Below, one piece after another: positions 1-64,000 of a stretch of 64,000 bases of DNA; the stretch's first letter is position 1, and the number at the start of each line of letters is the position of its first letter. This DNA is from Mycolicibacterium sp. GTDB taxonomy: Bacteria > Actinomycetota > Actinomycetes > Mycobacteriales > Mycobacteriaceae. The translations under genes and the position numbers were made by a program. The DNA lies in the NCBI RefSeq assembly GCF_016462945.1, contig NZ_JAEMSG010000001.1:1-64000 (forward strand), in the 5' to 3' direction. The notes beneath the pieces were generated by a model. It saw nothing but the letters and a program-made list of their open reading frames with translations, did no database searches and was not told the origin of the DNA.

Positions 1-17
1 GTATCGATCAGAATCAT
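1..17 (-). CDS. vapC: VapC toxin, first codons only (cut by window edge)
   Basis: The antitoxin ORF ends in TGA at 19-17 and an ATG begins at 17, sharing one base (TGATG). The six codons visible read MILIDT, the usual start of a VapC PIN-domain RNase, whose first catalytic aspartate is in this motif. The rest lies outside the window. A damaged copy of the same gene at 14446-14721 starts MILIDTSARIEYF, which supports the call. Confidence 0.8.
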
Positions 18-226
18 CAGAACTCGTCGGGCCGCTCTCGCCGGATGCCGCCGAGATCGTCGTCCCAACCGATGCCTTCAAGGCCAAGCAGGAACTCACG
101 GTTCAACGGCGGTCCGACCAGACGCCGCAGAGCCAGGTCGACGGCCTGTCTCTTGGTGCTGACCCCGTAACGCCGCATCACCTCGGCGACGAGTTCGTCA
201 TCGAGTTCGATATTGGTGCGAGTCAT
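17..226 (-). CDS. vapB: VapB-family antitoxin
   Basis: A 69-residue protein with a short N-terminal beta strand ([11 protein letters not shown]) followed by a basic helix-turn-helix stretch ([21 protein letters not shown]), the ribbon-helix-helix layout of VapB antitoxins. Its acidic tail (GWDDDLGG) is the part that in this family wraps the toxin. It is translationally coupled to vapC by a TGATG overlap. The start at 226 fits a leaderless transcript: a TAATAT box ends seven bases upstream. Its role is to neutralise VapC and, with it, to repress its own promoter. A second, broken copy is at 14446-14812. Confidence 0.88.
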
Positions 227-253
227 ACACCCATATTACACCTTAGATACACC
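226..253 (-). promoter_or_regulatory. vapB promoter and candidate operator with three phased TACACC repeats
   Basis: On the plus strand TACACC occurs at 226, 237 and 248, exactly 11 bp apart, and the first copy overlaps the vapB start codon. A TAATAT box (minus strand, 238-233) sits between copies, at the right distance for a transcript starting at the ATG. Helically phased repeats over a TA promoter are what a ribbon-helix-helix autorepressor would bind; that binding is inferred. Confidence 0.6.
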
Positions 254-281
254 ACCCCGCGCACCGATACGATTTGCGTCC

Positions 282-1058
282 ATGACGCGATCCGCTTCCC
301 GACGCGAAGTCCTCAAATACGCCCTGGCGACCCCGGCACTCGTCGGCCTGGGCACTGCGGCGGCCACCGCCGGTGGACCGCGGGCGTCCGCCGCCGGTAT
401 GAGGCTCATCGACTTCGCCGAGCGACTGGTGTCCCCGGAACAGATCAGGGCGGCAGGCTTTGACGGCGCACTGGTCTACGTGTCGGAGTTGCGGCCCGGA
501 GCGACCTTCGACTTCAAGCCGGTCACCCGCGAGTTCACCGATAGTATGCGCGCGCTGGGGCTGCACGTCGTCAGCTGTTATCAGTACGGCAAGCCCGGTT
601 GGCCGAATTCGCCGTCGGACTTCACCCGCGGGTATGCCGGTGGGGTTGCGGATGCGACGACGGCCCTGCGATTGCACGGCGCGGCCGGTGGCCCAAGTTC
701 GGCGCCGATCTTCTTCAGCGTCGACGAACCGATTGACTCCACAACGTGGAAAAATGTTGCGCTGCAATGGTTTCGCGGTCTCAACTCGGTCCTGGGCGTC
801 GAACGAACGGGTATCTACGGCGGAAACCGGGAATTAGCGTGGGCGATCGCCGATGGTGTCGTCGGGCACTCGAGCACTCCGGGTTTTCGATGGGCCTGGC
901 AGACCAAGGCATGGTCAGGTGGTGTGCGCGAACCCGCGGCGGTGCTCTTTCAGCGAGAGGTTGTCACCGCGGTAGACCCGGGTGTGCTGATCGATGGTGT
1001 GCACGTAGACGTGGACGATGTGCTCGCGGCCGATTTCGGCCAGTGGGATCGGGTTTAG
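282..1058 (+). CDS. Tat-exported DUF1906 (Rv2525c-like glycoside hydrolase-like) protein
   Basis: The 258-residue protein starts MTRSASRREVLKYALA, a twin-arginine signal (SRREVLK) followed by a hydrophobic core and an Ala-rich cleavage region. The mature part (RLIDFAERLVSPEQIRAAGFDGALVYVS) matches the DUF1906 family, a GH25-like TIM-barrel fold linked to the mycobacterial cell envelope. I prefer the ATG at 282 over the track start at 213 because it places the RR motif at residues 7-8. A TACGAT box lies nine bases upstream, so the message may be leaderless. Its stop overlaps the converging L,D-transpeptidase stop by four bases. Enzymatic activity is not shown by the sequence. Confidence 0.8.
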   Translation: MTRSASRREVLKYALATPALVGLGTAAATAGGPRASAAGMRLIDFAERLVSPEQIRAAGFDGALVYVSELRPGATFDFKPVTREFTDSMRALGLHVVSCYQYGKPGWPNSPSDFTRGYAGGVADATTALRLHGAAGGPSSAPIFFSVDEPIDSTTWKNVALQWFRGLNSVLGVERTGIYGGNRELAWAIADGVVGHSSTPGFRWAWQTKAWSGGVREPAAVLFQREVVTAVDPGVLIDGVHVDVDDVLAADFGQWDRV

Positions 1059-1741
1059 GACCCGACCGGAACCAGTGCCGGGCTTCCTACGCCGATCGTG
1101 ATCCGCGGGGAGGCCGCCGGGTCGAGCCAGGTCAGGATCGAGCGCATCTCATCACGACCGATGGCCACACATCCCCAGGTCGGGCTGCCGTTGGTCACGT
1201 GCAGAAAGATCCCCGACACCTTTCCTGGGATCCGCTGCGGGTTCACGGCGATGTTGACCGCATAGTCGTAGACCGGGCCGGAGTCGTAGAGGTTCTCGGT
1301 GATGGCCGAGGGACTGTTCGCTGAGTGGACGTGGGTGTTGTACGTCGGCGAGGACGCGTCTTCGTCCCACCAATCCTGTTTGGTGGCCTGGAAATAGGGC
1401 ATCTTGGTGCCGGGATTGGGCTCGCGGCCGAAGGCTTGTTCGAATACGAACGTTCCCTCGGGAGTGCGGTAGACACCGTCGGCGGGGGCACCGATTCCGA
1501 GCTCGCCGACCATGGTTTTGGTCGGCCCCAGGACAACCTTCCACTGCTGACCGACCCGTTGGAATGCGGTGAGGGTCCCCGTGGTCGAATTCGCGGCGGG
1601 GACACCGACGACAATCCACTGAGAGGTCTCCGCGGCGGGAGCAACCGGTGGCTCAGCCGGAGTGGGCGCGGCCAATGGCAGTGCCAGAGCAGCCAATCCC
1701 AGAAACCCCGCGATCCTGACGAGTGTCCTGGGCAGTTTCAC
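1055..1741 (-). CDS. Secreted L,D-transpeptidase (YkuD) family protein
   Basis: After a signal peptide (LVRIAGFLGLAALALPLAAP) comes a YkuD-like domain ending in HVTNGSPTWGCVAIG, which holds the catalytic Cys-containing SxxxxGC motif of L,D-transpeptidases. This short subgroup (228 residues) has no Ig-like domains and resembles the YafK/ErfK-like periplasmic members with the opening WIVVGVPAANSTTGTLTAFQR. The ORF is open further upstream, but a GTG at 1741 directly precedes the signal peptide. Likely role: cross-linking or trimming of peptidoglycan or attaching proteins to it. It converges with the DUF1906 gene. Confidence 0.8.
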   Translation of the reverse strand: MKLPRTLVRIAGFLGLAALALPLAAPTPAEPPVAPAAETSQWIVVGVPAANSTTGTLTAFQRVGQQWKVVLGPTKTMVGELGIGAPADGVYRTPEGTFVFEQAFGREPNPGTKMPYFQATKQDWWDEDASSPTYNTHVHSANSPSAITENLYDSGPVYDYAVNIAVNPQRIPGKVSGIFLHVTNGSPTWGCVAIGRDEMRSILTWLDPAASPRITIGVGSPALVPVGS

Positions 1742-1828
1742 ACGTGCGATCGTAACCGCGACCAGCAATAGAACCCGGGAAGCAGAGCCGGGGGCAAGCG
1801 ATCGGGAACTGGGATACTGGGCGGCACC

Positions 1829-3295
1829 ATGGACGACGACGAGCAGTGGACTAGCCCCGCCGGACTGCCGGCCGGGCGGGCCGTGGCGCTCGATGGGCGG
1901 GTGCGGATCTGGCGCGACGCCTCGGTCGTCCTGGGCGGTGCGCCGTGGGGCATCGTCCGGATCGCGGCGGCCGCAAGGCCGTTCGTCCTTCGCCTCAAAC
2001 ACGCCGGAGCAGCCGGGCTGGTTCCCTCCCCCGGTGTCGAGCACGCCGTGGTCGACCTGCTGGTGCCCCGCGGGATCGTTCATCCACTGCCGATCCGTGA
2101 TCACCAACCGGGCAACGTGGTGGAGGTCGTCGTGCCCGCCTACGAGCGAGCGGATCTGCTCGATGACTGTCTGGGCGCCCTCCGCGCGGCTTCACCGGAG
2201 GTGCGCATCATCGTGGTGGACGACGCGTCGCGCTCAGAAAGGGTCGGTGACGTGGCGCGCGCACATGGCGCAACCCTGATCCGCCACGCGGTGAACCGCG
2301 GTCCTGCTGCCGCCCGCAACACCGGCCTTGACGCAGTAAGCGCACCGATCGTCGCGTTCGTCGATGCCGACTGCGCAGTGACACCGGGATGGATTGATCC
2401 GCTCGTCATTCACTTCGACGATCCTCGGATCGCGGCGGTCGCACCACGGATCAGGCCCCGTTCAAGCTCCGGTGGTGTGCTACCCCGCTACGAGTTCACC
2501 CGATCCGCACTCGACATGGGTCCCCGACCGGAATTGGTGGCGCGCGGCGCACCGCTGGGGTACCTGCCGTCGGCGGCAATCATGATTAGGCGAAGTGCGA
2601 TGGCGCCCTTGAGATTTGATGAGGCACTGCGGGTCGGTGAGGATGTCGACCTGGTCTGGCGGTTGTCCGATGCCGGCTGGATGGTCCGGTACGAACCCGC
2701 TTCCGTGGTGACCCATAAGATCCGGCCGCGGCTGCTCGACTGGGCGCGGCGACACTTTGACTACGGCACCTCCGCTGCGCAGCTGGACGTCCGGCATCCG
2801 CGGCGTCTCGCACCGGCACGATTGTCGGTCTGGAACCTCGCGGTCGGTCTGCTTGTGCTGGCCCGGTGGCCAACACGTGGCCTTGCCGTGGCCGCCGGAC
2901 TCGGGGTCGCCGGTCTATCGACCGGCCTGCTGGCCCGCACACTGCGCGCGTCCTCCGTCGACCCCGCGGTGGCTTCGCTTGTTGTTGCTAGGGGACTGGT
3001 GGCCGAGGCGGGGGCCACCGGGCATCTGCTTCGCCGCGAATGGTGGCCGCTGGGATGGCTCGCCCTGGCCGCCGCACCGCGATCCCGACTCAGCCGGTTT
3101 GCCGCAGCGGCGATGCTCATTCCCATCGCGGCTGAGTGGTTCATCCGGCGCCCTGCACTCGACCCGGTGCGGTACGTCGCGCTACGACTGATGGAGGACG
3201 CCGCCTACGGCACCGGGGTGATCGCAAGCGCGGTCGCAGATAGGCGTCCCGGAGTTCTCCTACCCCTGGTGAGGATGCCCGGCAGCCGACGCTAG
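1829..3295 (+). CDS. MftF-like family 2 glycosyltransferase, orphan copy
   Basis: This 488-residue protein has a GT2 domain at about residues 95-310: VVEVVVPAYERADLLDDCL, VDDASR, NRGPAAARNTGLD, a DAD metal site (FVDADCAVTPGW) and GEDVDLVWRL, then several membrane-spanning stretches. Length and layout match MftF (Rv0696 in M. tuberculosis), which adds a glucan chain to mycofactocin. No other mft genes flank it, so it is a paralogue or a displaced copy and its acceptor is unknown. The start at 1829 begins MDDDEQW. Its stop overlaps that of the MpaB gene by four bases. Confidence 0.78.
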   Translation: MDDDEQWTSPAGLPAGRAVALDGRVRIWRDASVVLGGAPWGIVRIAAAARPFVLRLKHAGAAGLVPSPGVEHAVVDLLVPRGIVHPLPIRDHQPGNVVEVVVPAYERADLLDDCLGALRAASPEVRIIVVDDASRSERVGDVARAHGATLIRHAVNRGPAAARNTGLDAVSAPIVAFVDADCAVTPGWIDPLVIHFDDPRIAAVAPRIRPRSSSGGVLPRYEFTRSALDMGPRPELVARGAPLGYLPSAAIMIRRSAMAPLRFDEALRVGEDVDLVWRLSDAGWMVRYEPASVVTHKIRPRLLDWARRHFDYGTSAAQLDVRHPRRLAPARLSVWNLAVGLLVLARWPTRGLAVAAGLGVAGLSTGLLARTLRASSVDPAVASLVVARGLVAEAGATGHLLRREWWPLGWLALAAAPRSRLSRFAAAAMLIPIAAEWFIRRPALDPVRYVALRLMEDAAYGTGVIASAVADRRPGVLLPLVRMPGSRR

Positions 3296-4530
3296 CGGCG
3301 CAGCGGTGCTGCGGCCTGGTATTGCGCGGGTTTTCGTTGCGACGACCATCCCAGCCATCGTTCCCACGCGTGCACCGAGGCGCGTTGCCACGCGTGATCG
3401 GCCGCCGGGCTGATGCGACGCGCGACCTCCAACGCCACGATGAGCGGAACGCGCATCAGCAGTAAAGCCAGTCCGAGCCATGGCGAGGGCAGCCGGTACC
3501 GCTTGCGATTCGCGGGCAACATGAACAGCCGGACGTAGGCGGCCTGGATGTGCAGGTGCATCTGGGCACGCACACGCTCGATACCCCGAAATTCCGGCAG
3601 GGGTGCGAAGGCGGGCACAAACGACTCGACCAGTTCGGCCCCGATGGCGCCGGAGTCGTACGAGCGGGTGGCGTCGAACAGGTACAGCATCCGGATGCCG
3701 GCGGCGATGGTCTCCGGGAAGATGTCGGAGCGCATGCCGACCAAGTGGCCCAGGTAGCGGTTGAAGTGCAGGGCGGCCCGGATCTCAGCCGGGGACGTCA
3801 GGTAACCCAACGCGTACAGACCGAGTCCTGGGCCGACGCTTCCGCCGAGCAGCGTCAGCATCATCTCGGCCTGGCTGATCGGAAGCCCCCAGCGCTGCGA
3901 GTCCCACTCCGGGTGGTCGGCCACCCGGCGCCGGACACTGACATGCATGACCCGCACCTGCATCGAGATGCGACGCCCGAGCGAGCCGGGCGTCAGCGCG
4001 GCACCGGGCCGGCACACCTCGATCCACCACCGGCTGGTCTCCAGATAGCGGTTGAGCGCGGAGTCCCCGGCGTATCCGCCGGATAGTGACAGCGGCACCG
4101 CCAGCGAAGCTTCGGTGTAGGCGTCCAACGTGCCGGCATTGCCGATCGAGCCCAGCGTGTAACCCCAGCGTCGCCACACCGCCGCACCCTGCTCGACCAG
4201 TTGCGGATCCACCCAGTCCGGAACGTGTTCGAACTCCGCGAACAACGCCGTCATCGACTCCGGCACTTCGGGCACGGCATCGACGCAGGTCTCCAACGCT
4301 TGGTTCAACATCTCCCTGGAGCGTTCCGGACCCAGCGATCCCAGAAATGTCTCGTCCACAAACCGCTCAGCTACCGGGTCGCCAGCGTTGAGCAGCCGCG
4401 CATATTCGTCCACGACCCGGTCATCGGGGAAAAGCTCGAAGCCGGTGATCCGCTTGATCCTGGCACGGATGCGGGCGGACGGTCCCGCGTCGCGGGCCTG
4501 CGGCCAGCGAAACGCACTGGGAACAGCCAC
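3292..4530 (-). CDS. MpaB/DUF2236-type oxygenase family protein
   Basis: A 412-residue protein of the oxygenase MpaB family (DUF2236), the heme-b fold shared with latex-clearing protein. Diagnostic segments are FVDETFLGSLGPERSREML, GYTLGSIGNAGTLDAY, the long helical centre with RRVADHPEWDSQRWGLPISQAEM, and a C-terminal hydrophobic helix (LGLALLLMRVPLIVALEV). Several conserved histidines are candidates for heme ligation. No signal peptide is evident. The substrate is unknown; in mycobacteria such proteins often sit near steroid or lipid genes, which is not the case here. Confidence 0.8.
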   Translation of the reverse strand: MAVPSAFRWPQARDAGPSARIRARIKRITGFELFPDDRVVDEYARLLNAGDPVAERFVDETFLGSLGPERSREMLNQALETCVDAVPEVPESMTALFAEFEHVPDWVDPQLVEQGAAVWRRWGYTLGSIGNAGTLDAYTEASLAVPLSLSGGYAGDSALNRYLETSRWWIEVCRPGAALTPGSLGRRISMQVRVMHVSVRRRVADHPEWDSQRWGLPISQAEMMLTLLGGSVGPGLGLYALGYLTSPAEIRAALHFNRYLGHLVGMRSDIFPETIAAGIRMLYLFDATRSYDSGAIGAELVESFVPAFAPLPEFRGIERVRAQMHLHIQAAYVRLFMLPANRKRYRLPSPWLGLALLLMRVPLIVALEVARRISPAADHAWQRASVHAWERWLGWSSQRKPAQYQAAAPLRR

Positions 4531-4634
4531 GATCCGCTCCTTCGCTCGGCGTCACATCCGCGACTGGTCCTCCAGCATAAGCGGACGTCCTCAGCTAACC
4601 TTTCAACCAGGAAAGACGACTACGAGGAGTCACC

Positions 4635-5783
4635 GTGCAGATTTCGCTTCGCTCCCAGTTGATCGCGAGCATCGCCGCTCTCAGCGTGACGGCGACAGTC
4701 ATCACCCCGATCACCCCCTCCGACGTGATGCCCTCGATACAGCAGGTCTCGACTAGCTACCAGCTTTCAGCGCTGGCCAACCCCATCACCGCGATCGCGG
4801 GCGTTGTCGAGTTCCTGAACTATCAGATCCTCAGCGGGCAGCCCCTCAACGCTGACCCTGCAGCCTACGTCTTCGCCGACCCGTATTGGACGGACTTCTT
4901 CACCGCCACGAACCCCTTCACCGATCCGCCCAGCACCGTCAGGTTCGGGCCGCAGACCTTGGGCCTGATTCCTGATCTCGCCAACGAGTTCTCGACCAAT
5001 GCCCTGAGCGCGGTGATCTCCAACCTGTCGAATTACGGCTTCGCTGTCGGCGAAGGCGCACTGGCCCTGGGCACGGGCACGGCGACCGCGGTGTGGAACA
5101 CCCCGACGGCAGTGGCCACCGCCGTCGGATACGCGGCCGCCGGCGATACCGCGGCCGCGCTCGCCGAGTTGCAGACGCAGATCCTGGCTCCACTGCAGGC
5201 GGGCGTCCAGTTGGCGACTGATGCCATCTCCTACATCACCTCAAACCTTGCCCGAAACATTCAAACGATCCTGACCGCCACCCTGCCGAAACTGCTGGGT
5301 GGGCTGGCCAGAGCGACGGTCGGCGGTCTCACCTACCTGACCCAGTCGGCGATCGCGACCGTCACCCAGGTGGTCACCGACCTGGCCACCCTGAACGTCG
5401 AAGCCGCATGGAACGACTCGGTGAACGGCTTTCTCAGCAACACCGGCACGCTTGGCCAGCTCACCTGGCTGACCGTCGCGCCTATCGGCTTCCCGAATCC
5501 GGCGGACTTGACGACCGGCATTCCGTGGGTTTCGCCGAGCCTGCGCAATGTCATCACCACTGTGTCGCAGCAGACCGGCGGCTCCGCCATTCTCAATGAC
5601 ATTTTTGGTGGCGCCGGGATCCGCAACGAACCGTTTTATCCCGGCCCATTGCCTGCCGCCTCGGTGCCGTCGCGGTCGACAAAAGCCGCGCGATCCGCGG
5701 CGTCGGTACGGTCGGCGGCTGCACCCGCGGCAGACGCGGGTGCTGGGCATCGGGTAGCCCGCAAGGCGGCCGCGGCGGGCTAA
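4635..5783 (+). CDS. Secreted mycobacterial protein of unknown function
   Basis: GTG start at 4635 preceded by ACGAGGAGTCACC, a good ribosome-binding site. The N-terminus MQISLRSQLIASIAALSVTATVITP is a signal peptide. The 382-residue protein is rich in Ala, Thr, Asn and Leu, with alternating amphipathic stretches (AISYITSNLARNIQTILTATLPKLLGGLAR), and ends in a basic Arg/Ala tail (RSTKAARSAASVRSAAAPA). This composition is typical of a broad family of exported mycobacterial proteins related in style to PE/PPE tails, but no PE or PPE motif is present. Function unknown. It converges with the ZIP gene with a four-base stop overlap. Confidence 0.65.
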   Translation: MQISLRSQLIASIAALSVTATVITPITPSDVMPSIQQVSTSYQLSALANPITAIAGVVEFLNYQILSGQPLNADPAAYVFADPYWTDFFTATNPFTDPPSTVRFGPQTLGLIPDLANEFSTNALSAVISNLSNYGFAVGEGALALGTGTATAVWNTPTAVATAVGYAAAGDTAAALAELQTQILAPLQAGVQLATDAISYITSNLARNIQTILTATLPKLLGGLARATVGGLTYLTQSAIATVTQVVTDLATLNVEAAWNDSVNGFLSNTGTLGQLTWLTVAPIGFPNPADLTTGIPWVSPSLRNVITTVSQQTGGSAILNDIFGGAGIRNEPFYPGPLPAASVPSRSTKAARSAASVRSAAAPAADAGAGHRVARKAAAAG

Positions 5784-6634
5784 GCGCCCGCGGCCACGAC
5801 CACGAAATCGGTGGCGAACCCGAGGAGCAGGCCGATCAGCAGTCCCCAGAACATCAGCGTGCGGTGGCCGAGGTTCTGCGCGACACGCAACAACTGAACG
5901 ACCACGTACAGGATCGAGCCCGCTGCAAGGGCCATGAAGGCAACTGAGACAGTCTCATTCACGAACGCCTGGCCGAGCAGCGTGCCGACCAATGTCGGGC
6001 CACCGGCGATCAGACCGAGCAGCGCCAGGAATCCCCAGCTGGGTCGGGTCGGATCGCCAGCCAGTGGGGCGACGATTCCGAAACCCTCTGTCGCATTGTG
6101 CAACCCGAATCCGACGATCAGCGGGATCGCGAGACTGAGGTGCCCGGCGGCGGCGGACTGACCGATCGCCAGTCCCTCGGAGAAGTTGTGCAATCCGATA
6201 CCCACCGCGATCAGAATCGCCAGGCGCTGTCCGGCTGACGCGGTGGCGAAGGCGCGATATTCGGTAAACTCAGCCACGCTTGCCGCACCCGGCCCGTGCG
6301 GCCGCGCGGTACCCTTCGCGCCCGCCATCCACTGCTCGTAGTAGACGAGAGTCATCAGGCCGAGGACCAGACCGACAACCAAGACCGCAGCCAGCGAGAT
6401 GAACCCCAGCCAGGTGCCGGTTCCATCCTGGGTGACAGCGACGAGCGCGGTCTCGACCGGTTCGACGGCGTGCACGAGCACGTCCCAGAACAGGAACAGC
6501 AGCACACCGGTAGCGGTCGCGCTCAGCAGGGCCCTCGCGCCGGTTGGCAGACCTCGCACTCGGCCCACCGGGAGGCCGAGAAATATGGTGAAACCTGCGA
6601 TGGCGCCCAGAAGTGCGATATCGAACGTGCTCAC
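5780..6634 (-). CDS. ZIP-family metal transporter
   Basis: 284 residues with about eight membrane helices and the two ZIP signature helices GLHNFSEGLAIG and GLHNATEGFGI, whose His, Asn and Glu form the binuclear metal site. Such proteins take up zinc, iron or manganese into the cytoplasm. I place the start at the GTG 6634, preceded by GGGAGGTGGCC, rather than the track start at 6655. The promoter region holds a CTA-N8-TAG partial palindrome that could be a DtxR-family operator, which would fit iron or manganese control. Confidence 0.87.
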   Translation of the reverse strand: MSTFDIALLGAIAGFTIFLGLPVGRVRGLPTGARALLSATATGVLLFLFWDVLVHAVEPVETALVAVTQDGTGTWLGFISLAAVLVVGLVLGLMTLVYYEQWMAGAKGTARPHGPGAASVAEFTEYRAFATASAGQRLAILIAVGIGLHNFSEGLAIGQSAAAGHLSLAIPLIVGFGLHNATEGFGIVAPLAGDPTRPSWGFLALLGLIAGGPTLVGTLLGQAFVNETVSVAFMALAAGSILYVVVQLLRVAQNLGHRTLMFWGLLIGLLLGFATDFVVVAAGA

Positions 6635-6658
6635 GGCCACCTCCCTTCTATGCAAAGC

Positions 6659-6672
6659 CTAGCCTAAGTTAG
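6659..6672. promoter_or_regulatory. Candidate metalloregulator (IdeR/MntR-like) operator upstream of the ZIP gene
   Basis: The sequence CTAGCCTAAGTTAG is a 14-bp imperfect inverted repeat (5 of 7 positions in each arm), 25 bp upstream of the ZIP start. On the minus strand the region reads CTAACTTAGGCTAGGC, sharing the TTAGGCTA core of the mycobacterial IdeR box but matching the full 19-bp consensus at only about 12 positions. A DtxR-family site is plausible; which member is not decidable. Confidence 0.4.
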
Positions 6673-7020
6673 ACCACCTACTGTACGGTCCTCAGGTGTC
6701 GCCGTCAAACGAGTTCAATAGCCGTCCATTAGCCTCTTAGCTGCAGTAATGGCTCGCGGCTGCCGCTCAATCATGGCCACATACGCATCGCTCTGGGGCA
6801 TGCACCGGTACAGCCGCGGGCACCGCAATGGAGAAGCCAACAGTGCCGCGCGCCCAGCTCTGCTGTTGTAAATTCAGTTGATCAGCGCTCTAAAGCGCAG
6901 CAAAACGGAGCTCATCTGTGAATTCGCCACGCGTGCCCATGCTCCCGCCCACGATGTCGGCGCCGACGTGGTCTGTGTGACCGGCCAACCGGACACGTCG
7001 GCTCGTCGGGCGAAACCCTC
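6673..7020. promoter_or_regulatory. Intergenic region before the sugar operon, with a 14-bp palindrome
   Basis: No convincing gene lies here. At 6885-6898 GCGCTCTAAAGCGC is a near-perfect inverted repeat (6 of 7 per arm), 122 bp before the kinase start, suited to a LacI- or DeoR-type repressor; no such regulator is encoded nearby. A 48-codon frame from a TTG at 6877 ends on the kinase GTG (GTGA) but resembles nothing firmly. Confidence 0.4.
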
Positions 7021-8544
7021 GTGAGCGCTCACACGATCGGGATCGACATCGGCACCACCGGCACCAAGACAGTGCTGTTCGACACCACCCGCGGCATCAT
7101 CGCTCAGGCTTCGCGCGAGACGGTGTTGCACTCGCCGGAGCCGGGTTACGCCGAGGCCGACACCGGCCAGTGGTACGCCAACGTCATCGGGTCAGTCCGG
7201 GAGATACTGGCCAGCAGCGGGGTGCCCGGCGATAACGTCGGAGCTGTTGCGGTGTCCGGAATGGTGCCAGCCGTCGTCCCCGTCGGCATTGACGGCAACC
7301 CCTTGCGTCGTGCCATCCTGCAGAACGATGCGCGCGCGCACAACGAGGTCGAGGAACTCGCCGCGGTGCTCCGCGACGTGAACTTGGTCGAGATGACCGG
7401 ATCGGCACTCACCCAACAATCGGTGGCACCAACAACGATGTGGTTGCGTGAGCACGAGCCTGAGGTCTACCAACGAACGACCCATTACCTCGGCTCATAC
7501 GACTGGGTGCTCACCGCCCTCGGTGCCGAGGTTCACATCGAGCAGAACTGGGCACTTGAGTCCGGACTGTTCACCATCGGTGGAGACGTCACGTACCCGG
7601 TTCTGATAGCCGCCGGCCTCGACCCCGCAACTCTTCCACCGGTGCGCCGGCCGGGATCCCAGGTTGGTGGACTTAGCCCGGAGGCAGCCCTGCTGACCGG
7701 CCTGGCAGTGGGCACCCCGCTAATCGTCGGCGGCGCGGACCACGTCCTCTCGGCATTCGCCGCCGGCGTCAGCCGGCCGGGCGAGGCACTGGTCAAACTC
7801 GGCGGTGCCGGAGACATCCTGGTCGCAAGCGACGTCACGGTGGTCGACGAGAGGCTCTACCTGGACGCACACCCGATCCCCGACCGGTGGCTACCGAACG
7901 GCTGCATGGCCGCCAGCGGAAGCCTGATCAGGTGGTTCCAAACAATCACCGGTGGGACCGATCTCGTCTCACTTGATGAGGAGGCGATGGCCTCGGCTCC
8001 CGCCGAAGTGCTCTGCCTGCCCTACTTCCTGGGTGAGAAGAGCCCGATCCATGACCCGGACCTGCGCGGCGTGTTCGCCGGCATGCACCTCGGACACACT
8101 CGTGCCGACCTGTACCGCTCCGTTCTCGAGGGTGTCGCCTTCGGGTTCCGTCACCACGTCGAGGTGTTTGACGACATCGGTATCAGCCTCAGCCGCGTGA
8201 TGATCACCAATGGTGGCTCCAGGTCCACGCTCTGGAAGCAGATCCACGCGGACGTTCTGGGCTTTGAACTTCTGCCCGTACGGGGCCATCCCGGGGCATC
8301 CCTGGGTGCCGCCGTGATCGCCGCGATCGGAATCGGCGCACTCGACGACTGGTCCGACGTCACCCGCTTCATCACCTTAGACGCACCCGTGGTACCCGAC
8401 CTGAGACGGACATCGCTGTATGACGATGCCTACCGAACGTGGCGGGAACTGGGCGATGCTGTGGCTCCGGTTTCGCACGCAGTTTCACGCAACACCCGCA
8501 ATAACCGCAATAACCGCAATGTGAAAGGAAAAGTCCTGCAATGA
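7021..8544 (+). CDS. FGGY-family carbohydrate kinase (xylulokinase-like)
   Basis: 507 residues with the FGGY phosphate loop near the N-terminus (IGIDIGTTGTKTVLFD), a sugar-binding domain, and the second ATPase domain motif (GGADHVLSAFAAGVSRPGEALVKLGGAGD, then SVLEGVAFGFRHHVEVF and TNGGSRSTLWKQIHADVLG). It phosphorylates a sugar or polyol imported by the ABC system that follows; the exact sugar cannot be read from sequence. It opens an operon running to 14311 with small gaps or overlaps throughout. Its C-terminus carries a small NNR repeat (see repeat at 8496), which looks like a tail expansion, and its stop overlaps the binding-protein start. Confidence 0.86.
   Translation: MSAHTIGIDIGTTGTKTVLFDTTRGIIAQASRETVLHSPEPGYAEADTGQWYANVIGSVREILASSGVPGDNVGAVAVSGMVPAVVPVGIDGNPLRRAILQNDARAHNEVEELAAVLRDVNLVEMTGSALTQQSVAPTTMWLREHEPEVYQRTTHYLGSYDWVLTALGAEVHIEQNWALESGLFTIGGDVTYPVLIAAGLDPATLPPVRRPGSQVGGLSPEAALLTGLAVGTPLIVGGADHVLSAFAAGVSRPGEALVKLGGAGDILVASDVTVVDERLYLDAHPIPDRWLPNGCMAASGSLIRWFQTITGGTDLVSLDEEAMASAPAEVLCLPYFLGEKSPIHDPDLRGVFAGMHLGHTRADLYRSVLEGVAFGFRHHVEVFDDIGISLSRVMITNGGSRSTLWKQIHADVLGFELLPVRGHPGASLGAAVIAAIGIGALDDWSDVTRFITLDAPVVPDLRRTSLYDDAYRTWRELGDAVAPVSHAVSRNTRNNRNNRNVKGKVLQ
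8496..8520 (+). repeat. 9-bp tandem repeat CCGCAATAA at the kinase C-terminus
   Basis: Two full units and one partial unit of CCGCAATAA encode the tail RNNRNNRN. The repeat is in frame and lies just before the ribosome-binding site of the next gene, so changes in copy number would lengthen the kinase tail without breaking it. Confidence 0.7.
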
Positions 8545-9845
8545 AATCAACAACACCCCGGTGGAGGTTGCGGCCCCTGCTTGCAGTCCTCGCCGTCATG
8601 ACACTGCTGATCAGCGCATGTGCCGGCAGCGGTGGAACCCAGAAAACCGAAGCGACCGGAACTGGCGACGTTCCCAAGGACGTCTCTGGCACGGTCCGCA
8701 TCCTGCTGGAGAACGTGCCCGACTCTGACATCGTCAAGGCGATGGTCCCCGAGTTCACCAAGGATCACCCGAATGTCAAGGTCGACATCGAGATGCTGAC
8801 GTATGACCAGATGCGCGACAAATTGGTGTCATCGTTCCAATCGTCGACCCCCAACTACGACCTGATCGTCGTTGATAACCCATGGATGGTGGACTTTGCG
8901 AAGGCTAAGTTTCTGCAGCCAATGGACGCCCGCATCGACAGCACACCCGGCTACGACGCGACAGACTTCTTCCCGTCCTTGACCGAGATCACCACAGTCG
9001 ACGGTGTGCGTTACGGCGTGCCGTTCTACAACTACGCCCTGGGATACCTCTACAACACCGACGATCTGGCGCAAGCCAAGCTTGAAGTGCCCAAGACCCT
9101 CGACGAATTAGTCAGTACCTCCAAGGCGCTGACGGTCGGCGACAGGGCAGGTATCGCCATGCAGCCGCAACGTGGGTACAAGATCTTCGAGGAATGGGGC
9201 AACTGGCTGTTCGCCGCCGGCGGCTCCATCTATGACGAGAGTGGAAAGCCCAGCCTCGACACTCCCGAGGCCAAGCGTGCGTTGGCCGCCTATATCGCCA
9301 CCTACAAAACCGCAGCGCCGCCCAACAGCCTCAACTGGGCCTTCGACGAGGCGTTCCGGTCAGTGTCCGGCGATCAGGCCGCGTCAATGATCAGTTACAA
9401 CTGGAACCTGCCGGCACTGAACAAACCGGGTTCCGGGCCGTCGGCGGGCAAGTTCAAGCTGGCTGAAATCCCCGGCGGTAAGCAGGTGCTGGGCTCGTGG
9501 AGTTGGTCTATCCCGACCAACTCCGGCGCATCGGATGCGGCCTGGGCCCTCGCGTCGTGGCTCACCTCGAAAACGCAGGACATCCAACGCACCGAGCAGG
9601 GCGGTGCGGCGATCCGGAAGAGCACGCTCAACGATCCTGCGGTCCGCAACGGCAAGTTCGGGGCGGATTACTACGCGACGATCGAGAAGATTCTGGCTAA
9701 TGCATCACCGTTGAGCCAGGGTCCAAGCGGCGAGGAGATGATCCAGGCCGTCGGGACCGAACTCAACGAGGCAGTCGCGGGCACCAAGAGCGTCGACGAC
9801 GCACTGGCCGCCGCCCAGGCGGCTGCCGTGAAGATCCAGGGCTGA
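8541..9845 (+). CDS. Extracellular sugar-binding lipoprotein of an ABC importer
   Basis: The 434-residue protein begins with a lipoprotein signal (LLAVLAVMTLLISAC), lipobox cysteine at residue 27, so it is anchored outside the membrane. The mature part follows family 1 solute-binding proteins: VRILLENVPDSDIVKAMVPEFTKDHPNVKVDIEMLTYDQMRDKL, then DLIVVDNPWMVDFA and YGVPFYNYALGYLYN. It would deliver a carbohydrate to the two permeases encoded next. An AAAGGAAAAG ribosome-binding site precedes the ATG, which overlaps the kinase stop. Confidence 0.9.
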   Translation: MKSTTPRWRLRPLLAVLAVMTLLISACAGSGGTQKTEATGTGDVPKDVSGTVRILLENVPDSDIVKAMVPEFTKDHPNVKVDIEMLTYDQMRDKLVSSFQSSTPNYDLIVVDNPWMVDFAKAKFLQPMDARIDSTPGYDATDFFPSLTEITTVDGVRYGVPFYNYALGYLYNTDDLAQAKLEVPKTLDELVSTSKALTVGDRAGIAMQPQRGYKIFEEWGNWLFAAGGSIYDESGKPSLDTPEAKRALAAYIATYKTAAPPNSLNWAFDEAFRSVSGDQAASMISYNWNLPALNKPGSGPSAGKFKLAEIPGGKQVLGSWSWSIPTNSGASDAAWALASWLTSKTQDIQRTEQGGAAIRKSTLNDPAVRNGKFGADYYATIEKILANASPLSQGPSGEEMIQAVGTELNEAVAGTKSVDDALAAAQAAAVKIQG

Positions 9846-9900
9846 GTTCGTCGAATGTGCTGGCGGGAACCGGCCACACGAGCAGGAGGGTTGGGCGCGG

Positions 9901-10752
9901 ATGAGTTTCAGGTATCGAATGGTCGCGCCGTTGATCGCCCTCTTCCTCGGCGTGGTCGGTTTCCCGCTGGCCTACGCCTTGTACCTGAGCATCACCGATT
10001 ACAAGCTGACTAGCAGCGGCACACCGCGGCTGGTGGGCATTGACAACTACGTCTCAACGTTTCAGGACGGGGCGTTCTGGCGGGCCTCCGGCGCGACCGC
10101 GACGTTCGTATTCGTCGCGGTCAGTCTGGAACTGATCCTCGGACTGGCCATCGCGCTGGCACTACAGAAGCAGCGCTGGGCGCGGGATCTGACCCGATCG
10201 ATGTTGCTGGCGCCGATGTTCATTACACCGATTGCCGTCGGTCTGATCTTCCGTTTCCTGCTCAACGATCAGATCGGCGCCATACCGCATCTGCTGCGCG
10301 CGATCGGGGTCGACTACGACTTCTTCGGACCCGGCCGTGCGTTGTTCACGTTGGCTCTGATTGACGTCTGGCAGTGGACGCCATTCATGGTGCTGCTGCT
10401 GCTCGCAGGACTGGAGTCCATCCCCCGGGAACCGTTGGAAGCGGCTAGGGTCGATGGCGCTCGAGGGTGGTATGTGCTGCGGCGAGTCACCTTGCCACTG
10501 CTGGCGCCAGTACTCGTCGTGGCGATCCTGCTGCGCTGTCTGGATGCCATGAAGGTGTTCGAGTACGTGTTCGCGACCACTCGCGGCGGGCCGGGCACCC
10601 AAACCCAGACCCTGCAGTACTTCGTCTACCAGACCGGAATTCAGTTCTTCCGACTCGGATCGGCATCGTCGATGGCATTCGTTGTGCTGCTCGTCGTGCT
10701 GACGGTGATCGTGGTGGCATTTCGTCGGGTGGAGAAGGCCAAGCAGCCATGA
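9901..10752 (+). CDS. Sugar ABC transporter permease (MalF/UgpA type)
   Basis: 283 residues with six membrane helices and the EAA loop of importer permeases (EPLEAARVDGARGWYVLRRVTLPLLAP), the coupling helix that contacts the ATPase. It starts MSFRYRMVAPLIALFLGVVGFPLAYALYLS, the usual first helix of MalF/UgpA-like subunits. An AGGAGGGTTGG sequence precedes the start. The stop overlaps the next permease by four bases (ATGA), so the two are likely made in equal amounts and pair in the membrane. Confidence 0.9.
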   Translation: MSFRYRMVAPLIALFLGVVGFPLAYALYLSITDYKLTSSGTPRLVGIDNYVSTFQDGAFWRASGATATFVFVAVSLELILGLAIALALQKQRWARDLTRSMLLAPMFITPIAVGLIFRFLLNDQIGAIPHLLRAIGVDYDFFGPGRALFTLALIDVWQWTPFMVLLLLAGLESIPREPLEAARVDGARGWYVLRRVTLPLLAPVLVVAILLRCLDAMKVFEYVFATTRGGPGTQTQTLQYFVYQTGIQFFRLGSASSMAFVVLLVVLTVIVVAFRRVEKAKQP

Positions 10753-11564
10753 AGAACTCCGTTGCGCTGACGTGTTGTCGGGTGGCCCTGCTGTGGGCGG
10801 CCGGCATCTGCGTCCTCTTCCCTGTCCTGTGGATGGCCCTGGCCAGTGTGAAGAATCCCGGGCAGCTCAACGATCCATTCGTGCTGACATTCACTCCCAC
10901 GTTGGATGCCTGGCGCACTGTGCTGTCGTCGGGCATCCTGGCCGCCGCCGCCCGCAGCGCCATTGTGGCGTTGACCACCGTCGGTATCAGCGTGGTGGCC
11001 GGAAGCATGGGTGCCTACGCGATCGCCCGTTTCCGGGCCGGCGGCACAGCCACCCGGTTCGGCATGCTCGCCGCGCAGGTACTACCGCCGGCCGTCCTAG
11101 TTTTTCCCCTTCTCACGATGGCATACGCCCTTCGGCTCAATGACACCCTGGTTCCGGTGATCTCCGCGCACCTGAGTTTCGTGCTGCCTGTCGTGACCTG
11201 GTTCCTCATCGGATTCTTCGAGGCGGTTCCCCGTTCCCTCGAGGAGCAGGCCCAGGTGGACGGCTTCACGCGATTCCAGGCGTTTCGGCTGGTAGTTCTC
11301 CCCCAGGTGCTGCCCGGTGTCGGCGCAGCTGCCATCTTCGGCTTCACACTGTCCTGGAACGACCTGTTCTACGGTCTGATCCTGGCCCCCGGCAAGGCCG
11401 CTATTCTCCCGGTGGCGATTGCTGGTTTCAACACCTTCCGGGGCGTACAGATCGGGTCGATGAGCGCGGCGATACTGATCGCTGTCGTGCCAGTGGTTGT
11501 CTCCAGCTTCTTCATTCAACGCAGACTGGTGCAGGGCATCAGCGGCGGCGCGGTCAAGTTCTAG
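10749..11564 (+). CDS. Sugar ABC transporter permease (MalG/UgpE type)
   Basis: 271 residues with the MalG-type profile: N-terminal helix followed by LFPVLWMALASVKNPGQL and the EAA loop EAVPRSLEEQAQVDGFTRFQAFRLVVLPQVLPG. The track ORF is longer, but the ATG at 10749 overlaps the stop of the previous permease and yields the expected N-terminus. It forms the transmembrane channel with that permease; GLILAPGKAAILPVAIAGF near the end is typical of the family. Confidence 0.9.
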   Translation: MKNSVALTCCRVALLWAAGICVLFPVLWMALASVKNPGQLNDPFVLTFTPTLDAWRTVLSSGILAAAARSAIVALTTVGISVVAGSMGAYAIARFRAGGTATRFGMLAAQVLPPAVLVFPLLTMAYALRLNDTLVPVISAHLSFVLPVVTWFLIGFFEAVPRSLEEQAQVDGFTRFQAFRLVVLPQVLPGVGAAAIFGFTLSWNDLFYGLILAPGKAAILPVAIAGFNTFRGVQIGSMSAAILIAVVPVVVSSFFIQRRLVQGISGGAVKF

Positions 11565-11585
11565 AGGAAGGTGATCCGAAAGCAC

Positions 11586-12674
11586 ATGGCGGCCGTTCGA
11601 TTCATCGGTGTGAACAAGTCGTATGGCTCGACACCTGTGGTTAGCGACCTTGATCTTGAGCTTCCCGACGGGTCGTTCACCGTCTTGGTCGGCCCGTCCG
11701 GCTGCGGTAAGTCGACGTCATTGCGGATGCTCGCGGGCCTGGAGTCGGTCACATCGGGAATCATCACGATCGGCGACCGCGACGTAACCCACCTGCAGCC
11801 GCGCGACCGAGACGTGGCCATGGTGTTTCAAAACTACGCTCTGTATCCACATCTCACGGTCCGGGAGAATATCGCCTTTCCGTTGCGCGCCACCGGGGAG
11901 CCTCGTGACAAAGCTCTCAAGCGAGTCGGCGAAGTGGCCGAATCCCTCGGCTTGGCAGGACTGTTGGGCCGCAAGCCCAAGGACCTCAGTGGTGGTCAGC
12001 AGCAGCGAGTCGCGATCGGCCGGGCGATTATCCGGCAGCCGTCGGTCTTCCTTTTCGACGAACCGCTAAGCAATCTCGACGCCAAGCTACGCGTCGAGAC
12101 TCGCACCGAACTACTGCAGATTCAACGTCGGCTCGGCATCACCTGCCTGTATGTGACCCACGACCAAGAGGAAGCGATGACACTGTCGGACCGCATGGTG
12201 GTGATGCGCGATGGGCGCACCACACAGGTGGGGACTCCACTTGAGGTCTATGGCAAACCGAACGATACGTTCGTCGCAACGTTCGTCGGAAGCCCCAAGA
12301 TGAACCTCGTCGATGGACAACTCACCCCCGGAACCATCACCCTGGAAACTGGGTTCGCACTGGCCGTCCAGGAGCGCCAAGCCGGCGGTCTGGTGACCGC
12401 CGGAATCCGCCCCGAGGATCTGATTCTCAATCCGGCCGAAGATGCCGAATCCCGGGTGAAGCTGGTTGAACTGCTCGGACCACGCGCGATTGTCACCATA
12501 GATGTCCGAGGTGTCGCACTCACGAGTGTCGTTGATGCTTCAAGACTCTCCGGAATCAGCGAAGGCACCACCGTCGAGCTATCGGTGCGCCCGGACACAC
12601 TCCATGTCTTCGACACACACACCGGCGAACGTGTCGCTGAAGCCATTCACGACACAGGAGAGCGAGCGTATTGA
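11586..12674 (+). CDS. Sugar ABC transporter ATPase (UgpC/MsmK/MalK type)
   Basis: Walker A GPSGCGKST, Q-loop VFQNYALYPHLTV, signature LSGGQQQRVAIGRAI, Walker B VFLFDEPLSNLDAKLR and the switch histidine (YVTHDQEEAMTL) are all intact, followed by a C-terminal TOBE-like regulatory domain (about residues 240-360). This is the MalK/UgpC subgroup that energises sugar import. The ATG at 11586 is preferred: the GAGGAAGGTGATCC upstream serves as its ribosome-binding site, whereas the track start at 11571 would lie inside it. Its TGA shares a base with the ATG of the dehydrogenase (TGATG). Confidence 0.9.
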   Translation: MAAVRFIGVNKSYGSTPVVSDLDLELPDGSFTVLVGPSGCGKSTSLRMLAGLESVTSGIITIGDRDVTHLQPRDRDVAMVFQNYALYPHLTVRENIAFPLRATGEPRDKALKRVGEVAESLGLAGLLGRKPKDLSGGQQQRVAIGRAIIRQPSVFLFDEPLSNLDAKLRVETRTELLQIQRRLGITCLYVTHDQEEAMTLSDRMVVMRDGRTTQVGTPLEVYGKPNDTFVATFVGSPKMNLVDGQLTPGTITLETGFALAVQERQAGGLVTAGIRPEDLILNPAEDAESRVKLVELLGPRAIVTIDVRGVALTSVVDASRLSGISEGTTVELSVRPDTLHVFDTHTGERVAEAIHDTGERAY

Positions 12675-13447
12675 TGACCAAGACCGTCGTCGTCACCGGA
12701 GCAGGATCCGGTATCGGACGCGCAATTACGTCGATCCTGGCCGAGCGGGCCTGGCGGGTAATCGTCACTGACATCGATGCCGACGCTGCACGCGAAGTGG
12801 CGGCCGGGCTACCCACCGACGGTCCTGTGCGACACGAATCGATTGTGCTCAACGTCAGCTCACCTGCAGATGCGGCCATGGTCGCCGACGACGTCACCCA
12901 ACGTTTCGGCCTGGACGCCTGGGTGAGTAATGCTGGAGTTTCGTTCATGCATCGATTCCTCGACGTCCCGATCGAGCGATACAACCAGACGATGGATGTC
13001 AATCTCAAAGGCGTCTTCGTGTGTGGGCAGGCAGCCGCCCGCGCGATGGTGCGCAGCGGAAGCGAAGGTGCCATTGTCAACACTGCCTCGATGGCCGGCA
13101 AGCAGGGTCGCGTGCCGTTTCTGTCCGACTACGTGGCTTCGAAATTCGGTGTGGTTGGCTTAACTCAGTCAATGGCCTACGAGCTCGCTGAGCACGGGAT
13201 CACGGTCAACTGTGTGTGTCCCGGCTATGTCGAAACCCCAATGCAATCAAGAGAACTCGAGTGGGAGGCCCAGCTGCGCGGGATCGGCCCCGCTGATGTC
13301 CGGCAGATGATGATCACTGACACCCCACTGCGACGGCTCGAACAGCCCGAGGACGTAGCCAGAGCGGTGGCCTTCCTGCTCTCCGTTGACGCCAGGTTCA
13401 TCACCGGCGAGGCTCTTGCAGTCAACGGTGGCGCGTACATGGACTAG
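12674..13447 (+). CDS. Short-chain dehydrogenase/reductase in the sugar operon
   Basis: A classical SDR of about 257 residues: cofactor loop TGAGSGIGRA, NAG motif (VSNAGVS), catalytic Ser (NTASMAGKQG) and YxxxK (DYVASKFG), and the C-terminal ITGEALAVNGG. An acidic residue after the second strand (VTDIDAD) suggests NAD preference. Placed between transporter and BtpA genes, it probably oxidises the imported sugar or polyol. Start overlaps the ATPase stop. Confidence 0.9.
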   Translation: MTKTVVVTGAGSGIGRAITSILAERAWRVIVTDIDADAAREVAAGLPTDGPVRHESIVLNVSSPADAAMVADDVTQRFGLDAWVSNAGVSFMHRFLDVPIERYNQTMDVNLKGVFVCGQAAARAMVRSGSEGAIVNTASMAGKQGRVPFLSDYVASKFGVVGLTQSMAYELAEHGITVNCVCPGYVETPMQSRELEWEAQLRGIGPADVRQMMITDTPLRRLEQPEDVARAVAFLLSVDARFITGEALAVNGGAYMD

Positions 13448-13489
13448 TCCTGGCCTGATGACGAATCCGCAAACCGAGAAAGGAACCAC

Positions 13490-14311
13490 GTGACTACGAC
13501 TTGGCTCGACGAGGTCTTCAATGTCCGCAAGCCCGTCATTGCCATGCTTCACCTCGCTGCCCTACCCGGAGACCCTGAGTACGACACAGCCGGGGGCATC
13601 ACCGCGGTCGTGAACCGTGCACGAGAGGAACTCGACGCCCTGCAGTCCGGAGGCGTCGACGGAATTCTTATCTCCAACGAATTTAGTCTGCCGTACCTCA
13701 CAAAGACAGAACCCATCACCGCGATCACGATGGCCAGGATCATTGGTGAACTGCTTCCCGATATCATGGTGCCATTCGGAGTCAATGTGCTCTGGGATGG
13801 ACGCGCATCGATCGACCTGGCTGTCGCCACCGGAGCGAAATTCGTCCGCGAGATCTTTACCGGGGTTTACGCAAGCGACTTCGGATTATGGGATACCAAT
13901 GTTGGCGAAGTTGCGCGCCACCGCTCACGGGTAGGAGGCGCGGGGGTGAAACTGCTGTTCAACATCGTCCCGGAGTCGGCAGGCTACCTCGCAGCGCGTG
14001 ATCTGGCGTCCATCACCCAGACGACTGTGTTCGCGACGCGGCCCGATGCGATCTGCGTATCCGGAGCGACCGCAGGCTCACCAACGGATCCCGAGGCACT
14101 GCGGGTGGTGAAGTCGGCCGCAGGCGCGGTGCCGGTCTTCGTCAACACAGGTGTCCGTGCCGAGAACGTGGCCGCTCAACTCAGCATCGCAGACGGCGCA
14201 ATCGTCGGCACGTACTTCAAACAGGGCGGAATCTTCGAGAACCGAGCTCAGCGTTCGCGGGTCGAGGAACTGATGTCGCACGCCCGCAAGTTCCGCAAGG
14301 AGCTGGGCTGA
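13490..14311 (+). CDS. BtpA/SgcQ family protein
   Basis: 273 residues matching the BtpA/SgcQ family, a TIM-barrel group: KPVIAMLHLAALPGDPEY, GGVDGILISNEFSLPY, FGVNVLWDGRASIDLA, TGAKFVREIFTGVYASDFG, DAICVSGATAGSPTD and DGAIVGTYFKQGG. BtpA was named for effects on photosystem I stability, but SgcQ homologues sit in sugar operons, as here, and probably act on a sugar-derived intermediate. It follows the dehydrogenase by 42 bp with an AGAAAGGAACC ribosome-binding site and closes the operon. Confidence 0.87.
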   Translation: MTTTWLDEVFNVRKPVIAMLHLAALPGDPEYDTAGGITAVVNRAREELDALQSGGVDGILISNEFSLPYLTKTEPITAITMARIIGELLPDIMVPFGVNVLWDGRASIDLAVATGAKFVREIFTGVYASDFGLWDTNVGEVARHRSRVGGAGVKLLFNIVPESAGYLAARDLASITQTTVFATRPDAICVSGATAGSPTDPEALRVVKSAAGAVPVFVNTGVRAENVAAQLSIADGAIVGTYFKQGGIFENRAQRSRVEELMSHARKFRKELG

Positions 14312-14445
14312 TCTACGAACTGACGTGGGGCCGTTCAGAGTCGGCTGATACTTGAGGTTTCCACGTCGGTTGACTGAAACGCAACGACGAAGCCATTGCC
14401 GGGTACGCACACTAGGTACGACCCTATGAATCGCCTGCAGCGACG

Positions 14446-14812
14446 CTAGCGGAATGATTCTCCGACGAGACCGGTGATCGCCGCCGCACTCCGAAAATCG
14501 ACCGCATCATCGATCTTGAGCGCCTGCACTCCGTTCACCAGTCGCTCCAGCTTGGCGTACCTGTCGTCGTCGACTGCGCCGGCCAGGATCTCCATGGCCA
14601 CGGGTTCGCACATGACAATCCGATCGGTATCGGAGGACAACAGCCGGCGGACCTCAACCGCGGCGGGTGACCCGGTCGCGCGGAAATACTCGATCCTGGC
14701 CGACGTATCGATCAGAATCATCAGAACTCGTCGGGCCGCTCTCGCCGGATGCCGCCGAGCCAGGTCGACGGCCTGTCTCTTGGTGCTGACCCCGTAACGC
14801 CGCATCACCTCG
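14446..14812 (-). pseudogene. Decayed vapBC copy: antitoxin with 77-bp deletion fused to a truncated toxin
   Basis: Bases 14705-14759 and 14757-14812 are identical to 1-55 and 130-185 of the vapB locus; the 77 bp between two GAG triplets (53-55 and 130-132) is missing. The deletion shifts VapB into the VapC frame, giving a fused ORF ([17 protein letters not shown] joined to [18 protein letters not shown]). The VapC part (14446-14721) stops after 91 codons, well short of the usual 130 or so, and lacks the C-terminal half with the last acidic residues of the PIN active site. The vapB N-terminus and promoter are also gone. It cannot make a normal toxin-antitoxin pair. Confidence 0.85.
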
Positions 14813-14839
14813 TACACCGCATGGGGCACAGGGCGATAA
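14807..14839 (+). pseudogene. Remnant: last ten codons of a photolyase-like gene
   Basis: Bases 14807-14824 are identical to 18925-18942, the end of the photolyase-like gene. Read in the same frame they give TSYTAWGTGR and a stop, against TSYTAWSRGR and a stop at 18957. The first six bases (ACCTCG) are also part of vapB, so the two genes were joined at a six-base microhomology. It implies a second, lost copy of the photolyase-like gene. Confidence 0.65.
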
Positions 14840-14860
14840 AAAGTCGTCCGGCGATCTATC

Positions 14861-14893
14861 TGTGGGGCCTGCGGGGCTCGAACCCGCGACCAA
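14861..14893 (-). repeat. tRNA 3'-end fragment, candidate attachment-site repeat
   Basis: These 33 bases match 30146-30178, the 3' end of the tRNA(CAT) gene, at 31 of 33 positions, with 23 in a row identical (14871-14893, T-arm and variable-loop side). Upstream of it no D-arm, anticodon stem or 5' acceptor strand can be folded, so this is not a working tRNA. Position and orientation are those expected for the distal att site of an element integrated in the tRNA 3' end. Confidence 0.6.
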
Positions 14894-14929
14894 AGGAATC
14901 GAAACTTTCCCCGAGGAACCGGCGATGGA

Positions 14930-15325
14930 ATGTACTACCTCCCCCCGGACGAGCTGGGCGAGACTAACCGCGTGCACCTGGTGACGGCGGTTCAGGCGAT
15001 GGCGATGTTCATCGCGATGCTGGCCGTGTCAGTGGTCGGTGCGCTGGGGGCACGGCTCTTGCCGGACACCGCAATCGCCTACTTCGGGCTGGTGCCTCTC
15101 CTGCTGGGCATACGGGCAGCCTGGGTGGCCTGGCGGCGCCGCAGGGACGACCAGGACGACCAGGAAGTGGGCGGTCGCGCCGGTCTTGGGACAGCAACGG
15201 TGGCCGCCGTGACGTTCGCCAACGGGGGCGACAACATCGGTGTCTACGTTCCCGTTTTCGCCGTCGCCGGCCCTTCGGGCATGCCTGCCTATGTGATCGC
15301 TTTTCTCCTCGGGGTCGGCTTGGCC
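14930..15325 (+). pseudogene. cadD-type transporter fragment, copy 1
   Basis: The reading frame gives AVSVVGALGARLLPDTAIAYFGLVPLLLGIRAAWVAWRRRRDD, then TFANGGDNIGVYVPVFA and a helix FLLGVGLAV, the middle of a CadD-type cadmium-resistance transporter. About 60 N-terminal residues and the C-terminal helices are absent. At about 15325 the frame runs into antisense sequence of another broken gene, so the track ORF to 15805 is an artefact. A second fragment of the same family is at 20147. Confidence 0.7.
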
Positions 15326-15332
15326 GTGCGGG

Positions 15333-15560
15333 TCGGGGGCGGGTGCCCGCACGGCTTTGAGTGCGTGGTCGATCTTGCCGTCGATGAATCCCCACCCGGT
15401 CGGGTCCATGGGCTGCGCCCTGTCCCGGGCGTCATCCCACGCCGATTTGAGGTCGGTGATGCAGGCGACCGCACCGGCTTGGTCGCCGGCCTGCACTGTG
15501 GTGAAGGTGTCGGTCACGATGGTGCGGAACGCGGTCACGTCGGCTGGCGGAACTTCGCGC
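15333..15560 (-). pseudogene. Fragment of an uncharacterised mycobacterial protein
   Basis: The minus strand encodes DVTAFRTIVTDTFTTVQAGDQAGAVACITDLKSAWDD and DPTGWGFIDGKIDHALKAVRAP, a helical pattern I recognise from small mycobacterial proteins of unknown function. Both ends are cut: the start is joined to cutinase sequence and the end to the antisense of the cadD fragment. No function is assigned. Confidence 0.5.
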
Positions 15561-15589
15561 TCGCCGCTTGGCCGGACGGCGTTGCGGTG

Positions 15590-15705
15590 ACCACCGGACG
15601 GGCTTCCGAAAAATGCGACGGCGGCGATGTGATCGCGCGCGAAGATCACCTCGACGTTCGGGCACGGGTCAGCGGTGGCGGTGGGAACGCCGATGGGTCC
15701 ACTCA
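15590..15705 (-). pseudogene. Cutinase gene remnant with internal deletion
   Basis: The minus strand reads TADPCPNVEVIFAR, the N-terminal strand of mature actinobacterial cutinases, directly followed by DHIAAVAFFGSPSG, a segment that normally lies about 100 residues further on, just after the catalytic serine region. The GxSxG nucleophile stretch between them is missing, as are the signal peptide and the C-terminus. A broken esterase gene. Confidence 0.55.
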
Positions 15706-15801
15706 GCTAAGCCACGGCCGTCACGACCGTGGCATAGCTGATGCGACGGGATGCCCGGGAGGCTCATGTGGCTGTGCCCTCCCGGGCCGTCCTGACCGCC
15801 G

Positions 15802-16089
15802 CTAGCGTGGGCCTACACCAATGGGGCCGACCGGTCCCGCAACGGGTCCGAGGCCACCAACCCCGACAGGTCCGACCGGTCCGAGGATCGGATCGGGCCC
15901 GACGCCGATGGGGCCGGCCGGGCCGAGGATCGGCATGCACGAATTCGTCACAGCGTCCCAGTACAGGGTGGCGGGATCGCACCAGTCAGCGTGGCTCACC
16001 GCGGGTGCTGCGAGTGCGGTCAGCGGGATGGCTGCCAACGCGAATGCGAACGCGCCGAGTGCACGGTTGAACTGTGACCGGGTCTTCAT
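15802..16089 (-). CDS. Small secreted protein with Gly-Pro-Val collagen-like tail
   Basis: From the ATG at 16089 the 95-residue product has a signal peptide (MKTRSQFNRALGAFAFALAAIPLTALAAPAVSHA), a short Cys-containing head (DWCDPATLYWDAVTNSCMP), and a tail of repeated GPxGPxGVG units (ILGPAGPIGVGPDPILGPVGPVGVGGLGPVAGPVGPIGVGPR). The two cysteines can form a disulfide outside the cell. The track start at 16200 adds a non-signal extension and is unlikely. A GAGATGAGATCC purine-rich stretch precedes the ATG. Function unknown; the tail suggests an extended surface-exposed segment. Confidence 0.7.
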   Translation of the reverse strand: MKTRSQFNRALGAFAFALAAIPLTALAAPAVSHADWCDPATLYWDAVTNSCMPILGPAGPIGVGPDPILGPVGPVGVGGLGPVAGPVGPIGVGPR

Positions 16090-16353
16090 GAGGATCTCAT
16101 CTCTGTGGTTGATGGCTGAACGCGGCGTTCTCCCCCGTTGGGGAGTCTCGCTATGAAGAAGTTCGTATTGCGGGCTGACTTCGTTACACACGTTAGCCAC
16201 TTATTTGTAGCGCCCAAAAATAATGCGCTCATGGCAGAACTTCTTAGCGACGCTTTAGCCCCGGGGGCCCTCAGCCTTAGTTTCCGTACCTACCGTCAGA
16301 ATCATGTTGCTCGATATCCGATGGCTCCAATACCTGCTGAAGCGGCCTGCCCG

Positions 16354-17652
16354 CTAGTTCTCGAGCTTTGGGCTGCCCGCGTCCGTAGCGATCGCCAGCC
16401 CAAGGTCCGCGAGTAGTGCGCTCGCTGCTCGGCGCCCACTCACTAAAGCTCCCTGGATAGACGACGTATCACGGTGGTCGCCGGCGACATAGATGCCACC
16501 CGCCGTGCGTACGGGCCGCTGCAATTCGAAGGGCACCGGCATCGCCGGTAGCGCGTAGGGAATCGGATAACTCGCGAGGAGTTCCCAGTCGCGCGTCGGA
16601 ACGCCGTACAACCACGCAAGGTGCTCGCGCACGGCGTGCTCGTCCCCAGGCGAGTCCCGCACACCGAGCGCCGACGCCGAAATCAGCGCGGTTCCGGCGG
16701 GGGCGTAATCGGGTGCGGCATGGGTGAGGACCACGGTGTTGACAAGTGGTCCGCGGCGATCGCCGTCGAGGATGAGCACCGCCTGCCCGTCGGCGAGATC
16801 CTCGGGCGCACAGGTGGGCCGGTAGTACCAGGTTGTTACCGAACGCGCCGCGGGGGCGCGGATCTGCTCGATGAGCCCGGCGGCGGTCACCGGATCGGTC
16901 GCGACGATGACGGCCTCGGCGCGGTGCGCGTCGCCACCGACGACATCAACAGTCCAACCCGAGACAGCCTGGGCCGAGACCGACGCAACCCGGTGGCCGA
17001 GTCGAACGTCGAGACCGGTCGCCAGTTGTTCGGGGATGCGGGCCATACCCAGTGCCGGCACGCCCGGTGTGCCGCGGACGAAGGACTTCAGTACCACGTC
17101 CAGGAAGCGCCGCGACGTCGTCAACTCGGAATCCAGAAAAACCCCGGACAGGAACGGGCGCAGCAGCCGCTCCATCAGCGTCCGATCCGCACCGGCGCGG
17201 CGCAGCGCCTCCTCGGTCGTGACGTCGGGGTCATTCTCCAGGGATTCAACGGTCCGGACGGCACGGGAGACCGCATAGGCGCCGAAGCGAGCCGTCGACG
17301 CCGGTGAGCCGATGCGCGCCACGAGCGACGGGACCAACCAGGTCGGTTCGCGACGTGGATCGGCGACTCGGTCCACCCGACGGCGCCCGGCCCGGTTGAC
17401 CACGATGCGTGCACCCGCGATGAAGGGCCTCAGGTCGAGTTCCGCGTGGTCGAGGACACGAGCCCCCTCGGGGTAGGCCGGGTTGTACAGCTGGAAGCCG
17501 CGATCGAAGCGGAAACCATCGACGAGATCGGTGCGCACGCGACCGCCCACGCCGTCGGAGGCTTCGAGCACCGTGACCTCGACACCGTGCCGAGTGAGAT
17601 GACGGGCGGCAGCAAGACCGGCCAGCCCTGCTCCCACGACGACGACAGCCAT
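16354..17652 (-). CDS. FAD-dependent amine oxidase / protoporphyrinogen oxidase-like oxidoreductase
   Basis: 432 residues. The FAD-binding Rossmann motif is at the very N-terminus (VVVVGAGLAGLAAARHLTRHGVEVTVLEA), followed by DGVGGRVRTD, the usual amine-oxidase second motif, and a C-terminal FAD motif (GIYVAGDHRDTSSIQGALVSGRRAA). The track start at 17808 adds 52 residues before the dinucleotide fold; the ATG at 17652 is right. Relatives are annotated as amine oxidases, desaturases or PPOX-like enzymes; the substrate is unknown. It is divergent from the photolyase-like gene, 66 bp apart, suggesting shared regulation. Confidence 0.8.
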   Translation of the reverse strand: MAVVVVGAGLAGLAAARHLTRHGVEVTVLEASDGVGGRVRTDLVDGFRFDRGFQLYNPAYPEGARVLDHAELDLRPFIAGARIVVNRAGRRRVDRVADPRREPTWLVPSLVARIGSPASTARFGAYAVSRAVRTVESLENDPDVTTEEALRRAGADRTLMERLLRPFLSGVFLDSELTTSRRFLDVVLKSFVRGTPGVPALGMARIPEQLATGLDVRLGHRVASVSAQAVSGWTVDVVGGDAHRAEAVIVATDPVTAAGLIEQIRAPAARSVTTWYYRPTCAPEDLADGQAVLILDGDRRGPLVNTVVLTHAAPDYAPAGTALISASALGVRDSPGDEHAVREHLAWLYGVPTRDWELLASYPIPYALPAMPVPFELQRPVRTAGGIYVAGDHRDTSSIQGALVSGRRAASALLADLGLAIATDAGSPKLEN

Positions 17653-17718
17653 GGCGGTCACGTTAGTCGCCCCGGGCCGCGATACTGAGGGCATGACAAC
17701 GCGCTGCACGGAAATCGC

Positions 17719-18957
17719 ATGACACCTCAGCGCCTCCCCGATCCCCCGGCGCACGATGAGGTCCCCGCCTGGGTGATGGACCATCTCGGGGATCTGTGCG
17801 CGCCCCAAGCATCAGCAACAGCCGGGTCCCTGCGCGGCGGCCAGTCGGCGGCCGATGCGGCGCTCCAGGCCTACGACGTGGCCGGGTATGCGCGGCGGCG
17901 CAACAACGTCTGGCCGCCGGGAACCCGCGGCGCGTCGCGACTGTCGCCCTATATCCGGCATGGGCTACTGACGCTGCGTGAGGTGTGGGATCACGTGGCC
18001 GGAGGTCCGCAAAGCGACGTGACGAAGTTTCGCGATGAGCTGCTCTGGCAGGAATACGCGCGACATCTCTACGCGCGCTTGGGAACAGCGTCGCGCCACT
18101 CATTTCGGTTCGTCGTTGACGAGCGTACCGCTGACACCGGTCCGGCACCGACGAGCAATCCGTGGTCATCGTCGGCGAAGTGTCTGGACTCATCCTGGTC
18201 GGAGCTGGTGTCGGACGGTTGGCTCACCAATCAGACCCGCATGTGGCTCGCCTCGCAGTGGAGTGTCCGCGAGGGGCTGGGCTGGCGCGACGGCGAAGAC
18301 CTGATGTACCGACACCTGGTGGACGGCTCCCGCGCAGCCAACCGGCTGGGCTGGCAATGGACCGTCGGCGCACTCACCGGCAAGGCCTACGGGTTCTCCC
18401 GATGGCAGGTGGAGAAGCGCGCACCGGGTCTGTGCGCGACCTGCCCGCTGGAACACAACTGTCCGATCACGGACTGGCCTGCCACCCAGGAGCGGGAGCC
18501 CCTGGCTTTCAGCGACCCCCGGCTGCGACGCGACGACAATCTCGCGGCGACGGCCGGACCGTCGACAGCCCAGCAGTCGGCGACGCCGGAGGCCGTGTGG
18601 ATGACCGCGGAGAGCCTCGGCGATCGCGACCCCGCGGCTGCGGCGTATCCGGACCTACCCGTGGTGTTCGTATTCGACGAGCCACTACTGCGCCGATTGC
18701 GGCTTTCGGTGAATCGGCTTGTCTTCCTTGCACAGTCGGTTGCCGACCTCTCGACGCGCAGGGAAGTTCAGCTCTGGCTCGGTGACCCGGTAGAGGTGCT
18801 GCAGGGCCGGCGACTGGCTGCCACCTTCGCACCCGTCCCAGGCTGGAAGTCCCGGGCCGCCCGCCTCGATGTGGTCGCGTTGCATCCATGGCCGTGGCTC
18901 CAGCGCCCGCGGTCAGGTTCGATAACCTCGTACACCGCATGGAGTAGGGGGCGGTGA
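17719..18957 (+). CDS. Photolyase/cryptochrome FAD-domain protein with unusual domain order
   Basis: 412 residues. Residues 40-260 match the alpha-helical FAD-binding domain of photolyases and cryptochromes (SRLSPYIRHGLLTLREVW, ELLWQEYARHLY, NQTRMWLASQW, YRHLVDGSRAANRLGWQWTVG). There is no N-terminal antenna domain. Instead a C-terminal segment (about 310-412, VVFVFDEPLLRRLRLSVNRLVFLAQSVADL) looks like a short photolyase alpha/beta fold placed after the FAD domain. Cys155, Cys239, Cys242 and Cys248 could hold an iron-sulfur cluster as in FeS-type bacterial photolyases. Likely a blue-light or DNA-repair flavoprotein. Its last codons recur at 14807. Confidence 0.8.
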   Translation: MTPQRLPDPPAHDEVPAWVMDHLGDLCAPQASATAGSLRGGQSAADAALQAYDVAGYARRRNNVWPPGTRGASRLSPYIRHGLLTLREVWDHVAGGPQSDVTKFRDELLWQEYARHLYARLGTASRHSFRFVVDERTADTGPAPTSNPWSSSAKCLDSSWSELVSDGWLTNQTRMWLASQWSVREGLGWRDGEDLMYRHLVDGSRAANRLGWQWTVGALTGKAYGFSRWQVEKRAPGLCATCPLEHNCPITDWPATQEREPLAFSDPRLRRDDNLAATAGPSTAQQSATPEAVWMTAESLGDRDPAAAAYPDLPVVFVFDEPLLRRLRLSVNRLVFLAQSVADLSTRREVQLWLGDPVEVLQGRRLAATFAPVPGWKSRAARLDVVALHPWPWLQRPRSGSITSYTAWSRGR

Positions 18958-18973
18958 TGCGTCGTTCCGCTAT

Positions 18974-19519
18974 CTAGTCGAGTCCCGGTAGTCCATCGAG
19001 GCTCACGGCGTTGCTCTTGGCCCGGTACGCGGCGAGTCCCTGCGGCCCCTTCTTGTCCGACCACAGGTCGAGCACGTCGCGATCGGCGACGTAGGCCATC
19101 TGCGGCACCGCGTAGCCGCAGGAGTCGGCGATCCGATCCACGTCAATGACGATGACTGACCGGGTGCCCGGATTCCGCGGAAACCGCTGCACCAATTCTG
19201 CGAACTCGGCATCGCCAGGTACTACCACTCGACCACGCCCGTGCAGTCGAACGATCTGCGGCCGCCCGTCGAACGCCGTGAACATCAGCACGATCCGGCC
19301 GTTTTCACGTAGATGGGCGATGGTCTCCACACCACTACCGGTGAGATCGAGATATGCGACAGTCGTTGGCCCCAGCACTGCGAAGGTTCCGATCCCGCCC
19401 TTCGGTGACGCATTGATCAACCCGTCGCCGGCCAGTGGTGCGGTGGCGACCACGAACATCGGCTGCGCGATGAGCCACGCTGCCATCTGATCATCGATCT
19501 GTTCGAAGACCTTCGCCAT
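18974..19519 (-). CDS. Pyridoxamine 5'-phosphate oxidase family protein
   Basis: 181 residues with the split-barrel FMN-binding fold: MFVVATAPLAGDGLINASPKGG, TVAYLDLTGSGVETIAHLRENGRIVLMF, and LHGRGRVV. This subgroup (PPOX, putative) is common in mycobacteria and binds FMN, F420 or heme; which one is not decidable here. It is not PdxH, since the PLP-binding C-terminus is absent. It converges with the photolyase-like gene, with 16 bp between stops. Confidence 0.82.
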   Translation of the reverse strand: MAKVFEQIDDQMAAWLIAQPMFVVATAPLAGDGLINASPKGGIGTFAVLGPTTVAYLDLTGSGVETIAHLRENGRIVLMFTAFDGRPQIVRLHGRGRVVVPGDAEFAELVQRFPRNPGTRSVIVIDVDRIADSCGYAVPQMAYVADRDVLDLWSDKKGPQGLAAYRAKSNAVSLDGLPGLD

Positions 19520-19551
19520 GGGGCAAGGCTACAGCGGCCTTCAAAGTCTAG

Positions 19552-19899
19552 TTATTCGATCCTGTCCACACTAACGAAGGCCGCAAGATCGGCCACGTCC
19601 CGATTCTGGTCGTAGGCGCGCAGAAGTTCGATATAGCGCGTTTTGTCGAGGTGTCCAGTCATCGGTGTGGTCCCAGCGGTAGGCAATGGCGCAGAGCGCA
19701 TTACGCAGTTCAACGGCAATGAACCGTCGATAGCCGCTGGCATCAACTCGTCGGTTACGCGGTCCTGCAACCTTTGTTCTAGGTCGTATACGGCGGCGCG
19801 AGTGATGGGCTCACCCAAGACGACGACAACCTCGGGAAGCAGCGCGGCCAGCTCGTCAAGCGGAAGTGGAGTCTGACCGTAGCCGGGTATCAGCGACAT
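19552..19899 (-). pseudogene. Fic/DOC protein remnant lacking its catalytic core
   Basis: The ORF begins like a chromosomal Fic-family protein (MSLIPGYGQTPLPLDELAALLPEVV, then ITRAAVYDLEQRLQDRVTDELMPAAIDGSL) and ends like one (LDKTRYIELLRAYDQNRDVADLAAFV). Between them only a short out-of-frame piece survives, which in another frame reads ELRNALCAIAYRWDHTDDWT, a normal inner segment. The HPFxxGNGR AMP-transfer loop, about 100 residues, is gone through at least two deletions. The protein cannot act as an adenylyltransferase. Confidence 0.75.
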
Positions 19900-20026
19900 C
19901 AATGCCCGGGCGGCTGCTGCTCTGCAATGTAGGCCGCAACGGTGGCTGACCGAATCTAGCGCGCACCCCCGCCTTCTTGACGGCAGCTTTCGACACCACC
20001 ACCTTCTTAGCGGACTGGCGCTCCAC
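19856..20026 (-). pseudogene. Short basic ORF upstream of the fic remnant, probably a fragment
   Basis: A GTG at 20026 with a GGAGGTGTAGTT ribosome-binding site starts MERQSAKKVVVSKAAVKKAGVRARFG, a Lys-rich head that could belong to the partner gene often found before such Fic genes. After about 26 residues the sequence loses any plausible pattern and overlaps the fic remnant out of frame. Identity uncertain. Confidence 0.35.
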
Positions 20027-20146
20027 AACTACACCTCCAAACAAAACGATCGGCGTAGCCCCAAATCCTACGGCCACACCGCAAACCTTGAACAGGGCAT
20101 TTAGCGCCCACTGCCTCCTGCACTGGTCCCCACAGATCGCCCGGGT

Positions 20147-20260
20147 GTTGGGACAGCGACGGTGGCCGCCGTGACGTTCGCCAACGGGGGCGACAACATC
20201 GGTGTCTACGTTCCCGTATTCGCGATCGCCGGACCTTCGGGCATGCCTGCCTACGAGACG
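20147..20260 (+). pseudogene. cadD-type transporter fragment, copy 2
   Basis: About 105 bases match 15185-15292 with only a handful of differences and encode VAAVTFANGGDNIGVYVPVFAIAGPSGMPAY, the conserved loop and helix of CadD transporters. The sequence on either side does not continue the gene. The differences between the two copies mean that they come from two diverged cadD genes, not from a fresh duplication. Confidence 0.7.
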
Positions 20261-20297
20261 CTTTTCTCATCGGGGCTGCGGCCTCAGCGTCAACTCC

Positions 20298-20708
20298 CTA
20301 TCGTTGCCCAGCCACCGGAGGCACAGGCGTTGTTGAGGCCGGCGTCGAGCTCTTCTCTACGCCGGGTCCCATACCGGGCATCCCGCCAGGCCCCATGCTC
20401 CCAGGCATCTCACCGGGCCCCATGCCGCCCTGTCCCATTTCTCCGGGCTGCTTCTTCATCATCGGGCAGCAGCCGCCCATCGGGGCGCCGGGTTGCATCT
20501 GGCCACCCTGTGGGCCTCGGTGCCACCCATAGCCGCCCGTGGCGCGGGCCGCGAAGAAGCCAGAAAAGAAAACGACCCCGACGATTAACAGGACCCCGGC
20601 GACGATGCCCACCCAGGCAAGGGCGCGGTAGAGCCGGCTGTTTCGGTGAGCATCCTCGGTGGCGGCCACCGGCGTGAGGATAGTTGTGGTTTCTGAAGAT
20701 TCGGTCAT
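20298..20708 (-). CDS. Small membrane protein with Met/Gly/Pro-rich outer tail, metal cluster
   Basis: 136 residues: a short cytoplasmic head, one membrane helix (ALAWVGIVAGVLLIVGVVFFSGFFAA) and an extracellular tail rich in Met, Gly and Pro (GGCCPMMKKQPGEMGQGGMGPGEMPGSMGPGGMPGMGPG). The CC pair and MxxM spacing are typical of copper-binding tails. It faces away from the two-component genes and shares their intergenic region, which carries two copies of the 17-bp direct repeat. Likely a copper-responsive membrane protein; no enzymatic domain. Confidence 0.65.
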   Translation of the reverse strand: MTESSETTTILTPVAATEDAHRNSRLYRALAWVGIVAGVLLIVGVVFFSGFFAARATGGYGWHRGPQGGQMQPGAPMGGCCPMMKKQPGEMGQGGMGPGEMPGSMGPGGMPGMGPGVEKSSTPASTTPVPPVAGQR

Positions 20709-20851
20709 TGTGGCGTTCCCTCCATGCTGGTAGTCGGCTTTGCAGCTAGGGCCTCATGAAGGAGCGACCTTGTTGCGGGTACGCCCCGCCCCTTCTGGCG
20801 GATCGGAGCTTATCTTCTGCTGCCCGGCTCAGATATTTGGTATTTGTTTTG

Positions 20852-20868
20852 TCAAGATTTACTCAAGA
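20852..20868 (+). promoter_or_regulatory. Metal-cluster direct repeat, copy A
   Basis: TCAAGATTTACTCAAGA holds two CAAGA half-sites whose starts are 11 bp apart, the spacing OmpR-type response regulators use. It matches copy B at 14 of 17 positions. Located 144 bp from the start of the leftward membrane-protein gene. Confidence 0.55.
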
Positions 20869-21122
20869 CCGCCGACACCGGCAGAACACCAATCGGCCCT
20901 CAGGAAGTCACGGGTCGAGAGCACCGCAAAGTGCAGCGCCGCATCGTCCGCAAGCCATCGGATAGGCGAGAGTTCGCTCGCTCAAAGGTACATCGGCCTT
21001 GGCCTGGCGCTCACTGGCGCGGTGCGCAGACGGCGAGGAAGCCACTCCGATTCCGATCCCGTCGTTGTCCAATTCTTCTTTCACCGTCCTCCGCGCCGCC
21101 ATCGCGTTTGGTGTTGGTTGTA

Positions 21123-21139
21123 TGAAGATTCGCTCAAGA
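21123..21139 (+). promoter_or_regulatory. Metal-cluster direct repeat, copy B
   Basis: TGAAGATTCGCTCAAGA, half-sites GAAGA and CAAGA 11 bp apart, 36 bp upstream of the response-regulator start. The position suits autoregulation by the encoded OmpR-type regulator. Confidence 0.6.
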
Positions 21140-21175
21140 CGCAGCACCTGCGCGGCGACACGGCACGATGAAGGC

Positions 21176-21916
21176 ATGGATCTCATCTCCGAGTTCGCTT
21201 CCGGCATTACCGACCTGGGCTATCGCGCCCTGGTGGTCGACGACGAGGCGCCACTGGCCGACGTAGTCGCCAGCTATCTCCGTCGCGACCATTTCGCGGT
21301 CACCGTGTGCCACACCGGGGCCGAGGCATTGGCGGTGGCACGGGAGGTCGATCCCGATGTGGTGGTACTCGATCTGGGGTTGCCGGGAATCGACGGGTTG
21401 GAGGTGTGCCGGCAGTTGCGGACGTTTTCCGACGCCTATGTGGTGATGCTGACCGCGCGCGACACCGAGATGGACACCATCGTCGGCCTGTCAGTGGGGG
21501 CCGACGACTACGTGACCAAACCGTTCAGTCCCCGGGAACTGGTCGCGAGAATCAGGGCGATGCTGCGACGACCCCGCACCGTCGGCGCGCCGGCCGCAGA
21601 AGCGGCGCTCCCCGCGCGTGCGTTCGGCCCGCTGTCGATCGCCATCGCCAGCCGCCAGGTGTTCCTCGACGACGCGCTGATCCCCTTGACCCGCACCGAG
21701 TTCGACATCCTCGCCGCGCTGTCCTCGCGACCCGGCGTGGTGTGGAGCCGCCGCCAACTCATCGACGCCGTATGGGGCGAACCCTGGGTAGGCAACGATC
21801 ACCTCGTCGACGTCCACGTCGGGCACCTGCGGCACAAACTCGCCGACGACCCGGCCGACCCGAGGTTCGTCTTCACCGTCCGAGGCGTGGGCTATCGGAT
21901 GGGCAGCGGCGAGTGA
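21176..21916 (+). CDS. OmpR-family response regulator
   Basis: 246 residues. The receiver domain has acidic pocket residues Asp22 and Asp23, phosphoacceptor Asp66 (VVVLDLGLPG), Thr93 and Lys115 (VTKPFSPREL). The C-terminal winged helix matches OmpR/PhoB (TRTEFDILAALSSRPGVVWSRRQLIDAVWG, ending FVFTVRGVGYRMG). The ATG at 21176 gives the expected length; the track ORF adds an unlikely 59-residue extension. Its stop overlaps the kinase GTG by four bases. Being flanked by CopZ and DUF305 genes, it probably responds to copper or a related metal, and the 17-bp direct repeats nearby are its likely targets. Confidence 0.87.
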   Translation: MDLISEFASGITDLGYRALVVDDEAPLADVVASYLRRDHFAVTVCHTGAEALAVAREVDPDVVVLDLGLPGIDGLEVCRQLRTFSDAYVVMLTARDTEMDTIVGLSVGADDYVTKPFSPRELVARIRAMLRRPRTVGAPAAEAALPARAFGPLSIAIASRQVFLDDALIPLTRTEFDILAALSSRPGVVWSRRQLIDAVWGEPWVGNDHLVDVHVGHLRHKLADDPADPRFVFTVRGVGYRMGSGE

Positions 21917-23070
21917 CCGCGCACACGCCGCCGAACGGCTTCGGGATGCGCCGGCGGCTGCTGCTCGCCCAGACTCTGGTGCTACTCGCGGGCGGTGTCA
22001 CCACCTGGTTGGTCGCTCTGATGGTCGGGCCGGCGTTGTTCCGTGAGCATCTGCACCGGGCCGGGGTGGCGCACGACTCTAACGAGCAGTTCCACGCCGA
22101 ACAGGCCTACCAGCACGCCACCGCAATATCCATCGCGGTGGCGATCACAGTGGCGGCGTTGACCGCGTTCGTGGTCACCGCCTACCTGAGCCGACGCCTG
22201 CAACGCTCCGTCACTGAATTGTCGGCAGCGGCGTCCGCAGTCGCCGAGGGCCGCTACGACATCAGGGTCGCCCCTCCCCGGCTGGGTGACGAATTCGATG
22301 AACTGACAATGGCTTTCAATGGAATGGCCCAACGCCTCCAAGCGGTGGAGTCCACCCGCCGACAAGTGTTCGGCGACCTCGCCCACGAGATCCGCACCCC
22401 GGTATCGGTGCTGGAGGCCTACCTAGAAGCCGTTGAGGACGGGGTGAAGACCCTCGACCCACACACCATCGCACTGCTGCGCGAGCAGACCGGTCGACTC
22501 GTGCGGTTCGCCGCCGACGCCGCCTCCCTGGCCCAGGCTGAAGAAGCTCACTTCGCCATCGCAACGGCATGGGTAGACACCCAGGAGCTCGTCGGCGCGG
22601 TGAGCGCCGCAGTCGCCGACCGCTACGCCGCGAAACATGTCACCCTGACCACCGGGGTGAGCACGCCGGTCCGACTGTGGGCCGACCGCCAACGACTGAC
22701 CCAGGTACTGAGCAACCTGCTCGACAACGCTTTGCGTCACACTCCCGGCGGCGGTCATGTCACACTCACCGCCGCCCGAAACGGCACCGACGCGGTCTTC
22801 ACCGTCGCCGACGACGGCGAAGGCATCACCGCCGAACACGTACCGCACATCTTCGAACGGTTCTACCGCGCCGATTCCGCCCGCGATCGAGGCCGAGGAG
22901 GCTCCGGCATTGGACTGGCCATCGCCAAAGCACTGACCGAGGCCCACTGCGGCCACATCAGTGTGGCCAGCCGTGGACCCGGTCACGGCAGCACCTTCAC
23001 CGTGACGATGCCGATCCAATCGCCGACGGTAATTCGGGATCAGCGCGAGGGCGCTGCGACCAGTTCGTAG
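21913..23070 (+). CDS. Sensor histidine kinase paired with the upstream regulator
   Basis: 385 residues: membrane helix (LLLAQTLVLLAGGVTTWLVALMVG), a short outer loop of about 30 residues, second helix (ISIAVAITVAALTAFVVTAYL), HAMP linker, HisKA box FGDLAHEIRTPVSVLEAY with His158, N box (LTQVLSNLLDNALRHTPGGG) and G boxes (VADDGEGI, GGSGIGLAIA). The sensing loop is short and holds three His (HLHRAGVAHDSNEQFH), possible metal ligands. The GTG at 21913 overlaps the regulator stop. The last 31 bases overlap the converging copZ-like gene. Confidence 0.86.
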   Translation: MTAHTPPNGFGMRRRLLLAQTLVLLAGGVTTWLVALMVGPALFREHLHRAGVAHDSNEQFHAEQAYQHATAISIAVAITVAALTAFVVTAYLSRRLQRSVTELSAAASAVAEGRYDIRVAPPRLGDEFDELTMAFNGMAQRLQAVESTRRQVFGDLAHEIRTPVSVLEAYLEAVEDGVKTLDPHTIALLREQTGRLVRFAADAASLAQAEEAHFAIATAWVDTQELVGAVSAAVADRYAAKHVTLTTGVSTPVRLWADRQRLTQVLSNLLDNALRHTPGGGHVTLTAARNGTDAVFTVADDGEGITAEHVPHIFERFYRADSARDRGRGGSGIGLAIAKALTEAHCGHISVASRGPGHGSTFTVTMPIQSPTVIRDQREGAATSS

Positions 23071-23270
23071 CCGGCGCGCGCCACGGCGTCACGTACCGCG
23101 TCTTGGTCCATGCCAGCCAAGCTGGTCACCGTGACGGTCGAATCACCCTGCGGGACAACATCCACGGTGACACCAGAGACCGTGTCGAGTGCTTCGAGTT
23201 CGGCGGTCACCGCGCCCACACAATGCCCGCACGTCATTCCCCGGACCTGATACGTCTGCGTCTGAGACAT
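23040..23270 (-). CDS. copZ: CopZ-like heavy-metal-associated domain protein
   Basis: A 76-residue protein that is a single ferredoxin-like HMA domain: YQVRGMTCGHCVGAVTAELEAL with the metal-binding Cys14 and Cys17, and a VTVTSLAGMDQDAVRDAVARAGYEL second half. This is the layout of CopZ copper chaperones. No P-type ATPase, its normal partner, is in the window. It lies eight bases after the DUF305 gene on the same strand and overlaps the tail of the kinase gene by 31 bp on the other. Confidence 0.87.
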   Translation of the reverse strand: MSQTQTYQVRGMTCGHCVGAVTAELEALDTVSGVTVDVVPQGDSTVTVTSLAGMDQDAVRDAVARAGYELVAAPSR

Positions 23271-23278
23271 CGTGACCC

Positions 23279-23944
23279 CTACAGTGAGGCCAGGATCTGG
23301 TTCATGGTGTCGATCTCCGTCTGCTGGCTTTCCAGGATCGAATTAGCCAGCGCGACAGCAGCAGGCGACTGACCGTTCTTGGCCTCACCCTGGGCCATGG
23401 TCAGCGCACCCTGGTGGTGCTTGACCATCCCGGTCAGGAAGAGCTTGCTGGCCTCCACGCCCTGGGCGTTCTTCAACGCATCCATCTGAGCTGCCGACAT
23501 CATCCCGTCCATCCCGGACATGCCACCCATGCCCGGCATATCGTCCATTCCCGGCATTCCGCTCATGCTCGGCATGCTGCTCATGCCGCCCATGCCCCAC
23601 TGGCTCATCCAGCCCTGCATCTGCTCGATCTCCGGTCCCTGGGCGGCCTTGATCTGCTGAGCCAGGTCGACCACTCGCGGGTCGATGCCCTGCTTGGCCA
23701 AGATGATGTCGCTCATCTCAATAGCCTGCTGATGATGCGCGATCATCATGTGGGCGAAGTCCATGTCGGCCTGGTTGTGTGCCGCTGCCGACGCCGCGGA
23801 CGAGGTCGCGGCCGTCGAGGGGGCTACCGATGACGTCGCTTCCTTGGTCGCGGAATTACTACACGCCCCGATGACGGCGACCGCGGCCAACGCGGCCACC
23901 CCGGTCGCCACAGTCCTTGTCTTGTTCACAAAAGATCCCTTCAT
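23279..23944 (-). CDS. DUF305 lipoprotein with Met-rich copper-binding loop
   Basis: From the ATG at 23944 a lipoprotein signal (VATGVAALAAVAVIGAC) leads into a Ser/Ala linker and a DUF305 domain of the ferritin-like type: MDFAHMMIAHHQQAIEMSD and LTGMVKHHQGALTMAQGEA carry the paired His. Between them is a Met-rich insert (MGGMSSMPSMSGMPGMDDMPGMGGMSGMDGMM) with many MxxM units suited to Cu(I). It is probably an outer-face copper sequestering or transfer protein, made with CopZ from the promoter carrying repeat copy C. Confidence 0.86.
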   Translation of the reverse strand: MKGSFVNKTRTVATGVAALAAVAVIGACSNSATKEATSSVAPSTAATSSAASAAAHNQADMDFAHMMIAHHQQAIEMSDIILAKQGIDPRVVDLAQQIKAAQGPEIEQMQGWMSQWGMGGMSSMPSMSGMPGMDDMPGMGGMSGMDGMMSAAQMDALKNAQGVEASKLFLTGMVKHHQGALTMAQGEAKNGQSPAAVALANSILESQQTEIDTMNQILASL

Positions 23945-24018
23945 CGAAACCACTAGGTCGGTTTACGTTTCGCTGTCCAGCCTGCTGCGCTGGGACAGGG
24001 ATTGCCCTAGTCATTCTG

Positions 24019-24035
24019 TGAAGATTCGATAAAGA
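24019..24035 (+). promoter_or_regulatory. Metal-cluster direct repeat, copy C
   Basis: TGAAGATTCGATAAAGA matches copy B at 15 of 17 positions and keeps the 11-bp spaced half-sites. It lies between the divergent DUF305 and L,D-transpeptidase genes and could control both. Confidence 0.55.
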
Positions 24036-24118
24036 ACGGCGTCCTCGGCCACGGCCTGGGGTTTGCGGTGCCAGATTTGATGGTGAGCCACGTGTCAGCA
24101 TCGGAGGGGGACACCCCC

Positions 24119-24166
24119 ATGAGTACTACTATTTCGACCGGCTTGCACTTGTTGTTCGGGGGGTGA
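24119..24166 (+). CDS. 15-codon leader ORF before the L,D-transpeptidase
   Basis: ATG at 24119 follows a strong GGAGGGGG ribosome-binding site and encodes MSTTISTGLHLLFGG, ending in TGA at 24166 that overlaps the GTG at 24163. The ribosome-binding site is part of GGGGG-ACA-CCCCC, a possible 5-bp hairpin that would hide it. The arrangement suggests translational coupling or control of the transpeptidase. No homologue known to me. Confidence 0.4.
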   Translation: MSTTISTGLHLLFGG

Positions 24167-25524
24167 CGGTTTCCATGTCCACGGCGCTGCGGCGCAACAT
24201 GCTGCTCGCGATCCATCTGGCTGTCCTGCTCGTCATGGTGATCGCCATGACCGGGGCACTGAGCTGCCCGCCGCGGCTGTGCGCGCACGACGCGGACTCG
24301 GCGCCCGCGACTTCCAGCGTGGCACCGCCGCCGGTTCCGGTCGCGCTGTCGATGAACCCCGGACCCGACGCCCAGAACGTCGACCCGCTCGCACCGGTCA
24401 CCGTGACCGCGACCGCAGGCAGCCTGCTCACCGTTCAGATGGTCAATGACGTCGGCAAACCGGTCGAGGGCGTCACAACACCGGACAACATGGTGTGGAA
24501 ACCCACCGTGCCGCTCGGGTACGGCCGCACCTACACCGTCACCGCCACCGGGCGCGGCACCGACGAGACGACCCGCGCACTGGTGTCGACGTTCACCACG
24601 CTGGTGCCCGGCAACCAGACCGCACTGCGGCTGACCACCACGGGCAACCAGGATCTGCTCGAGGGCGGCACGTACGGCATCGGGACTGTCGTCGTGGCGC
24701 GCTTCGACGAACCGATCCCCGACCGCGCCGCGGCCCAACGCGCGCTTCGGGTCACCACCAGCCCGCCCGTCGAGGGTGCGTGGACGTGGGTCAATGACGC
24801 GACCGCCCACTGGCGGCCACAGAACTACTACGCCCCGGGCACCACTGTCACGGTCGCGGCCAACATCTACGGCGTCCCCCTCGGTGAGGGTCTCTACGGG
24901 CAAGCCGACACCGGCGTGAGGTTCCGCATCGGTGACGCGCACATCTCGATCGCCAACGACATCACCAAACAGGTCAGCGTGTTCAGCAACGGACAACTGA
25001 TGCGCACCATGCCGACTTCCATGGGCATGGGCGGCAGCGAGACCATCGGCGGGCGCACGATCAGCTTCTGGACCCAGCCCGGGACCTACACCGTGATGGA
25101 CAAAGCCAACCCCGTCGTCATGGACTCCTCGACCTACGGGCTGCCGATCAACTCCCGCCTGGGCTACAAAGAGACAATCAACTGGGCCACCCGCATCAGC
25201 ACCGACGGCATCTACCTTCACCAACTCGAGGACACCGTCTGGGCGCAGGGCAACACCAACGTCTCCCACGGCTGTATAAACCTCAGTGCTGAGAACGCCC
25301 GCTGGTTCTACGACTTCTCCCAACCCGGCGACGTCGTCGAGGTCCGTGACACCGGCGGCGCCCCGCTGGAGCTCTGGCAGAACGGCGACTGGAGCGTTCC
25401 CTGGTCGCAGTGGCTGGCCGGCAGCGCAGCCGATCCGACTGCCGCCCAACAGGTTCCGGCACCAGCCGCCGGCGATCCCCCTTCACTCGGAAAGCAGGAA
25501 GCCGATGAGCAACCACCACGGTGA
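24163..25524 (+). CDS. L,D-transpeptidase in the metal cluster (LdtMt2-like)
   Basis: 453 residues: membrane-anchor or signal helix (MLLAIHLAVLLVMVIAMTGALSC), two Ig-like domains (about 60-150 and 155-250), and a YkuD domain with HQLEDTVWAQGNTNVSHGCINLS, carrying the catalytic His and Cys of the HxnSHGCxN motif. It makes 3-3 cross-links in peptidoglycan and is penicillin-insensitive. Copper is reported to inhibit such enzymes, which makes its place in a copper-type cluster notable. Start is GTG 24163 (overlaps the leader ORF) or ATG 24175. It overlaps the next gene by 20 bp. Confidence 0.86.
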   Translation: MTVSMSTALRRNMLLAIHLAVLLVMVIAMTGALSCPPRLCAHDADSAPATSSVAPPPVPVALSMNPGPDAQNVDPLAPVTVTATAGSLLTVQMVNDVGKPVEGVTTPDNMVWKPTVPLGYGRTYTVTATGRGTDETTRALVSTFTTLVPGNQTALRLTTTGNQDLLEGGTYGIGTVVVARFDEPIPDRAAAQRALRVTTSPPVEGAWTWVNDATAHWRPQNYYAPGTTVTVAANIYGVPLGEGLYGQADTGVRFRIGDAHISIANDITKQVSVFSNGQLMRTMPTSMGMGGSETIGGRTISFWTQPGTYTVMDKANPVVMDSSTYGLPINSRLGYKETINWATRISTDGIYLHQLEDTVWAQGNTNVSHGCINLSAENARWFYDFSQPGDVVEVRDTGGAPLELWQNGDWSVPWSQWLAGSAADPTAAQQVPAPAAGDPPSLGKQEADEQPPR

Positions 25525-25966
25525 CCGGCCCGCGAGCCGACGCCCATTGCTGGTGATCGCCGCGTTGATCGCGGTCGGTGCGGCCCTGGTCGCCGTCGCG
25601 GTCGCCACCGGCGCGCTGCGGCTGGGACACTCCGCCGACTCGGCCCCCTCTGCCGAGCAGTTAGCCCAACAGCATTGCCAGGCCGAGGTTCTCAAGCGGT
25701 TGGTCTCCCCCGACAAAGCCACCATCTCTGATGTCCATACCGAGACCAGCACCCTCGACGTTGATGGCCGGGACTTTTCGTCGCTGAACACCAGCGAGCC
25801 ACTCAAGGGCATCGACGTCTCGCGGATCACCGTGCTCAACGTTGCGGGGGTGGCCAACGCACCCAGCGAAGTCGGCTCCACGATCCAGGACCGCTTCGAC
25901 TGCCGCGCCTATTTCGTCGACGGCGCGCTTGCTCACACCCTGGTCGTTTTCGACCACGGCCACTGA
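25505..25966 (+). CDS. Membrane-anchored protein of unknown function, co-expressed with the L,D-transpeptidase
   Basis: 153 residues: a basic head, one membrane helix (PLLVIAALIAVGAALVAVAVATGAL) and an exported domain with two cysteines (QQHCQAEV and DRFDCRAYF), probably a disulfide, and strands typical of a small alpha+beta fold (TISDVHTETSTLDVDG, AYFVDGALAHTLVVFDHGH). The ATG at 25505 overlaps the transpeptidase gene by 20 bases, and the genes are surely one operon. I do not recognise the family. An accessory protein for the transpeptidase is an inference from position only. Confidence 0.65.
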   Translation: MSNHHGDRPASRRPLLVIAALIAVGAALVAVAVATGALRLGHSADSAPSAEQLAQQHCQAEVLKRLVSPDKATISDVHTETSTLDVDGRDFSSLNTSEPLKGIDVSRITVLNVAGVANAPSEVGSTIQDRFDCRAYFVDGALAHTLVVFDHGH

Positions 25967-26044
25967 GATCCTGCCAATCGGGGCGGGACAGAACCCTCCG
26001 GGAACACGCCACCATTACCGCGGCCCTCGGGCTATGTGGCCGTC

Positions 26045-26896
26045 TCAGTCGTCGTGTTGATGTTGATGACCGTCAGCTTCGAGATCTGAATCCGGCGCGG
26101 CCGGCTGCTGTTGGGCAGGCTCAGGTTGAGTAGCGGGTGCCACCGCGGCCGGAGCCGGCCGGGTCACCCCGCCGGCTTCTTGAAGACCACCATCGGTATC
26201 GAGCGCCATATCGGTCACCGGTAGGCCCGCCTCCGGTGTCGGGGCGGGCGACGGCTTCATCACCCCGGCCGCAGGCGGAGACTGAGGCTGAGGCTGCGAA
26301 GGATGATGACCGCCCTCCATGTGCGCACCACCGTCCATGTGTGCCTCATGCGTAGCGTGACCCTGCGCCTCGACCGCACCACCGGGGTGATGATCGTGGT
26401 GACCCTGCAGGGTGGCCGCCAAACCCACCGTCACCGCTCCAGCCACTATGGTGTTAGCGCCCAGCAGTACAAATGCCCTTCCGAAACCCGACACCTTTTC
26501 TGGCTCATACTTTCGAGACCACGCCCACACTGAGCCCATGACGACGTAGCACTGCAGCAACAGCACCGCGATGCCCGCAGCCCCCGCGGCTTCAGGCTGT
26601 CCCGCGGACGGCCCCACCGGCAGTCCTGCGGTGCAGGACATGACCCACAACGCGGCCGCACCCACATTGGCTGCAATCCCGGCCGCGAAAACCACGGCGC
26701 CCGGCCGCGACCACGCGACAAAGGCCCAAATCAGTTGGAACGCCGCCAGTGCCGCAAAGGACAACCCAGACGGCAACCAATCCCGCCAGTGCATCGGCGT
26801 GACGGCGAAATGAATCACGGCCGCACCCAGCGAAGCGACCGCCGCACAGCGTGCAGCCAGACGGCTGTCGGTCTTCGTTGTATCTCTGGTCGCCAT
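26045..26896 (-). CDS. Membrane protein with His-rich cytosolic or outer tail
   Basis: 283 residues. The first 170 hold about five membrane helices with conserved-looking HFAVTPMHWRDWLPSGLSFA at the start, a pattern common in mycobacterial integral proteins of metal-resistance loci. The last 110 are low-complexity and rich in His, Pro and Gln: GHHDHHPGGAVEAQGHATHEAHMDGGAHMEGGHH and a final DGHQHQHDD. Such tails bind zinc, nickel or copper. No transporter signature is seen, so the role (metal storage, sensing or transport) is open. Confidence 0.7.
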   Translation of the reverse strand: MATRDTTKTDSRLAARCAAVASLGAAVIHFAVTPMHWRDWLPSGLSFAALAAFQLIWAFVAWSRPGAVVFAAGIAANVGAAALWVMSCTAGLPVGPSAGQPEAAGAAGIAVLLLQCYVVMGSVWAWSRKYEPEKVSGFGRAFVLLGANTIVAGAVTVGLAATLQGHHDHHPGGAVEAQGHATHEAHMDGGAHMEGGHHPSQPQPQSPPAAGVMKPSPAPTPEAGLPVTDMALDTDGGLQEAGGVTRPAPAAVAPATQPEPAQQQPAAPDSDLEADGHQHQHDD

Positions 26897-26998
26897 AGCC
26901 TCGACTGTGACAGTGCGGCCTCATCAGCGCGAGCCACAGCACATAACAGTCACGTCCCAGATCAGCAACGCACCTCAGGTGTTACCGCTGGATGGCTG

Positions 26999-28345
26999 TT
27001 ACTTGATGGGGTCGGGCCAGCGGACGTGGTCTTGGTCGATCGTGAAGGTGTGGGTGTGGGCGATGCGGCCGTCATCGACTTCAACAGCGTCGTGCCCTAG
27101 ATGTCGGTGATCGGTGGATGCCGGATCGTGGGTATGGGTGAGTTCCTCGGGATCGTGTCTGGGCCACACCAGGACCGCGGTGATCGCGCCCGCGGTGGCG
27201 ATCACCGACAGGACTGTCCAGGTTGTGGTGAATCCGACCAGGGTGGCACCCCAACCGGCGATCGGGTAGGTCAGCAGCCAGCACAGGTGTGACAGCGAGA
27301 ACTGCGCGGCGAAGATCGCGGGGCGATCTGCGGGTCGGGCCGAGCGGCGTAGTACCCGACCGATCGGGGTCAGAACCAGGCTCATGCCGGCGCCGATGAC
27401 GATCCAGATCACCACGGCGGCGGTCCAGCGTTGGGGGCCGCCGGCGTTGGAGAGCATCACTGCGCCCGCCGCGGCGATGAGCAGCAGCCCTGCGCCGCAC
27501 AGCATTACGGTCCGTTCCGGGATGCGCCGGAGCACTAGGGGCAGCCCGAGAGCGATCACCATGGTGCCGGTGCCCGATGCGGCCAACAACCACGCCACGT
27601 CCGCCTGCGGTTGGCCGAGGGCATCGCGGACGTAATTGACGGTGTTGACCATGACGATGGACCCACAGGCCGCAACCACCAGATCCAACGCCAGCACACC
27701 CCGAAGCCGGGGCGTCGCCGCGAAGATCCGGACACCCGCCAACGTGCGCTCCCACACGTGACCGCGCCCGCTGGGGACGGCGTCGGGGATGCGGGTTCGA
27801 ATGACCAGGGCCGCCGACACCAGGAAACCGATCGTCGTTCCGACAAAGAGCCAATGGAAACTCATCACCGTCAATGCCAGTGCGGCCAGTACCGGGCTGA
27901 GCAGGCTTTCCATGGTGGAGGCGAGTTGGGATGCCGACAGCGCTTCGGTGTAGTCGTCTTCATCGGTCACCACATCGGGAATGACCGCCTGGAATGTCGG
28001 GGTGAACGCCGCCGACGCCGACTGCAGCACCGCGACGAGGAGATAGATCTGCCAGGTCTGGTCGATGAACGGCAACGCCACCGCGACCGCCGCTCTGATC
28101 AGGTCGAGGCCCACCAGCATCAGACGTCGCGGCACCCGATCGGCGTAGGCGGCGGCGATCGGGGCGATGGTCACGTAGGTCACCATTTTGATGGTCAATG
28201 CGGTGCCGAGTACCGCCCCGGCATCAGCCCCGGCGAGTTGATAGGCCAACAGCCCAAGGGCAACGGTAGTCAGGCCGGTACCGAACAACGAAACAACCTG
28301 GGCGGCAAACAGATAACGGTAGTCGCGATAGCCGAACAACGACAT
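26999..28345 (-). CDS. MFS transporter with His-rich C-terminal tail
   Basis: 448 residues with twelve membrane segments in the major-facilitator pattern (LFGYRDYRYLFAAQVVSLFGTGLTTVALGLLAYQLAG; AYADRVPRRLMLVGLDLIRAAVAV as the A-loop). The C-terminus is an unusual His-rich tail (LTHTHDPASTDHRHLGHDAVEVDDGRIAHTHTF), likely cytoplasmic and metal-binding. Relatives are labelled multidrug or enterobactin exporters; the tail and the neighbouring CDF exporter and CmtR-like gene suggest metal export or metal-gated export here. Same strand as the CDF-CmtR pair, 81 bp downstream. Confidence 0.8.
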   Translation of the reverse strand: MSLFGYRDYRYLFAAQVVSLFGTGLTTVALGLLAYQLAGADAGAVLGTALTIKMVTYVTIAPIAAAYADRVPRRLMLVGLDLIRAAVAVALPFIDQTWQIYLLVAVLQSASAAFTPTFQAVIPDVVTDEDDYTEALSASQLASTMESLLSPVLAALALTVMSFHWLFVGTTIGFLVSAALVIRTRIPDAVPSGRGHVWERTLAGVRIFAATPRLRGVLALDLVVAACGSIVMVNTVNYVRDALGQPQADVAWLLAASGTGTMVIALGLPLVLRRIPERTVMLCGAGLLLIAAAGAVMLSNAGGPQRWTAAVVIWIVIGAGMSLVLTPIGRVLRRSARPADRPAIFAAQFSLSHLCWLLTYPIAGWGATLVGFTTTWTVLSVIATAGAITAVLVWPRHDPEELTHTHDPASTDHRHLGHDAVEVDDGRIAHTHTFTIDQDHVRWPDPIK

Positions 28346-28426
28346 GGCGCTCCGTTCCAGGACCCCGTGGACCCTCGATGAGTAGTTCCGCGCGAAGGAT
28401 ATTAGTCTCCCGATCGCGCTCTGCCG

Positions 28427-29107
28427 TCAGTCGCAACACTGGGTTGATGTCCAGGTTGCGTCGGCGAGAGGGATTGGGCCGCAGCAGTTACGGCCCTTCC
28501 ATGCTTCGAGTCCTTCGCGGATCGCGACGGCGGCGATGACCAAGCCAGCGATCGGGTCGGCCCAGGACCATCCGAACAGACTGTTGAGCACAAGGCCTAC
28601 GAGCAGGACTGCGGACAGGTAGGTGCACAGCAGGGTTTGTTTGGAATCGGCCACCGCTGAACGTGATCCCAGTTCGCGTCCGGTGCGACGTTGGGCCCAG
28701 GACAGCAGCGGCATCACCAGCAGGCTGACCGCGGCCAACACGATGCCCACGATCGAGGGCCGGGGTTCGGCGTACCCGAACAGAGCCCGCACCGATTCCA
28801 CGGTGACGTAGGCGGCCAGGGCGAAGAACGACAGCGCAATGACCCGCAGGGCGGCTTTCTCCCGGGCCTCGTGGTCAGGCTTGGAGAACTGCCAGACCAC
28901 TGCCGCCGCCGAGGACACCTCGATCACCGAGTCCAGCCCGAACCCGATCAGCGCAGTCGAGGACGCCCGCGTACCGGCGGTGAGCGCGACCGCAGCCTCG
29001 ATCACGTTGTAACTGATGGTCGCGGCCAACAGGAGCCGGATGCGGCGGGTCAGGACCTGACGCCGACCAACGTCAACCACGGCGACGGTGGGGTGGTCAA
29101 CGCTCAT
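28427..29107 (-). CDS. Cation diffusion facilitator-type metal transporter
   Basis: 226 residues with about five to six helices and the CDF-like core: LLAATISYNVIEAAVALTAGTRASSTALIGFGLDSVIEV (first metal-site helix) and SAVADSKQTLLCTYLSAVLLVGLVLNSLFGWSWADPIAGLVIAAVAIREG (second). The acidic and Ser/Asp positions that bind metal are there, but the usual cytoplasmic C-terminal domain is missing; instead there is a short Cys-rich end (RNCCGPIPLADATWTSTQCCD). Start ATG 29107 overlaps the regulator stop by 11 bases, so the two are co-translated. Likely exports Zn, Cd or Pb under CmtR-like control. Confidence 0.84.
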   Translation of the reverse strand: MSVDHPTVAVVDVGRRQVLTRRIRLLLAATISYNVIEAAVALTAGTRASSTALIGFGLDSVIEVSSAAAVVWQFSKPDHEAREKAALRVIALSFFALAAYVTVESVRALFGYAEPRPSIVGIVLAAVSLLVMPLLSWAQRRTGRELGSRSAVADSKQTLLCTYLSAVLLVGLVLNSLFGWSWADPIAGLVIAAVAIREGLEAWKGRNCCGPIPLADATWTSTQCCD

Positions 29108-29474
29108 CGGAATCCTCGGTGCAGCTGTCGATTCCGTAGGCGGGGCATAGCGCCACGGCCTGCCCGGTGGACCGCAACACCGTCTCGGCGCTGGCGAGCA
29201 GGTCAATCAGGGCCGGCTGGGACAGCCGGAATACTGAGGCTCGGCCCACTGGATCGGAGTCGACCAGGCCGCAGCCTTTGAGGCAGGCCAGGTGTTTGGA
29301 CATCGTGGACTGGGCCAGTCCGACTTCCTCGACGAGCTCGCCGACGCGGGCCTCCCCGAGGGCCAGTCGGCGCAGGATCGCCAGCCGGGTGGGATCACCC
29401 AGCGATCGGAACAGGGCCGCTGCGGGAGCTAACTCCACCCTCGTCACCGCACCGGACACCACATGAATCGCCAT
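29097..29474 (-). CDS. CmtR-like ArsR-family metal sensor
   Basis: 125 residues with the ArsR/SmtB winged helix (FRSLGDPTRLAILRRLALGEARVGELVEEVGLAQSTMSKHLACLKGCGLV). The CLKGC pair in the recognition-helix region and the late cysteines (CPAYGIDSC) match the layout of CmtR, the mycobacterial Cd/Pb sensor, which uses two Cys in that helix and one near the C-terminus. It should repress the CDF exporter until metal binds. A TAACAT box seven bases before the ATG suggests a leaderless transcript, with the operator around it. Confidence 0.87.
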   Translation of the reverse strand: MAIHVVSGAVTRVELAPAAALFRSLGDPTRLAILRRLALGEARVGELVEEVGLAQSTMSKHLACLKGCGLVDSDPVGRASVFRLSQPALIDLLASAETVLRSTGQAVALCPAYGIDSCTEDSDER

Positions 29475-29550
29475 TTAGCGATGTTATCGTGAATTAGTGA
29501 AGTTCAGGCAGAACGGGCGCCTGCTCTCATCGAGAACGTGTCAATCGTCC

Positions 29551-29898
29551 TCATGCTCCGACTGCGTTGGGGTTCATGCGTGTGGCGACGGCTCGGAGCT
29601 GATCGGCAACGTCAACCAGCACGGTGGCCACGTCAGCCTCTGGCCCCTGGTCCTCACGGATCATGGCCAGCAGTCGTTCGCGGGCCACGGTCGAAGGCGG
29701 TAGGCCGCGGTCCGCAGCGATGCGTTCGATCGCTTCAAACTCATCGGGGTTCAGGCGGACCTGCAGGACCCTGCTGCGAGCGCGGTTAGGCCCGCCGACC
29801 GTGACGTGGGCCGGGATGGGGCGGTCGGTCTGGTCAGTCTCGGCGGCTTCGGCTTCGGCCGCGATTGCGGCGAGCTTGTCGGCAGTCTTGTCACTCAT
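29551..29898 (-). CDS. Ribbon-helix-helix-type DNA-binding protein, orphan
   Basis: 115 residues. After an acidic Ala-rich head (KLAAIAAEAEAAETDQ) comes RVLQVRLNPDEFEAIERIAADRGLPPSTVARERLLAMI, a strand-helix-helix pattern typical of RHH antitoxins and plasmid control proteins. The ATG at 29898 has an excellent GGGAGGACCTG ribosome-binding site, so the track start at 29952 is rejected. No toxin gene is next to it. It lies beside the tRNA, at the edge of the putative island, as accessory regulators often do. Confidence 0.7.
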   Translation of the reverse strand: MSDKTADKLAAIAAEAEAAETDQTDRPIPAHVTVGGPNRARSRVLQVRLNPDEFEAIERIAADRGLPPSTVARERLLAMIREDQGPEADVATVLVDVADQLRAVATRMNPNAVGA

Positions 29899-30145
29899 CA
29901 GGTCCTCCCTGGCGGTAGTAGCGACGGTCGCGGCTATTCGACTTCCATGCACTCGAACCGTGCGTAACGCCGTCCATGACGTAAGTGATGACCGTCGTCC
30001 AATCCACCGTCACATCGCCAAGTGTATTACATTAGTAATACGAATTCCCCCTCTGCTCGGCCACGCTGATTTCCCCCATAAAGGGAGTGTCAAGAATCAG
30101 CCGAAGCCATAATGGCAAGCATCACCCGAACTAATTCATGCATTT

Positions 30146-30178
30146 TGTGGGGCGGGCGGGGCTCGAACCCGCGACCAA
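30146..30178 (-). repeat. tRNA-proximal copy of the 33-bp att-like repeat
   Basis: The 3' end of the tRNA(CAT) gene; 31 of 33 positions equal 14861-14893. Both copies have the same orientation, enclosing about 15.3 kb. Confidence 0.55.
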
Positions 30179-30221
30179 CGGATTATGAGTCCGCGGCTCT
30201 AACCAACTGAGCTACCGCCCC
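30148..30221 (-). tRNA. tRNA with CAT anticodon (tRNA-Met, or Ile2)
   Basis: The minus strand folds into a full cloverleaf: acceptor GGGGCGG/CCGCCCC, D-arm AGCTCAGTTGGTTAGAGC, anticodon arm GCGGA-CTCATAA-TCCGT, T-arm GCGGG-TTCGAGC-CCCGC, discriminator A. CAT can be elongator Met or, if the C is modified to lysidine, Ile; the 5' and 3' parts alone do not decide it. CCA is not encoded. The 3' end is the likely integration target for the island to its left. Confidence 0.92.
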
Positions 30222-30258
30222 CGGTCGTTCAACACGACGACGATACGCGACGGTGCTT

Positions 30259-30504
30259 CTAGAACCCGGTGATCCACCGGCACACCACGGGGTTCTGCAT
30301 GCAGGCGGCGTTGATATCGGGCAGCGCGCCCGAGCACGGCAGGCCGTTTTCCTGCACGCAGCCAGGCGGCATCGGCGGGCATACCGTGCCGTCCGGGCGC
30401 ACGCATATCTGGTCGTATGGCCCGGCGTAGGCGGGTACCGCCATCGCGCCGGTCGCGCCCAGTGCGACGCCGACCGCCGCACAGAACAATCGAATGGTCC
30501 CCAC
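30259..30504 (-). CDS. Small secreted Cys-rich protein
   Basis: GTG at 30504 after a GGAGGACTC ribosome-binding site gives 81 residues: signal peptide (GTIRLFCAAVGVALGATGAMAVPAYA) then a short mature part with six cysteines (YDQICVRPDGTVCPPMPPGCVQENGLPCSGALPDINAACMQNPVVCRW). It probably folds with disulfides outside the cell. The longer track ORF has no signal at its start. Function unknown; similar small exported proteins are frequent in mycobacteria (compare 39059 and 39844). Confidence 0.7.
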   Translation of the reverse strand: MGTIRLFCAAVGVALGATGAMAVPAYAGPYDQICVRPDGTVCPPMPPGCVQENGLPCSGALPDINAACMQNPVVCRWITGF

Positions 30505-30593
30505 GAGTCCTCCCCAGATCCGCTGGCCATCCCCGTCCAGCACTACGCCCGAGACTATCCCGCACCGCTGACAAAAGTCGGCGCGGTATCGGC

Positions 30594-30944
30594 TCAGTTC
30601 GTGACGACGCAGAACTCGTTTCCCTCGGGGTCGAGCAGGACGATGAAATCCCCGATGGGGTCGGCCCGCCGATCCGTCACCTGAGTTGCCCCGAGTTCGA
30701 CGCACTGCGCAGCACCCTTCTCAAGATCAGTGACCAGCACGTCGAGATGCACCCGGTTCTTGCCCACCTTCGCTTCGGGCACCTGCTGGAACGACACCGC
30801 CGTGGAGCCGTCGGGCATGATCACCGCCACCCACTCCGCCGATTCACGCACCGGAGTTCCGCCCAGCACCGCCGCCCAGAATGCGGCGAGTGAGTCACAG
30901 TCGTGGCAGTCGATCACCACTTCGGAGAGCCTGCCGACCGCCAT
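30594..30944 (-). CDS. VOC-family (glyoxalase/bleomycin-resistance fold) protein
   Basis: 116 residues with the beta-alpha-beta-beta-beta modules of the vicinal-oxygen-chelate fold: LSEVVIDCHDCDSLAAFWAAVLGG and VHLDVLVTDLEKGAAQCVELGATQV with DPEGNEFCVV at the end. Metal ligands His13 and His66 are candidates. It shares a base with the stop of the preceding AhpD-like gene (TGATG) and is the last gene of the TldD-TldE operon. The substrate is unknown. Confidence 0.85.
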   Translation of the reverse strand: MAVGRLSEVVIDCHDCDSLAAFWAAVLGGTPVRESAEWVAVIMPDGSTAVSFQQVPEAKVGKNRVHLDVLVTDLEKGAAQCVELGATQVTDRRADPIGDFIVLLDPEGNEFCVVTN

Positions 30945-31789
30945 CAGGAGTAGACCGGTTGCCCGTCGGCGTCGATGTAGTACAGCGCCGTGCCCTCCTC
31001 CACGCGGGGTACATCGGCCCGCAGCGCCACCGCGATCTTGTTGCTGGCATTGCGCATCACGTCCAATGTCAGCTCGCGAGACTGTTCAGCGGTGAAATAC
31101 TTCCGTACTCCTCCGGCTATATCGGGTGCGATCTGGGCCGGCGACCAGACCAGCGCATCGACATACCGCAGCGCCGCCTTGTGACCGTCGGTGAGCAACG
31201 CGGAGTCCTCGTAGCACTCGATCTCGTCGTAGAGACTCTCCGACCCGCCCGAATCCAGTGCGGTGCTGTCGCGCAGTGATTTGCACAGGCGACAGTTGTG
31301 CGCGACCGCCCCGCGTAGCCGCACCACCTCGGTGGTCACCGGGTCCAGCGAGCGCAGGCGCGCTATCCCGGGCAGCAGATGGTTGAAGACCACGTCCAAG
31401 GCGTCGATGCCGGAATCCCACCGCGGGTCAGTGGGTGCCCAGTCCGCCAGTAGGCCCAGCGCGGTCAACCCCGCCAGCAACCGCGGCAGAAAATCGGCAA
31501 CATACATCTGCACTACCGCGCCGATTGCCTCGCGCCCGAGCGTCCCGGTCAGTGCCGCGCGTTGGGCTTCGGTGACCATCGACACGTCGATGCCGAACTG
31601 CTCGGCGAAGTCGGCGACGACGGTCTCAGCGTCCGACTCGGCCTGTGCCACAGCGAGTTCAGATGGCAACGCGGGCAATGACACAGCGCTCGCGCACGTC
31701 GTGCGGATCAGTCCGACTATTCGCTGCTGTCCCGCCGGGGACTGCCACGTCAGTCGGCTGAGCCAGGTGTCGATCTCGTCTGCGGGCAC
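30944..31789 (-). CDS. AhpD-like / carboxymuconolactone decarboxylase-family protein
   Basis: 281 residues, helical throughout, with the redox CxxC of the AhpD-like fold (RGAVAHNCRLCKSLRD) and the downstream helix SRELTLDVMRNASNKIAVAL. AhpD-type proteins reduce peroxidase partners or act as decarboxylases; no such partner gene is nearby. It starts six bases after tldE ends and overlaps the VOC gene, so all four genes should share a message. Confidence 0.78.
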   Translation of the reverse strand: MPADEIDTWLSRLTWQSPAGQQRIVGLIRTTCASAVSLPALPSELAVAQAESDAETVVADFAEQFGIDVSMVTEAQRAALTGTLGREAIGAVVQMYVADFLPRLLAGLTALGLLADWAPTDPRWDSGIDALDVVFNHLLPGIARLRSLDPVTTEVVRLRGAVAHNCRLCKSLRDSTALDSGGSESLYDEIECYEDSALLTDGHKAALRYVDALVWSPAQIAPDIAGGVRKYFTAEQSRELTLDVMRNASNKIAVALRADVPRVEEGTALYYIDADGQPVYS

Positions 31790-31795
31790 AGTTGA

Positions 31796-33169
31796 TTATT
31801 GCGCTTGGCTGACAGAGGACATATGGAAGTCGGGAATCCGCAGGGTCGGCATCACCGCTCGGGTGGCCCAGTCACCCCATTCGCGCGGCAGCGTCGCCTC
31901 GGCAATACCGGCCTCGGTGGCCCGGCGCAGCAGATCCAGCGGGCTCTCGTTGAACCGGAAGTTGTTGACCGCGGCGGTAACTTGGCCGTCCTCGATCAGG
32001 TACACCCCGTCGCGGGTCAGTCCGGTCAACAGCAGCGTGGTGGGGTCGACGGTGCGGATGTACCACAGCGTCGTCAACAACAGTCCGCGTTCAGTGGCCG
32101 CGACCATCTCGGGCAGCGACGCGGTGCCCCCGGTCATCAGCAGGTTGTCGGCGGGAACAGCCGGCGCGGTTCCGAATTCAACGGCCGCAGCCCGCGGGTA
32201 GGTCAGCGAGGAGATGGTGCCGTCGCGGATCCAGTCCACCCGGTCGATGCCCATGCCGTTGTCGAACAGCGAGATCCGCTCGGACCCCGACGCGGTGTGC
32301 ACGAACGGTGCGCACTCCTGGCCGGGCGCGAACGGATCGGAGTACATCGTCAGCGCCAAGTCGGTGAGCTTCTCCCCCACCCGCGTTCCCCCGCCGGGCG
32401 CCGACAGTGCGGTGCGGCCCTCTTCGGCGCCGCGGCCGTCCATCGACCAGCCGAGGTAGATCATCATGTCGGCCACGGTCGAGGGCGGCATCAGGGTTTC
32501 GTAACGCCCGGCCGGTAAATCGACCGTGCGTCGCGCCCAACCCAACCGGGTCGACAGTCCGTCGAGCATGGCGTCGATCGGTACGTCGATAAACCACGGT
32601 GTGCTGACCCCGGCCCAGGCACTGGCGGTGCCGCGTTTGGCATTGATCTCCACTGATCCGGTCGGCTGGGTGAATCGGCGACGCACCCCGGTCGAGGTGG
32701 CCAAAAACGTCGTCTCCACCACGTGGTGGGCATAGCCGTAGAGCCGATCACTGCCGCCGAATCCCACCGACAGCGCGCGGGCCACCGCCGCAAAAGCTCC
32801 GACTCCGGTTCCGGGCACCGGATCATCCCAATCGGCAGGCTCGCCGGATCCGGTGAGCAATGGTGCATTGTCACCGGCATCCGGTGCGGCATGGGCCGCG
32901 TCCGCGGAGGCGGCCACCAAGGCGGCGACCGCGCCCTGGTCGACGATGCTGGAGCGTCTCGCCCCGATATGGGCGGTATCGCCTTTTCGCACAATGGAAA
33001 TCACCGCAGTCGTTTGGCTGGTCGAAACACCGTTGGTGGTCATCGAGTTTCCGGCCCAGCGCAGCGAGGCTTCCGCTCGGTCGGAGACGATCACGATGCT
33101 CTCGTCGCACCGGGCCGATGTCGCGGCGGCCGCCAGGGCCAATTCGACGACCTGCTGCGCGGAAATCAC
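31796..33169 (-). CDS. TldE/PmbA-family protein (non-catalytic partner)
   Basis: 457 residues from the GTG at 33169, which overlaps the tldD stop (GTGA). The sequence follows the TldE half: DESIVIVSDRAEASLRWAGNSMTTNG, SVEINAKRGTASAWAG and, at the C-terminus, GLTRDGVYLIEDGQVTAAVNNFRFNESPLDLL. As in other TldE proteins there is no HExxxH motif, so the metal is held only by TldD. The heterodimer is a protease that trims unfolded peptides and, in some bacteria, the leaders of modified peptides. No peptide precursor is evident nearby. Confidence 0.88.
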   Translation of the reverse strand: MISAQQVVELALAAAATSARCDESIVIVSDRAEASLRWAGNSMTTNGVSTSQTTAVISIVRKGDTAHIGARRSSIVDQGAVAALVAASADAAHAAPDAGDNAPLLTGSGEPADWDDPVPGTGVGAFAAVARALSVGFGGSDRLYGYAHHVVETTFLATSTGVRRRFTQPTGSVEINAKRGTASAWAGVSTPWFIDVPIDAMLDGLSTRLGWARRTVDLPAGRYETLMPPSTVADMMIYLGWSMDGRGAEEGRTALSAPGGGTRVGEKLTDLALTMYSDPFAPGQECAPFVHTASGSERISLFDNGMGIDRVDWIRDGTISSLTYPRAAAVEFGTAPAVPADNLLMTGGTASLPEMVAATERGLLLTTLWYIRTVDPTTLLLTGLTRDGVYLIEDGQVTAAVNNFRFNESPLDLLRRATEAGIAEATLPREWGDWATRAVMPTLRIPDFHMSSVSQAQ

Positions 33170-34683
33170 ACCCGACCCGATTCTTCCCGGGTGTTGAGAA
33201 CGTTCACCCCGCGAAACAACGCCGAGGGACACCCGTGGCTGACCGCAGCAACCTGGCCGGGCTGGGCCTTGCCGCAGTTGAACGCCCCGCCGAGCCGCCA
33301 CGTGGACGGCCCGCCGACGGCTTCCATGGAGTTCCAGAAGTCGGTGGTGGTGGCCTGATAGGCGACGTCGCGCAGCTGGCCATCGAGCCGACCGTCCCGA
33401 ATGCGGAAGAACCGCTGACCGGTGAACTGAAAGTTGTAGCGCTGCATATCAATCGACCACGATTTATCACCCACGATGTAGAGGCCATTATCCACCCGGC
33501 TGATCAGATCGGCGGTGCTCAGATTCTCGACACCGGGTTGCAGTGACACGTTGGGCATCCGCTGGATCGGCACGTGGTGGGCGGAGTCGGCGTAGGAACA
33601 GCCGTTGGAGCGGTCCCTACCGAGTCGCTTGGCGAACACCCGGTCGAGTTGATAGCCGACGAAGATCCCGTCACGAATCAGATCCCAACTCTGGGCCGCC
33701 ACGCCTTCGGCGTCGTAGCCGATTGTGGCCAAACCGAACGCGGCGGTGCGGTCGGCGGTGACGTTCATCACCGGCGATCCGTAGCGCAGGGTGCCGAGCT
33801 TGTCCGGGGTGGCGAATGAGGTGCCGGCGTAAGCCGCTTCGTAGCCGATCGCCCGGTCATACTCGGTCGCGTGGCCGATGGACTCGTGGATCGTCAGCCA
33901 CAGATTGGTGGGGTCGATCACCAGATCGGTTGGGCCGGCGATGACGCTGGGCGACTTGGTTTTCTCAGCCAGCAGGGTGGGCAGTTCAGCCAGTTCGCCC
34001 GACCAGTCCCATACCTGGTCATCGGTCAAGGTCTCCCAGCCACGGCCGGTGGGCGGGGCGCATGTGCGCATCGACTCGAAGCTTCCCGCCGCGGCGTCGA
34101 CGGCGACCGCCTCCAGCGCCGGCATGGTGCGCACCCGCTGCTGGGTGATCGATGAGCCGAACGTGTCGGCATAGAAGGTCTGCTCCTTGACCGTATTCAC
34201 CATCGCCGACACGTGATCCACCCCGTCGGACGCGAGCAGGCGGCCGGAGTACTCCCCCAGCAGAGCGGCCTTCTCATCGGTGGGGATCGCGAACGGGTCG
34301 ATCCGGTAGTCCGACACCCAGGTGGCGTCGGTGTAGACCGGTTCGTCGGCCAGCTCGATCCGCTCGGCGTTCAGCGCGGCCAGGGTGACCGCGACGCCCA
34401 CCGCATGGCGCGCCGAGTCGGCGGCGATATCCGGGCGTAGTCCGGCGTGTGAGGCGAAGCCCCAGGTGCCGTCGACGATCACCCGCACCGCCAGACCAAC
34501 CTCGCGGTCCAGGACCGCGGACTCCAGTTCGCCGTCGCGTAGTTGCACGATCTCGGTGGTGATCGCGTGCACCCGCAGGTCGGCGTAGCTCGCGCCACCG
34601 GCGATCGCGGCAGAGAGTGCGGCGTCGGCAAGCTGATTGAGCGGCAGGGTCAGGAAATCAGCGTCGACGCCTCGTGCAGTCAC
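33166..34683 (-). CDS. tldD: TldD-family metalloprotease subunit
   Basis: 505 residues with the zinc-binding helix HESIGHATEYD at about residue 265 and the C-terminal metal-ligand region VSHGCPSALFRG, both intact. It begins FLTLPLNQLADAALSAAIAGGASYADLRVH, the usual TldD start. TldD works with TldE as a processive peptidase inside the cell. The pair corresponds to Rv2315c/Rv2314c of M. tuberculosis. It ends nine bases before the EcfT stop region on the same strand but is probably a separate unit or the distal part of it. Confidence 0.9.
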   Translation of the reverse strand: MTARGVDADFLTLPLNQLADAALSAAIAGGASYADLRVHAITTEIVQLRDGELESAVLDREVGLAVRVIVDGTWGFASHAGLRPDIAADSARHAVGVAVTLAALNAERIELADEPVYTDATWVSDYRIDPFAIPTDEKAALLGEYSGRLLASDGVDHVSAMVNTVKEQTFYADTFGSSITQQRVRTMPALEAVAVDAAAGSFESMRTCAPPTGRGWETLTDDQVWDWSGELAELPTLLAEKTKSPSVIAGPTDLVIDPTNLWLTIHESIGHATEYDRAIGYEAAYAGTSFATPDKLGTLRYGSPVMNVTADRTAAFGLATIGYDAEGVAAQSWDLIRDGIFVGYQLDRVFAKRLGRDRSNGCSYADSAHHVPIQRMPNVSLQPGVENLSTADLISRVDNGLYIVGDKSWSIDMQRYNFQFTGQRFFRIRDGRLDGQLRDVAYQATTTDFWNSMEAVGGPSTWRLGGAFNCGKAQPGQVAAVSHGCPSALFRGVNVLNTREESGRV

Positions 34684-34692
34684 AGCGCAACG

Positions 34693-35511
34693 CTAACCCA
34701 GACCCCTGATCTCCAACACGATCGCCAGCGCACACACCCCTGCGCAGATCGACAGTGCCACCCAATCTGCCGGACGGGGCCGCGACGGCACGGCGGCGAT
34801 CTGCCCGGTGCCGCCCCGGGCGGTAATAGCGTCGCCCATCTCGTCGGCACGACGCAGTGCGACAGTGACGCCGGCGGCGAGCAGATCGACCATCTCAGTC
34901 AACCAACGTCGGCGTTTAGCTGTGCCATCCGGCAATACGGGGCGCGGTCGCAACCGCCGCGCGGCATAGAGCAGGCGGAACTCCTCAAGAAGCATCGGAA
35001 ACGCGCGCAAGGCCAACGCCAGCGCCACGGCCCAATCGTCAACAGGAATTCGCAACGGCCGCAGCGGCCGGCCCAGGGTGGCGATCGCGGGCGCGACATC
35101 GGCGACGTTCGTAGTCCACGACACCATCGCCGCCAGTGCCAGCAGCACAATCGACAGCGCGGTGAAGCGCAGGAACTTCAGCAGCCCACCGACTTCGAGA
35201 TCGGCCGACCACAGATGCAACACCGGCTCACCGCCACCCAACGTGGCCAGGACACAGCCGATCAGCAGGAGAATCCACAGCCATCGCGGGATCGACGGCA
35301 ACGCGCCGCGCGGGATGCCCGCGAGCCGCGCCGCCACACCTACCAGTGCCGCCATCAGAACAATCACGATCCAGCCGGGATAGAACGCCAGCACCAGCGA
35401 AACAACAAACACCACGATGAGTTTGGTTCCGGCCCACAACTCGTGGATGACGGATGTACCGGGGACCGGGCGCAGAAGCACCACCGGCCGGCGCTGGCGA
35501 GCCGTGCTCAT
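34693..35511 (-). CDS. ECF transporter T component (EcfT/CbiQ-like)
   Basis: 272 residues with about five helices and the EcfT coupling region ([10 protein letters not shown] and [13 protein letters not shown], the second carrying an ARG motif that docks on the ATPases). Start ATG 35511 overlaps the stop of the ATPase gene by four bases. It links the ATPase to a substrate-binding membrane protein; here that protein is fused in the gene upstream. The equivalent in M. tuberculosis is Rv2325c. Confidence 0.85.
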
Positions 35512-37574
35512 GGCAGACCCCCGGCGGTACCGGTCGCCTGAGCCGCTGACGCAACCACACCGTTTTCCAGATGGAGGATGCGCGGGCACAGTTCCTCCAG
35601 GCCGGCGAAGTCATGCGAGATCACCACCACTGTCAGCCCGGCATTGCGGCGCAGGTCGGTCAGCAGACGCAGCAGTCCGCGCTGGCTGGCGGCGTCCAGA
35701 CCCGCCAAGGGCTCATCGAGGATGAGCGCCTGCGGCCACCGGGCGAGCAGACCGGCGATCACCACCCGACGCATCTGGCCGCCGCTGAGCTGGTCGACGC
35801 GGCGGCGAGCCAACGACCCGTCAAGGCCCACCGTCGCCAGCGCCGACACCACCCGGCCGGTATCCGAGGGTGAAAATCCTGCGGCAGAAGCAACTTCGAG
35901 GTCGACTCTGCTGCGCAGCAGCTGGAGGCGCGCGGCCTGGAAAGCGATTGCGACGTCGCCAACGTGCTCGTGGGCCCGACGGCCCCGAACCAGACACGAA
36001 CCTGTGGTCGGCTTCGTGAGGCCGGCCATGATCCAGGCCAGCGTCGATTTCCCTGAGCCGTTGCCGCCGTGGATCAGTACCCCGTCGCCCTCATTGACGG
36101 TGAAGCTGACGTCGCGCAGCGCGGTCTTCGCCCAAGGCGTACCGCTGCCGTACACGTGGCCGACGCCGTCCAGTCGCAATACCGGGCGAGCACTGTTCGG
36201 TGTGCCAGTGCTGTTCGATGTAACACCGGGCGTGGGGATTGGCGTAGGGGCAGGTATCGCGGCGCTACCCACCATCACCATGTTGTCGACTGAGTCACTG
36301 AGATTCACCGTCCGGTCGGCGATCTCGGCCTCGTTGTTGTAGTGGGTGATGTGGACCAGTGCCATCTGGCGGCGATCAGCGAGTCCCGACAGCACGCTCA
36401 GCAGTGCCTCCCGGCCCCGCTGATCAACCATGGTGGTGATCTCGTCGGCGATCAGTACCGACGGCTGGCGGGCCAGGGCGGCCGCAACGGCCAGCCGCTG
36501 AAGTTCACCGCCGGACAGTCCGCCGGTATCTCGCTCCTCCATACCGGCCAGACCCACTTCACCCAGCAGCCTGCCCACATCGGTGTGGGTTCCCGGCGGT
36601 AGCCCCCACACCACGTCGTCGGCGACCCTGCTACCCAGCACCTGGCTCTCGGGATGCTGCATGACTACTGCGGTGCCGCCCAGCTGACCCAGCCCGACGG
36701 TTCCGGGACGGTCGATGCGCCCCGAGCTCGGCTCGCGTCCACACAGCAATAGCATCAAGGTGGTCTTGCCCGACCCGTTGGCGCCGACGACCGCGATGTG
36801 TTCGCCGGTCTCGATCGTCAGGCTCAATGGCCGAAGCGCATCGTGGTCGGCGCCCGGATACCGAAAACGCGCCTGGCTCAGGCGAATCGGAAGCGGTGCA
36901 ACCTGACCCATCTCGGTCAGCACATCGAGCTTGTGGACATCGGGTATGCCGCGCAACCGTTCCAGCACCCGTGACAGCGCCCACCACCCCACCAGAGAAA
37001 CAATCATCATCGTGAAGATTGCGTAGCCCATCATCAGTACCGGCCAGTACTGCAATGCCGTGGTGAACATGGCGCGAGTTTGCCGGGCGGACTGGCGGAA
37101 CGGTTCGAACTGCGACATCACCGATATCACGCCGTCGACATTGGCGGTCATCGCCTCGAAGGTCAGCGTGCGCAACCGGGCGAGCGCGGTGAGCGCGGCG
37201 ATGATCCACAGACCGTTGAGAATCCCGGCGACCACGGACACCGCGATCATGATTGGCGTGCCCCCGCCGCGGCGCTTGATGATGCCGGTTGCCCCGCCGA
37301 CATAGGCGCAGTTGAGCACGATCATGAAGCCACTGATGCCGGCGATCAGGAATGCGATCGTTGCCGCGGCGAATGAGGCTGCCAGCAGCACCCGCAACCG
37401 ATAGCGGTATCCGAGCAGACCCATCGGGACGGTGACCAACAGCGACACCCCGCCGGCGAAGGGCACGACCACCGACACGATGGCCAACGCTGCGCTGAGC
37501 GCCCCCATCACGGCTGCCTGCGCCATCTCGACGGGGGTGAGCGAGCCCACCCGCTGTCCACCCATCGAGGTCAT
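35508..37574 (-). CDS. Fused ECF transporter: membrane S-like domain plus two ATPases
   Basis: 688 residues. The first 200 form about six membrane helices ([32 protein letters not shown]) like an S-component of the DUF2232 type. Two ABC ATPases follow: one with [24 protein letters not shown] and ADEITTM; one with [24 protein letters not shown] and LDEPLAGLD. Walker B of the first lacks the usual LDEPT form (IADEIT). A Pro/Thr/Ser linker ([19 protein letters not shown]) joins them. The ATG at 37574 is chosen over 37631. It imports an unknown vitamin or metal, as for Rv2326c. Confidence 0.87.
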
Positions 37575-37635
37575 TTCCCGATTCTGCCAGCCTGCGCACT
37601 CGAGAACCGGCAGCGCGCGCGATCGAGACACCGCA

Positions 37636-37655
37636 TAGATGACCTATGTAAACTA
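37636..37655. promoter_or_regulatory. marR promoter with a 20-bp imperfect palindrome
   Basis: TAGATGACCTATGTAAACTA is an inverted repeat with 7 of 10 matches per arm. It overlaps a TAAACT box (37649-37654) ending eight bases before the GTG start at 37662, so the message is probably leaderless and the repressor would block its own promoter. The divergent transporter gene starts 62 bp away and may share control. Confidence 0.5.
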
Positions 37656-37661
37656 CACCGT

Positions 37662-38117
37662 GTGTCCGCGAGGAGGATTGATCCGTCCGGCGCCGGTCTG
37701 GGATCTGAGTTGCTCACCGCGGTGGCGCGACTGAACCGGCTGGCGACCCAGCGCATCCGACTGCCGCTGCCCTGGGCACAGGCTCGACTGCTCGGCACCA
37801 TCGAAGACCGCGGCGCGGCAAGGATCTCCGATCTCGCCGAACTCGACCACTGCTCCCAGCCGACGATGACCACGCAGGTGCACCGCCTGGAGGAAGCCGG
37901 CTTGGTGGCCCGCACCCCGGACCCGGATGACGCACGCGCGGTGCGAATCAGCATCACCGAGAGGGGCTCCCAGGTGCTGGCCCACGTCCGCACGGATCGC
38001 GCGGCGGTGATCGATCCGCGCATCAAGGCGCTCTCGCAGCAGGACCGGGACGCACTGTCGAGAGCCATGGATGTCCTGCACCGCCTCATCGACGACATCT
38101 CGACGGGTCCAGCGTAG
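37662..38117 (+). CDS. MarR-family transcriptional regulator
   Basis: 151 residues with the MarR winged helix: QARLLGTIEDRGAARISDLAELDHCSQPTMTTQVHRLEEAGLVARTPDPDDARAVRISITERG. The DPDDARAV wing is the family's usual DNA-minor-groove hairpin. GTG start at 37662, directly after the promoter box. It lies divergent to the fused ECF transporter (Rv2327 holds this position in M. tuberculosis). Ligand unknown. Confidence 0.87.
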   Translation: MSARRIDPSGAGLGSELLTAVARLNRLATQRIRLPLPWAQARLLGTIEDRGAARISDLAELDHCSQPTMTTQVHRLEEAGLVARTPDPDDARAVRISITERGSQVLAHVRTDRAAVIDPRIKALSQQDRDALSRAMDVLHRLIDDISTGPA

Positions 38118-38124
38118 CAATCGT

Positions 38125-39012
38125 TTACATCCAGACGGCTGCTGTTTCGCTGTCCTGCGGTCGAGCCAGCGGGTGCCCCCGGCCGAGCAGATTCCCGGTG
38201 ATGATGCCGCAGAGCCGGTACATCGGAATGTCGAAGATGCTGTTGTTCATCGGCTCCTCGATGAACCGTCCGAGGCGCTCGGCGATGATGAACACGGTCA
38301 TCAGCAGGAGGCCCACAGCTATACCGGCGACGTAGTGGCCGCTGGAGTCGAGCCGACTGAAGGCCATGATCCCGAAGAACCACGCCAGCATGCGAATGAA
38401 GAAGTCGTAGTGAATCGGAAAGGGCTCGTTGCGAATTCGCTCGAGCCCACTTTGCGCAGTGGCCGACCCAGTGTTCGCCGCCATCAGCATCACCCGCGCC
38501 TGCTGGTCGATGTAACCGTCGGCGGCCAGGCTCTGAACATCGGCTGCCTGCAGATTCAGTAGCTCGGTGGAATCGGTATCCGGGGAATCCTCGGCTGTCA
38601 GTTCGATCACGCCGGGCAGCGGCTCGATGCCCCGCATCTCAGCGGCCAGCTGCCAGCAGTACCGCACCTGCCGTCGGCGCATCCGATCCAGGATCGCGGC
38701 CATGGCCGGCGATCCGTTGTCGACGGCGGTGAGGCCGTTGTGCAAGACGCGCGAGCTGATGATCTGGCCGCCCCACAGGGTGCGGGCCTCCCACCACCGG
38801 TTGTAGGCCGTGGTGTTGCGGAAACCGATGAACACCGCCGCGGCGATGCCCAGTACCGACAACACCGCGGCGGCGTACTGGATCTGGAAAGCATCGGGTA
38901 CCGGTACCAACAGCCCGGCAACGATCAGGATCGCCAGCAGGTCAGACCGCAGTTGCCATAACACCAACCCGGCCACCTTGACCGCGCCGAGGCGGCCGAC
39001 CGGTCTGATCAC
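38125..39012 (-). CDS. Bestrophin-like (RFP-TM/UPF0187) channel protein
   Basis: 295 residues with four membrane helices and the family's FRNTTAYNRWWEARTLWGGQIISSRVL segment after the second helix and GRFIEEPMNNSIFDIPM near the end. Bacterial bestrophin homologues form pentameric ion channels; selectivity cannot be read here. It lies tail to tail with marR, eight bases between stops. Confidence 0.85.
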   Translation of the reverse strand: MIRPVGRLGAVKVAGLVLWQLRSDLLAILIVAGLLVPVPDAFQIQYAAAVLSVLGIAAAVFIGFRNTTAYNRWWEARTLWGGQIISSRVLHNGLTAVDNGSPAMAAILDRMRRRQVRYCWQLAAEMRGIEPLPGVIELTAEDSPDTDSTELLNLQAADVQSLAADGYIDQQARVMLMAANTGSATAQSGLERIRNEPFPIHYDFFIRMLAWFFGIMAFSRLDSSGHYVAGIAVGLLLMTVFIIAERLGRFIEEPMNNSIFDIPMYRLCGIITGNLLGRGHPLARPQDSETAAVWM

Positions 39013-39058
39013 CTGAGCATGCCGATGAGTGCGTCCGCCGGATTAGTGGCGGTCAGCA

Positions 39059-39352
39059 TCACCAGTTGTTGTTGCCCGACAGCGTGTCGCCGGGAGAAAA
39101 CGGATTATTCGCCAGATAGCCCAGGCAGGTGCCGACCCGGCCCGGCATACACGGCCCCCCGCCGATGGTGGGCGCGCCGCTGCCGGCCATCTGCCAGCAG
39201 TTGCCCGAGTTCGGATCGGCCATGTAGCCCGCAGCGCAGTTCTGACCTGGGGAAGCGGGGGCCGGAGGAAGAGCCTGCGACGGTGTCGAAGCGAACAACG
39301 CAGCGGCGGCGGCACTCAGCAGGACTGTGGACACTCTCAGCCGGTGGGTCAT
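39059..39352 (-). CDS. Small secreted Cys-containing protein
   Basis: 97 residues with a signal peptide (LRVSTVLLSAAAAALFASTPSQA) and a Pro/Gly/Asn-rich mature part with four cysteines (NCAAGYMADPNSGNCWQMAG, GGPCMPGRVGTCLGYLANN). The ADPNSGNCW pattern recurs in small mycobacterial exported proteins. Function unknown. The gene follows a 46-base gap after the bestrophin gene on the same strand and ends at 39059. Confidence 0.7.
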   Translation of the reverse strand: MTHRLRVSTVLLSAAAAALFASTPSQALPPAPASPGQNCAAGYMADPNSGNCWQMAGSGAPTIGGGPCMPGRVGTCLGYLANNPFSPGDTLSGNNNW

Positions 39353-39409
39353 CTCGATGCATCTTTCGTCGGTGGCAGTTGATCTGGACTGAGCCTACCC
39401 CCGGCCTGG

Positions 39410-39482
39410 CTCCCCCGGATGGACTCGAACCATCAACCGTGCGATTAACAGTCGCAAGCTCTGCCAGTTGAGCTACAGGGGA
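39410..39482 (-). tRNA. tRNA-Asn (GTT)
   Basis: The minus strand gives acceptor TCCCCTG/CGGGGGA (one GU pair), D-arm AGCTCAACTGGCAGAGC, anticodon loop CTGTTAA with GTT, and T-arm GATGG-TTCGAGT-CCATC, discriminator G. CCA is not encoded. All arms fold, so it should be functional. Confidence 0.93.
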
Positions 39483-39613
39483 CCGTCCCGCTAACGCGGA
39501 CCGAGAACAGACTCTAGCGCACCGGGGGGCGGCGACGCCAAAGTCGGCCGCCCTGGGCGCCACCCCGCCGCGTCAGGCAGGATGGGGGCAGCCGCCGAGG
39601 TGGAAGGAACGCA

Positions 39614-39847
39614 GTGATCGGGTATGTAGCCGTGCTCGCGGCGGGTTATGTGCTGGGCACCAAGGCCGGCCGCGAACGTTACGAGCAGCTCGTTGGCACC
39701 TATCGCGCTGTGACGAGCAACCCCGCCACCCGGTCGATGATCGACGCGGGCCGACGCAAGATTGCTGAACGCCTATCCCCGGATCCGACGATGGTGACGC
39801 TGACCGAAATCGACGCTGAGACGACGGTGATCCAGCCGGAGGGTTAG
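39614..39847 (+). CDS. Small conserved mycobacterial protein, one membrane segment
   Basis: 77 residues from a GTG after GGTGGAAGGAACGCA. The N-terminus (IGYVAVLAAGYVLGTKAGRERYEQL) is a short hydrophobic segment followed by a basic amphipathic helix, as in YtxH-like stress proteins. It lies just before dnaG on the opposite strand, like Rv2342. Function unknown. Its stop overlaps the next converging gene by four bases. Confidence 0.65.
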   Translation: MIGYVAVLAAGYVLGTKAGRERYEQLVGTYRAVTSNPATRSMIDAGRRKIAERLSPDPTMVTLTEIDAETTVIQPEG

Positions 39848-40146
39848 GGCGTGATGCCCTGGTTTATCGTCTGACCCGGCAGCAGCGGCCCGCTGGTGAT
39901 GCCGTAGCCATAACCGGGACCGTAGATACCGAAGTCCGGCGTCCCGACGTTGATGCCGTTGCCGGTCGAGTAGCCCATGCAGATCCCGTCCCCCCGCGAG
40001 CCGAACCAGGCCAGGCATTCGCCGGTGGCGGAGTTGGCCGACTCTCCCGAAGCGGCCAGGGCGACCAGGACCGGCGCCGACAGCGCAGCCGCGACGAGCG
40101 CAGCCGCGACGGCAAGGCGCCGCACACGTGACTTTGAATGAGCCAT
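39844..40146 (-). CDS. Small secreted Gly/Tyr-rich protein
   Basis: From the ATG at 40146 the product is 100 residues with a signal peptide ([24 protein letters not shown]) and a mature part with two cysteines (CLAWFGSRGDGIC) and a Gly/Tyr-rich run (GTPDFGIYGPGYGYGITSGPLLPG). Third exported small protein of this style in the stretch. The track start at 40449 lies inside dnaG and is not real. Function unknown. Confidence 0.68.
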   Translation of the reverse strand: MAHSKSRVRRLAVAAALVAAALSAPVLVALAASGESANSATGECLAWFGSRGDGICMGYSTGNGINVGTPDFGIYGPGYGYGITSGPLLPGQTINQGITP

Positions 40147-40225
40147 ACCTGACCTTTCGCCGAAGTTGCCGGACCCGCTAACCATAGCGTTGTCGCGCTG
40201 CTCACGCACTGGGTTCTTGGAGTGC

Positions 40226-42142
40226 TCACACACTGAGATCATCCCCGCTGGCCTGTTCCAGCAGGCTGCGGCGATAGGCCTCCAGCGCCACCAGGTCGCC
40301 GAACATGGCGTGGTATTCGTCGGTATGGTCCACCGGGGACATTCGCGAAAGCTTGGACTTGATCTCCGCGACCTGGCGGCCCACCCACACCTCCTGCAGC
40401 CGGGCCAGCACGCCGCCGATGTAGCGCGGCAGCTTCTCCTCATCGACATTGATGGTTTCCACCCCGAGCTCGGTGATCAGGCCCTCCGTGGCCTGGGCAC
40501 CGGCCTGCTCCCGCACCGTTTCGATCCACTGCGCCCCGGTCAGGCCGGCCGCGGTGCCGCCCGCGGCACCCACCGCGGTCCACACGGCCGCGTAGCCGGG
40601 ATGGGTGAAGCTCTCGACAGTCAAGGAATCGAACACCGGTCCGGCCAGGGCGGGGCACTGCAACGCCGCCTTGAGCGCCTCACGCTGCGGCCACAGTGTC
40701 GGATCCCGCGGGTCGGGCCGCCCGGCCGCCGGGCGTGCCTCGCCCGCACGGGCGGTGGCGCGGGTGCCCGGCTTGCGCCCCGCCGTTTCACGGACCCGGC
40801 TGAGAACCTGGGCGACCTCGGCCCAGCCGACCCAGCCGGCGAGCTGGCGGGCGTACTCGTCACGCAGGGTGGGGTCCTTGATCCGGGCGACGATCGGTGT
40901 GCACTCGCGCAATGCACTCACCCTGCCCTCGGCGTTGTCGAGGTCGTAGCCCGCCAGGGTGGTACGGATGGCGAACTCGAACAGCGGGGTGCGCCGCGCC
41001 ACCAGATCACGCAGCGCACCGTCGCCGGAGGCAAGGCGCAGATCGCAGGGGTCCATACCGTCGGCGGCCACCGCGACGAAACTCTGCCCGGCCAGGTTCT
41101 GCTCACCGGCGAACGCCTTGAGTGCGGCCGCCTGTCCGGCCGCATCGCCGTCGAAGACGTAGATCAGTTCACCGCGGAAGAACTTGTCGTCCATCATCAG
41201 CCGGCGCAGCATCGACAGGTGCTCATCCCCGAAGGCAGTGCCGCAGGACGCGACCGCGGTGGTGACGCCGGCCAGATGCATGGCCATCACGTCGGTGTAG
41301 CCCTCGACCACGACGGCCTGATGCCCCTTGGCGATATCGCGCTTGGCCAGGTCGATGCCGAAGAGCACCGCGGACTTCTTATAGAGCACCGTTTCGGGCG
41401 TATTGACGTACTTGGCGGTGATCTGATCGTCGTCGAAGATACGCCGGGCACCGAAACCCACCGTCTCGCCACTGGCGCTGCGGATGGGCCACAGCAGTCG
41501 CCGGTGGAAGCGGTCCATGGGGCCGCGGCGACCTTCCCGGGACAGTCCGGCCGCTTCAAGCTCCTTGAATTCGAAGCCCTTTCGGATCATGTGTTTGGTG
41601 AGCGCATCCCACCCCGACGGTGCGAAGCCACAGCCGAACTTGGCCGCCGCGGCGGCGTCGAAGTTGCGTTCGGTGAGGTACTTGCGTGCGGGTGCGGCCT
41701 CGTCGGATTCCAGTGCCGCCGAATAGAACTCCTGCGCGGCGGCATTGGCGGTGACCAGGCGGCTCCGACTGCCCCGATCGCGCTGCACACTGGTGCCGCC
41801 ACCGGTGTAGCTGACGGCATGACCGATCCGGTCGGCCAGTAATTCGACAGCCTCGACGAAGCTGACATGCTCCATCTTCTGCATGAAGGCGTACACATCG
41901 CCGCCCTCGCCGCAGCCGAAGCAATGGAAATGACCGTGGTTGGGGCGCACGTGGAACGACGGCGACTTCTCGTCGTGGAACGGGCACAAGCCCTTGAGTG
42001 AATCCGCGCCGGCCCGGCGCAACTGCACGTAGTCACCGACGATGTCCTCGATGCGGATCTTGTCCCGGATGGCAGAGATGTCGGTATCGGGTATGCGGCC
42101 CTTGCGTCCGCCACCCCCGCCTACCGCATCGGTCACGGCCAC
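40226..42142 (-). CDS. dnaG: DNA primase
   Basis: 638 residues with all three primase modules: the CHC2 zinc finger (Cys53, His56, Cys74, Cys77 in CPFHDEKSPSF and CFGCG), the TOPRIM catalytic core (VVVEGYTDVMAMHLAG and VYVFDGDAAGQAA-like DGDAAG with acidic metal ligands), and a C-terminal helicase-binding domain. It makes RNA primers for lagging-strand replication. GTG start, 42142 or 42136. It follows dgt by three bases, so they are one operon, as in M. tuberculosis Rv2344c-Rv2343c. Confidence 0.96.
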   Translation of the reverse strand: MAVTDAVGGGGGRKGRIPDTDISAIRDKIRIEDIVGDYVQLRRAGADSLKGLCPFHDEKSPSFHVRPNHGHFHCFGCGEGGDVYAFMQKMEHVSFVEAVELLADRIGHAVSYTGGGTSVQRDRGSRSRLVTANAAAQEFYSAALESDEAAPARKYLTERNFDAAAAAKFGCGFAPSGWDALTKHMIRKGFEFKELEAAGLSREGRRGPMDRFHRRLLWPIRSASGETVGFGARRIFDDDQITAKYVNTPETVLYKKSAVLFGIDLAKRDIAKGHQAVVVEGYTDVMAMHLAGVTTAVASCGTAFGDEHLSMLRRLMMDDKFFRGELIYVFDGDAAGQAAALKAFAGEQNLAGQSFVAVAADGMDPCDLRLASGDGALRDLVARRTPLFEFAIRTTLAGYDLDNAEGRVSALRECTPIVARIKDPTLRDEYARQLAGWVGWAEVAQVLSRVRETAGRKPGTRATARAGEARPAAGRPDPRDPTLWPQREALKAALQCPALAGPVFDSLTVESFTHPGYAAVWTAVGAAGGTAAGLTGAQWIETVREQAGAQATEGLITELGVETINVDEEKLPRYIGGVLARLQEVWVGRQVAEIKSKLSRMSPVDHTDEYHAMFGDLVALEAYRRSLLEQASGDDLSV

Positions 42143-42145
42143 AGT

Positions 42146-43429
42146 CTAGGTCCGGGTGTGGACGATTGCCGCGTCGATGCGCTCCAGTCGCCCCTCGGTG
42201 CACGAGGCGATCTGGTCGACGATCACCCGCATCCGGGCGCCCTCGTCGACGGCGGCGCTGAACACCGGGGCCAAGAGGGCATCGAGCGTGGCCGGCGCTC
42301 CGGCCAGAAGCCAGTGCGCCACCCGGTGAATACGGCTGCGTTGCGACGCCTGAAGTTCCAGGTGCTTCGGATCGGACATGATGAACTGCAGCGCGAGCGT
42401 CTTGAGCACCGTCACCTCGGCCCGCACCGCTGCCGGCACCTCGAGGTCGGCCTGGTACCGAACCAGCGGCCCCGACCCGGCGAACCGGCGGGTCTCGGCG
42501 ACGGCCGCCGAGGCGAAACGGCCGACCAGCTCACTGGTCAGCCGCTTGAGGGCGACCGAGGCCGCCAGAGTGCCGTCGTAGGTGCGCACCCCGGCGACCA
42601 CCGGCAGCTCGGACAGCCGCCGAGCCGCGGCCTCCAAGTCTTGCGCCGTCGGCCCGCGGCCGTCGGCTGCCGCGCCCAGCCGGGCCAGCGCCGCGGCGGC
42701 ATCGTCGTCAGCCAGCACCCGAAGGTCGATTCGGCCGGAGATCACCCCGTCCTCGACATCGTGCACCGAGTAGGCAACGTCGTCGGCCCAATCCATGACC
42801 TGTGCCTCCAGACATGGCCGCTGCGGTGGCGCGCCGGCCCGCATCCAATCGGCGAAGTCTTGGTCGTCGGCATAGAAGCCGAACTTGCGACCGCGCTCTC
42901 CGCGTTGCCACGGATACTTGGTGACAGCGTCCAGCCCGGCACGGGTCAGATTGAGCCCGACGCTGCGGAAGCTCTGGGCGTCAAGGACTTTGGGCTCCAG
43001 CCGGGTCAGAATCCGAAAATTCTGGGCATTGCCCTCGAAGCCGCCGCACGCGGCGGCGAACTCGTCCAGTGCCTGCTCACCGTTGTGCCCGTAGGGAGGG
43101 TGTCCGATGTCATGAGCCAGGCCGGCCATATCAACCAGATCAGGATCGCAGCCCAGCGGAACGGCCATTCCCCGGCCGATCTGGGCCACCTCCAGGGAGT
43201 GGGTCAACCGTGTTCGCGGGTTGTCGCTCTCGCGAGGCCCGACCACCTGGGTCTTGTCGGCCAGCCGACGCAGGGCGGCGCTGTGCAGTACCCGGGCCCG
43301 GTCCCGGGCGAAGTCGCTGCGGTGCTCGGTCGCAATCCCGGGCAGCGTGGCACCCTTCGCCGGCTCGGACACCAGGCGCTCACGATCGGCCTCGCCGTAG
43401 CTGCCCTGCTGATTCGTCGTCACCTGCAT
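42146..43429 (-). CDS. dgt: dGTP triphosphohydrolase-like HD-domain protein
   Basis: 427 residues with the HD metal site ([15 protein letters not shown] and [16 protein letters not shown], His-Asp pair) and the downstream conserved [17 protein letters not shown]. It hydrolyses dNTPs to nucleosides and triphosphate and so limits the dNTP pool; the coupling to dnaG fits a replication role. Start [20 protein letters not shown] at 43429. Confidence 0.93.
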
Positions 43430-43521
43430 CTCACCCCGGAACAGTCTGCCAGTACCCGGCCGGGCACAAATCCGGACGAAGTTTTGCTGGCATCCCGCTA
43501 TTGCCTACTACATTGGCGGTC

Positions 43522-45525
43522 ATGCGCCTGCATCGTCTGCTCAGTCTGCTCGCTGCGATCCTGATGACCGCCACCCTGCTCGCCCCGTCGGTGACGGCTG
43601 AGCCGCCGTTTCGGCTCCCTGACACCGTCATCGACAACACCGGCGTGCTCAGTGAGCGCCAACTCGCCGACGTGCAGAAATCAGTGGACCAGCTCTACAG
43701 CGAACGACACGTGCGGCTGTGGGTGGTGTTCGTCGAGTCCTTCGCGCCCCAGGGCGCGGTGGGCTGGGCCCAACAAACCCGCACCATCAGCGACCTGAGC
43801 AACGAGGACGCCATCTTGGCGGTGGCCACCGGGCAACGCTCGTATGCCTTTCTGGTGCCGTCAGCCGCGGCCGGCGGCAGCTCGACCAAGGTCGATGACA
43901 TCCGCCGCGACCGCATCGAACCGGCTCTGCGCAACAGTGACTGGGTCGGTGCAGCGACAGCGGCCGCCACCGGGTTGGCCAATCTGGGCAAGAGTGGCGG
44001 TACGGGCGGCGGCCTTTCGCTGATACCGATGGTGGCTATCGCCGGCATCGGCCTGCTGGTGATCGCAGCGCTGATGCTCTGGAGCCGGCGGCGGCGGGCC
44101 AAGCGCCATGAGGCTGATGTCGCGGCGGCCAAGAACGTCGATCCCACCGATCCGGAAGCCTTGGCCTCGGTGCCGATCGGAGCGCTGGACGATCTGTCGA
44201 AATCGATCGTCGTCGAGGTCGACAATGCGGTACGCACCAGCGCCAACGAACTCGTGCTGGCAGTCGAGGAATTCGGGGACGCCCAGACGGCGCCGTTCGC
44301 CGCCGCGGTGGACAGTGCCCGGACCACCCTCAAGCAGGCCTTCGCCGTCCGTCAGAAGTTGGACGACGATGTTCCCGAACCACTGCCCGAGCGCCGCGAT
44401 CTGCTGACCCGGGTGGTGGTGTCGGCGGCCAAAGCCAATAGGGAACTGGAAACCCAGACCGCGTCCTTCCACCAGATGCGCGATCTGGTGTTCAATGCCC
44501 CCGAGCGGCTGGACACCCTCACGCAGCAATTGGTCACCGTGACCGCCAGGCTGGAGCCCTCCGATCAGAAAATCGCTCAGTTGCGCACCGAGTTCGACGA
44601 GTCGGCGCTGGCGTCGGTGGCACGCAATGTCAATGCCGCGCGCGAGCGGGTCGAGTTCGCCGACAAGTCGATCACCCGCGGCCGGGAGCTGGCGGCCAAG
44701 CCGGTGGCCGGCGAGGTGGACGAATTGGTCGATTGCGTGCGCGGTGCGGAATCGTCTCTGCAGCAAGCTAATACGATGCTCGATGCCATCGACAGCGCGG
44801 CCAGCGATATCCGCAAGGCAGTCTCCACGTTGCCTGCGGCGGTCGAGGACATCCAACGCGGCATCACCCAGGCCTCCGAGCAACTCGCGCAGGGCGGGCT
44901 GGAGAAGGCGACCGAATTGTCGACCGCGCGCGATGCAGCGGTGAGAGCCGTCGCCAGCGCGCAGACCACCGGCGCGACCGACCCGCTGGGTGCCTTCACC
45001 CTGCTGACCCAGGCCGATGCCGACCTGGACCGACTGCTGGCCGGAGTCGCCGAGGAACGCGACGCCACCGAACGGCTGAACAAGTCCTACGAGCAGGCGC
45101 TGTTCACCGCCCAGTCACGCGTTCGCTCGGTGTCGGACTACATCGATACCCGCCGCGGCAGCGTCGGTCCCGAGGCTCGGACCCGGTTCAACGAGGCGGT
45201 GCGTCAACTCGACGCGGCCCAGACCAAGTCGAAGACCAACATCACCGAGGCGATCGCACACGCCAACGGCGCGGCGATGCTGGCCGCGCAGGCCCAGCAG
45301 TTGGCCAATGACGATGTGCAGGCCGGCCAGCGGGAGTACCAGACCCGCGACCGCGGGGGACGGCAGTCCGATATGGGCGCGATGGTCGGCGGCATCATCC
45401 TCGGAAACATCCTCACCGGTGGCGGTGGATTCGGCGGCGGCGGTGGCTGGACGTCGACCAGCTATGGGGGCTCATCCGGCGGCGGTGGCGACGGCGGACT
45501 GCTGGGCGGCGGCGGTCGGTTCTAG
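43522..45525 (+). CDS. TPM-domain membrane protein with coiled-coil and Gly-rich end (Rv2345-like)
   Basis: 667 residues from the ATG at 43522. A signal peptide (LHRLLSLLAAILMTATLLAPSVTA) is followed by a TPM domain (PDTVIDNTGVLSERQLADVQKSVDQLYSERHVRLWVVFVESFAP), a membrane helix (LIPMVAIAGIGLLVIAALMLW), then about 400 residues of helical, probably coiled-coil cytoplasmic sequence, and a Gly/Ser-rich end (GGGGFGGGGGWTSTSYGGSSGGGG). TPM domains are linked to protein repair and phosphatase activity in other bacteria. It may have a structural role in the envelope. Confidence 0.83.
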   Translation: MRLHRLLSLLAAILMTATLLAPSVTAEPPFRLPDTVIDNTGVLSERQLADVQKSVDQLYSERHVRLWVVFVESFAPQGAVGWAQQTRTISDLSNEDAILAVATGQRSYAFLVPSAAAGGSSTKVDDIRRDRIEPALRNSDWVGAATAAATGLANLGKSGGTGGGLSLIPMVAIAGIGLLVIAALMLWSRRRRAKRHEADVAAAKNVDPTDPEALASVPIGALDDLSKSIVVEVDNAVRTSANELVLAVEEFGDAQTAPFAAAVDSARTTLKQAFAVRQKLDDDVPEPLPERRDLLTRVVVSAAKANRELETQTASFHQMRDLVFNAPERLDTLTQQLVTVTARLEPSDQKIAQLRTEFDESALASVARNVNAARERVEFADKSITRGRELAAKPVAGEVDELVDCVRGAESSLQQANTMLDAIDSAASDIRKAVSTLPAAVEDIQRGITQASEQLAQGGLEKATELSTARDAAVRAVASAQTTGATDPLGAFTLLTQADADLDRLLAGVAEERDATERLNKSYEQALFTAQSRVRSVSDYIDTRRGSVGPEARTRFNEAVRQLDAAQTKSKTNITEAIAHANGAAMLAAQAQQLANDDVQAGQREYQTRDRGGRQSDMGAMVGGIILGNILTGGGGFGGGGGWTSTSYGGSSGGGGDGGLLGGGGRF

Positions 45526-45528
45526 CGA

Positions 45529-46935
45529 TCAGCCGAGCAACCGCGCGGCGAGGAAACCCACCACAGCATCCAGGCCCACGCGCTCCTGGGTCATCGCGTC
45601 GCGGTCACGGATGGTCACCGCCTGATCCTCGAGGGTGTCGAAGTCGACCGTCACGCAGAATGGCGTTCCGATCTCATCCTGACGGCGGTAACGGCGGCCG
45701 ATCGCACCGGCGTCGTCAAACTCCACGTTCCAGTTCTTGCGCAACTCGGCGGCAAGATCACGCGCCTTCGGGCTGAGGTCGGCGTGCCGGGACAGCGGCA
45801 GTACCGCGGCCTTCACCGGCGCGAGTCGCGGATCCAGCCGCAGCACGGTGCGCTTGTCCACACCGCCCTTGGCATTGGGCGCCTCGTCCTCGGCGTAGGA
45901 GTCGACCAGGAATGCCATAAACGAACGGGTAAGTCCCGCTGCGGGTTCGATGACATACGGGACATAACGGGTATCGGTGGTCTGGTCATAGAACGACAGG
46001 TCGGTCCCGGAGTGCTGCGAGTGGGTCGTGAGATCGAAGTCGGTGCGGTTGGCCACACCCTCAAGTTCGCCCCACGGGTTTCCTGCGAAGCCGAACTTGT
46101 ATTCGATGTCGGTGGTGCCGGCCGAGTAGTGCGACAACTTCTCCCTGGGATGTTCGAAGAGCCGCAGGTTGTCCCGCTTGATACCGAGGTCGACGTACCA
46201 CTGGAACCGGTTGTCGATCCAGTACCGATGCCACTGCGCCGCGGTATCGGGTTCGACGAAGAACTCCATCTCCATCTGCTCGAACTCGCGGGTGCGGAAG
46301 ATGAAGTTGCCCGGGGTGATCTCGTTGCGGAAGCTCTTACCGATCTGGCCGATCCCGAACGGCGGCTTCTTACGTGAGCTGGTGACCACATTAGCGAAGT
46401 TGACGAAGATGCCTTGAGCGGTCTCGGGCCGCAGATAGTGCAGCCCCTCCTCGCTCTCGATCGGACCGAGATAGGTCTTGAGCATCATGTTGAACTCGCG
46501 CGGCTCGGTCCACTGACCTTTTGTCCCGCAGTCGGCGCAGACGATGTCGGTCATCGGCACTGATTCCGGGGTCGAGACGCCCTCCTTCGCCCCCTTTTTC
46601 TCGAAATGCGCCTCCTGCATGTGATCCTGCCGGTGGCGCCTATGGCACTGCAGACACTCGACGAGCGGATCGTTGAACACCTCAACGTGGCCCGACGCCA
46701 CCCATACCTCGCGCGGCAGGATGATCGAGGAGTCCAGACCGACGACGTCATCGCGTCCGGTCACCATCGACCGCCACCACTGCCGTTTGATGTTCTCCTT
46801 AAGTTCGACGCCCAACGGTCCGTAGTCCCACGCCGAGCGGGTGCCGCCATAAATCTCGCCGGCGGGATACACCAGGCCGCGGCGCTTGGCCAGGTTGACG
46901 ACGGAATCGATGACAGACGCCACGGTGGGTTGCAC
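45529..46935 (-). CDS. glyS: Glycyl-tRNA synthetase
   Basis: 468 residues of the eukaryote-like alpha2 class II Gly[13 protein letters not shown]-like [19 protein letters not shown], motif 2 region ([26 protein letters not shown]) and motif 3 ([23 protein letters not shown]), followed by the anticodon-binding domain. It charges tRNA-Gly. GTG start at 46935 ([10 protein letters not shown]); a later GTG at MASVIDS is also possible. It is divergent from furB, 111 bp apart. The gene order glyS-smtB-furB of M. tuberculosis lacks smtB here. Confidence 0.96.
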
Positions 46936-47041
46936 TCCTAAGTCTGCTGAAAGGTCCGCTGAAAGCGAACCCTTTTAGCCTAAGCGACCGGCCACACGAG
47001 CTGCGACAGGCGTCGTGGCGCCTGCGATTGTGAGACGATAG

Positions 47042-47056
47042 TGGAAATGATTTTCA
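47042..47056. promoter_or_regulatory. Zur (FurB) box over the furB start
   Basis: TGGAAATGATTTTCA matches the known mycobacterial Zur site TGAAAATCATTTTCA at all but two positions and is palindromic in six of seven arm positions. It overlaps the ATG at 47047, so FurB would repress itself when zinc is plentiful. Confidence 0.7.
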
Positions 47057-47511
47057 ATAGTAGGTCTGCGAACCCGGCTGATGACGACGCCACCGCTGAG
47101 GTCCGCCTTCGTTCTGCCGTCGCCGGCGTGCGTGCCACCCGGCAACGCGGGGCCATCATCGCACTGCTCGACACCCTCGATGGGTTCCGTTCCGCCCAGG
47201 AGTTGCATGACGAACTACGCCACAGCGGTGCGACCATCGGCCTGACAACCGTCTATCGCACCCTGCAGGCGCTGGCGGCTGCAGACCTGGTCGACATGGT
47301 GCGTACCGACACCGGGGAATCGGTCTACCGGCGCTGCACTGCACCGCATCATCACCATCACCTGGTCTGCCGCGACTGTGGGGCGGCGGTGGAGGTCAGT
47401 GGTCTCGAGGTCGAGGCCTGGGCCGCCGAAGTGGCTGCAGACCATGGCTTTTCTGATGTGAGCCACACCATCGAACTATTCGGCACCTGCGGCGACTGCC
47501 ATAGCCGCTAG
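47047..47511 (+). CDS. furB: Zinc uptake regulator FurB (Zur)
   Basis: 154 residues of the Fur family: RATRQRGAIIALLDTLDGFRSAQELHDELRHSGATIGLTTVYRTLQAL is the DNA-binding winged helix, then the metal-binding HHHHHLVCRDCG and GTCGDCHSR with two structural CxxC pairs. It represses zinc-uptake genes in high zinc. The start may be ATG 47047 or GTG 47041. In M. tuberculosis it is co-transcribed with the zinc sensor smtB, which is absent here. The stop overlaps the next converging gene by four bases. Confidence 0.92.
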   Translation: MIFNSRSANPADDDATAEVRLRSAVAGVRATRQRGAIIALLDTLDGFRSAQELHDELRHSGATIGLTTVYRTLQALAAADLVDMVRTDTGESVYRRCTAPHHHHHLVCRDCGAAVEVSGLEVEAWAAEVAADHGFSDVSHTIELFGTCGDCHSR

Positions 47512-47909
47512 GCGGGCAACGCCCGTCGGACATCAGCTCCGGCGGCCAACACCATCATGATCAGCGTCTGTAGCGCCTGATCATCGAGTCCCAGGTGCGG
47601 GAAGTTGTAGCGGAGCACCACATCGGCGCGCTCGCAGACTGCTCCCCCAGTCGGATGTTCCACCAGTGTCACGGTTCCCAGCATCGTCTTGGATGCTTGT
47701 GCCGCAACGCTTTTCCGCAAATCGGCATCGGGCGTGAGGTCCCAGGCAAGCACCTGTGTCAGCGAGATCATCTCCAGGCCATCCGCGATCGTCACCGTGC
47801 GCAGCGATGCGAACGTGTCATCATGACGCACAGTCAGTGCGCCGTCATCTTCGACGTCGACGGACATGACCTGCCCGAGGACATCGGCCAGTGGTCGGGC
47901 AGGGGGCAT
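47508..47909 (-). CDS. Conserved mycobacterial protein (Rv2360c-like), unknown function
   Basis: 133 residues from the ATG at 47909, which shares a base with the stop of uppS (TGATG). The chain (PARPLADVLGQVMSVDVEDDGALTVRHDDTFASLRTVTIADGLEMISLTQVLAWDLTPD) is likely an alpha/beta fold without motifs I know. The position, following uppS and before furB, is the same as Rv2360c. Function unknown. Confidence 0.72.
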   Translation of the reverse strand: MPPARPLADVLGQVMSVDVEDDGALTVRHDDTFASLRTVTIADGLEMISLTQVLAWDLTPDADLRKSVAAQASKTMLGTVTLVEHPTGGAVCERADVVLRYNFPHLGLDDQALQTLIMMVLAAGADVRRALPA

Positions 47910-48823
47910 CAGGCGCGGCCGAAACGCCGGTTGCGGTGTACGTACTCCTCGCATGCGGCCCATAGGTCACGCCGGTCATAGTCCGGCCAGAGCTTGTCCT
48001 GGAATACGTACTCGGCGTACGCGGCCTGCCACAGCAGGAAATTGCTTGACCGCTGTTCGCCCGAGGTGCGGATGAACAAATCCACATCGGGGATGTCGGG
48101 GCGGTGCAGATGTTCGGTGATAGTGGCTTCGCCCACCCGTTCCGGGTCGATACGGCCGGCGACGGCGTCTCTGGCGATCTGTCTTGCCGCTTCGGCGATT
48201 TCGGCACGACCGCCGTAGTTCACGCAGTAATTCACCGTGATCACATCGTTGTCGAGGGTCATCTCCTCGGCGATGTCGAACTCCTTGATGACACTGCGCC
48301 ACATCCGCGCGCGGGAGCCGACCCAACGCATTCGAACACCCATCACGTCGAGATTCTCCCGACGCCGGCAGACAACCTCACGGTTGAATCCCATCAGGAA
48401 CCGGACCTCTTCGGTGCTGCGCTTCCAGTTCTCGGTGGAGAAGGCATAGACCGACAGATGCTTGATGCCCAGTTCGATTGCACCGCAGGTGACATCAATG
48501 AGCACCGCCTCACCCATCTTGTGGCCCTCGGTGCGGCTCAGGCCACGCTGGGTGGCCCACCGGCCGTTGCCGTCCATGACGACTGCCACATGCTGGGGAA
48601 GCTGGTCTGCCGGGATGGCCGGGGGCGTCGCCCTGGAGACATGCTGGGGTGGCCGACGGGCCCCGCCGTCGGGCGCGGGCGGCAGCTCCGGGAAGACCAC
48701 CGGCCAGGCCGAGGTGTCGGGGAATACCGGGTAGTCGTCAGGCGGCGGGGGCAGTTGGGGCAACCGCTCCCTTCGCCTGCGCTCAGCCCCCCGCAAGGAG
48801 CTGGTCAACCGGTCCATCGCCAT
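47909..48823 (-). CDS. uppS: Decaprenyl diphosphate synthase (long-chain cis-prenyltransferase)
   Basis: 304 residues of the UppS family: [27 protein letters not shown] carries the catalytic DGNGRWA, and the C-terminus has [29 protein letters not shown] with the conserved Arg/Ser and Glu binding the second diphosphate. A Pro-rich N-terminal extension ([16 protein letters not shown]) is present as in Rv2361c. It makes the decaprenyl carrier lipid for cell-wall sugars. I use the ATG at 48823, with GGCAGG before it; the gene overlaps recO by 41 bases. Confidence 0.93.
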
Positions 48824-49604
48824 GGGCCACATCCTGCCTGAATATCTCCGCAATATGTTCAACGGGCCGGGAGTAGACCCGTTCCACCAGCGGTAATGTT
48901 CGCAACTGGCGTTCTAGGTGCCACTGCAGATGCGCGGCGACCAACCCGCTGGCGTGGCTGCGGTGCGAGGACGACGAGGATTCGGCGACATCCCAATCAC
49001 CGTCATTCAGCGCCGACATGAGATCCAACACGGCCTGCGGCGGGGTGGTCGATCCGGACGGACGGCAGTGCATACATACGCTGCCACCAGCACCGATATG
49101 GAAGGCGCGATGCGGACCCGGCGCGGCGCAGCGCGCGCACTCGATCAGCGACGGAGCCCAGCCGGCGATGCCCATGGCGCGCAGCAGGTAGGCATCGAGG
49201 ACCAGCTCGCGAGAACGCGCGCCGTCGGCGACCGCCCGCAGCGCACCGATCGTGAGCCGATGCAGCTCCGGCGCCGGGGCGCGCTCCTCGCCGGCGAGCC
49301 GTTCGGCGGTCTCCAGGACAGCGCACGCGCTGGTATACCGGCCGTAGTCACTGACGATGTCGGTGGCGAAGGCGTCAATAGAGACCACCTGAGTGACGAT
49401 GTCCAGGTTGCGGCCAGGATAGAGCTGGACATCGATATGGGCGAACGGCTCCAGCCGGGACCCGAACTTGCTGCGGGTGCGGCGCACACCCTTGGCGACC
49501 GCACGAACCAGACCATGCTCGCGGGTCAGCAGGGTGACGATGCGGTCGGCCTCGCCGAGCTTGTGCTGGCGCACCACGACCGCCCGATCCCGATACAGCC
49601 GCAT
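48783..49604 (-). CDS. recO: DNA repair protein RecO
   Basis: 273 residues with the N-terminal OB-fold ([52 protein letters not shown]) and a zinc-binding element ([25 protein letters not shown], four Cys). RecO loads RecA with RecR in gap repair. It precedes uppS with an overlap and follows era at 45 bp; in M. tuberculosis other genes lie between recO and era. Confidence 0.93.
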
Positions 49605-49649
49605 AGTCCCAGTGTGTCACCGCGATGGGACATCGTCAGGGACTGACAC

Positions 49650-50564
49650 TCAGAATCCGAGACGCCCGAGCAGTTTCGGGTCCTGCTGCCAGTTCTTGGC
49701 CACCTTGACGCGTAAGTCGAGATACACCTTGGTGCCCAGCAGCTTCTCGATCTGGTGGCGCGCGTTGGTGCCCACCTCTTTGAGCCGGGCGCCGCCCTTG
49801 CCGATGACGATCCCCTTCTGGCTGTCCCGCTCGACATAGATCAACGCGTGCACATCGATCAGGGGGCCCTGTTCCGCCGAGCGGCCCTCGCGCGGGCTGA
49901 CCTCGTCGATCACCACCGCCAGCGAGTGGGGAAGCTCATCGCGCACACCCTCCAGCGCAGCCTCCCGGATCAGTTCGGCCATCAGGACCTCTTCGGGCTC
50001 GTCGGTCAGCTCCCCGTCGGGATAGAACGCCGGCCCCGGGGACAACTGGTCGAATAGCACGTCGATCAGCGCATTCACCTGTTCGCCGGTGGTGGCCGAC
50101 ACCGGGATGATGGCCGTCGCACGCTCACCGACGAGATCGTTGACGGACATCAGCTGTGCGACGAGACGGTCCTTGGTGACCTTGTCCATCTTGGTGACGA
50201 CAACCACCAGGGTGGTTCTCGGTGCGACGGCGCGAATCTGTTCGTAGATCCACCGGTCCCCCGGACCGATCACCTCATCGGCGGGAAAACATAGGCCGAT
50301 CACGTCAACCTCCGAGTAGGTGTCCCGCACCAGATCGTTAAGCCGTTTGCCGAGCAGTGTGCGGGGCCGGTGCAGTCCCGGGGTGTCAACGAGAACGATC
50401 TGGAAGTCCTCCCGGTGCACGATGCCGCGGATCGTGTGCCGGGTTGTCTGAGGCCGGCTGGACGTGATCGCCACCTTGCTACCCACCAGTGCGTTGGTCA
50501 GCGTCGACTTGCCGGTGTTGGGCCGGCCGACGAGGCAGACGAAACCGGATCGGAACTCAGCCAT
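49650..50564 (-). CDS. era: GTPase Era
   Basis: 304 residues. G domain: GRPNTGKS (13-20), DTPGLHRP (G3), TKMD (G4) and SAT (G5), followed by the KH RNA-binding domain ([42 protein letters not shown] with the GxxG loop GKGG). Era binds the 3' end of 16S rRNA and assists small-subunit assembly. The ATG at 50564 gives the normal length; the track ORF is extended. It overlaps the CBS-domain gene by eight bases. Confidence 0.95.
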
Positions 50565-51852
50565 GTTTGGTCCCCTCGGTTTTCGGTTGAGCCCGTTCCA
50601 CCAGAACGGTGCCGATACGCATCCGGCCGCGGTGGTCCGGGCCACCCTCGGCACGCAGGCGCAGACCGTGTGAAACCACCTCGGCTCCGGGTAGCGGAAC
50701 GCGACCCAGCTCCAAAGCCAGCAGACCGCCCACGGTGTCGACTTCGAGATCATCGTCGAACTCGATGCCGTAGAGCTCCCCTACGTCCTCGATCGGCAGC
50801 CGTGTCGACACCCGGAAAGTCTTGTTGCCCAAATCCTCCACCGGGGCAACCTCATCGGTGTCGTATTCGTCGGCGATCTCACCAACGATTTCCTCAAGCA
50901 CGTCCTCGATGGTGACAAGACCGGCTGTCGCACCGTACTCGTCCACCAGTAACGCCATATGGATGCGGTCACGCTGCATCTCGCGGAGCAGGTCGTCGAG
51001 AGGCTTGGAGTCCGGAATGAACACCGCGGGGCGCATCACCTCGATCACCTTGGTGTCGCGGCCGGCGCTATTGGAGTAATAGGTCCGTCGGACAAGGTCT
51101 TTGAGATAAACGACGCCGACGACGTCGTCGGCGTTCTCGCCGATCACCGGGATTCGGGAGTGACCGCTGCGCACCGCCAACGAGGTCGCCTGGCCGGCCG
51201 TCTTGTCACTTTCGATCCACACCATCTCAGTGCGCGGAACCATCACCTCGCGGGCCGCGGTATCGCCGAGTTCAAAAACCGACTGGATCATTCGGCGTTC
51301 TTCATCTGCCACCACACCGCGCTGCTGGGCCAGGTCGACCACCTCGCGCAGTTCGATCTCAGAGGCGAACGGTCCGTTTCGGAAACCCCGGCCCGGAGTC
51401 AGCGCATTACCGAGCAGGACCAGCAGCCGGCTGATGGGGGTCAACAGCACCGAGATGAACTGCAACGGAAGTGCGGAAAACAGCGCGATCGAGTAGGCGT
51501 TCTGCCGGCCCAGGGTTCGCGGACCAACACCCATCACGACGAAGCTGATCACGGTCATGATCGCCGCCGCGGCGACCAGCCCCCAGGTCAGGCCGATGTC
51601 ATCGTAGATATAGGACACCAGCAGCACGGTTGCACTCGCTTCGCAGGCAATTCGCAGCAGCACAACGAGATTGATGTAGTGCGGCCGCTCCAGCAGTACC
51701 CGTGCCAGTCGCGCGGCTCCGGGTCTCTCGTCACGAACCAGTTCCTCGACCCGGGCTATCGACACCGTGCTGACAGCCGCGTCGATAGCGGCGAACAGCC
51801 CACCAATTGCGATCAGCGCGAACAAACCGAACAGCGGCGCCAGTCCGGTCAC
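50557..51852 (-). CDS. CNNM/CorC-type CBS-domain membrane protein
   Basis: 431 residues: CNNM (DUF21) membrane domain with four helices ([28 protein letters not shown]), a pair of CBS domains ([36 protein letters not shown] and [25 protein letters not shown]), and a CorC_HlyC C-terminal domain ([29 protein letters not shown]). Such proteins are linked to magnesium or cobalt efflux and are often mislabelled hemolysins. It lies between era and ybeY, overlapping both. Confidence 0.9.
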
Positions 51853-52385
51853 GGTTGGTCGAAATACCGTGACTTGTCAAGTAGTCGCCGGTCCTTCTCG
51901 TTCTGGCGGTCCTGGTGATAAGCCCGAACCTGCTCGGCGACCCATTCCTCGAGAAGCTGACGCTGTAGGGCGAACATCTCCTTCTCCTCATTGGGCTCGG
52001 CATGGTCGAAGCCCAACAGGTGCAGCACGCCGTGCACTGTCAGAAGTGCGAGTTCGTGACCCAGACTGTGGCCGGCCGTCACGGCCTGTTCCGCGGCGAA
52101 TTGTGGGCATAGCACGATATCGCCAAGCATGGCCTGCCCTGGCTCCGCCGCATCAGGCCGACCGCCGGGTTCGAGTTCGTCCATCGGGAAGCTCATCACG
52201 TCGGTCGGCCCGGGTAGATCCATCCACCGCATGTGCAGATCAGCCATCGCGCTCAGATCCAGCAGCACCATCGACAGTTCCGCACTCGGGTTGACCTTCA
52301 TCTTGCGGATGACAAAGCGGGCGACGCTGATCAGTTCCTCTTCGGATACGTCCAAACCAGATTCGTTGGACACTTCGATACTCAT
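51849..52385 (-). CDS. ybeY: Endoribonuclease YbeY
   Basis: 178 residues with the zinc motif [11 protein letters not shown] at about residues 118-128 and the upstream [20 protein letters not shown] that marks the family. YbeY trims the 3' end of 16S rRNA and takes part in ribosome quality control. The ATG at 52385 is used; the track ORF is much longer. It overlaps the CBS gene by four bases (ATGA) and follows phoH by 13. Confidence 0.94.
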
Positions 52386-52398
52386 CGGCGATCTCGTC

Positions 52399-53418
52399 CT
52401 ATCGGCGCGACGAGCGCCGCTGCGCCCGGCTCGGCAGGCCCAGCTGCTCCTCGGCTCGGGCATAGGCGTCCACGATCTCCGCCACCAGCCGGTGGCGCAC
52501 CACGTCGGCACTGGTGAGTTCGCAGAAATGGATATCGTCGATACCGTCGAGGACGTCCATCGCGGCCCGCAGACCCGACCTGGCCCCGCCGGGAAGATCA
52601 ACCTGGGTGATATCGCCGGTCACCACGATCTTGGAACCGAAGCCCAATCGGGTGAGAAACATCTTCATCTGCTCAGCGGTCGTGTTCTGCGCCTCGTCAA
52701 GGATGATGAACGCATCGTTGAGACTGCGGCCACGCATATAGGCCAGCGGGGCAACCTCGATGACGCCTGCAGCCATCAACTTCGGGATGGCTGCGACGTC
52801 CATCATGTCGTGCAGGGCGTCGTAGAGCGGGCGCAGATAGGGGTCGATCTTCTCACTCAGCGTCCCCGGTAGAAAGCCAAGGCGCTCACCGGCTTCCACC
52901 GCCGGGCGGGTCAGGATGATCCGGGACACCTGCTTGGTCTGCAGTGCGTTGACCGCCTTGGCCATCGCCAGGTAGGTCTTGCCGGTGCCGGCCGGACCGA
53001 TACCGAACACGATGGTGTTGGCGTCGATGGCGTCGACATAGCGCTTCTGGTTGAGCGTCTTGGGCCGGATCGTCTTGCCGCGCCGAGACAGGATGTCCAG
53101 GCTCAGCACTTCGGCGGGCGAGGCGTTATCAGCACCGGAGATCATCGCGACGCTGCGACGCACGGCGTCCGGTGACAGCGTTTGACCGCCGGCGACGATG
53201 GCGATGAGTTCGGAGATCACCTGCTCGGCGAGAGCCACGTCGGCAGCCGAACCGGAGAGGTTGACCATATTGCCGCGGACGTGTAACTCGGCCGACAGAC
53301 TGGCTTCGAGTGCGCGGAGATTCCCGTCGGCGGAACCCAGCAGACCCATCACGAGGTCGGGCGGAACAGTCATGCTGCTGCGAAGCTGTGCTGCAGCGGT
53401 TGTCTCGCGTGGCGTCAC
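52399..53418 (-). CDS. phoH: PhoH-family ATPase
   Basis: 339 residues. Walker [10 protein letters not shown], Walker [12 protein letters not shown] and the arginine-rich C-terminus of the PhoH family, after an N-terminal PhoH-like leader domain ([33 protein letters not shown]-like). Probably an RNA-linked ATPase, often beside ybeY as here. The start at 53418 is [19 protein letters not shown]; a later start at MTVPPDL would also fit. Confidence 0.93.
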
Positions 53419-53491
53419 GTGGTTTTCGATGCCTGCTTTCTAGGGTTTCCCGGCCTGGGCGCTCCGATCGATTCTACCGTGTCGATGCTGG

Positions 53492-54244
53492 TCAGTCGAT
53501 CGCCCACCGCGTTGTGAGCACGCCCAGCGCGCCCAGCGCGACCGTCGCCGCCGTTGAGGTCCGCAGGACGGTCGATCCCAGGCGTACCGGCACCGCGCCG
53601 GCTTGTGTCAGCGCGGCCACCTCCTCATCACTGAGGCCGCCCTCCGGCCCGATCACCAGGACGACCGAGTCCGCCTGCGCCACCGGCACTTCCCCGAACG
53701 GCCGGCCCGCCGACTCGTGCAGCACCAGGACCCTCGCTCCGAGGGCGACCCGTTCGCCGACGTAGGCGCCCAACATCGTGGTCGACAGCGGGCCGGCCAC
53801 GGCGGGGATCCGGGCGCGCCGCGACTGTCGGGCGGCGGACCGGGCGACCGCGCGCCAGCGGCGCAGACCGTTGGCAGCGCGCTCGCCGTCCCAGCGGGCG
53901 ATGCAGCGCGAGGCCTGCCAGGCGATGAAATCGTCGGCCCCGGCCTCGGTGGCGAGTTCGATCGCCAGCTCCGACCGTTCCGACTTCGGGATTGCCTGCA
54001 CGACGGTGACCCACGGGCGTGCAGGCGGCACGCTGCGCCGCCGCTCCACGCGAGCCGTCAAGGTCCGTTTGTCGACGCTGACCACCACGCAATCGGCCAC
54101 GGTGCCGACACCGTCGGAGAGCACCAGGGACTCACCGGGCCGGATGCGGCGCACTGTGGCCGCGTGGAATCCCTCGTCGCCCTCGAGGACCGCAGTTCCG
54201 CCGACGGCCGGGATGGCCTCGGCGTAGAACAGGGTCGCTGTCAT
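53492..54244 (-). CDS. rsmE: 16S rRNA m3U1498 methyltransferase RsmE
   Basis: 250 residues of the SPOUT class: N-terminal PUA-like barrel ([27 protein letters not shown]) and C-terminal trefoil-knot SAM-binding region ([40 protein letters not shown]), with GPEGG as the knot loop. It methylates U1498 of 16S rRNA. It lies 13 bp after dnaJ2 on the same strand, the usual actinobacterial order. Confidence 0.94.
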
Positions 54245-54257
54245 TTACCGTCCGGGC

Positions 54258-55403
54258 TCAGCGGCCGCTGAAAGTTTCCCGCAGCCGGCTGAACAGCCCC
54301 CCGCCACCGGAAGCCGCGGTGGGGGTCCGGATGTTGCGCACCGCAGCCGTATCAGGACTGCAGGCCTTGAACTCACTGAGTAGTTCGGTGGCCCGGGCGT
54401 CGAGTTTGGTGGGGACGGTCACCTCGATATGGGCGTGCAGATCGCCGCGGGCTTCCGAACGCAACCGCGGCATACCCAGGCCACGCAGGGTGATGACCGA
54501 AGCCGGCTGAGTTCCCGCCGCGATGGTGATCTCGGTGGTGCCGTCGAGAATCGCATCTACCTTCACGGTGGTTCCCAATGCCGCATCGATCATCGGCACC
54601 GAAATGGTGAAATGTAGATCCTCGCCATCGCGGACGAAAACGTCGTGGGCTTGCTCGTGGACCTCCACATACAGGTCGCCGGCCGGACCGCCGCCCGGAC
54701 CGACCTCGCCCTGGGCGGCCAGGCGCACCCGCATCCCGTCGCCGACTCCGGCCGGGATCTTCACGGTGATCTCCCGACGGGAGCGCACCCGGCCGTCGCC
54801 GCCGCAGCGGTGACAGGGATCCGGGATGACCTCGCCGACACCGGCACAGTTGGGGCATGGCCGCGAGGTCATCACCTGGCCGAGTAGCGAGCGTTGCACA
54901 CTCTGGACTTCACCTCGGCCGCCGCAGATGTCACAGGTGACGGGCGTCGAGTCGCCGTGGGTGCCCCTGCCCTGGCACAGGTCGCACAACACCGCGGTAT
55001 CGACGGTCACGCCCTTGGCGACCCCGGTCGCGCAGTCGTCGAGGGTCAGCCGCATCCGCAACAGCGAATCCGATCCGGGGCGGACCCGGCCGATCGGTCC
55101 GCGTGAGCCTCCGCCCCCACCGAAGAATGCCTCGAATACATCGCCCAGACCGCCGAACCCGGCGAACCCGCCGCCTGAGCCCGCGGTGGCCAGCGGGTCA
55201 CCGCCCAGGTCGACGATGCGCCGCTTCTCCGGATCCGACAGCACCTCGTAGGCAGTGCTGATCTCCTTGAACAGTTGCTGAGCCTGCTCGTCAGGGTTGA
55301 TATCGGGATGCAACTCGCGCGCCAGTTTCCGGTAGGCGCGTTTGATCTCCGAATCGCTTGCGCTCCTGCTCACCCCGAGCAGGGCGTAGTAGTCGCGTGC
55401 CAC
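54258..55403 (-). CDS. dnaJ2: Chaperone DnaJ2
   Basis: 381 residues. J domain with HPD at 32-34, Gly/Phe-rich linker ([23 protein letters not shown]), four CxxCxGxG zinc repeats ([32 protein letters not shown]) and the C-terminal substrate domain. It delivers unfolded proteins to DnaK. It sits after hrcA and should be under HrcA/CIRCE control with it, as the CIRCE element is upstream of both. Confidence 0.95.
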
Positions 55404-55441
55404 GCCTGACCTCTTTCGTACCTCATTGGTGGCGCCGGTGT

Positions 55442-56491
55442 TCAGCCAGCGCGGTTGCCCAGAACCTCACCGATGTACATCGCAACCGCGGCGACATTGG
55501 CCATCGTCCCGGGATAGTCCATTCGGGTGGGGCCCACGACGCCCATGCCGCCGAAGACGGTCCCGGAGCTGCCGTAGGTGGTGGTGACCACAGATGTTCC
55601 AGCCATTTGTTCAGCCTCGGTCTCGTGGCCGATGCGCACCGTCACCTTACCGGCATCCTGCTGTGCGGCCAGCAGTCGCAGAACGACGACCTGTTCCTCG
55701 AGCGCCTCGAGGACCGAGCGCAGCGACCCGCCGAAGTCGGCGGTGTTGCGGGTCAGGTTGGCGGTGCCGCCCATCAGCAACCGCTCTTCGCTGTGGTCGA
55801 CGAGCGACTCCAGCAGGACCGTGGCTGATCGGCCGACGGCGTCGCCGAGATTTCCGCCCTGTCCGGCACCGGTAGTGAGCTGATTAGCCAGATCGGCCAC
55901 CGCCACCGAGGCCGCTGAGAGCCTCTTGCCCTCCAAGGCCTGGCCCAGCAGCTCCCGTAGCCGTGACAGCTGATGGTCGTCGATGGTGTCGCCCAGTTCG
56001 ACGATGCGCTGGTCGACCCGGCCGGAGTCGGTGATGATGACCATCAGCAGCCGTGCCGGCGTGAGCGCGACCACCTCAAGGTGACGCACCGTCGACACCG
56101 ACAGAGTCGGGTACTGGACGATCGCCACCTGCCGGGTCAGCTGGGCCAGCAGCCGGACCGCGCGGCGCAATACATCGTCGAGATCGACGCCGGACTCAAG
56201 GAACGACAGAATCGCCCGCCGCTCGGAGGAAGAAAGCGGTTTGACCTCGTCGATGCGGTTCACGAACTCGCGGTAGCCCTTTTCGGTGGGAACCCGGCCC
56301 GAGCTGGTGTGCGGCTGGGCGATGTAGCCCTCCGCCTCGAGCACCGCCATATCGTTGCGAACGGTGGCACTGGAGACACCGAGGTTGTGCCGGTCGACCA
56401 GCGCCTTCGATCCGATCGGCTCCCTGGTGTCAACGAAATCGGCGACGATTGCACGCAGCACCTCGAACCGACGGTCATCGGCACTTCCCAT
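55442..56491 (-). CDS. hrcA: Heat-inducible transcription repressor HrcA
   Basis: 349 residues with an N-terminal winged helix ([69 protein letters not shown]), the family's best-conserved part, and a GAF-like C-terminal domain. It binds CIRCE and represses chaperone genes when folded by GroEL. The ATG at 56491 has GGAGGTGAGC before it. A CIRCE element lies 65 bp upstream, so it represses itself and dnaJ2. Confidence 0.94.
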
Positions 56492-56555
56492 ACTGCTCAC
56501 CTCCATCCCGCTCAACCCTAGATCGCACCGAGTTTACGTGTCGCGAACAGTCGAT

Positions 56556-56582
56556 TTGGCACCCGAGCCGATCGAGTGCCAC
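56556..56582. promoter_or_regulatory. CIRCE element upstream of hrcA
   Basis: TTGGCACCC and GAGTGCCAC are separated by nine bases. The consensus is TTAGCACTC-N9-GAGTGCTAA; each arm matches at seven of nine positions and the spacer is exact. It lies between hrcA and the start of the hemW stop region and governs hrcA-dnaJ2. Confidence 0.78.
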
Positions 56583-56587
56583 CGGAT

Positions 56588-57778
56588 CTAGTCGTCGAGC
56601 AGGTCCCGCACCACGGCGTCTGCCAGCAGACGACCACGGTCGGTCAACCTCAATCGCTCGCCGCAGCGGATCAACGTTCCCTCGGCGATGGCCTGCGCGG
56701 CGCGGTCGGCTTCCGAATCGGTCAGCGCCGCAACGGCTAGCCCGCTGCCCAGTCGGATGCCGAGCATCACCTCCTCGAGGTGGCGGGTGTGGGCATCGAG
56801 GCGTTCGAATCCGGTTACCGCGATAGCGCCCCGATTGAGCTGTTCGGCATAAGCCCCGGGGTGCTTGATATTCCACCACCGCACGTCGCCCACAAACCCG
56901 TGCGCACCAGGGCCGGCACCCCACCACTGTCCACCATCCCAGTAACCCAGGTTGTGCCGGCACTCGCCGCCGGGACGGCTCCAGTTGGACACCTCGTACC
57001 ATTGGAGCCCGGCCGCGGACAGCCTGCGGTCGATCAGGTCGTAGCGGCGCGCCATGACGTCGTCGTCGGGCCGGGGCAGCTCGCCTCGGCGCACCCGACG
57101 GGCCAGCGCGGTGCCGGCCTCAACGACCAGCGCGTAGGCCGAAACGTGGTCCACCCCGGCAGCCAACGCGGCGTCGACCGACGCCAGCAGATCGTCGTCG
57201 GACTCCCCCGGCGTGCCGTAAATGAGGTCGATGTTGACGTGGCCGAAGCCGGCGGCGGCTGCTTCGTGGGCCGCCGCGATCGCCCGACCCGGTGAATGGG
57301 TGCGGTCGAGGACGGCCAGCACCCGGGCCGACGACGACTGCATGCCCAGTGAGACCCGGGTGTAGCCGGCTGCGCGGATACCGGCAAAGAACTCCGGCGA
57401 GGTGGACTCCGGGTTGGCCTCGGTGGTGATTTCGACGTCGGCGGCCAGCGGGAAATGATCCCGGACGGCGTCCAGCACCGCGGCCAGGCGCTCGGCCCCC
57501 AACAGTGATGGTGTGCCGCCACCGACGAAGACGGTGTCGACACCGACCCCGCCTACCCGATCGGTGGCCAGCGCCAGTTCAGTTTTTAAGGCAGCCAGCC
57601 AGCTGTCGGGGGTGGCATCACCCAGTTCGTCGGCGGTGTAGGTATTGAAATCGCAGTACCCGCAGCGGGTGGCGCAGAAGGGCACATGAATGTAGATGCC
57701 GAACGCTGTGCCCGGGGTGAGGGTGAGCCCGGGCAGATCGGGCGCGGCGGCCGACCCGCGACGATCCAACATGCCCAT
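56588..57778 (-). CDS. hemW: HemW-like radical SAM protein (heme chaperone family)
   Basis: 396 residues. CxxxCxxC at Cys35, Cys39 and Cys42 (YIHVPFCATRCGYCDFNT) holds the 4Fe-4S cluster, with HemN/HemW-type TNPE-like EANPEST and ALVVEAGTALARRVRRGELPRPDDD. It is often annotated coproporphyrinogen III oxidase, but the short form with this pattern is usually HemW, which binds and hands over heme. It starts MGMLDRRG. In M. tuberculosis the mbt cluster separates it from hrcA; here the two are adjacent. Confidence 0.88.
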   Translation of the reverse strand: MGMLDRRGSAAAPDLPGLTLTPGTAFGIYIHVPFCATRCGYCDFNTYTADELGDATPDSWLAALKTELALATDRVGGVGVDTVFVGGGTPSLLGAERLAAVLDAVRDHFPLAADVEITTEANPESTSPEFFAGIRAAGYTRVSLGMQSSSARVLAVLDRTHSPGRAIAAAHEAAAAGFGHVNIDLIYGTPGESDDDLLASVDAALAAGVDHVSAYALVVEAGTALARRVRRGELPRPDDDVMARRYDLIDRRLSAAGLQWYEVSNWSRPGGECRHNLGYWDGGQWWGAGPGAHGFVGDVRWWNIKHPGAYAEQLNRGAIAVTGFERLDAHTRHLEEVMLGIRLGSGLAVAALTDSEADRAAQAIAEGTLIRCGERLRLTDRGRLLADAVVRDLLDD

Positions 57779-57854
57779 CAGTGTCGCAGAACGCCACTTT
57801 CGCTCACCGCGAGCGCAAATCTGAGCCGGTTACGTCCAGCAACGCCATCCATGG

Positions 57855-57860
57855 CAGAAT
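57855..57860 (+). promoter_or_regulatory. -10 box for the leaderless poly-cysteine leader
   Basis: CAGAAT ends eight bases before the leader ATG at 57868, the same spacing as for marR at 37662. It suits a transcript beginning at the start codon, as reported for such leaders in M. smegmatis. Confidence 0.4.
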
Positions 57861-57867
57861 CTCCCCC

Positions 57868-57963
57868 ATGCCTGCCCCCCAGACCACTCTGCGCAGTGTC
57901 GCGCTCGTGGCACGGCGGCATATCGACTTCAAGCGCGTGTGCAGCTGTTGTTGTCTGGCCTGA
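57868..57963 (+). CDS. Poly-cysteine leader peptide (cysteine-responsive attenuator) of the sirA operon
   Basis: 31 codons: MPAPQTTLRSVALVARRHIDFKRVCSCCCLA, with a Cys-Ser-Cys-Cys-Cys run near the stop at 57963. Leaderless short ORFs ending this way before cysteine-synthesis operons have been described in mycobacteria: ribosomes stalling on scarce Cys-tRNA open the downstream RNA and let sirA be made. It sits 108 bp before sirA, and the stretch in between (GCCGCCGG and CCGGCGGC-type complementary runs) can fold. The track ORF from 57781 includes 29 extra upstream codons that are probably not translated. Confidence 0.8.
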   Translation: MPAPQTTLRSVALVARRHIDFKRVCSCCCLA

Positions 57964-58071
57964 CGCCGTAGCCCGCCCACCAGAACTTCAGCTGGCCGCC
58001 GGATCTGCGCCGCCGGAGCCCCACCGGTGATGTCGCATTGTCCAACGCCCTGACCACAGGAGCACATTCGC

Positions 58072-59736
58072 ATGACTCAGCCCCCCGGCAAGACCCGCAG
58101 CGAAGGTCAGTGGGCGCTCGGCGACACCGAACCGCTCAACGCCAATGAACAGACCAAGAAAGACGATGACCCGCTGAACGTTCGGGCGCGCATCGAGACA
58201 ACCTACGCGCGCGACGGATTCGACAGCATCGACAAAATCGACCTGCGCGGCCGGTTCCGCTGGTGGGGCCTCTACACCCAGCGCGTGCAGGGGTACGACG
58301 GCACCTTCACCGGTGATGAGAATATCGACCTGCTCGAAGCGCCGTACTTCATGCTGCGGGTACGTAGCGACGGCGGGGCGTTGACCGCGGCGGCGCTGCG
58401 CGCATTGGGCACGATCTCGACCGAATTCGCGCGCGACACCGCTGATATCTCCGATCGGCAGAACGTGCAGTACCACTGGATCCGAGTCGAGGACATGCCC
58501 GAGATCTGGAATCGGCTCGACGCCGTCGGCCTGGACACCACTGAAGCATGCGGTGACTGCCCACGTGTGGTACTCGGCTCCCCGTTGGCCGGCGAGTCGC
58601 TCGACGAGGTGCTCGACGCCACCCCGGCGATCGACGAGATCGTGCGCCGGTATGTCGGAAAGCCGGAGTACTCGAACCTGCCCCGCAAGTTCAAAACCGC
58701 TATCAGCGGATTGCAGGACGTTGTGCACGAGGTCAATGACGTCGCCTTCATCGGGGTGAACCATCCCGAGCACGGCCCCGGCCTGGATCTGTGGGTCGGC
58801 GGCGGGTTGTCCACCAACCCGATGCTCGCTCAGCGCCTCGGCGCCTGGGTGCCACTCGACGAGGTGCCCGACGTCTGGGAAGCGGTGGTCAGCGTCTTCC
58901 GGGATTACGGCTATCGACGACTGCGCGCCAAGGCACGGCTGAAGTTCCTCATCAAGGACTGGGGTGTGGAGAAGTTCCGTGAGGTTCTCGAGAGCGAGTA
59001 TCTCGGTCGACGATTGATCGACGGGCCCGCCCCGGAGCCGGCCGTCCACCCGATCGACCACGTCGGGGTACAGCGACTCCGCAACGGTCTCAACGCCGTT
59101 GGCGTGGCGCCGATCGCGGGCCGGGTCTCCGGAACGATTCTGACCAAGGTCGCCGACCTCGCCGAACAGGCCGGCTCAGACCGCATCCGATTCACGCCGT
59201 ACCAGAAGCTGGTGATCCTCGACGTGCCCGATGACCGGCTCGATGAGCTCGTAGCGGGCCTGGATGCACTGGGGCTGCCGGCAACACCGTCACGGTGGCG
59301 GCGCAATCTCATGGCCTGCAGCGGAATCGAGTTCTGCAAGTTGTCGTTCGCTGAAACCCGGACGCGGGCGCAGGTTCTGGTGCCCGAGCTTGAGCGGCGG
59401 CTGGCTGACCTCAATGCCGGACTCGACGTTCCGATCACCGTCAACCTCAACGGCTGCCCGAATTCGTGTGCCCGGATCCAGATCGCCGATATCGGATTCA
59501 AGGGCCAGGTCGTCGAGGACGGCGACGGCGGAAGCACCGAGGGATTCCAGGTGCATCTGGGCGGCAGTCTGGGTCTGGACAGTAATTTCGGCCGAAAGCT
59601 GCGGCAGCACAAAGTCACCGGAGCTGAGGTGGGCGACTACATCGAGCGAGTGGTTCGCAATTTCAACGATCAGCATGAGCCCGGCGAGCGTTTTGCCCAG
59701 TGGGCGCTGCGCGCGAACGAGGAAGATCTTCGATGA
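58072..59736 (+). CDS. sirA: Ferredoxin-dependent sulfite reductase
   Basis: 554 residues in the two-repeat layout of assimilatory nitrite/sulfite reductases. The siroheme/4Fe-4S ligands are in CSGIEFCKLS and NGCPNSCARIQIADIGF. WGLYTQR and CGDCPR contain the Tyr and Cys that are cross-linked in the M. tuberculosis enzyme. It reduces sulfite to sulfide using ferredoxin for cysteine synthesis. ATG at 58072 after CCACAGGAGCAC. Its stop overlaps cysH (ATGA). The upstream poly-Cys leader would raise its output when cysteine is low. Confidence 0.95.
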   Translation: MTQPPGKTRSEGQWALGDTEPLNANEQTKKDDDPLNVRARIETTYARDGFDSIDKIDLRGRFRWWGLYTQRVQGYDGTFTGDENIDLLEAPYFMLRVRSDGGALTAAALRALGTISTEFARDTADISDRQNVQYHWIRVEDMPEIWNRLDAVGLDTTEACGDCPRVVLGSPLAGESLDEVLDATPAIDEIVRRYVGKPEYSNLPRKFKTAISGLQDVVHEVNDVAFIGVNHPEHGPGLDLWVGGGLSTNPMLAQRLGAWVPLDEVPDVWEAVVSVFRDYGYRRLRAKARLKFLIKDWGVEKFREVLESEYLGRRLIDGPAPEPAVHPIDHVGVQRLRNGLNAVGVAPIAGRVSGTILTKVADLAEQAGSDRIRFTPYQKLVILDVPDDRLDELVAGLDALGLPATPSRWRRNLMACSGIEFCKLSFAETRTRAQVLVPELERRLADLNAGLDVPITVNLNGCPNSCARIQIADIGFKGQVVEDGDGGSTEGFQVHLGGSLGLDSNFGRKLRQHKVTGAEVGDYIERVVRNFNDQHEPGERFAQWALRANEEDLR

Positions 59737-60434
59737 ACGCAACGATGACCGAAGACGACCTGCGCGCATTGGCCATCCGCGGCGCCGCCGATCTTGACGG
59801 CGCCACCGCCGCGGAATTACTGGCTTGGACCGACACTCATTTCGCAGGCCGCTATGTCGTGGCAGCCAATATGCAGGATGCGGTACTGATCGACCTCGCC
59901 GCTAAGGTCCGCCCCGGCGTGGACGTGCTATTCCTCGACACCGGGTACCACTTCGCCGAAACCATCGGCACTCGCGACGCAGTCGAGTCTGTCTACGGCG
60001 TGAACATCGTCAACGTCACGCCTGAGTACACGGTCGCCGAACAGGACCGATTACTGGGCAGGGATCTGTTCGCACGCGACCCGGAACGGTGCTGTCGGCT
60101 GCGCAAGGTCGAACCACTGGGCAGGGCGTTAGGTAAGTATTCAGCATGGGTCACCGGCATCCGCAGGGTCGACTCGCTCACCCGGGCTGATTCCCCACTC
60201 ATCTCCTTTGACGAGGGCTTCAAGCTGGTCAAGGTCAACCCACTGGCGGCCTGGACCGACGATGATATGCACGCCTACATGGAAACCCACCGCGTCTTGC
60301 TGAATCCCCTTGTTGACGAAGGCTATCCGTCGATCGGTTGCGAGCCCTGCACCGCGAAACCGGCCGCGGGCGCTGACCCGCGCAGCGGTCGCTGGCAGGG
60401 TCTGGACAAGACCGAATGCGGGTTGCACCTCTGA
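59733..60434 (+). CDS. cysH: Adenosine phosphosulfate (APS) reductase
   Basis: 233 residues. The CC pair (ERCCRLRKVEPL) and GCEPC (SIGCEPCTAKPAAG) ligate the 4Fe-4S cluster that marks APS rather than PAPS reductases, and the C-terminal KTECGLH has the catalytic cysteine. It reduces APS to sulfite, feeding sirA. ATG 59733 overlaps the sirA stop; the TGA at 60434 overlaps the next gene's ATG. All three form one operon. Confidence 0.94.
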   Translation: MNATMTEDDLRALAIRGAADLDGATAAELLAWTDTHFAGRYVVAANMQDAVLIDLAAKVRPGVDVLFLDTGYHFAETIGTRDAVESVYGVNIVNVTPEYTVAEQDRLLGRDLFARDPERCCRLRKVEPLGRALGKYSAWVTGIRRVDSLTRADSPLISFDEGFKLVKVNPLAAWTDDDMHAYMETHRVLLNPLVDEGYPSIGCEPCTAKPAAGADPRSGRWQGLDKTECGLHL

Positions 60435-61144
60435 TGATCATGCCCATGGTGCTCACCGCGCACGGCAGCGTCGATCCGCGTTCAGCGGCCACTACACACG
60501 CGGTGGCCGACCAAATCCGACGGCTTCGGCCGGGTTTGGACGTGCGGGTGGCTTTCTGCGAAAAGAGCACACCGAATCTGCGGGACGTGCTCAACGGGCT
60601 CGACGGTCCGGGGGTCGTCACGCCACTGCTGCTGGCCAGCGCCTACCACGCCCGCGTCGACATCCCGGCCATCATCTCCGACACCGGCGCTGATGTTCTT
60701 CAAGCCGACACCCTCGGCGAGGATCCACACCTGATCGCAGTGCTCAGGCATCGGCTGAGTGAACTGCACGTCGAACACCGGAACGCCGACACCGGCGTGC
60801 TGGTCGTGGCAGTCGGGTCCTCGCATACCGAAGCCAATACCGGCACCGCCACCGTCGCCGAAGCACTGGCTCACGGAAGCAGTTGGGCCGGCGTCCGCAT
60901 CGCCTATGCCACCGGCCCACAACCGTCGGTTGACGAAGGCATCGAGGAACTCCGACTGCTCGGCGCAAAACGGATTGCCCTGGCACCCTGGTTCATCGCC
61001 CCCGGACGCATCACCGACCGGGTGGCCGCGATCGCATCAGCGGCCGGCATCCCGATGGCTGAAACTCTCGGCGCGCACCCTCTGGTCGCGACAACGGTGC
61101 TCGACCGCTTCGATCAGGCGATCACCCAGCGTCTCGCGGCTTAG
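60434..61144 (+). CDS. Sirohydrochlorin ferrochelatase-like protein (Che1/SirB type)
   Basis: 236 residues in the CbiX/SirB family: LTAHGSVDPRSAATTHAVADQIR near the N-terminus with the His-Gly-Ser of the chelatase site, TPLLLASAYHARVDIPAII with the second His, and a second similar half (VGSSHTEANTGTATVAE). It inserts iron to make siroheme, the cofactor of sirA two genes upstream, so the operon makes both enzyme and cofactor. It corresponds to Rv2393. Starts at 60434, 60440 or 60446 are all possible. Confidence 0.87.
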   Translation: MIMPMVLTAHGSVDPRSAATTHAVADQIRRLRPGLDVRVAFCEKSTPNLRDVLNGLDGPGVVTPLLLASAYHARVDIPAIISDTGADVLQADTLGEDPHLIAVLRHRLSELHVEHRNADTGVLVVAVGSSHTEANTGTATVAEALAHGSSWAGVRIAYATGPQPSVDEGIEELRLLGAKRIALAPWFIAPGRITDRVAAIASAAGIPMAETLGAHPLVATTVLDRFDQAITQRLAA

Positions 61145-61145
61145 C

Positions 61146-61526
61146 TCAGCCCGGCGCGCCGTTAGCGCCATCGGCACCGTTAGCGCCATCGGCGCCATCG
61201 GCGCCATCGGCACCATCGGCGCCGGCGACTCCGCCAAGACCACCCTGACCACCCTGACCACCCTGACCGCCCTGACCACCCTGACCGCCTTGACCACCCT
61301 GACCGCCTTGACCACCCAGGCCGCCGTTGCCACCCTGACCGCCATTGCCACCTGTCATCGTCTGCTCCTGCGTTGTTGTTGGTGCGCTTGAGGCCTCAGA
61401 CGGGGTGACCGAAACCACCTCCGGTCCCGTTGCCACGGTGCGGGTGCAACCGCCGGTCGCGGCAACCGCGACGGCGAGCGCACAGGCGCCGAGCAACAGC
61501 CGATTCACAGATTCGCCTGCATTCAT
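61146..61526 (-). CDS. Exported protein with long Gly-Gly-Gln and Gly-Ala-Asp repeats
   Basis: 126 residues from the ATG at 61526: a signal peptide (SVNRLLLGACALAVAVAATGGC) whose Cys27 may be lipidated (a weak lipobox), a Thr/Ser linker, then low-complexity repeats: GGNGGQGGNGGLGG followed by about eight GGQ units, and GADGADGADGADGANGADGANGAPG. The DNA is a run of near-identical 9-bp units and will be prone to length change. Its place, between the chelatase and cysA, is near where M. tuberculosis has the Gly-rich PE_PGRS41. Function unknown. Confidence 0.7.
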   Translation of the reverse strand: MNAGESVNRLLLGACALAVAVAATGGCTRTVATGPEVVSVTPSEASSAPTTTQEQTMTGGNGGQGGNGGLGGQGGQGGQGGQGGQGGQGGQGGQGGLGGVAGADGADGADGADGANGADGANGAPG

Positions 61527-61549
61527 ACCGGTCTCCTTCACGTGATAGG

Positions 61550-62575
61550 TCAAACACTACCGACGCTTTGCTCCATGCCGGAGATTGGCGGGATTCTGGT
61601 CGCCCGTACGTAGACGGTATCGCCATCCTTCAGCGCCAGTGCCTCGGCATCACCGCGGGTGATCTGTGCCACGAACGGTGCGCCGGTGGTGGCACTGATC
61701 AGTTCGACCCGCACTTCGAACCCGAGATAGACCACCCGATCGATGGTGGCCCGGATGACGCCGGTGCTCTCGGCGGTCCCGTCACCAGCCGCAATCGCCA
61801 TCTCAGGGGTCCGGCCAACCCGGATATCGTGCGGGCGCACCAGAATTCCGTTGAGCGAGGAGACCGTGCCCAGAAACGACATCACGAACGAATTGGCGGG
61901 GCTGTCATAGACCTCCGCCGGCGTCCCCACCTGTTCGATGCGCCCCTTGTTGAGAACCGCGATCCGGTCGGCCACGTCCAATGCCTCAGCCTGATCGTGA
62001 GTGACGAGCACCGTGGTGACGTGCACCTCGTCGTGCAACCGTCGCAACCATGCCCGCAGATCCTCCCGAACCTTGGCATCGAGGGCACCGAACGGCTCAT
62101 CCAGCAACAGCACCTGCGGATCAACCGCCAACGCACGCGCCAGTGCCATCCGTTGGCGCTGACCGCCGGATAGCTGGTTGGGATATCGCGTCTGAAATCC
62201 GGCCAGGCCTACTACTTCGAGCAGATTGTCCACCTTGTCCTTGATCTCGGCCTTAGGCAGCTTGCGAATCTTGAGCCCGAACGCGACGTTGTCTCGCACG
62301 GTGAGATGTTTGAACGCGGCGTAGTGCTGGAAGACGAACCCGATTCCGCGTCGCTGCGGCGGCACTCCTGTGACATCGCGGCCGTTGATCGTGATGGTGC
62401 CGCTGTCCGGGGTATCCAGGCCGGCAATAGCGCGCAGCAGAGTCGATTTTCCCGAACCACTCGGCCCGAGCAGGGCGGTCAGCGACCCCGCGGGAACCAC
62501 GAAGTCGACATTGTCCAAGGCATTGAAGTCGCCGTAGCGTTTGTTGGCACCGATCACGGTGATCGCGTTCGTCAT
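61550..62575 (-). CDS. cysA: Sulfate ABC transporter ATPase
   Basis: 341 residues: Walker [11 protein letters not shown]-loop [17 protein letters not shown], signature [15 protein letters not shown], Walker [18 protein letters not shown], switch His ([15 protein letters not shown]), and a TOBE-type C-terminal domain. The HYAAFKH pattern after the Q-loop is typical of CysA. It drives sulfate/thiosulfate import with CysT and CysW, encoded upstream on the same strand, and serves the cysteine pathway of the neighbouring operon. Confidence 0.95.
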
Positions 62576-62591
62576 GAAATCGTGCTCCTCG

Positions 62592-63401
62592 TCAACCCAC
62601 TCGGGCCCGGCGCGCGTCCAGTACCACCTGGACGACCAAGACCAGCACGGCGACCATCATGAGCAGCGTCGAAATGGCGTAGGCACCGTACTCGGCACCC
62701 CGGTTGTAGCGGTCAGAAACCAGCAACGTCAAAGTCTGTGATGCCCCCGGCAGGTTGGAGGACACCATGATCACTGCGCCGTACTCGCCCAGTGTCCGGG
62801 CGACCGTCAGCACGATGCCGTAGGTAAGCCCCCACCGAATCGACGGCAGGGTGATCTTCCAGAATGTCTGCCACCAACTGGATCCCAATGTGGCGGCCGC
62901 CTCTTCCTGATCGGTACCCAGTTCATGCAACACCGGCTCGACCTCGCGGATCACGAAGGGCACGGTCACGAAGATACTCGCCAGGACGATCCCGGGGAAA
63001 CCAAAGATGATCTTGAAACCCAGGCCGTTCTCGACGATCCCGAGCAGTCCGGCAGTACCCCACAACAGGATCAGTGCCACACCCACCACAACGGGCGAAA
63101 CGGCGAACGGCAGGTCAATGAGGGCTTGCAGAAACGCCTTACCTCTAAAACGCTTGCGTGCCAACAGCAATGCCGTCGGAACACCGAATACGACGTTGAG
63201 CGGAACCACGATCGCGACGACCAACAGCGAAAGCTGAAGCGCCGAAACTGCGGCCGGGGTGGAGATCGACGCGAAGAACGCACCAGGGCCCGGTGCGAAC
63301 GTCCGCCACACGATCAGCCCGACCGGAACGACCACCAGCACCAGAACATAGGCCAACGCCAGATAACGGGTAAGGAAACGCGTCAACGGCGACAGAATCA
63401 T
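62592..63401 (-). CDS. cysW: Sulfate ABC transporter permease CysW
   Basis: 269 residues, six helices, with the permease EAA loop ([61 protein letters not shown]). The GASQTLTL loop distinguishes CysW from CysT. ATG at 63401 overlaps the cysT stop by four bases (ATGA). It forms the sulfate channel with CysT. Confidence 0.94.
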
Positions 63402-64000
63402 GCAGCCAACTCCTGACGCCTACTTGCTCGGGAACCAAGGGTTCGTAAAACGAGCAGTACCAGGAACGAGACCGTAAGCAGCACAATGGAAACCGCCGCG
63501 GCACCAGTGCGATCATCGTTCTCGATCAAGGTGCGAATCCACTGCGAGGACACCTCGGTCTCGCCAGGGATCGCTCCTCCGATCAGAACCACTGAGCCGA
63601 ATTCGCCGATCGCTCGCGCGAATGCCAGCCCTGCGCCGGACAGCAGCGAGGGCATCAACGCCGGCAGCACCACCCGGCTGAAGATCACCGGGTTGCTGGC
63701 TCCCAACGATGCCGCCGCCTCCTCGACTTCGCGATCAAGTTCCAGCAGTACCGGCTGCACCGAGCGGACGACGAAGGGCAGCGTGACAAATAACAGTGCC
63801 ACGCCCACGCCCCACCTAGTGTGCTGCAGTTGGAGATTCACCGGACTGCTGGGTCCGTAGAGTGCCAGCATCACCAGGCTCGCGACAATGGTGGGTAGCG
63901 CGAAAGGTAGGTCAATTACCGAGTCAACGAGGCGTTTGCCAACAAACTCGTCACGGGTCAGTACCCAGGCGACTAGCAGACCGAACACCGCGTTGACCAC
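63398..64000 (-). CDS. cysT: Sulfate ABC transporter permease CysT, N-terminal part outside the window
   Basis: The last 200 codons of CysT: ARDEFVGKRLVDSVIDLPFALPTIVASLVMLALYGPSSPVNL, EAA loop EEAAASLGASNPVIFSRVVLPALMPSLLSGAGLAFARAIGEFGSVVLIGGAIPGETEVSSQWI. About 80 N-terminal residues lie beyond position 64000. It is the partner permease of CysW, and the binding protein gene (subI in M. tuberculosis) would follow outside the window. Confidence 0.93.
   Translation of the reverse strand: MVNAVFGLLVAWVLTRDEFVGKRLVDSVIDLPFALPTIVASLVMLALYGPSSPVNLQLQHTRWGVGVALLFVTLPFVVRSVQPVLLELDREVEEAAASLGASNPVIFSRVVLPALMPSLLSGAGLAFARAIGEFGSVVLIGGAIPGETEVSSQWIRTLIENDDRTGAAAVSIVLLTVSFLVLLVLRTLGSRASRRQELAA

What the first reader, a model, noticed from the sequence alone, without database searches (positions are those of the whole stretch)
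17719..18957. Photolyase-like flavoprotein with FAD domain first, a short alpha/beta domain last, and four candidate FeS cysteines
Classical photolyases have the antenna domain at the N-terminus. Here it is absent and a photolyase-like short domain follows the FAD domain. Cys155 with CxxC-x5-C (239, 242, 248) resembles the cluster ligands of FeS-type photolyases. It is divergent from an FAD amine oxidase-like gene, so the pair may form a light- or redox-linked unit.
Basis: partly seen in the sequence, partly recalled or inferred. Interest (0 to 1): 0.6.

Follow-up and report, generated by a model that had tools for sequence, protein, structure and literature searches.

The report
Short iron-sulfur DNA photolyase, domains reversed
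This mycobacterial gene encodes a light-driven DNA-repair flavoprotein of an already described "short photolyase" class, with the usual two domains in reverse order and four fully conserved cysteines in the positions that hold an iron-sulfur cluster in related enzymes; it is a good new example of a known kind, with a few details worth following.

Summary
In detail: a 412-aa ORF at 17719-18957(+) begins with a photolyase FAD domain, lacks the N-terminal antenna domain and ends in an alpha/beta domain. Cys155/239/242/248 are invariant in all 82 aligned homologues and align column by column with the [4Fe-4S] ligand cysteines of FeS-BCP photolyases. The C-terminal domain is homologous to the photolyase N-terminal (antenna) domain: a separately encoded Deinococcus version matches Pfam PF00875, profile-profile E is 7e-10 via that bridge with null controls, and photolyases are the best fold matches. 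So the domain has moved, not vanished. The protein belongs to the published SPL/NewPHL class (short, inverted-topology CPD photolyases, reported for single-stranded DNA; some with FeS). It is not a FeS-BCP or class I photolyase, both of which the genome also encodes. The proposed functional pair with the divergent amine-oxidase-like gene is not supported: that neighbour occurs in only 4 of about 74 usable loci, all close relatives. Less expected: the Deinococcus split gene and three clade-wide active-site changes (R278Q, R342Q, D374S, E. coli numbering). Novelty: new member of a known kind. FeS content, FAD content and repair were not tested.

The parts
17719..18957 (+). Short photolyase-like (SPL/NewPHL-type) gene, 412 aa
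   Evidence: ORF list; full-length homologues; AlphaFold pLDDT 92.6
18028..18378 (+). FAD-binding core (residues 104-220), Pfam FAD_binding_7, profile positions 1-121 of 203; holds Glu107, Trp110, Asn171, Arg174, Trp189, Asn208, Trp212, Trp214
   Evidence: residue mapping to E. coli PhrB
18181..18183 (+). Cys155 codon, candidate FeS ligand 1
   Evidence: 82/82 invariant; aligns to FeS-BCP ligand column
18433..18435 (+). Cys239 codon, candidate FeS ligand 2
18442..18444 (+). Cys242 codon, candidate FeS ligand 3
18460..18462 (+). Cys248 codon, candidate FeS ligand 4 (followed by Pro249-Ile250)
18586..18954 (+). C-terminal alpha/beta domain (residues about 290-412), homologous to the photolyase N-terminal antenna domain (PF00875)
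16354..17652 (-). Divergent FAD amine-oxidase/HpnE-like gene (Amino_oxidase PF01593); neighbour, not shown to be part of the system
   Evidence: neighbour conserved only in L003, L004, L005, L015
17653..17718 (.). 66-bp intergenic region between the divergent genes; no sigma-70-like site found

Best explanation
The gene encodes a short photolyase of the SPL/NewPHL class in its four-cysteine (FeS) form. Shown by sequence and model: the N-terminal half is the catalytic FAD domain; residues 155, 239, 242 and 248 occupy the iron-sulfur ligand positions of FeS-type photolyases; and the C-terminal domain is the photolyase alpha/beta (antenna-type) domain moved behind the FAD domain. Inferred: the protein binds FAD and a [4Fe-4S] cluster. 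FAD is photoreduced through a shortened Trp chain (Trp212 and Trp189; no Trp aligns with the distal E. coli Trp306). Excited FADH- then donates an electron to a cyclobutane pyrimidine dimer stacked on Trp110/Trp214 and held by Glu107, Asn171 and Met175. Preference for single-stranded DNA is taken from reports on NewPHLs. The FeS cluster most likely has a structural role, replacing the missing last third of the usual FAD domain and tying the FAD domain to the C-terminal domain, which closes over the FAD site.
For: FAD_binding_7 match; best PDB relatives are class I CPD photolyases over residues 37-217. E. coli PhrB Glu274, Trp277, Asn341, Arg344, Met345, Trp359, Asp372, Asn378, Trp382 and Trp384 are all conserved. 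Four Cys invariant, aligned to FeS-BCP ligands with profile E 2e-8 and probability 95%. C-terminal domain: the split Deinococcus ORF hits PF00875 at 2.3e-4; profile-profile 2.5e-18 to the Deinococcus domain and 7e-10 from there to the photolyase N-domain, with ten shuffled, one reversed and one N-part control null; Foldseek's only hits with probability at least 0.97 among those listed are photolyases. Inverted topology and ssDNA CPD repair are reported for NewPHL/SPL; SPL described as a CPD photolyase with FeS cluster; a Trp dyad is reported for a NewPHL. All 16 Mycobacteriaceae genomes with a full-length copy also give a second, shorter photolyase-family match, which fits a complementary role.
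Against: No biochemistry was done here. Cys-Cys distances in the model were not measured. The actinobacterial clade has three unusual fixed changes at active-site positions (Arg278 to Gln111, Arg342 to Gln172, Asp374 to Ser204), so repair activity cannot be assumed from conservation alone. No bona fide published SPL or NewPHL sequence could be fetched for a direct comparison, and the two founding papers are not held.
Confidence: 0.82

Rival explanations
1. It is a blue-light photoreceptor (cryptochrome-like) or a repair enzyme with altered substrate rather than a CPD photolyase.
For: In all 14 actinobacterial proteins compared, the positions corresponding to E. coli Arg278 and Arg342 (DNA-contact positions, from general knowledge) are Gln, and the flavin-site Asp374 is Ser, whereas Deinococcus and alphaproteobacterial relatives keep Arg278 and Asp374. 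The genome already has a class I photolyase and an FeS-BCP.
Against: The CPD-binding Glu, Trp, Asn and Met and the stacking Trp are all kept, and class members are reported to repair CPDs. No signalling domain or regulator is fused to it or recurrent next to it.
Confidence: 0.1
2. The four cysteines hold zinc or form disulfides, not an FeS cluster.
For: CxxC-x5-C with a distant Cys could in principle bind Zn; metal content was not tested.
Against: Same columns as the cluster ligands of FeS-BCPs; the alphaproteobacterial branch lacks all four together; SPLs are described with an FeS cluster.
Confidence: 0.07
3. The gene and the divergent FAD amine-oxidase-like gene form one light- or redox-linked unit.
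For: Divergent, 66 bp apart; some other short-photolyase genes have a different, renalase-like flavoprotein gene just upstream (L064, L065, L080 and two Asticcacaulis plasmids).
Against: The window's neighbour occurs in only 4 of about 74 loci with enough upstream sequence, all close relatives, and in one of them (L015) on the opposite strand. It is HpnE-like rather than renalase-like.
Confidence: 0.03

Closest known systems
SPL (short photolyase-like) class, Xu et al. 2021 (cited in PMC9649867, PMC9498864, PMC9178010)
   Same: No N-terminal alpha/beta domain, class I-like FAD and substrate residues, four conserved Cys for an FeS cluster, CPD repair expected.
   Different: SPLs are described as lacking the alpha/beta domain; here that domain is shown to be present at the C-terminus. 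The founding paper could not be read.
NewPHL, Emmerich et al. 2020 (cited in PMC13274461, PMC12083526, PMC8948257)
   Same: Inverted topology (catalytic domain first, second domain last); Trp chain reduced to a dyad.
   Different: Alphaproteobacterial inverted-topology proteins examined here lack all four Cys and keep Arg278 and Asp374 equivalents.
FeS-BCP / prokaryotic (6-4) photolyases (PhrB, CryB; PDB 4dja, 3zxs)
   Same: Four Cys at homologous positions.
   Different: FeS-BCPs have an N-terminal DPRP (PF04244) domain and CxxC-x(about 12)-C; this protein has neither. A separate FeS-BCP is in the same genome.
Class I CPD photolyases (PDB 1owl, 1dnp, 1iqr)
   Same: Most FAD- and CPD-contact residues; closest by sequence over the FAD core.
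   Different: Class I has the antenna domain first and a full FAD_binding_7 domain, and no FeS Cys.
Deinococcus plasmid proteins (WP_114673394.1; WP_249396019.1 + WP_249396018.1)
   Same: Same domain order and four Cys; the C-terminal domain is clearly homologous.
   Different: In Deinococcus sp. QL22 the two domains are separate overlapping genes.

Membership tests
SPL/NewPHL short photolyases | FAD domain at the N-terminus, no N-terminal alpha/beta domain | tested here: met
SPL/NewPHL short photolyases | C-terminal second domain (inverted topology) | tested here: met
SPL/NewPHL short photolyases | Class I-like FAD and CPD contact residues | tested here: met
   with Arg278, Arg342 and Asp374 exchanged
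SPL/NewPHL short photolyases | Four conserved Cys for an FeS cluster (reported for part of the class) | tested here: met
   the cluster itself not tested
SPL/NewPHL short photolyases | Falls in one clade with published SPL/NewPHL sequences | tested here: inconclusive
   No published member sequence could be fetched. In the FAD-core tree actinobacterial, Deinococcus and alphaproteobacterial inverted-topology proteins do not form one supported clade (the program flags long branches)
SPL/NewPHL short photolyases | Light-dependent CPD repair, single-stranded DNA | not testable with these tools
   needs purified protein
FeS-BCP (prokaryotic 6-4 photolyase) | Four FeS-ligand Cys | tested here: met
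FeS-BCP (prokaryotic 6-4 photolyase) | N-terminal DPRP (PF04244) domain | tested here: not met
   (no match); the genome's FeS-BCP is elsewhere
FeS-BCP (prokaryotic 6-4 photolyase) | CxxC followed by about 12 residues and the last Cys | tested here: not met
   x5 in 82/82; about x12 in FeS-BCPs
Class I CPD photolyase | N-terminal PF00875 domain followed by full FAD_binding_7 | tested here: not met

The most novel reading that the evidence does not exclude
The short photolyases have not lost the photolyase alpha/beta (antenna) domain: they carry it permuted to the C-terminus, and Deinococcus sp. QL22 keeps the two domains as separate adjacent genes. That undercuts the argument that their lack of this domain makes them the ancestral state, and suggests that the two-domain photolyase arose from, or can pass through, a two-gene form fused in either order. 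In addition, the actinobacterial FeS branch carries a fixed Gln/Gln/Ser active site of unknown effect.
Probability: 0.6. Interest if true: 0.5.

Novelty: new member of a known kind. Interest (0 to 1): 0.33.

Why it matters
Short photolyases have been proposed as the root of the photolyase/cryptochrome family, and have been described as lacking the alpha/beta domain. Evidence that the domain is present but moved changes what such arguments rest on and is directly testable by structure. A genome with three photolyases (class I, FeS-BCP and this one) also gives a clean setting to separate their roles. The gene itself is one of many: at least 255 matched stretches in the genome collection.

Tried and rejected
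Gene-pair idea: tested on 79 loci, rejected as a general feature. Phage origin: one viral-contig scan with the family profile confirmed no relative, and phage records hold only ordinary photolyase matches. Membership of FeS-BCP or class I: rejected on domain content. Foldseek of the full-length model covers mainly the FAD domain because the alignment is sequential (about 200-285 columns, TMq at most 0.46), so it neither shows nor refutes the permutation; the C-terminal domain was therefore modelled alone. A weak WhiB3 match over CxxC-x5-C (E about 0.3) was taken as shared motif spacing only. DUF2256, a frequent neighbour in other genomes, is absent from this genome. A short upstream ATG frame whose stop overlaps the start codon of the gene (about 17692-17721) is seen in some close relatives but not in most and was dropped. 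One sigma-70/terminator scan gave nothing useful. Literature searches for active-site residue numbers and for DUF2256 with photolyase found nothing.

Full report
Observation. The ORF at 17719-18957(+) starts with ATG and encodes 412 aa. Pfam finds only FAD_binding_7, residues 104-220, covering the first 121 of 203 profile positions. There is no PF00875 antenna domain in front. The gene is one of two FAD_binding_7 loci in the genome.

Family. A scan of the genome collection matched 275 stretches, 255 of them confirmed relatives. The 80 kept loci are mainly Actinomycetota, with nearly all full-length, at 54-95% identity. In 82 aligned sequences (the query included) Cys155, Cys239, Cys242 and Cys248 are invariant and the spacing CxxC-x5-C is constant. 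Cys27 is conserved in only 17. Within a sample of 151 genomes of the family, 16 carry a full-length copy and all 16 also give a second, shorter photolyase-family match.

Iron-sulfur ligands. FeS-BCP proteins were collected from genomes of the same order with PF04244. Profile comparison with the present family (probability 95%, E 2e-8) aligns all four cysteines with the four FeS-BCP ligand columns, with a 7-residue shorter CxxC-to-C loop here; a joint alignment shows the same. Inverted-topology proteins on alphaproteobacterial plasmids lack all four, Deinococcus proteins have all four, and class I photolyases have none. That the cysteines bind a [4Fe-4S] cluster is an inference from this correspondence. 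Their distances in the model could not be read.

C-terminal domain. AlphaFold models the whole protein with pLDDT 92.6 and pTM 0.91, and the C-terminal domain alone with pLDDT 89.8. Among the listed PDB matches of that domain the three with probability 0.97 or more are all class II photolyases, although no match reaches E 0.001. By sequence, the direct profile match to photolyase N-terminal domains is modest (E 1e-5 in one run, 2e-4 in another). Deinococcus proteins bridge it: actinobacterial to Deinococcus domain E 2.5e-18, Deinococcus domain to photolyase N-domain E 7e-10. Ten column-shuffled, one reversed and one N-part control gave nothing. In Deinococcus sp. QL22 the domain is a separate ORF overlapping the FAD/Cys ORF, and that ORF alone matches PF00875 at 2.3e-4, in order but below Pfam's curated cut-off. 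The domain is therefore relocated rather than lost.

Active site. Mapping to E. coli PhrB keeps Tyr222, Glu274, Trp277, Asn341, Arg344, Met345, Trp359, Asp372, Asn378, Trp382 and Trp384. No Trp aligns with Trp306, leaving a Trp dyad, as reported for a NewPHL. Arg278, Arg342 and Asp374 are Gln111, Gln172 and Ser204 in all 14 actinobacterial sequences compared, and these positions are also invariant in the 61-sequence alignment. Their roles are from general knowledge (DNA and flavin contacts), not tested.

Tree. In an FAD-core tree (37 rows) the actinobacterial, alphaproteobacterial, class I and FeS-BCP groups are each one side of a branch with strong support; Deinococcus is weakly grouped. Relations among the inverted-topology groups are unresolved, and the program warns of long branches.

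Neighbourhood. The divergent amine-oxidase-like gene is HpnE-like by best score but well below that family's cut-off. It recurs in L003, L004, L005 and L015 only. Other relatives have a DUF2256-DUF3253 gene just upstream (14 loci, 13 of them within 600 bp), ilvC upstream (12 loci) and serA directly downstream (18 loci), or a renalase-like flavoprotein gene upstream (L064, L065, L080). There is no support for a conserved pair.

Known class. [quoted passage not shown] The founding papers (Emmerich 2020; Xu 2021) are not held. From memory, the abstract of Xu et al. reports FAD, an FeS cluster and CPD repair for a Rhodococcus fascians member; this is a lead, not a test. Whether the relocation of the alpha/beta domain has been noted in print could not be established; one search found nothing.

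Conclusion.

Noticed in passing
L084:3004-4295 (Deinococcus sp. QL22 plasmid, NZ_CP097153.1): FAD/four-Cys domain and the antenna-type alpha/beta domain are two overlapping genes (ATGA overlap); the second is annotated hypothetical and matches PF00875 weakly.
   Followed up: yes
L021, L022, L024, L025 and about 10 other loci, directly upstream of the short-photolyase gene: A small DUF2256-DUF3253 gene lies next to the short-photolyase gene; no DUF2256 is found in the window's genome.
   Followed up: partly
L064, L065, L080; L086:1995-2939; L148:1067-2011: A renalase-like FAD oxidoreductase gene sits just upstream of inverted-topology photolyase genes in Acidimicrobiia and, separately, in Asticcacaulis plasmids.
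   Followed up: partly
G000:C71 (L112), G000:C115 (L124): The genome also has a class I photolyase and an FeS-BCP with its four Cys, a three-enzyme set like that reported for Synechococcus elongatus (PMC9178010).
   Followed up: partly
17719-18957, codons 111, 172, 204: Fixed Gln/Gln/Ser in the actinobacterial clade at positions that are Arg/Arg/Asp in class I photolyases.
   Followed up: partly
18974-19519: Convergent PNPOx-like (PPOX-type flavoprotein) gene downstream; among the loci checked it is seen in L003 only.
   Followed up: no

Follow-up and report, generated by a model that had tools for sequence, protein, structure and literature searches.

Probable deletion scar in front of an L,D-transpeptidase operon within a CopRS-like metal cluster of Mycolicibacterium

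The window, a stretch of 64,000 nucleotides from Mycolicibacterium sp. (contig NZ_JAEMSG010000001.1, positions 1 to 64,000), contains a metal cluster that includes an L,D-transpeptidase (LDT) gene (Table 1). The genes of a two-component system are followed on the opposite strand by those of a CopZ-like heavy-metal-associated (HMA) protein and a CopM-family protein, and then by a short open reading frame (ORF), the LDT gene and a gene for a protein here called the partner. The His-rich membrane protein encoded after them has no match in Pfam or NCBIfam. Beyond it are genes for an MFS protein, a CDF transporter and an ArsR-family regulator. On the other side of the cluster, an ORF at positions 14930-15805 partially matches CadD-like cadmium transporters (PF03596), and a second short stretch at approximately 20162-20270 encodes nearly the same peptide (TFANGGDNIGVYVPVFA). 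The two are probably a duplicated, broken gene.

Table 1 Positions of the features of the LDT locus in the window
Feature	Position	Strand	Basis and remarks
Weaker CopR-like direct repeat, two mismatches	20852..20868	+	Pattern search; 5' of the minus-strand gene 20298-20708
CopR-like direct repeat TGAAGATTCgcTCAAGACGC	21123..21142	+	Before the response regulator; autoregulation predicted
OmpR-family response regulator	21170..21916	+	PF00072 and PF00486
Sensor histidine kinase (HAMP, HisKA, HATPase_c)	21910..23028	+	Pfam
CopZ-like HMA protein, 76 aa	23040..23270	-	PF00403
CopM-family DUF305 protein	23279..23944	-	PF03713; NCBIfam CopM, 105 bits (cut-off 90)
CopR-like direct repeat TGAAGATTCgaTAAAGAACG	24019..24038	+	Promoter element of DUF302 genes in relatives
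Ribosome-binding site GGAGGGGG	24103..24110	+	DUF302-derived; alignment with 5' UTRs of DUF302 genes
Inverted repeat GGGGG-ACA-CCCCC	24106..24118	+	No conservation in DUF302 relatives, no folding signal
Hybrid 15-codon ORF ('leader')	24119..24166	+	About 6 first codons from DUF302, about 10 last from MP451; probable deletion scar
LDT, LdtMt2-like accessory paralogue	24163..25524	+	Big_10 and YkuD domains; tree; alternative start ATG 24175
Partner protein, 153 aa	25505..25966	+	Predicted N-terminal membrane anchor and extracytoplasmic alpha+beta domain
His-rich membrane protein	26045..26896	-	Recurs at the cluster end in relatives (synteny)

The LDT has the domain architecture of LdtMt2, with a Big_10 domain (E=9e-50) and a YkuD domain (E=4e-20). 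Its best match in the PDB is LdtMt2 (5k69), and the alignment with this structure places the catalytic cysteine in an intact SHGC motif. The genome from which the window is derived contains seven YkuD matches. One other LDT of this genome, L004, is 50% identical to the LDT of the window and also has LdtMt2 as its closest PDB match, and therefore the LDT of the window is an accessory paralogue. Orthology of the LDT to L004 was rejected, because in a tree of 39 LDTs those linked to a partner gene form a single, separate group (100/100). All LDTs that are at least 71% identical to that of the window adjoin a partner gene, although some of the partner genes are frameshifted or partial, and none of the LDTs that are at most 69% identical does. 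LDT homologues with approximately 60-71% identity are encoded by many Mycobacterium and Rhodococcus plasmids (e.g. NC_005016.1 and NC_018022.1), where they are annotated merely as Ig-like domain proteins. A plasmid origin of the LDT was rejected, since the plasmid homologues reach at most ~71% identity and a homologue of the partner was found on only one plasmid.

The partner protein has a well-predicted alpha+beta domain and an N-terminal helix of residues 16-35, which is predicted with low confidence and was taken as a membrane anchor. Residues C58 and C133 and the final histidine are invariant. The protein was assigned to no family in Pfam or NCBIfam, and sequence and fold searches of the PDB yielded nothing significant, the best hits being NTF2-like folds with E=0.037. 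The only other matches, to uncharacterised phage proteins, were weak. The partner gene overlaps the LDT gene by 20 bp (LDT stop codon 25522-25524, partner ATG 25505), as had been noted in the sequence-only reading that preceded this analysis. The same reading had given the LDT a partner of its own. The pair is preserved as a clade (100/100), but the strict tie to the LDT does not hold, since many genomes have the partner without an adjacent LDT. Because of this separate occurrence, the partner appears to be a protein of the regulon rather than an obligate LDT subunit. In the loci L120 and L121 (genomes G183 and G347), the partner gene 3' of the LDT is frameshifted, and thus the partner may be dispensable there.

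CopR-like direct repeats (boxes) precede both the response regulator and the short ORF in front of the LDT. With up to three mismatches allowed, a search of the genome assembly found TGAAGATTCgaTAAAGAAC at 24019, an exact site, and no further one. With a looser consensus, the window has three sites (20852, 21123 and 24019), whereas 0.09 would be expected. The CopR box proven in C. glutamicum is TGAAGATTTgaTGAAGATTT (PMC3140484), and the window boxes are identical to it in 15 and 14 of 20 bases. The tandem TGAAGATTT-like repeat before the regulator and its targets is present as a degenerate match. As in CopRS-type regulons, the cluster encodes an OmpR-family regulator together with a histidine kinase. 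The box before the regulator is also present in L041, L044, L047, L186, L195 and others, and in relatives boxes are additionally found 5' of DUF302, HMA or partner genes. L047, from the cultured relative Mycolicibacterium rhodesiae JS60, has the LDT-partner pair as well as the cluster with the response regulator and kinase. In L041 and L044, a variant box lies directly 5' of the LDT gene, which indicates that the LDT joined the regulon before the scar described below was formed. The earlier proposal of a copper-type regulon is strengthened by the CopR-like repeat, which precedes the LDT as well as the two-component genes and, in relatives, genes of the cluster. Judging from these sequences, the LDT very probably belongs to a CopRS-like regulon. 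The response regulator is predicted to bind to positions 24019-24038, and we infer copper as the signal from the gene content and the similarity of the boxes.

Other putative operators were observed in related loci. In L128, L130, L036 and the L050-L146 group, the CopR-like box is replaced by a dyad TCTACTATGTNNNTACGTAGA, which resembles the BlaI/CopY operator and is positioned 25-95 bp 5' of the LDT gene. It is possible that this dyad, which precedes many accessory LDT paralogues, mediates control by a beta-lactam or metal repressor. In L154, L155 and L158, the box lies before HMA/CopZ-like genes, and a ACCCCCATGGGTATA-like motif between the box and the gene might be the operator of another metal regulator.

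The ORF in front of the LDT gene, with the translation MSTTISTGLHLLFGG, had been described as a leader with a strong ribosome-binding site and a stop codon overlapping the GTG start of the LDT gene, and all of these elements are present at 24103-24166. The ribosome-binding site lies directly 5' of the ORF, and the TGA stop codon (24164-24166) shares bases with the GTG at 24163 in the context GTGA. However, the LDT may equally well start at the ATG at 24175. The ribosome-binding site had also been supposed to be hidden in a hairpin. The motif exists, with GGGGG at 24106-24110 and CCCCC at 24114-24118 separated by ACA, but a folding signal and conservation are absent. The leader RNA has a folding z-score of 0.38 relative to shuffled sequences, and 128 of the 200 shuffled versions are as stable or more so. 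Alignment of the 5' regions showed that the hairpin is not kept in DUF302 relatives. GGGGGNNNCCCCC occurs once in the window, which contains 24 all-GC stems of 5 bp with a loop of 3 nt. The hairpin was rejected as a switch of the ribosome-binding site on account of this number of stems and the lack of the hairpin in DUF302 relatives. The short ORF was found in no other genome among those searched. A regulatory leader or attenuator was rejected in view of the lack of both conservation in these genomes and a structure signal. For the same reasons, together with the loss of the hairpin in DUF302 relatives, the ORF is read as a scar. It may act at most as a passive translational coupler.

The two ends of the ORF resemble two different genes. 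A 165-bp query comprising the promoter and the leader matched DUF302 genes (PF03625, E=1.4e-23 for L189), and the promoter, 5' UTR and first codons are 75% identical to those of DUF302 genes over ~137 nt. The DUF302 proteins of relatives begin with MSIAISTSL and the leader with MSTTISTGL. The C-terminal end of the leader, TGLHLLFGG, corresponds to that of MP451, a membrane protein of 451 codons that is encoded directly 5' of the LDT in several relatives and terminates with YTLTGLYLLFGG. The last ten codons of the leader agree with the MP451 tail of L045 in 23 of 30 nucleotides, the highest score among 2536 stop-ending 30-mers in the window, the runner-up having 19. With one intact relative as the reference, a hybrid with a DUF302 head and an MP451 tail accounts for 37 of the 48 nucleotides, whereas DUF302 alone accounts for 30 and MP451 alone for 28. 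Other relatives have a decayed, frame-split 3' relic of MP451 with 41-48% protein identity. In L038-L040 and L119-L121, MP451 is decaying, and what lies between the genes of the kinase and the LDT is a frameshifted 3' remnant of ~60-100 codons. On this comparison, the 15-codon ORF is almost certainly a deletion scar of hybrid DUF302/MP451 origin. The dedicated regulatory leader of the sequence-only reading thus gives way to a relic that is unique to this genome among those searched and has no RNA structure signal.

A gene order from which the scar could have been formed is present in locus L186 of the complete genome G387. It contains a box followed by the response regulator and kinase genes, divergent HMA and CopM genes, a box followed by DUF302, and a P-type ATPase gene on the opposite strand. 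After the ATPase gene there is a further, weaker box and then the series YcnI-141aa-MP451-LDT-partner-YVTN. The intact DUF302 and MP451 genes are on one strand and in the order that the hybrid needs, and joining codon 7 of DUF302 to approximately the tenth-last codon of MP451 deletes 9311 bp and yields the order of the window. The LDT gene of L186 starts a few bases past the MP451 stop codon, which indicates that the close coupling is ancestral. Neither DUF302 nor MP451 was found in the genome of the window, a draft of 224 contigs in which such an absence is strong but not absolute. The same searches detected DUF302 in 9 of 12 and MP451 in 10 of 14 genomes chosen as positive controls, some of the MP451 matches being relics. 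In L195, DUF302 is followed by the partner gene and the LDT gene is lost. In L187, the box is followed by the partner gene, and both DUF302 and LDT are lost. As far as can be judged from these gene orders, the locus readily undergoes deletions of this kind. The junction itself is known from one genome only, and an intermediate form of the event has therefore not been seen.

The observations can be combined into the probable explanation that the LDT-partner operon was rewired onto a CopR-type promoter by a deletion. The ancestor would have been a CopRS-like copper cluster arranged like L186, from the box and two-component genes, the divergent HMA and CopM genes, the second box with DUF302 and the P-type ATPase to YcnI-141aa-MP451-LDT-partner-YVTN. 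In the lineage of the window, a deletion would have begun near codon 7 of DUF302 and ended roughly at the tenth codon from the end of MP451, spanning ~9.3 kb if, as borrowed from G387, the ancestor was like that relative. The hybrid ORF would be the remainder, and the operon would now be located behind the promoter and ribosome-binding site of the DUF302 gene. Ribosomes loaded there may stop at the TGA at 24164 and initiate anew at the start codon of the LDT gene. In the presence of copper, or of a metal like it, the phosphorylated regulator would bind to the second box and switch on an accessory enzyme of 3-3 cross-linking and its membrane-anchored partner. The LDT in the sister group L128-L130 is preceded by a different dyad instead of the CopR-like box, which counts against this explanation. 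Whether the outcome is real copper-induced wall remodelling is evenly balanced. As to the functional meaning of an LDT in this regulon, it may be hypothesised that the enzyme replaces other LDTs under copper. A broader and rather doubtful extension is that, in an environmental mycobacterial clade, a CopRS-like system induces a copper-dedicated LDT, which sustains 3-3 cross-linking while copper inhibits the housekeeping LDTs, and that the partner, with its invariant cysteine pair and C-terminal histidine, shields or assists the LDT. In the genome of the window, the deletion would then have moved the pair to another of the regulon's promoters.

Two alternatives concern the ORF. It could be a truncated and mutated start of DUF302, with a coincidental match to the MP451 tail, and STSLHSSF is also present in the DUF302 proteins of relatives, which makes DUF302 and MP451 alike near the junction. 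However, the last 30 nucleotides of the leader agree with MP451 tails in 22-23 positions and with DUF302 starts in 11-15, and its stop codon coincides with that of MP451, directly 5' of the LDT gene as in relatives. A pure DUF302 start was rejected because the tail is much closer to MP451, and we consider it extremely improbable. Hardly more credible is a genuine regulatory leader, either an attenuator or a metal-responsive uORF, governing translation of the LDT. The strong ribosome-binding site, the GTGA overlap and a hairpin able to mask the site would suit such an element, but the confinement of the ORF to one of the genomes searched, the folding result and the unconserved hairpin speak against it. 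Furthermore, the ORF does not contain consecutive codons for an amino acid that could be sensed, and the DUF302-MP451 hybrid accounts for it codon by codon.

The remaining alternatives concern the role and the regulation of the LDT. One is that the LDT has no role in metal stress and is carried in the metal cluster as a passenger, which would fit the plasticity of the locus, in which the LDT and the partner were lost or separated in L187 and L195, and the presence of related LDTs on plasmids. This is unlikely, since the partner-linked LDTs are all in one clade and the box directly 5' of the LDT gene in L041 and L044 points to regulon membership predating the scar. A somewhat stronger, though still less likely, alternative is that the operon belongs to a metal or envelope-stress regulon with a signal other than copper, such as zinc, cadmium, silver or general envelope damage. 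The cluster of the window has a CDF transporter, an ArsR-family regulator and a CadD-like ORF and lacks a copper ATPase. However, CopM, the CopZ-like HMA protein, DUF1775 (YcnI), a CsoR-family regulator and P-type ATPases are encoded in the cluster itself or in related ones, and the box is similar to the one known for the copper-responsive CopR. Rewiring of the LDT-partner operon onto the CopR-type promoter is the explanation that we prefer.

LDTs are inhibited by copper (Peters et al. 2018, as cited in PMC6863773 and PMC9302775), and no report of a copper-induced mycobacterial LDT was recognised in a literature search of titles and abstracts. A clade of LDTs that lie in a CopRS-like cluster and are linked to a partner gene offers a testable mycobacterial case of the link between copper and LDTs. 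The leader illustrates in detail how a coupled micro-ORF resembling a regulatory leader can arise from a deletion. The enzyme shares the Big_10 and YkuD architecture, the SHGC catalytic motif and the similarity to PDB 5k69 with LdtMt2 (LppS, Rv2518c) and related mycobacterial LDTs, but differs from LdtMt2 as an accessory paralogue in a metal cluster, which belongs to a separate, partner-linked clade. The cluster resembles the CopRS system of C. glutamicum (PMC3140484) in the OmpR-type regulator and kinase, in the tandem 9-bp repeat, with a linker of 2 bp, that precedes the regulator and divergent targets, and in the HMA protein and P-type ATPase, found here in the cluster or its relatives. In contrast, an LDT is not among the CopR targets listed for C. 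glutamicum (PMC3140484), and the box is only ~15/20 identical. According to a review (PMC6863773), LdtD of E. coli is also an LDT in a two-component envelope-stress regulon, that of Cpx, which is likewise induced by copper. However, CpxRA is a general envelope-stress system, whereas the LDT of the window has a partner gene of its own and is part of a metal-resistance cluster.
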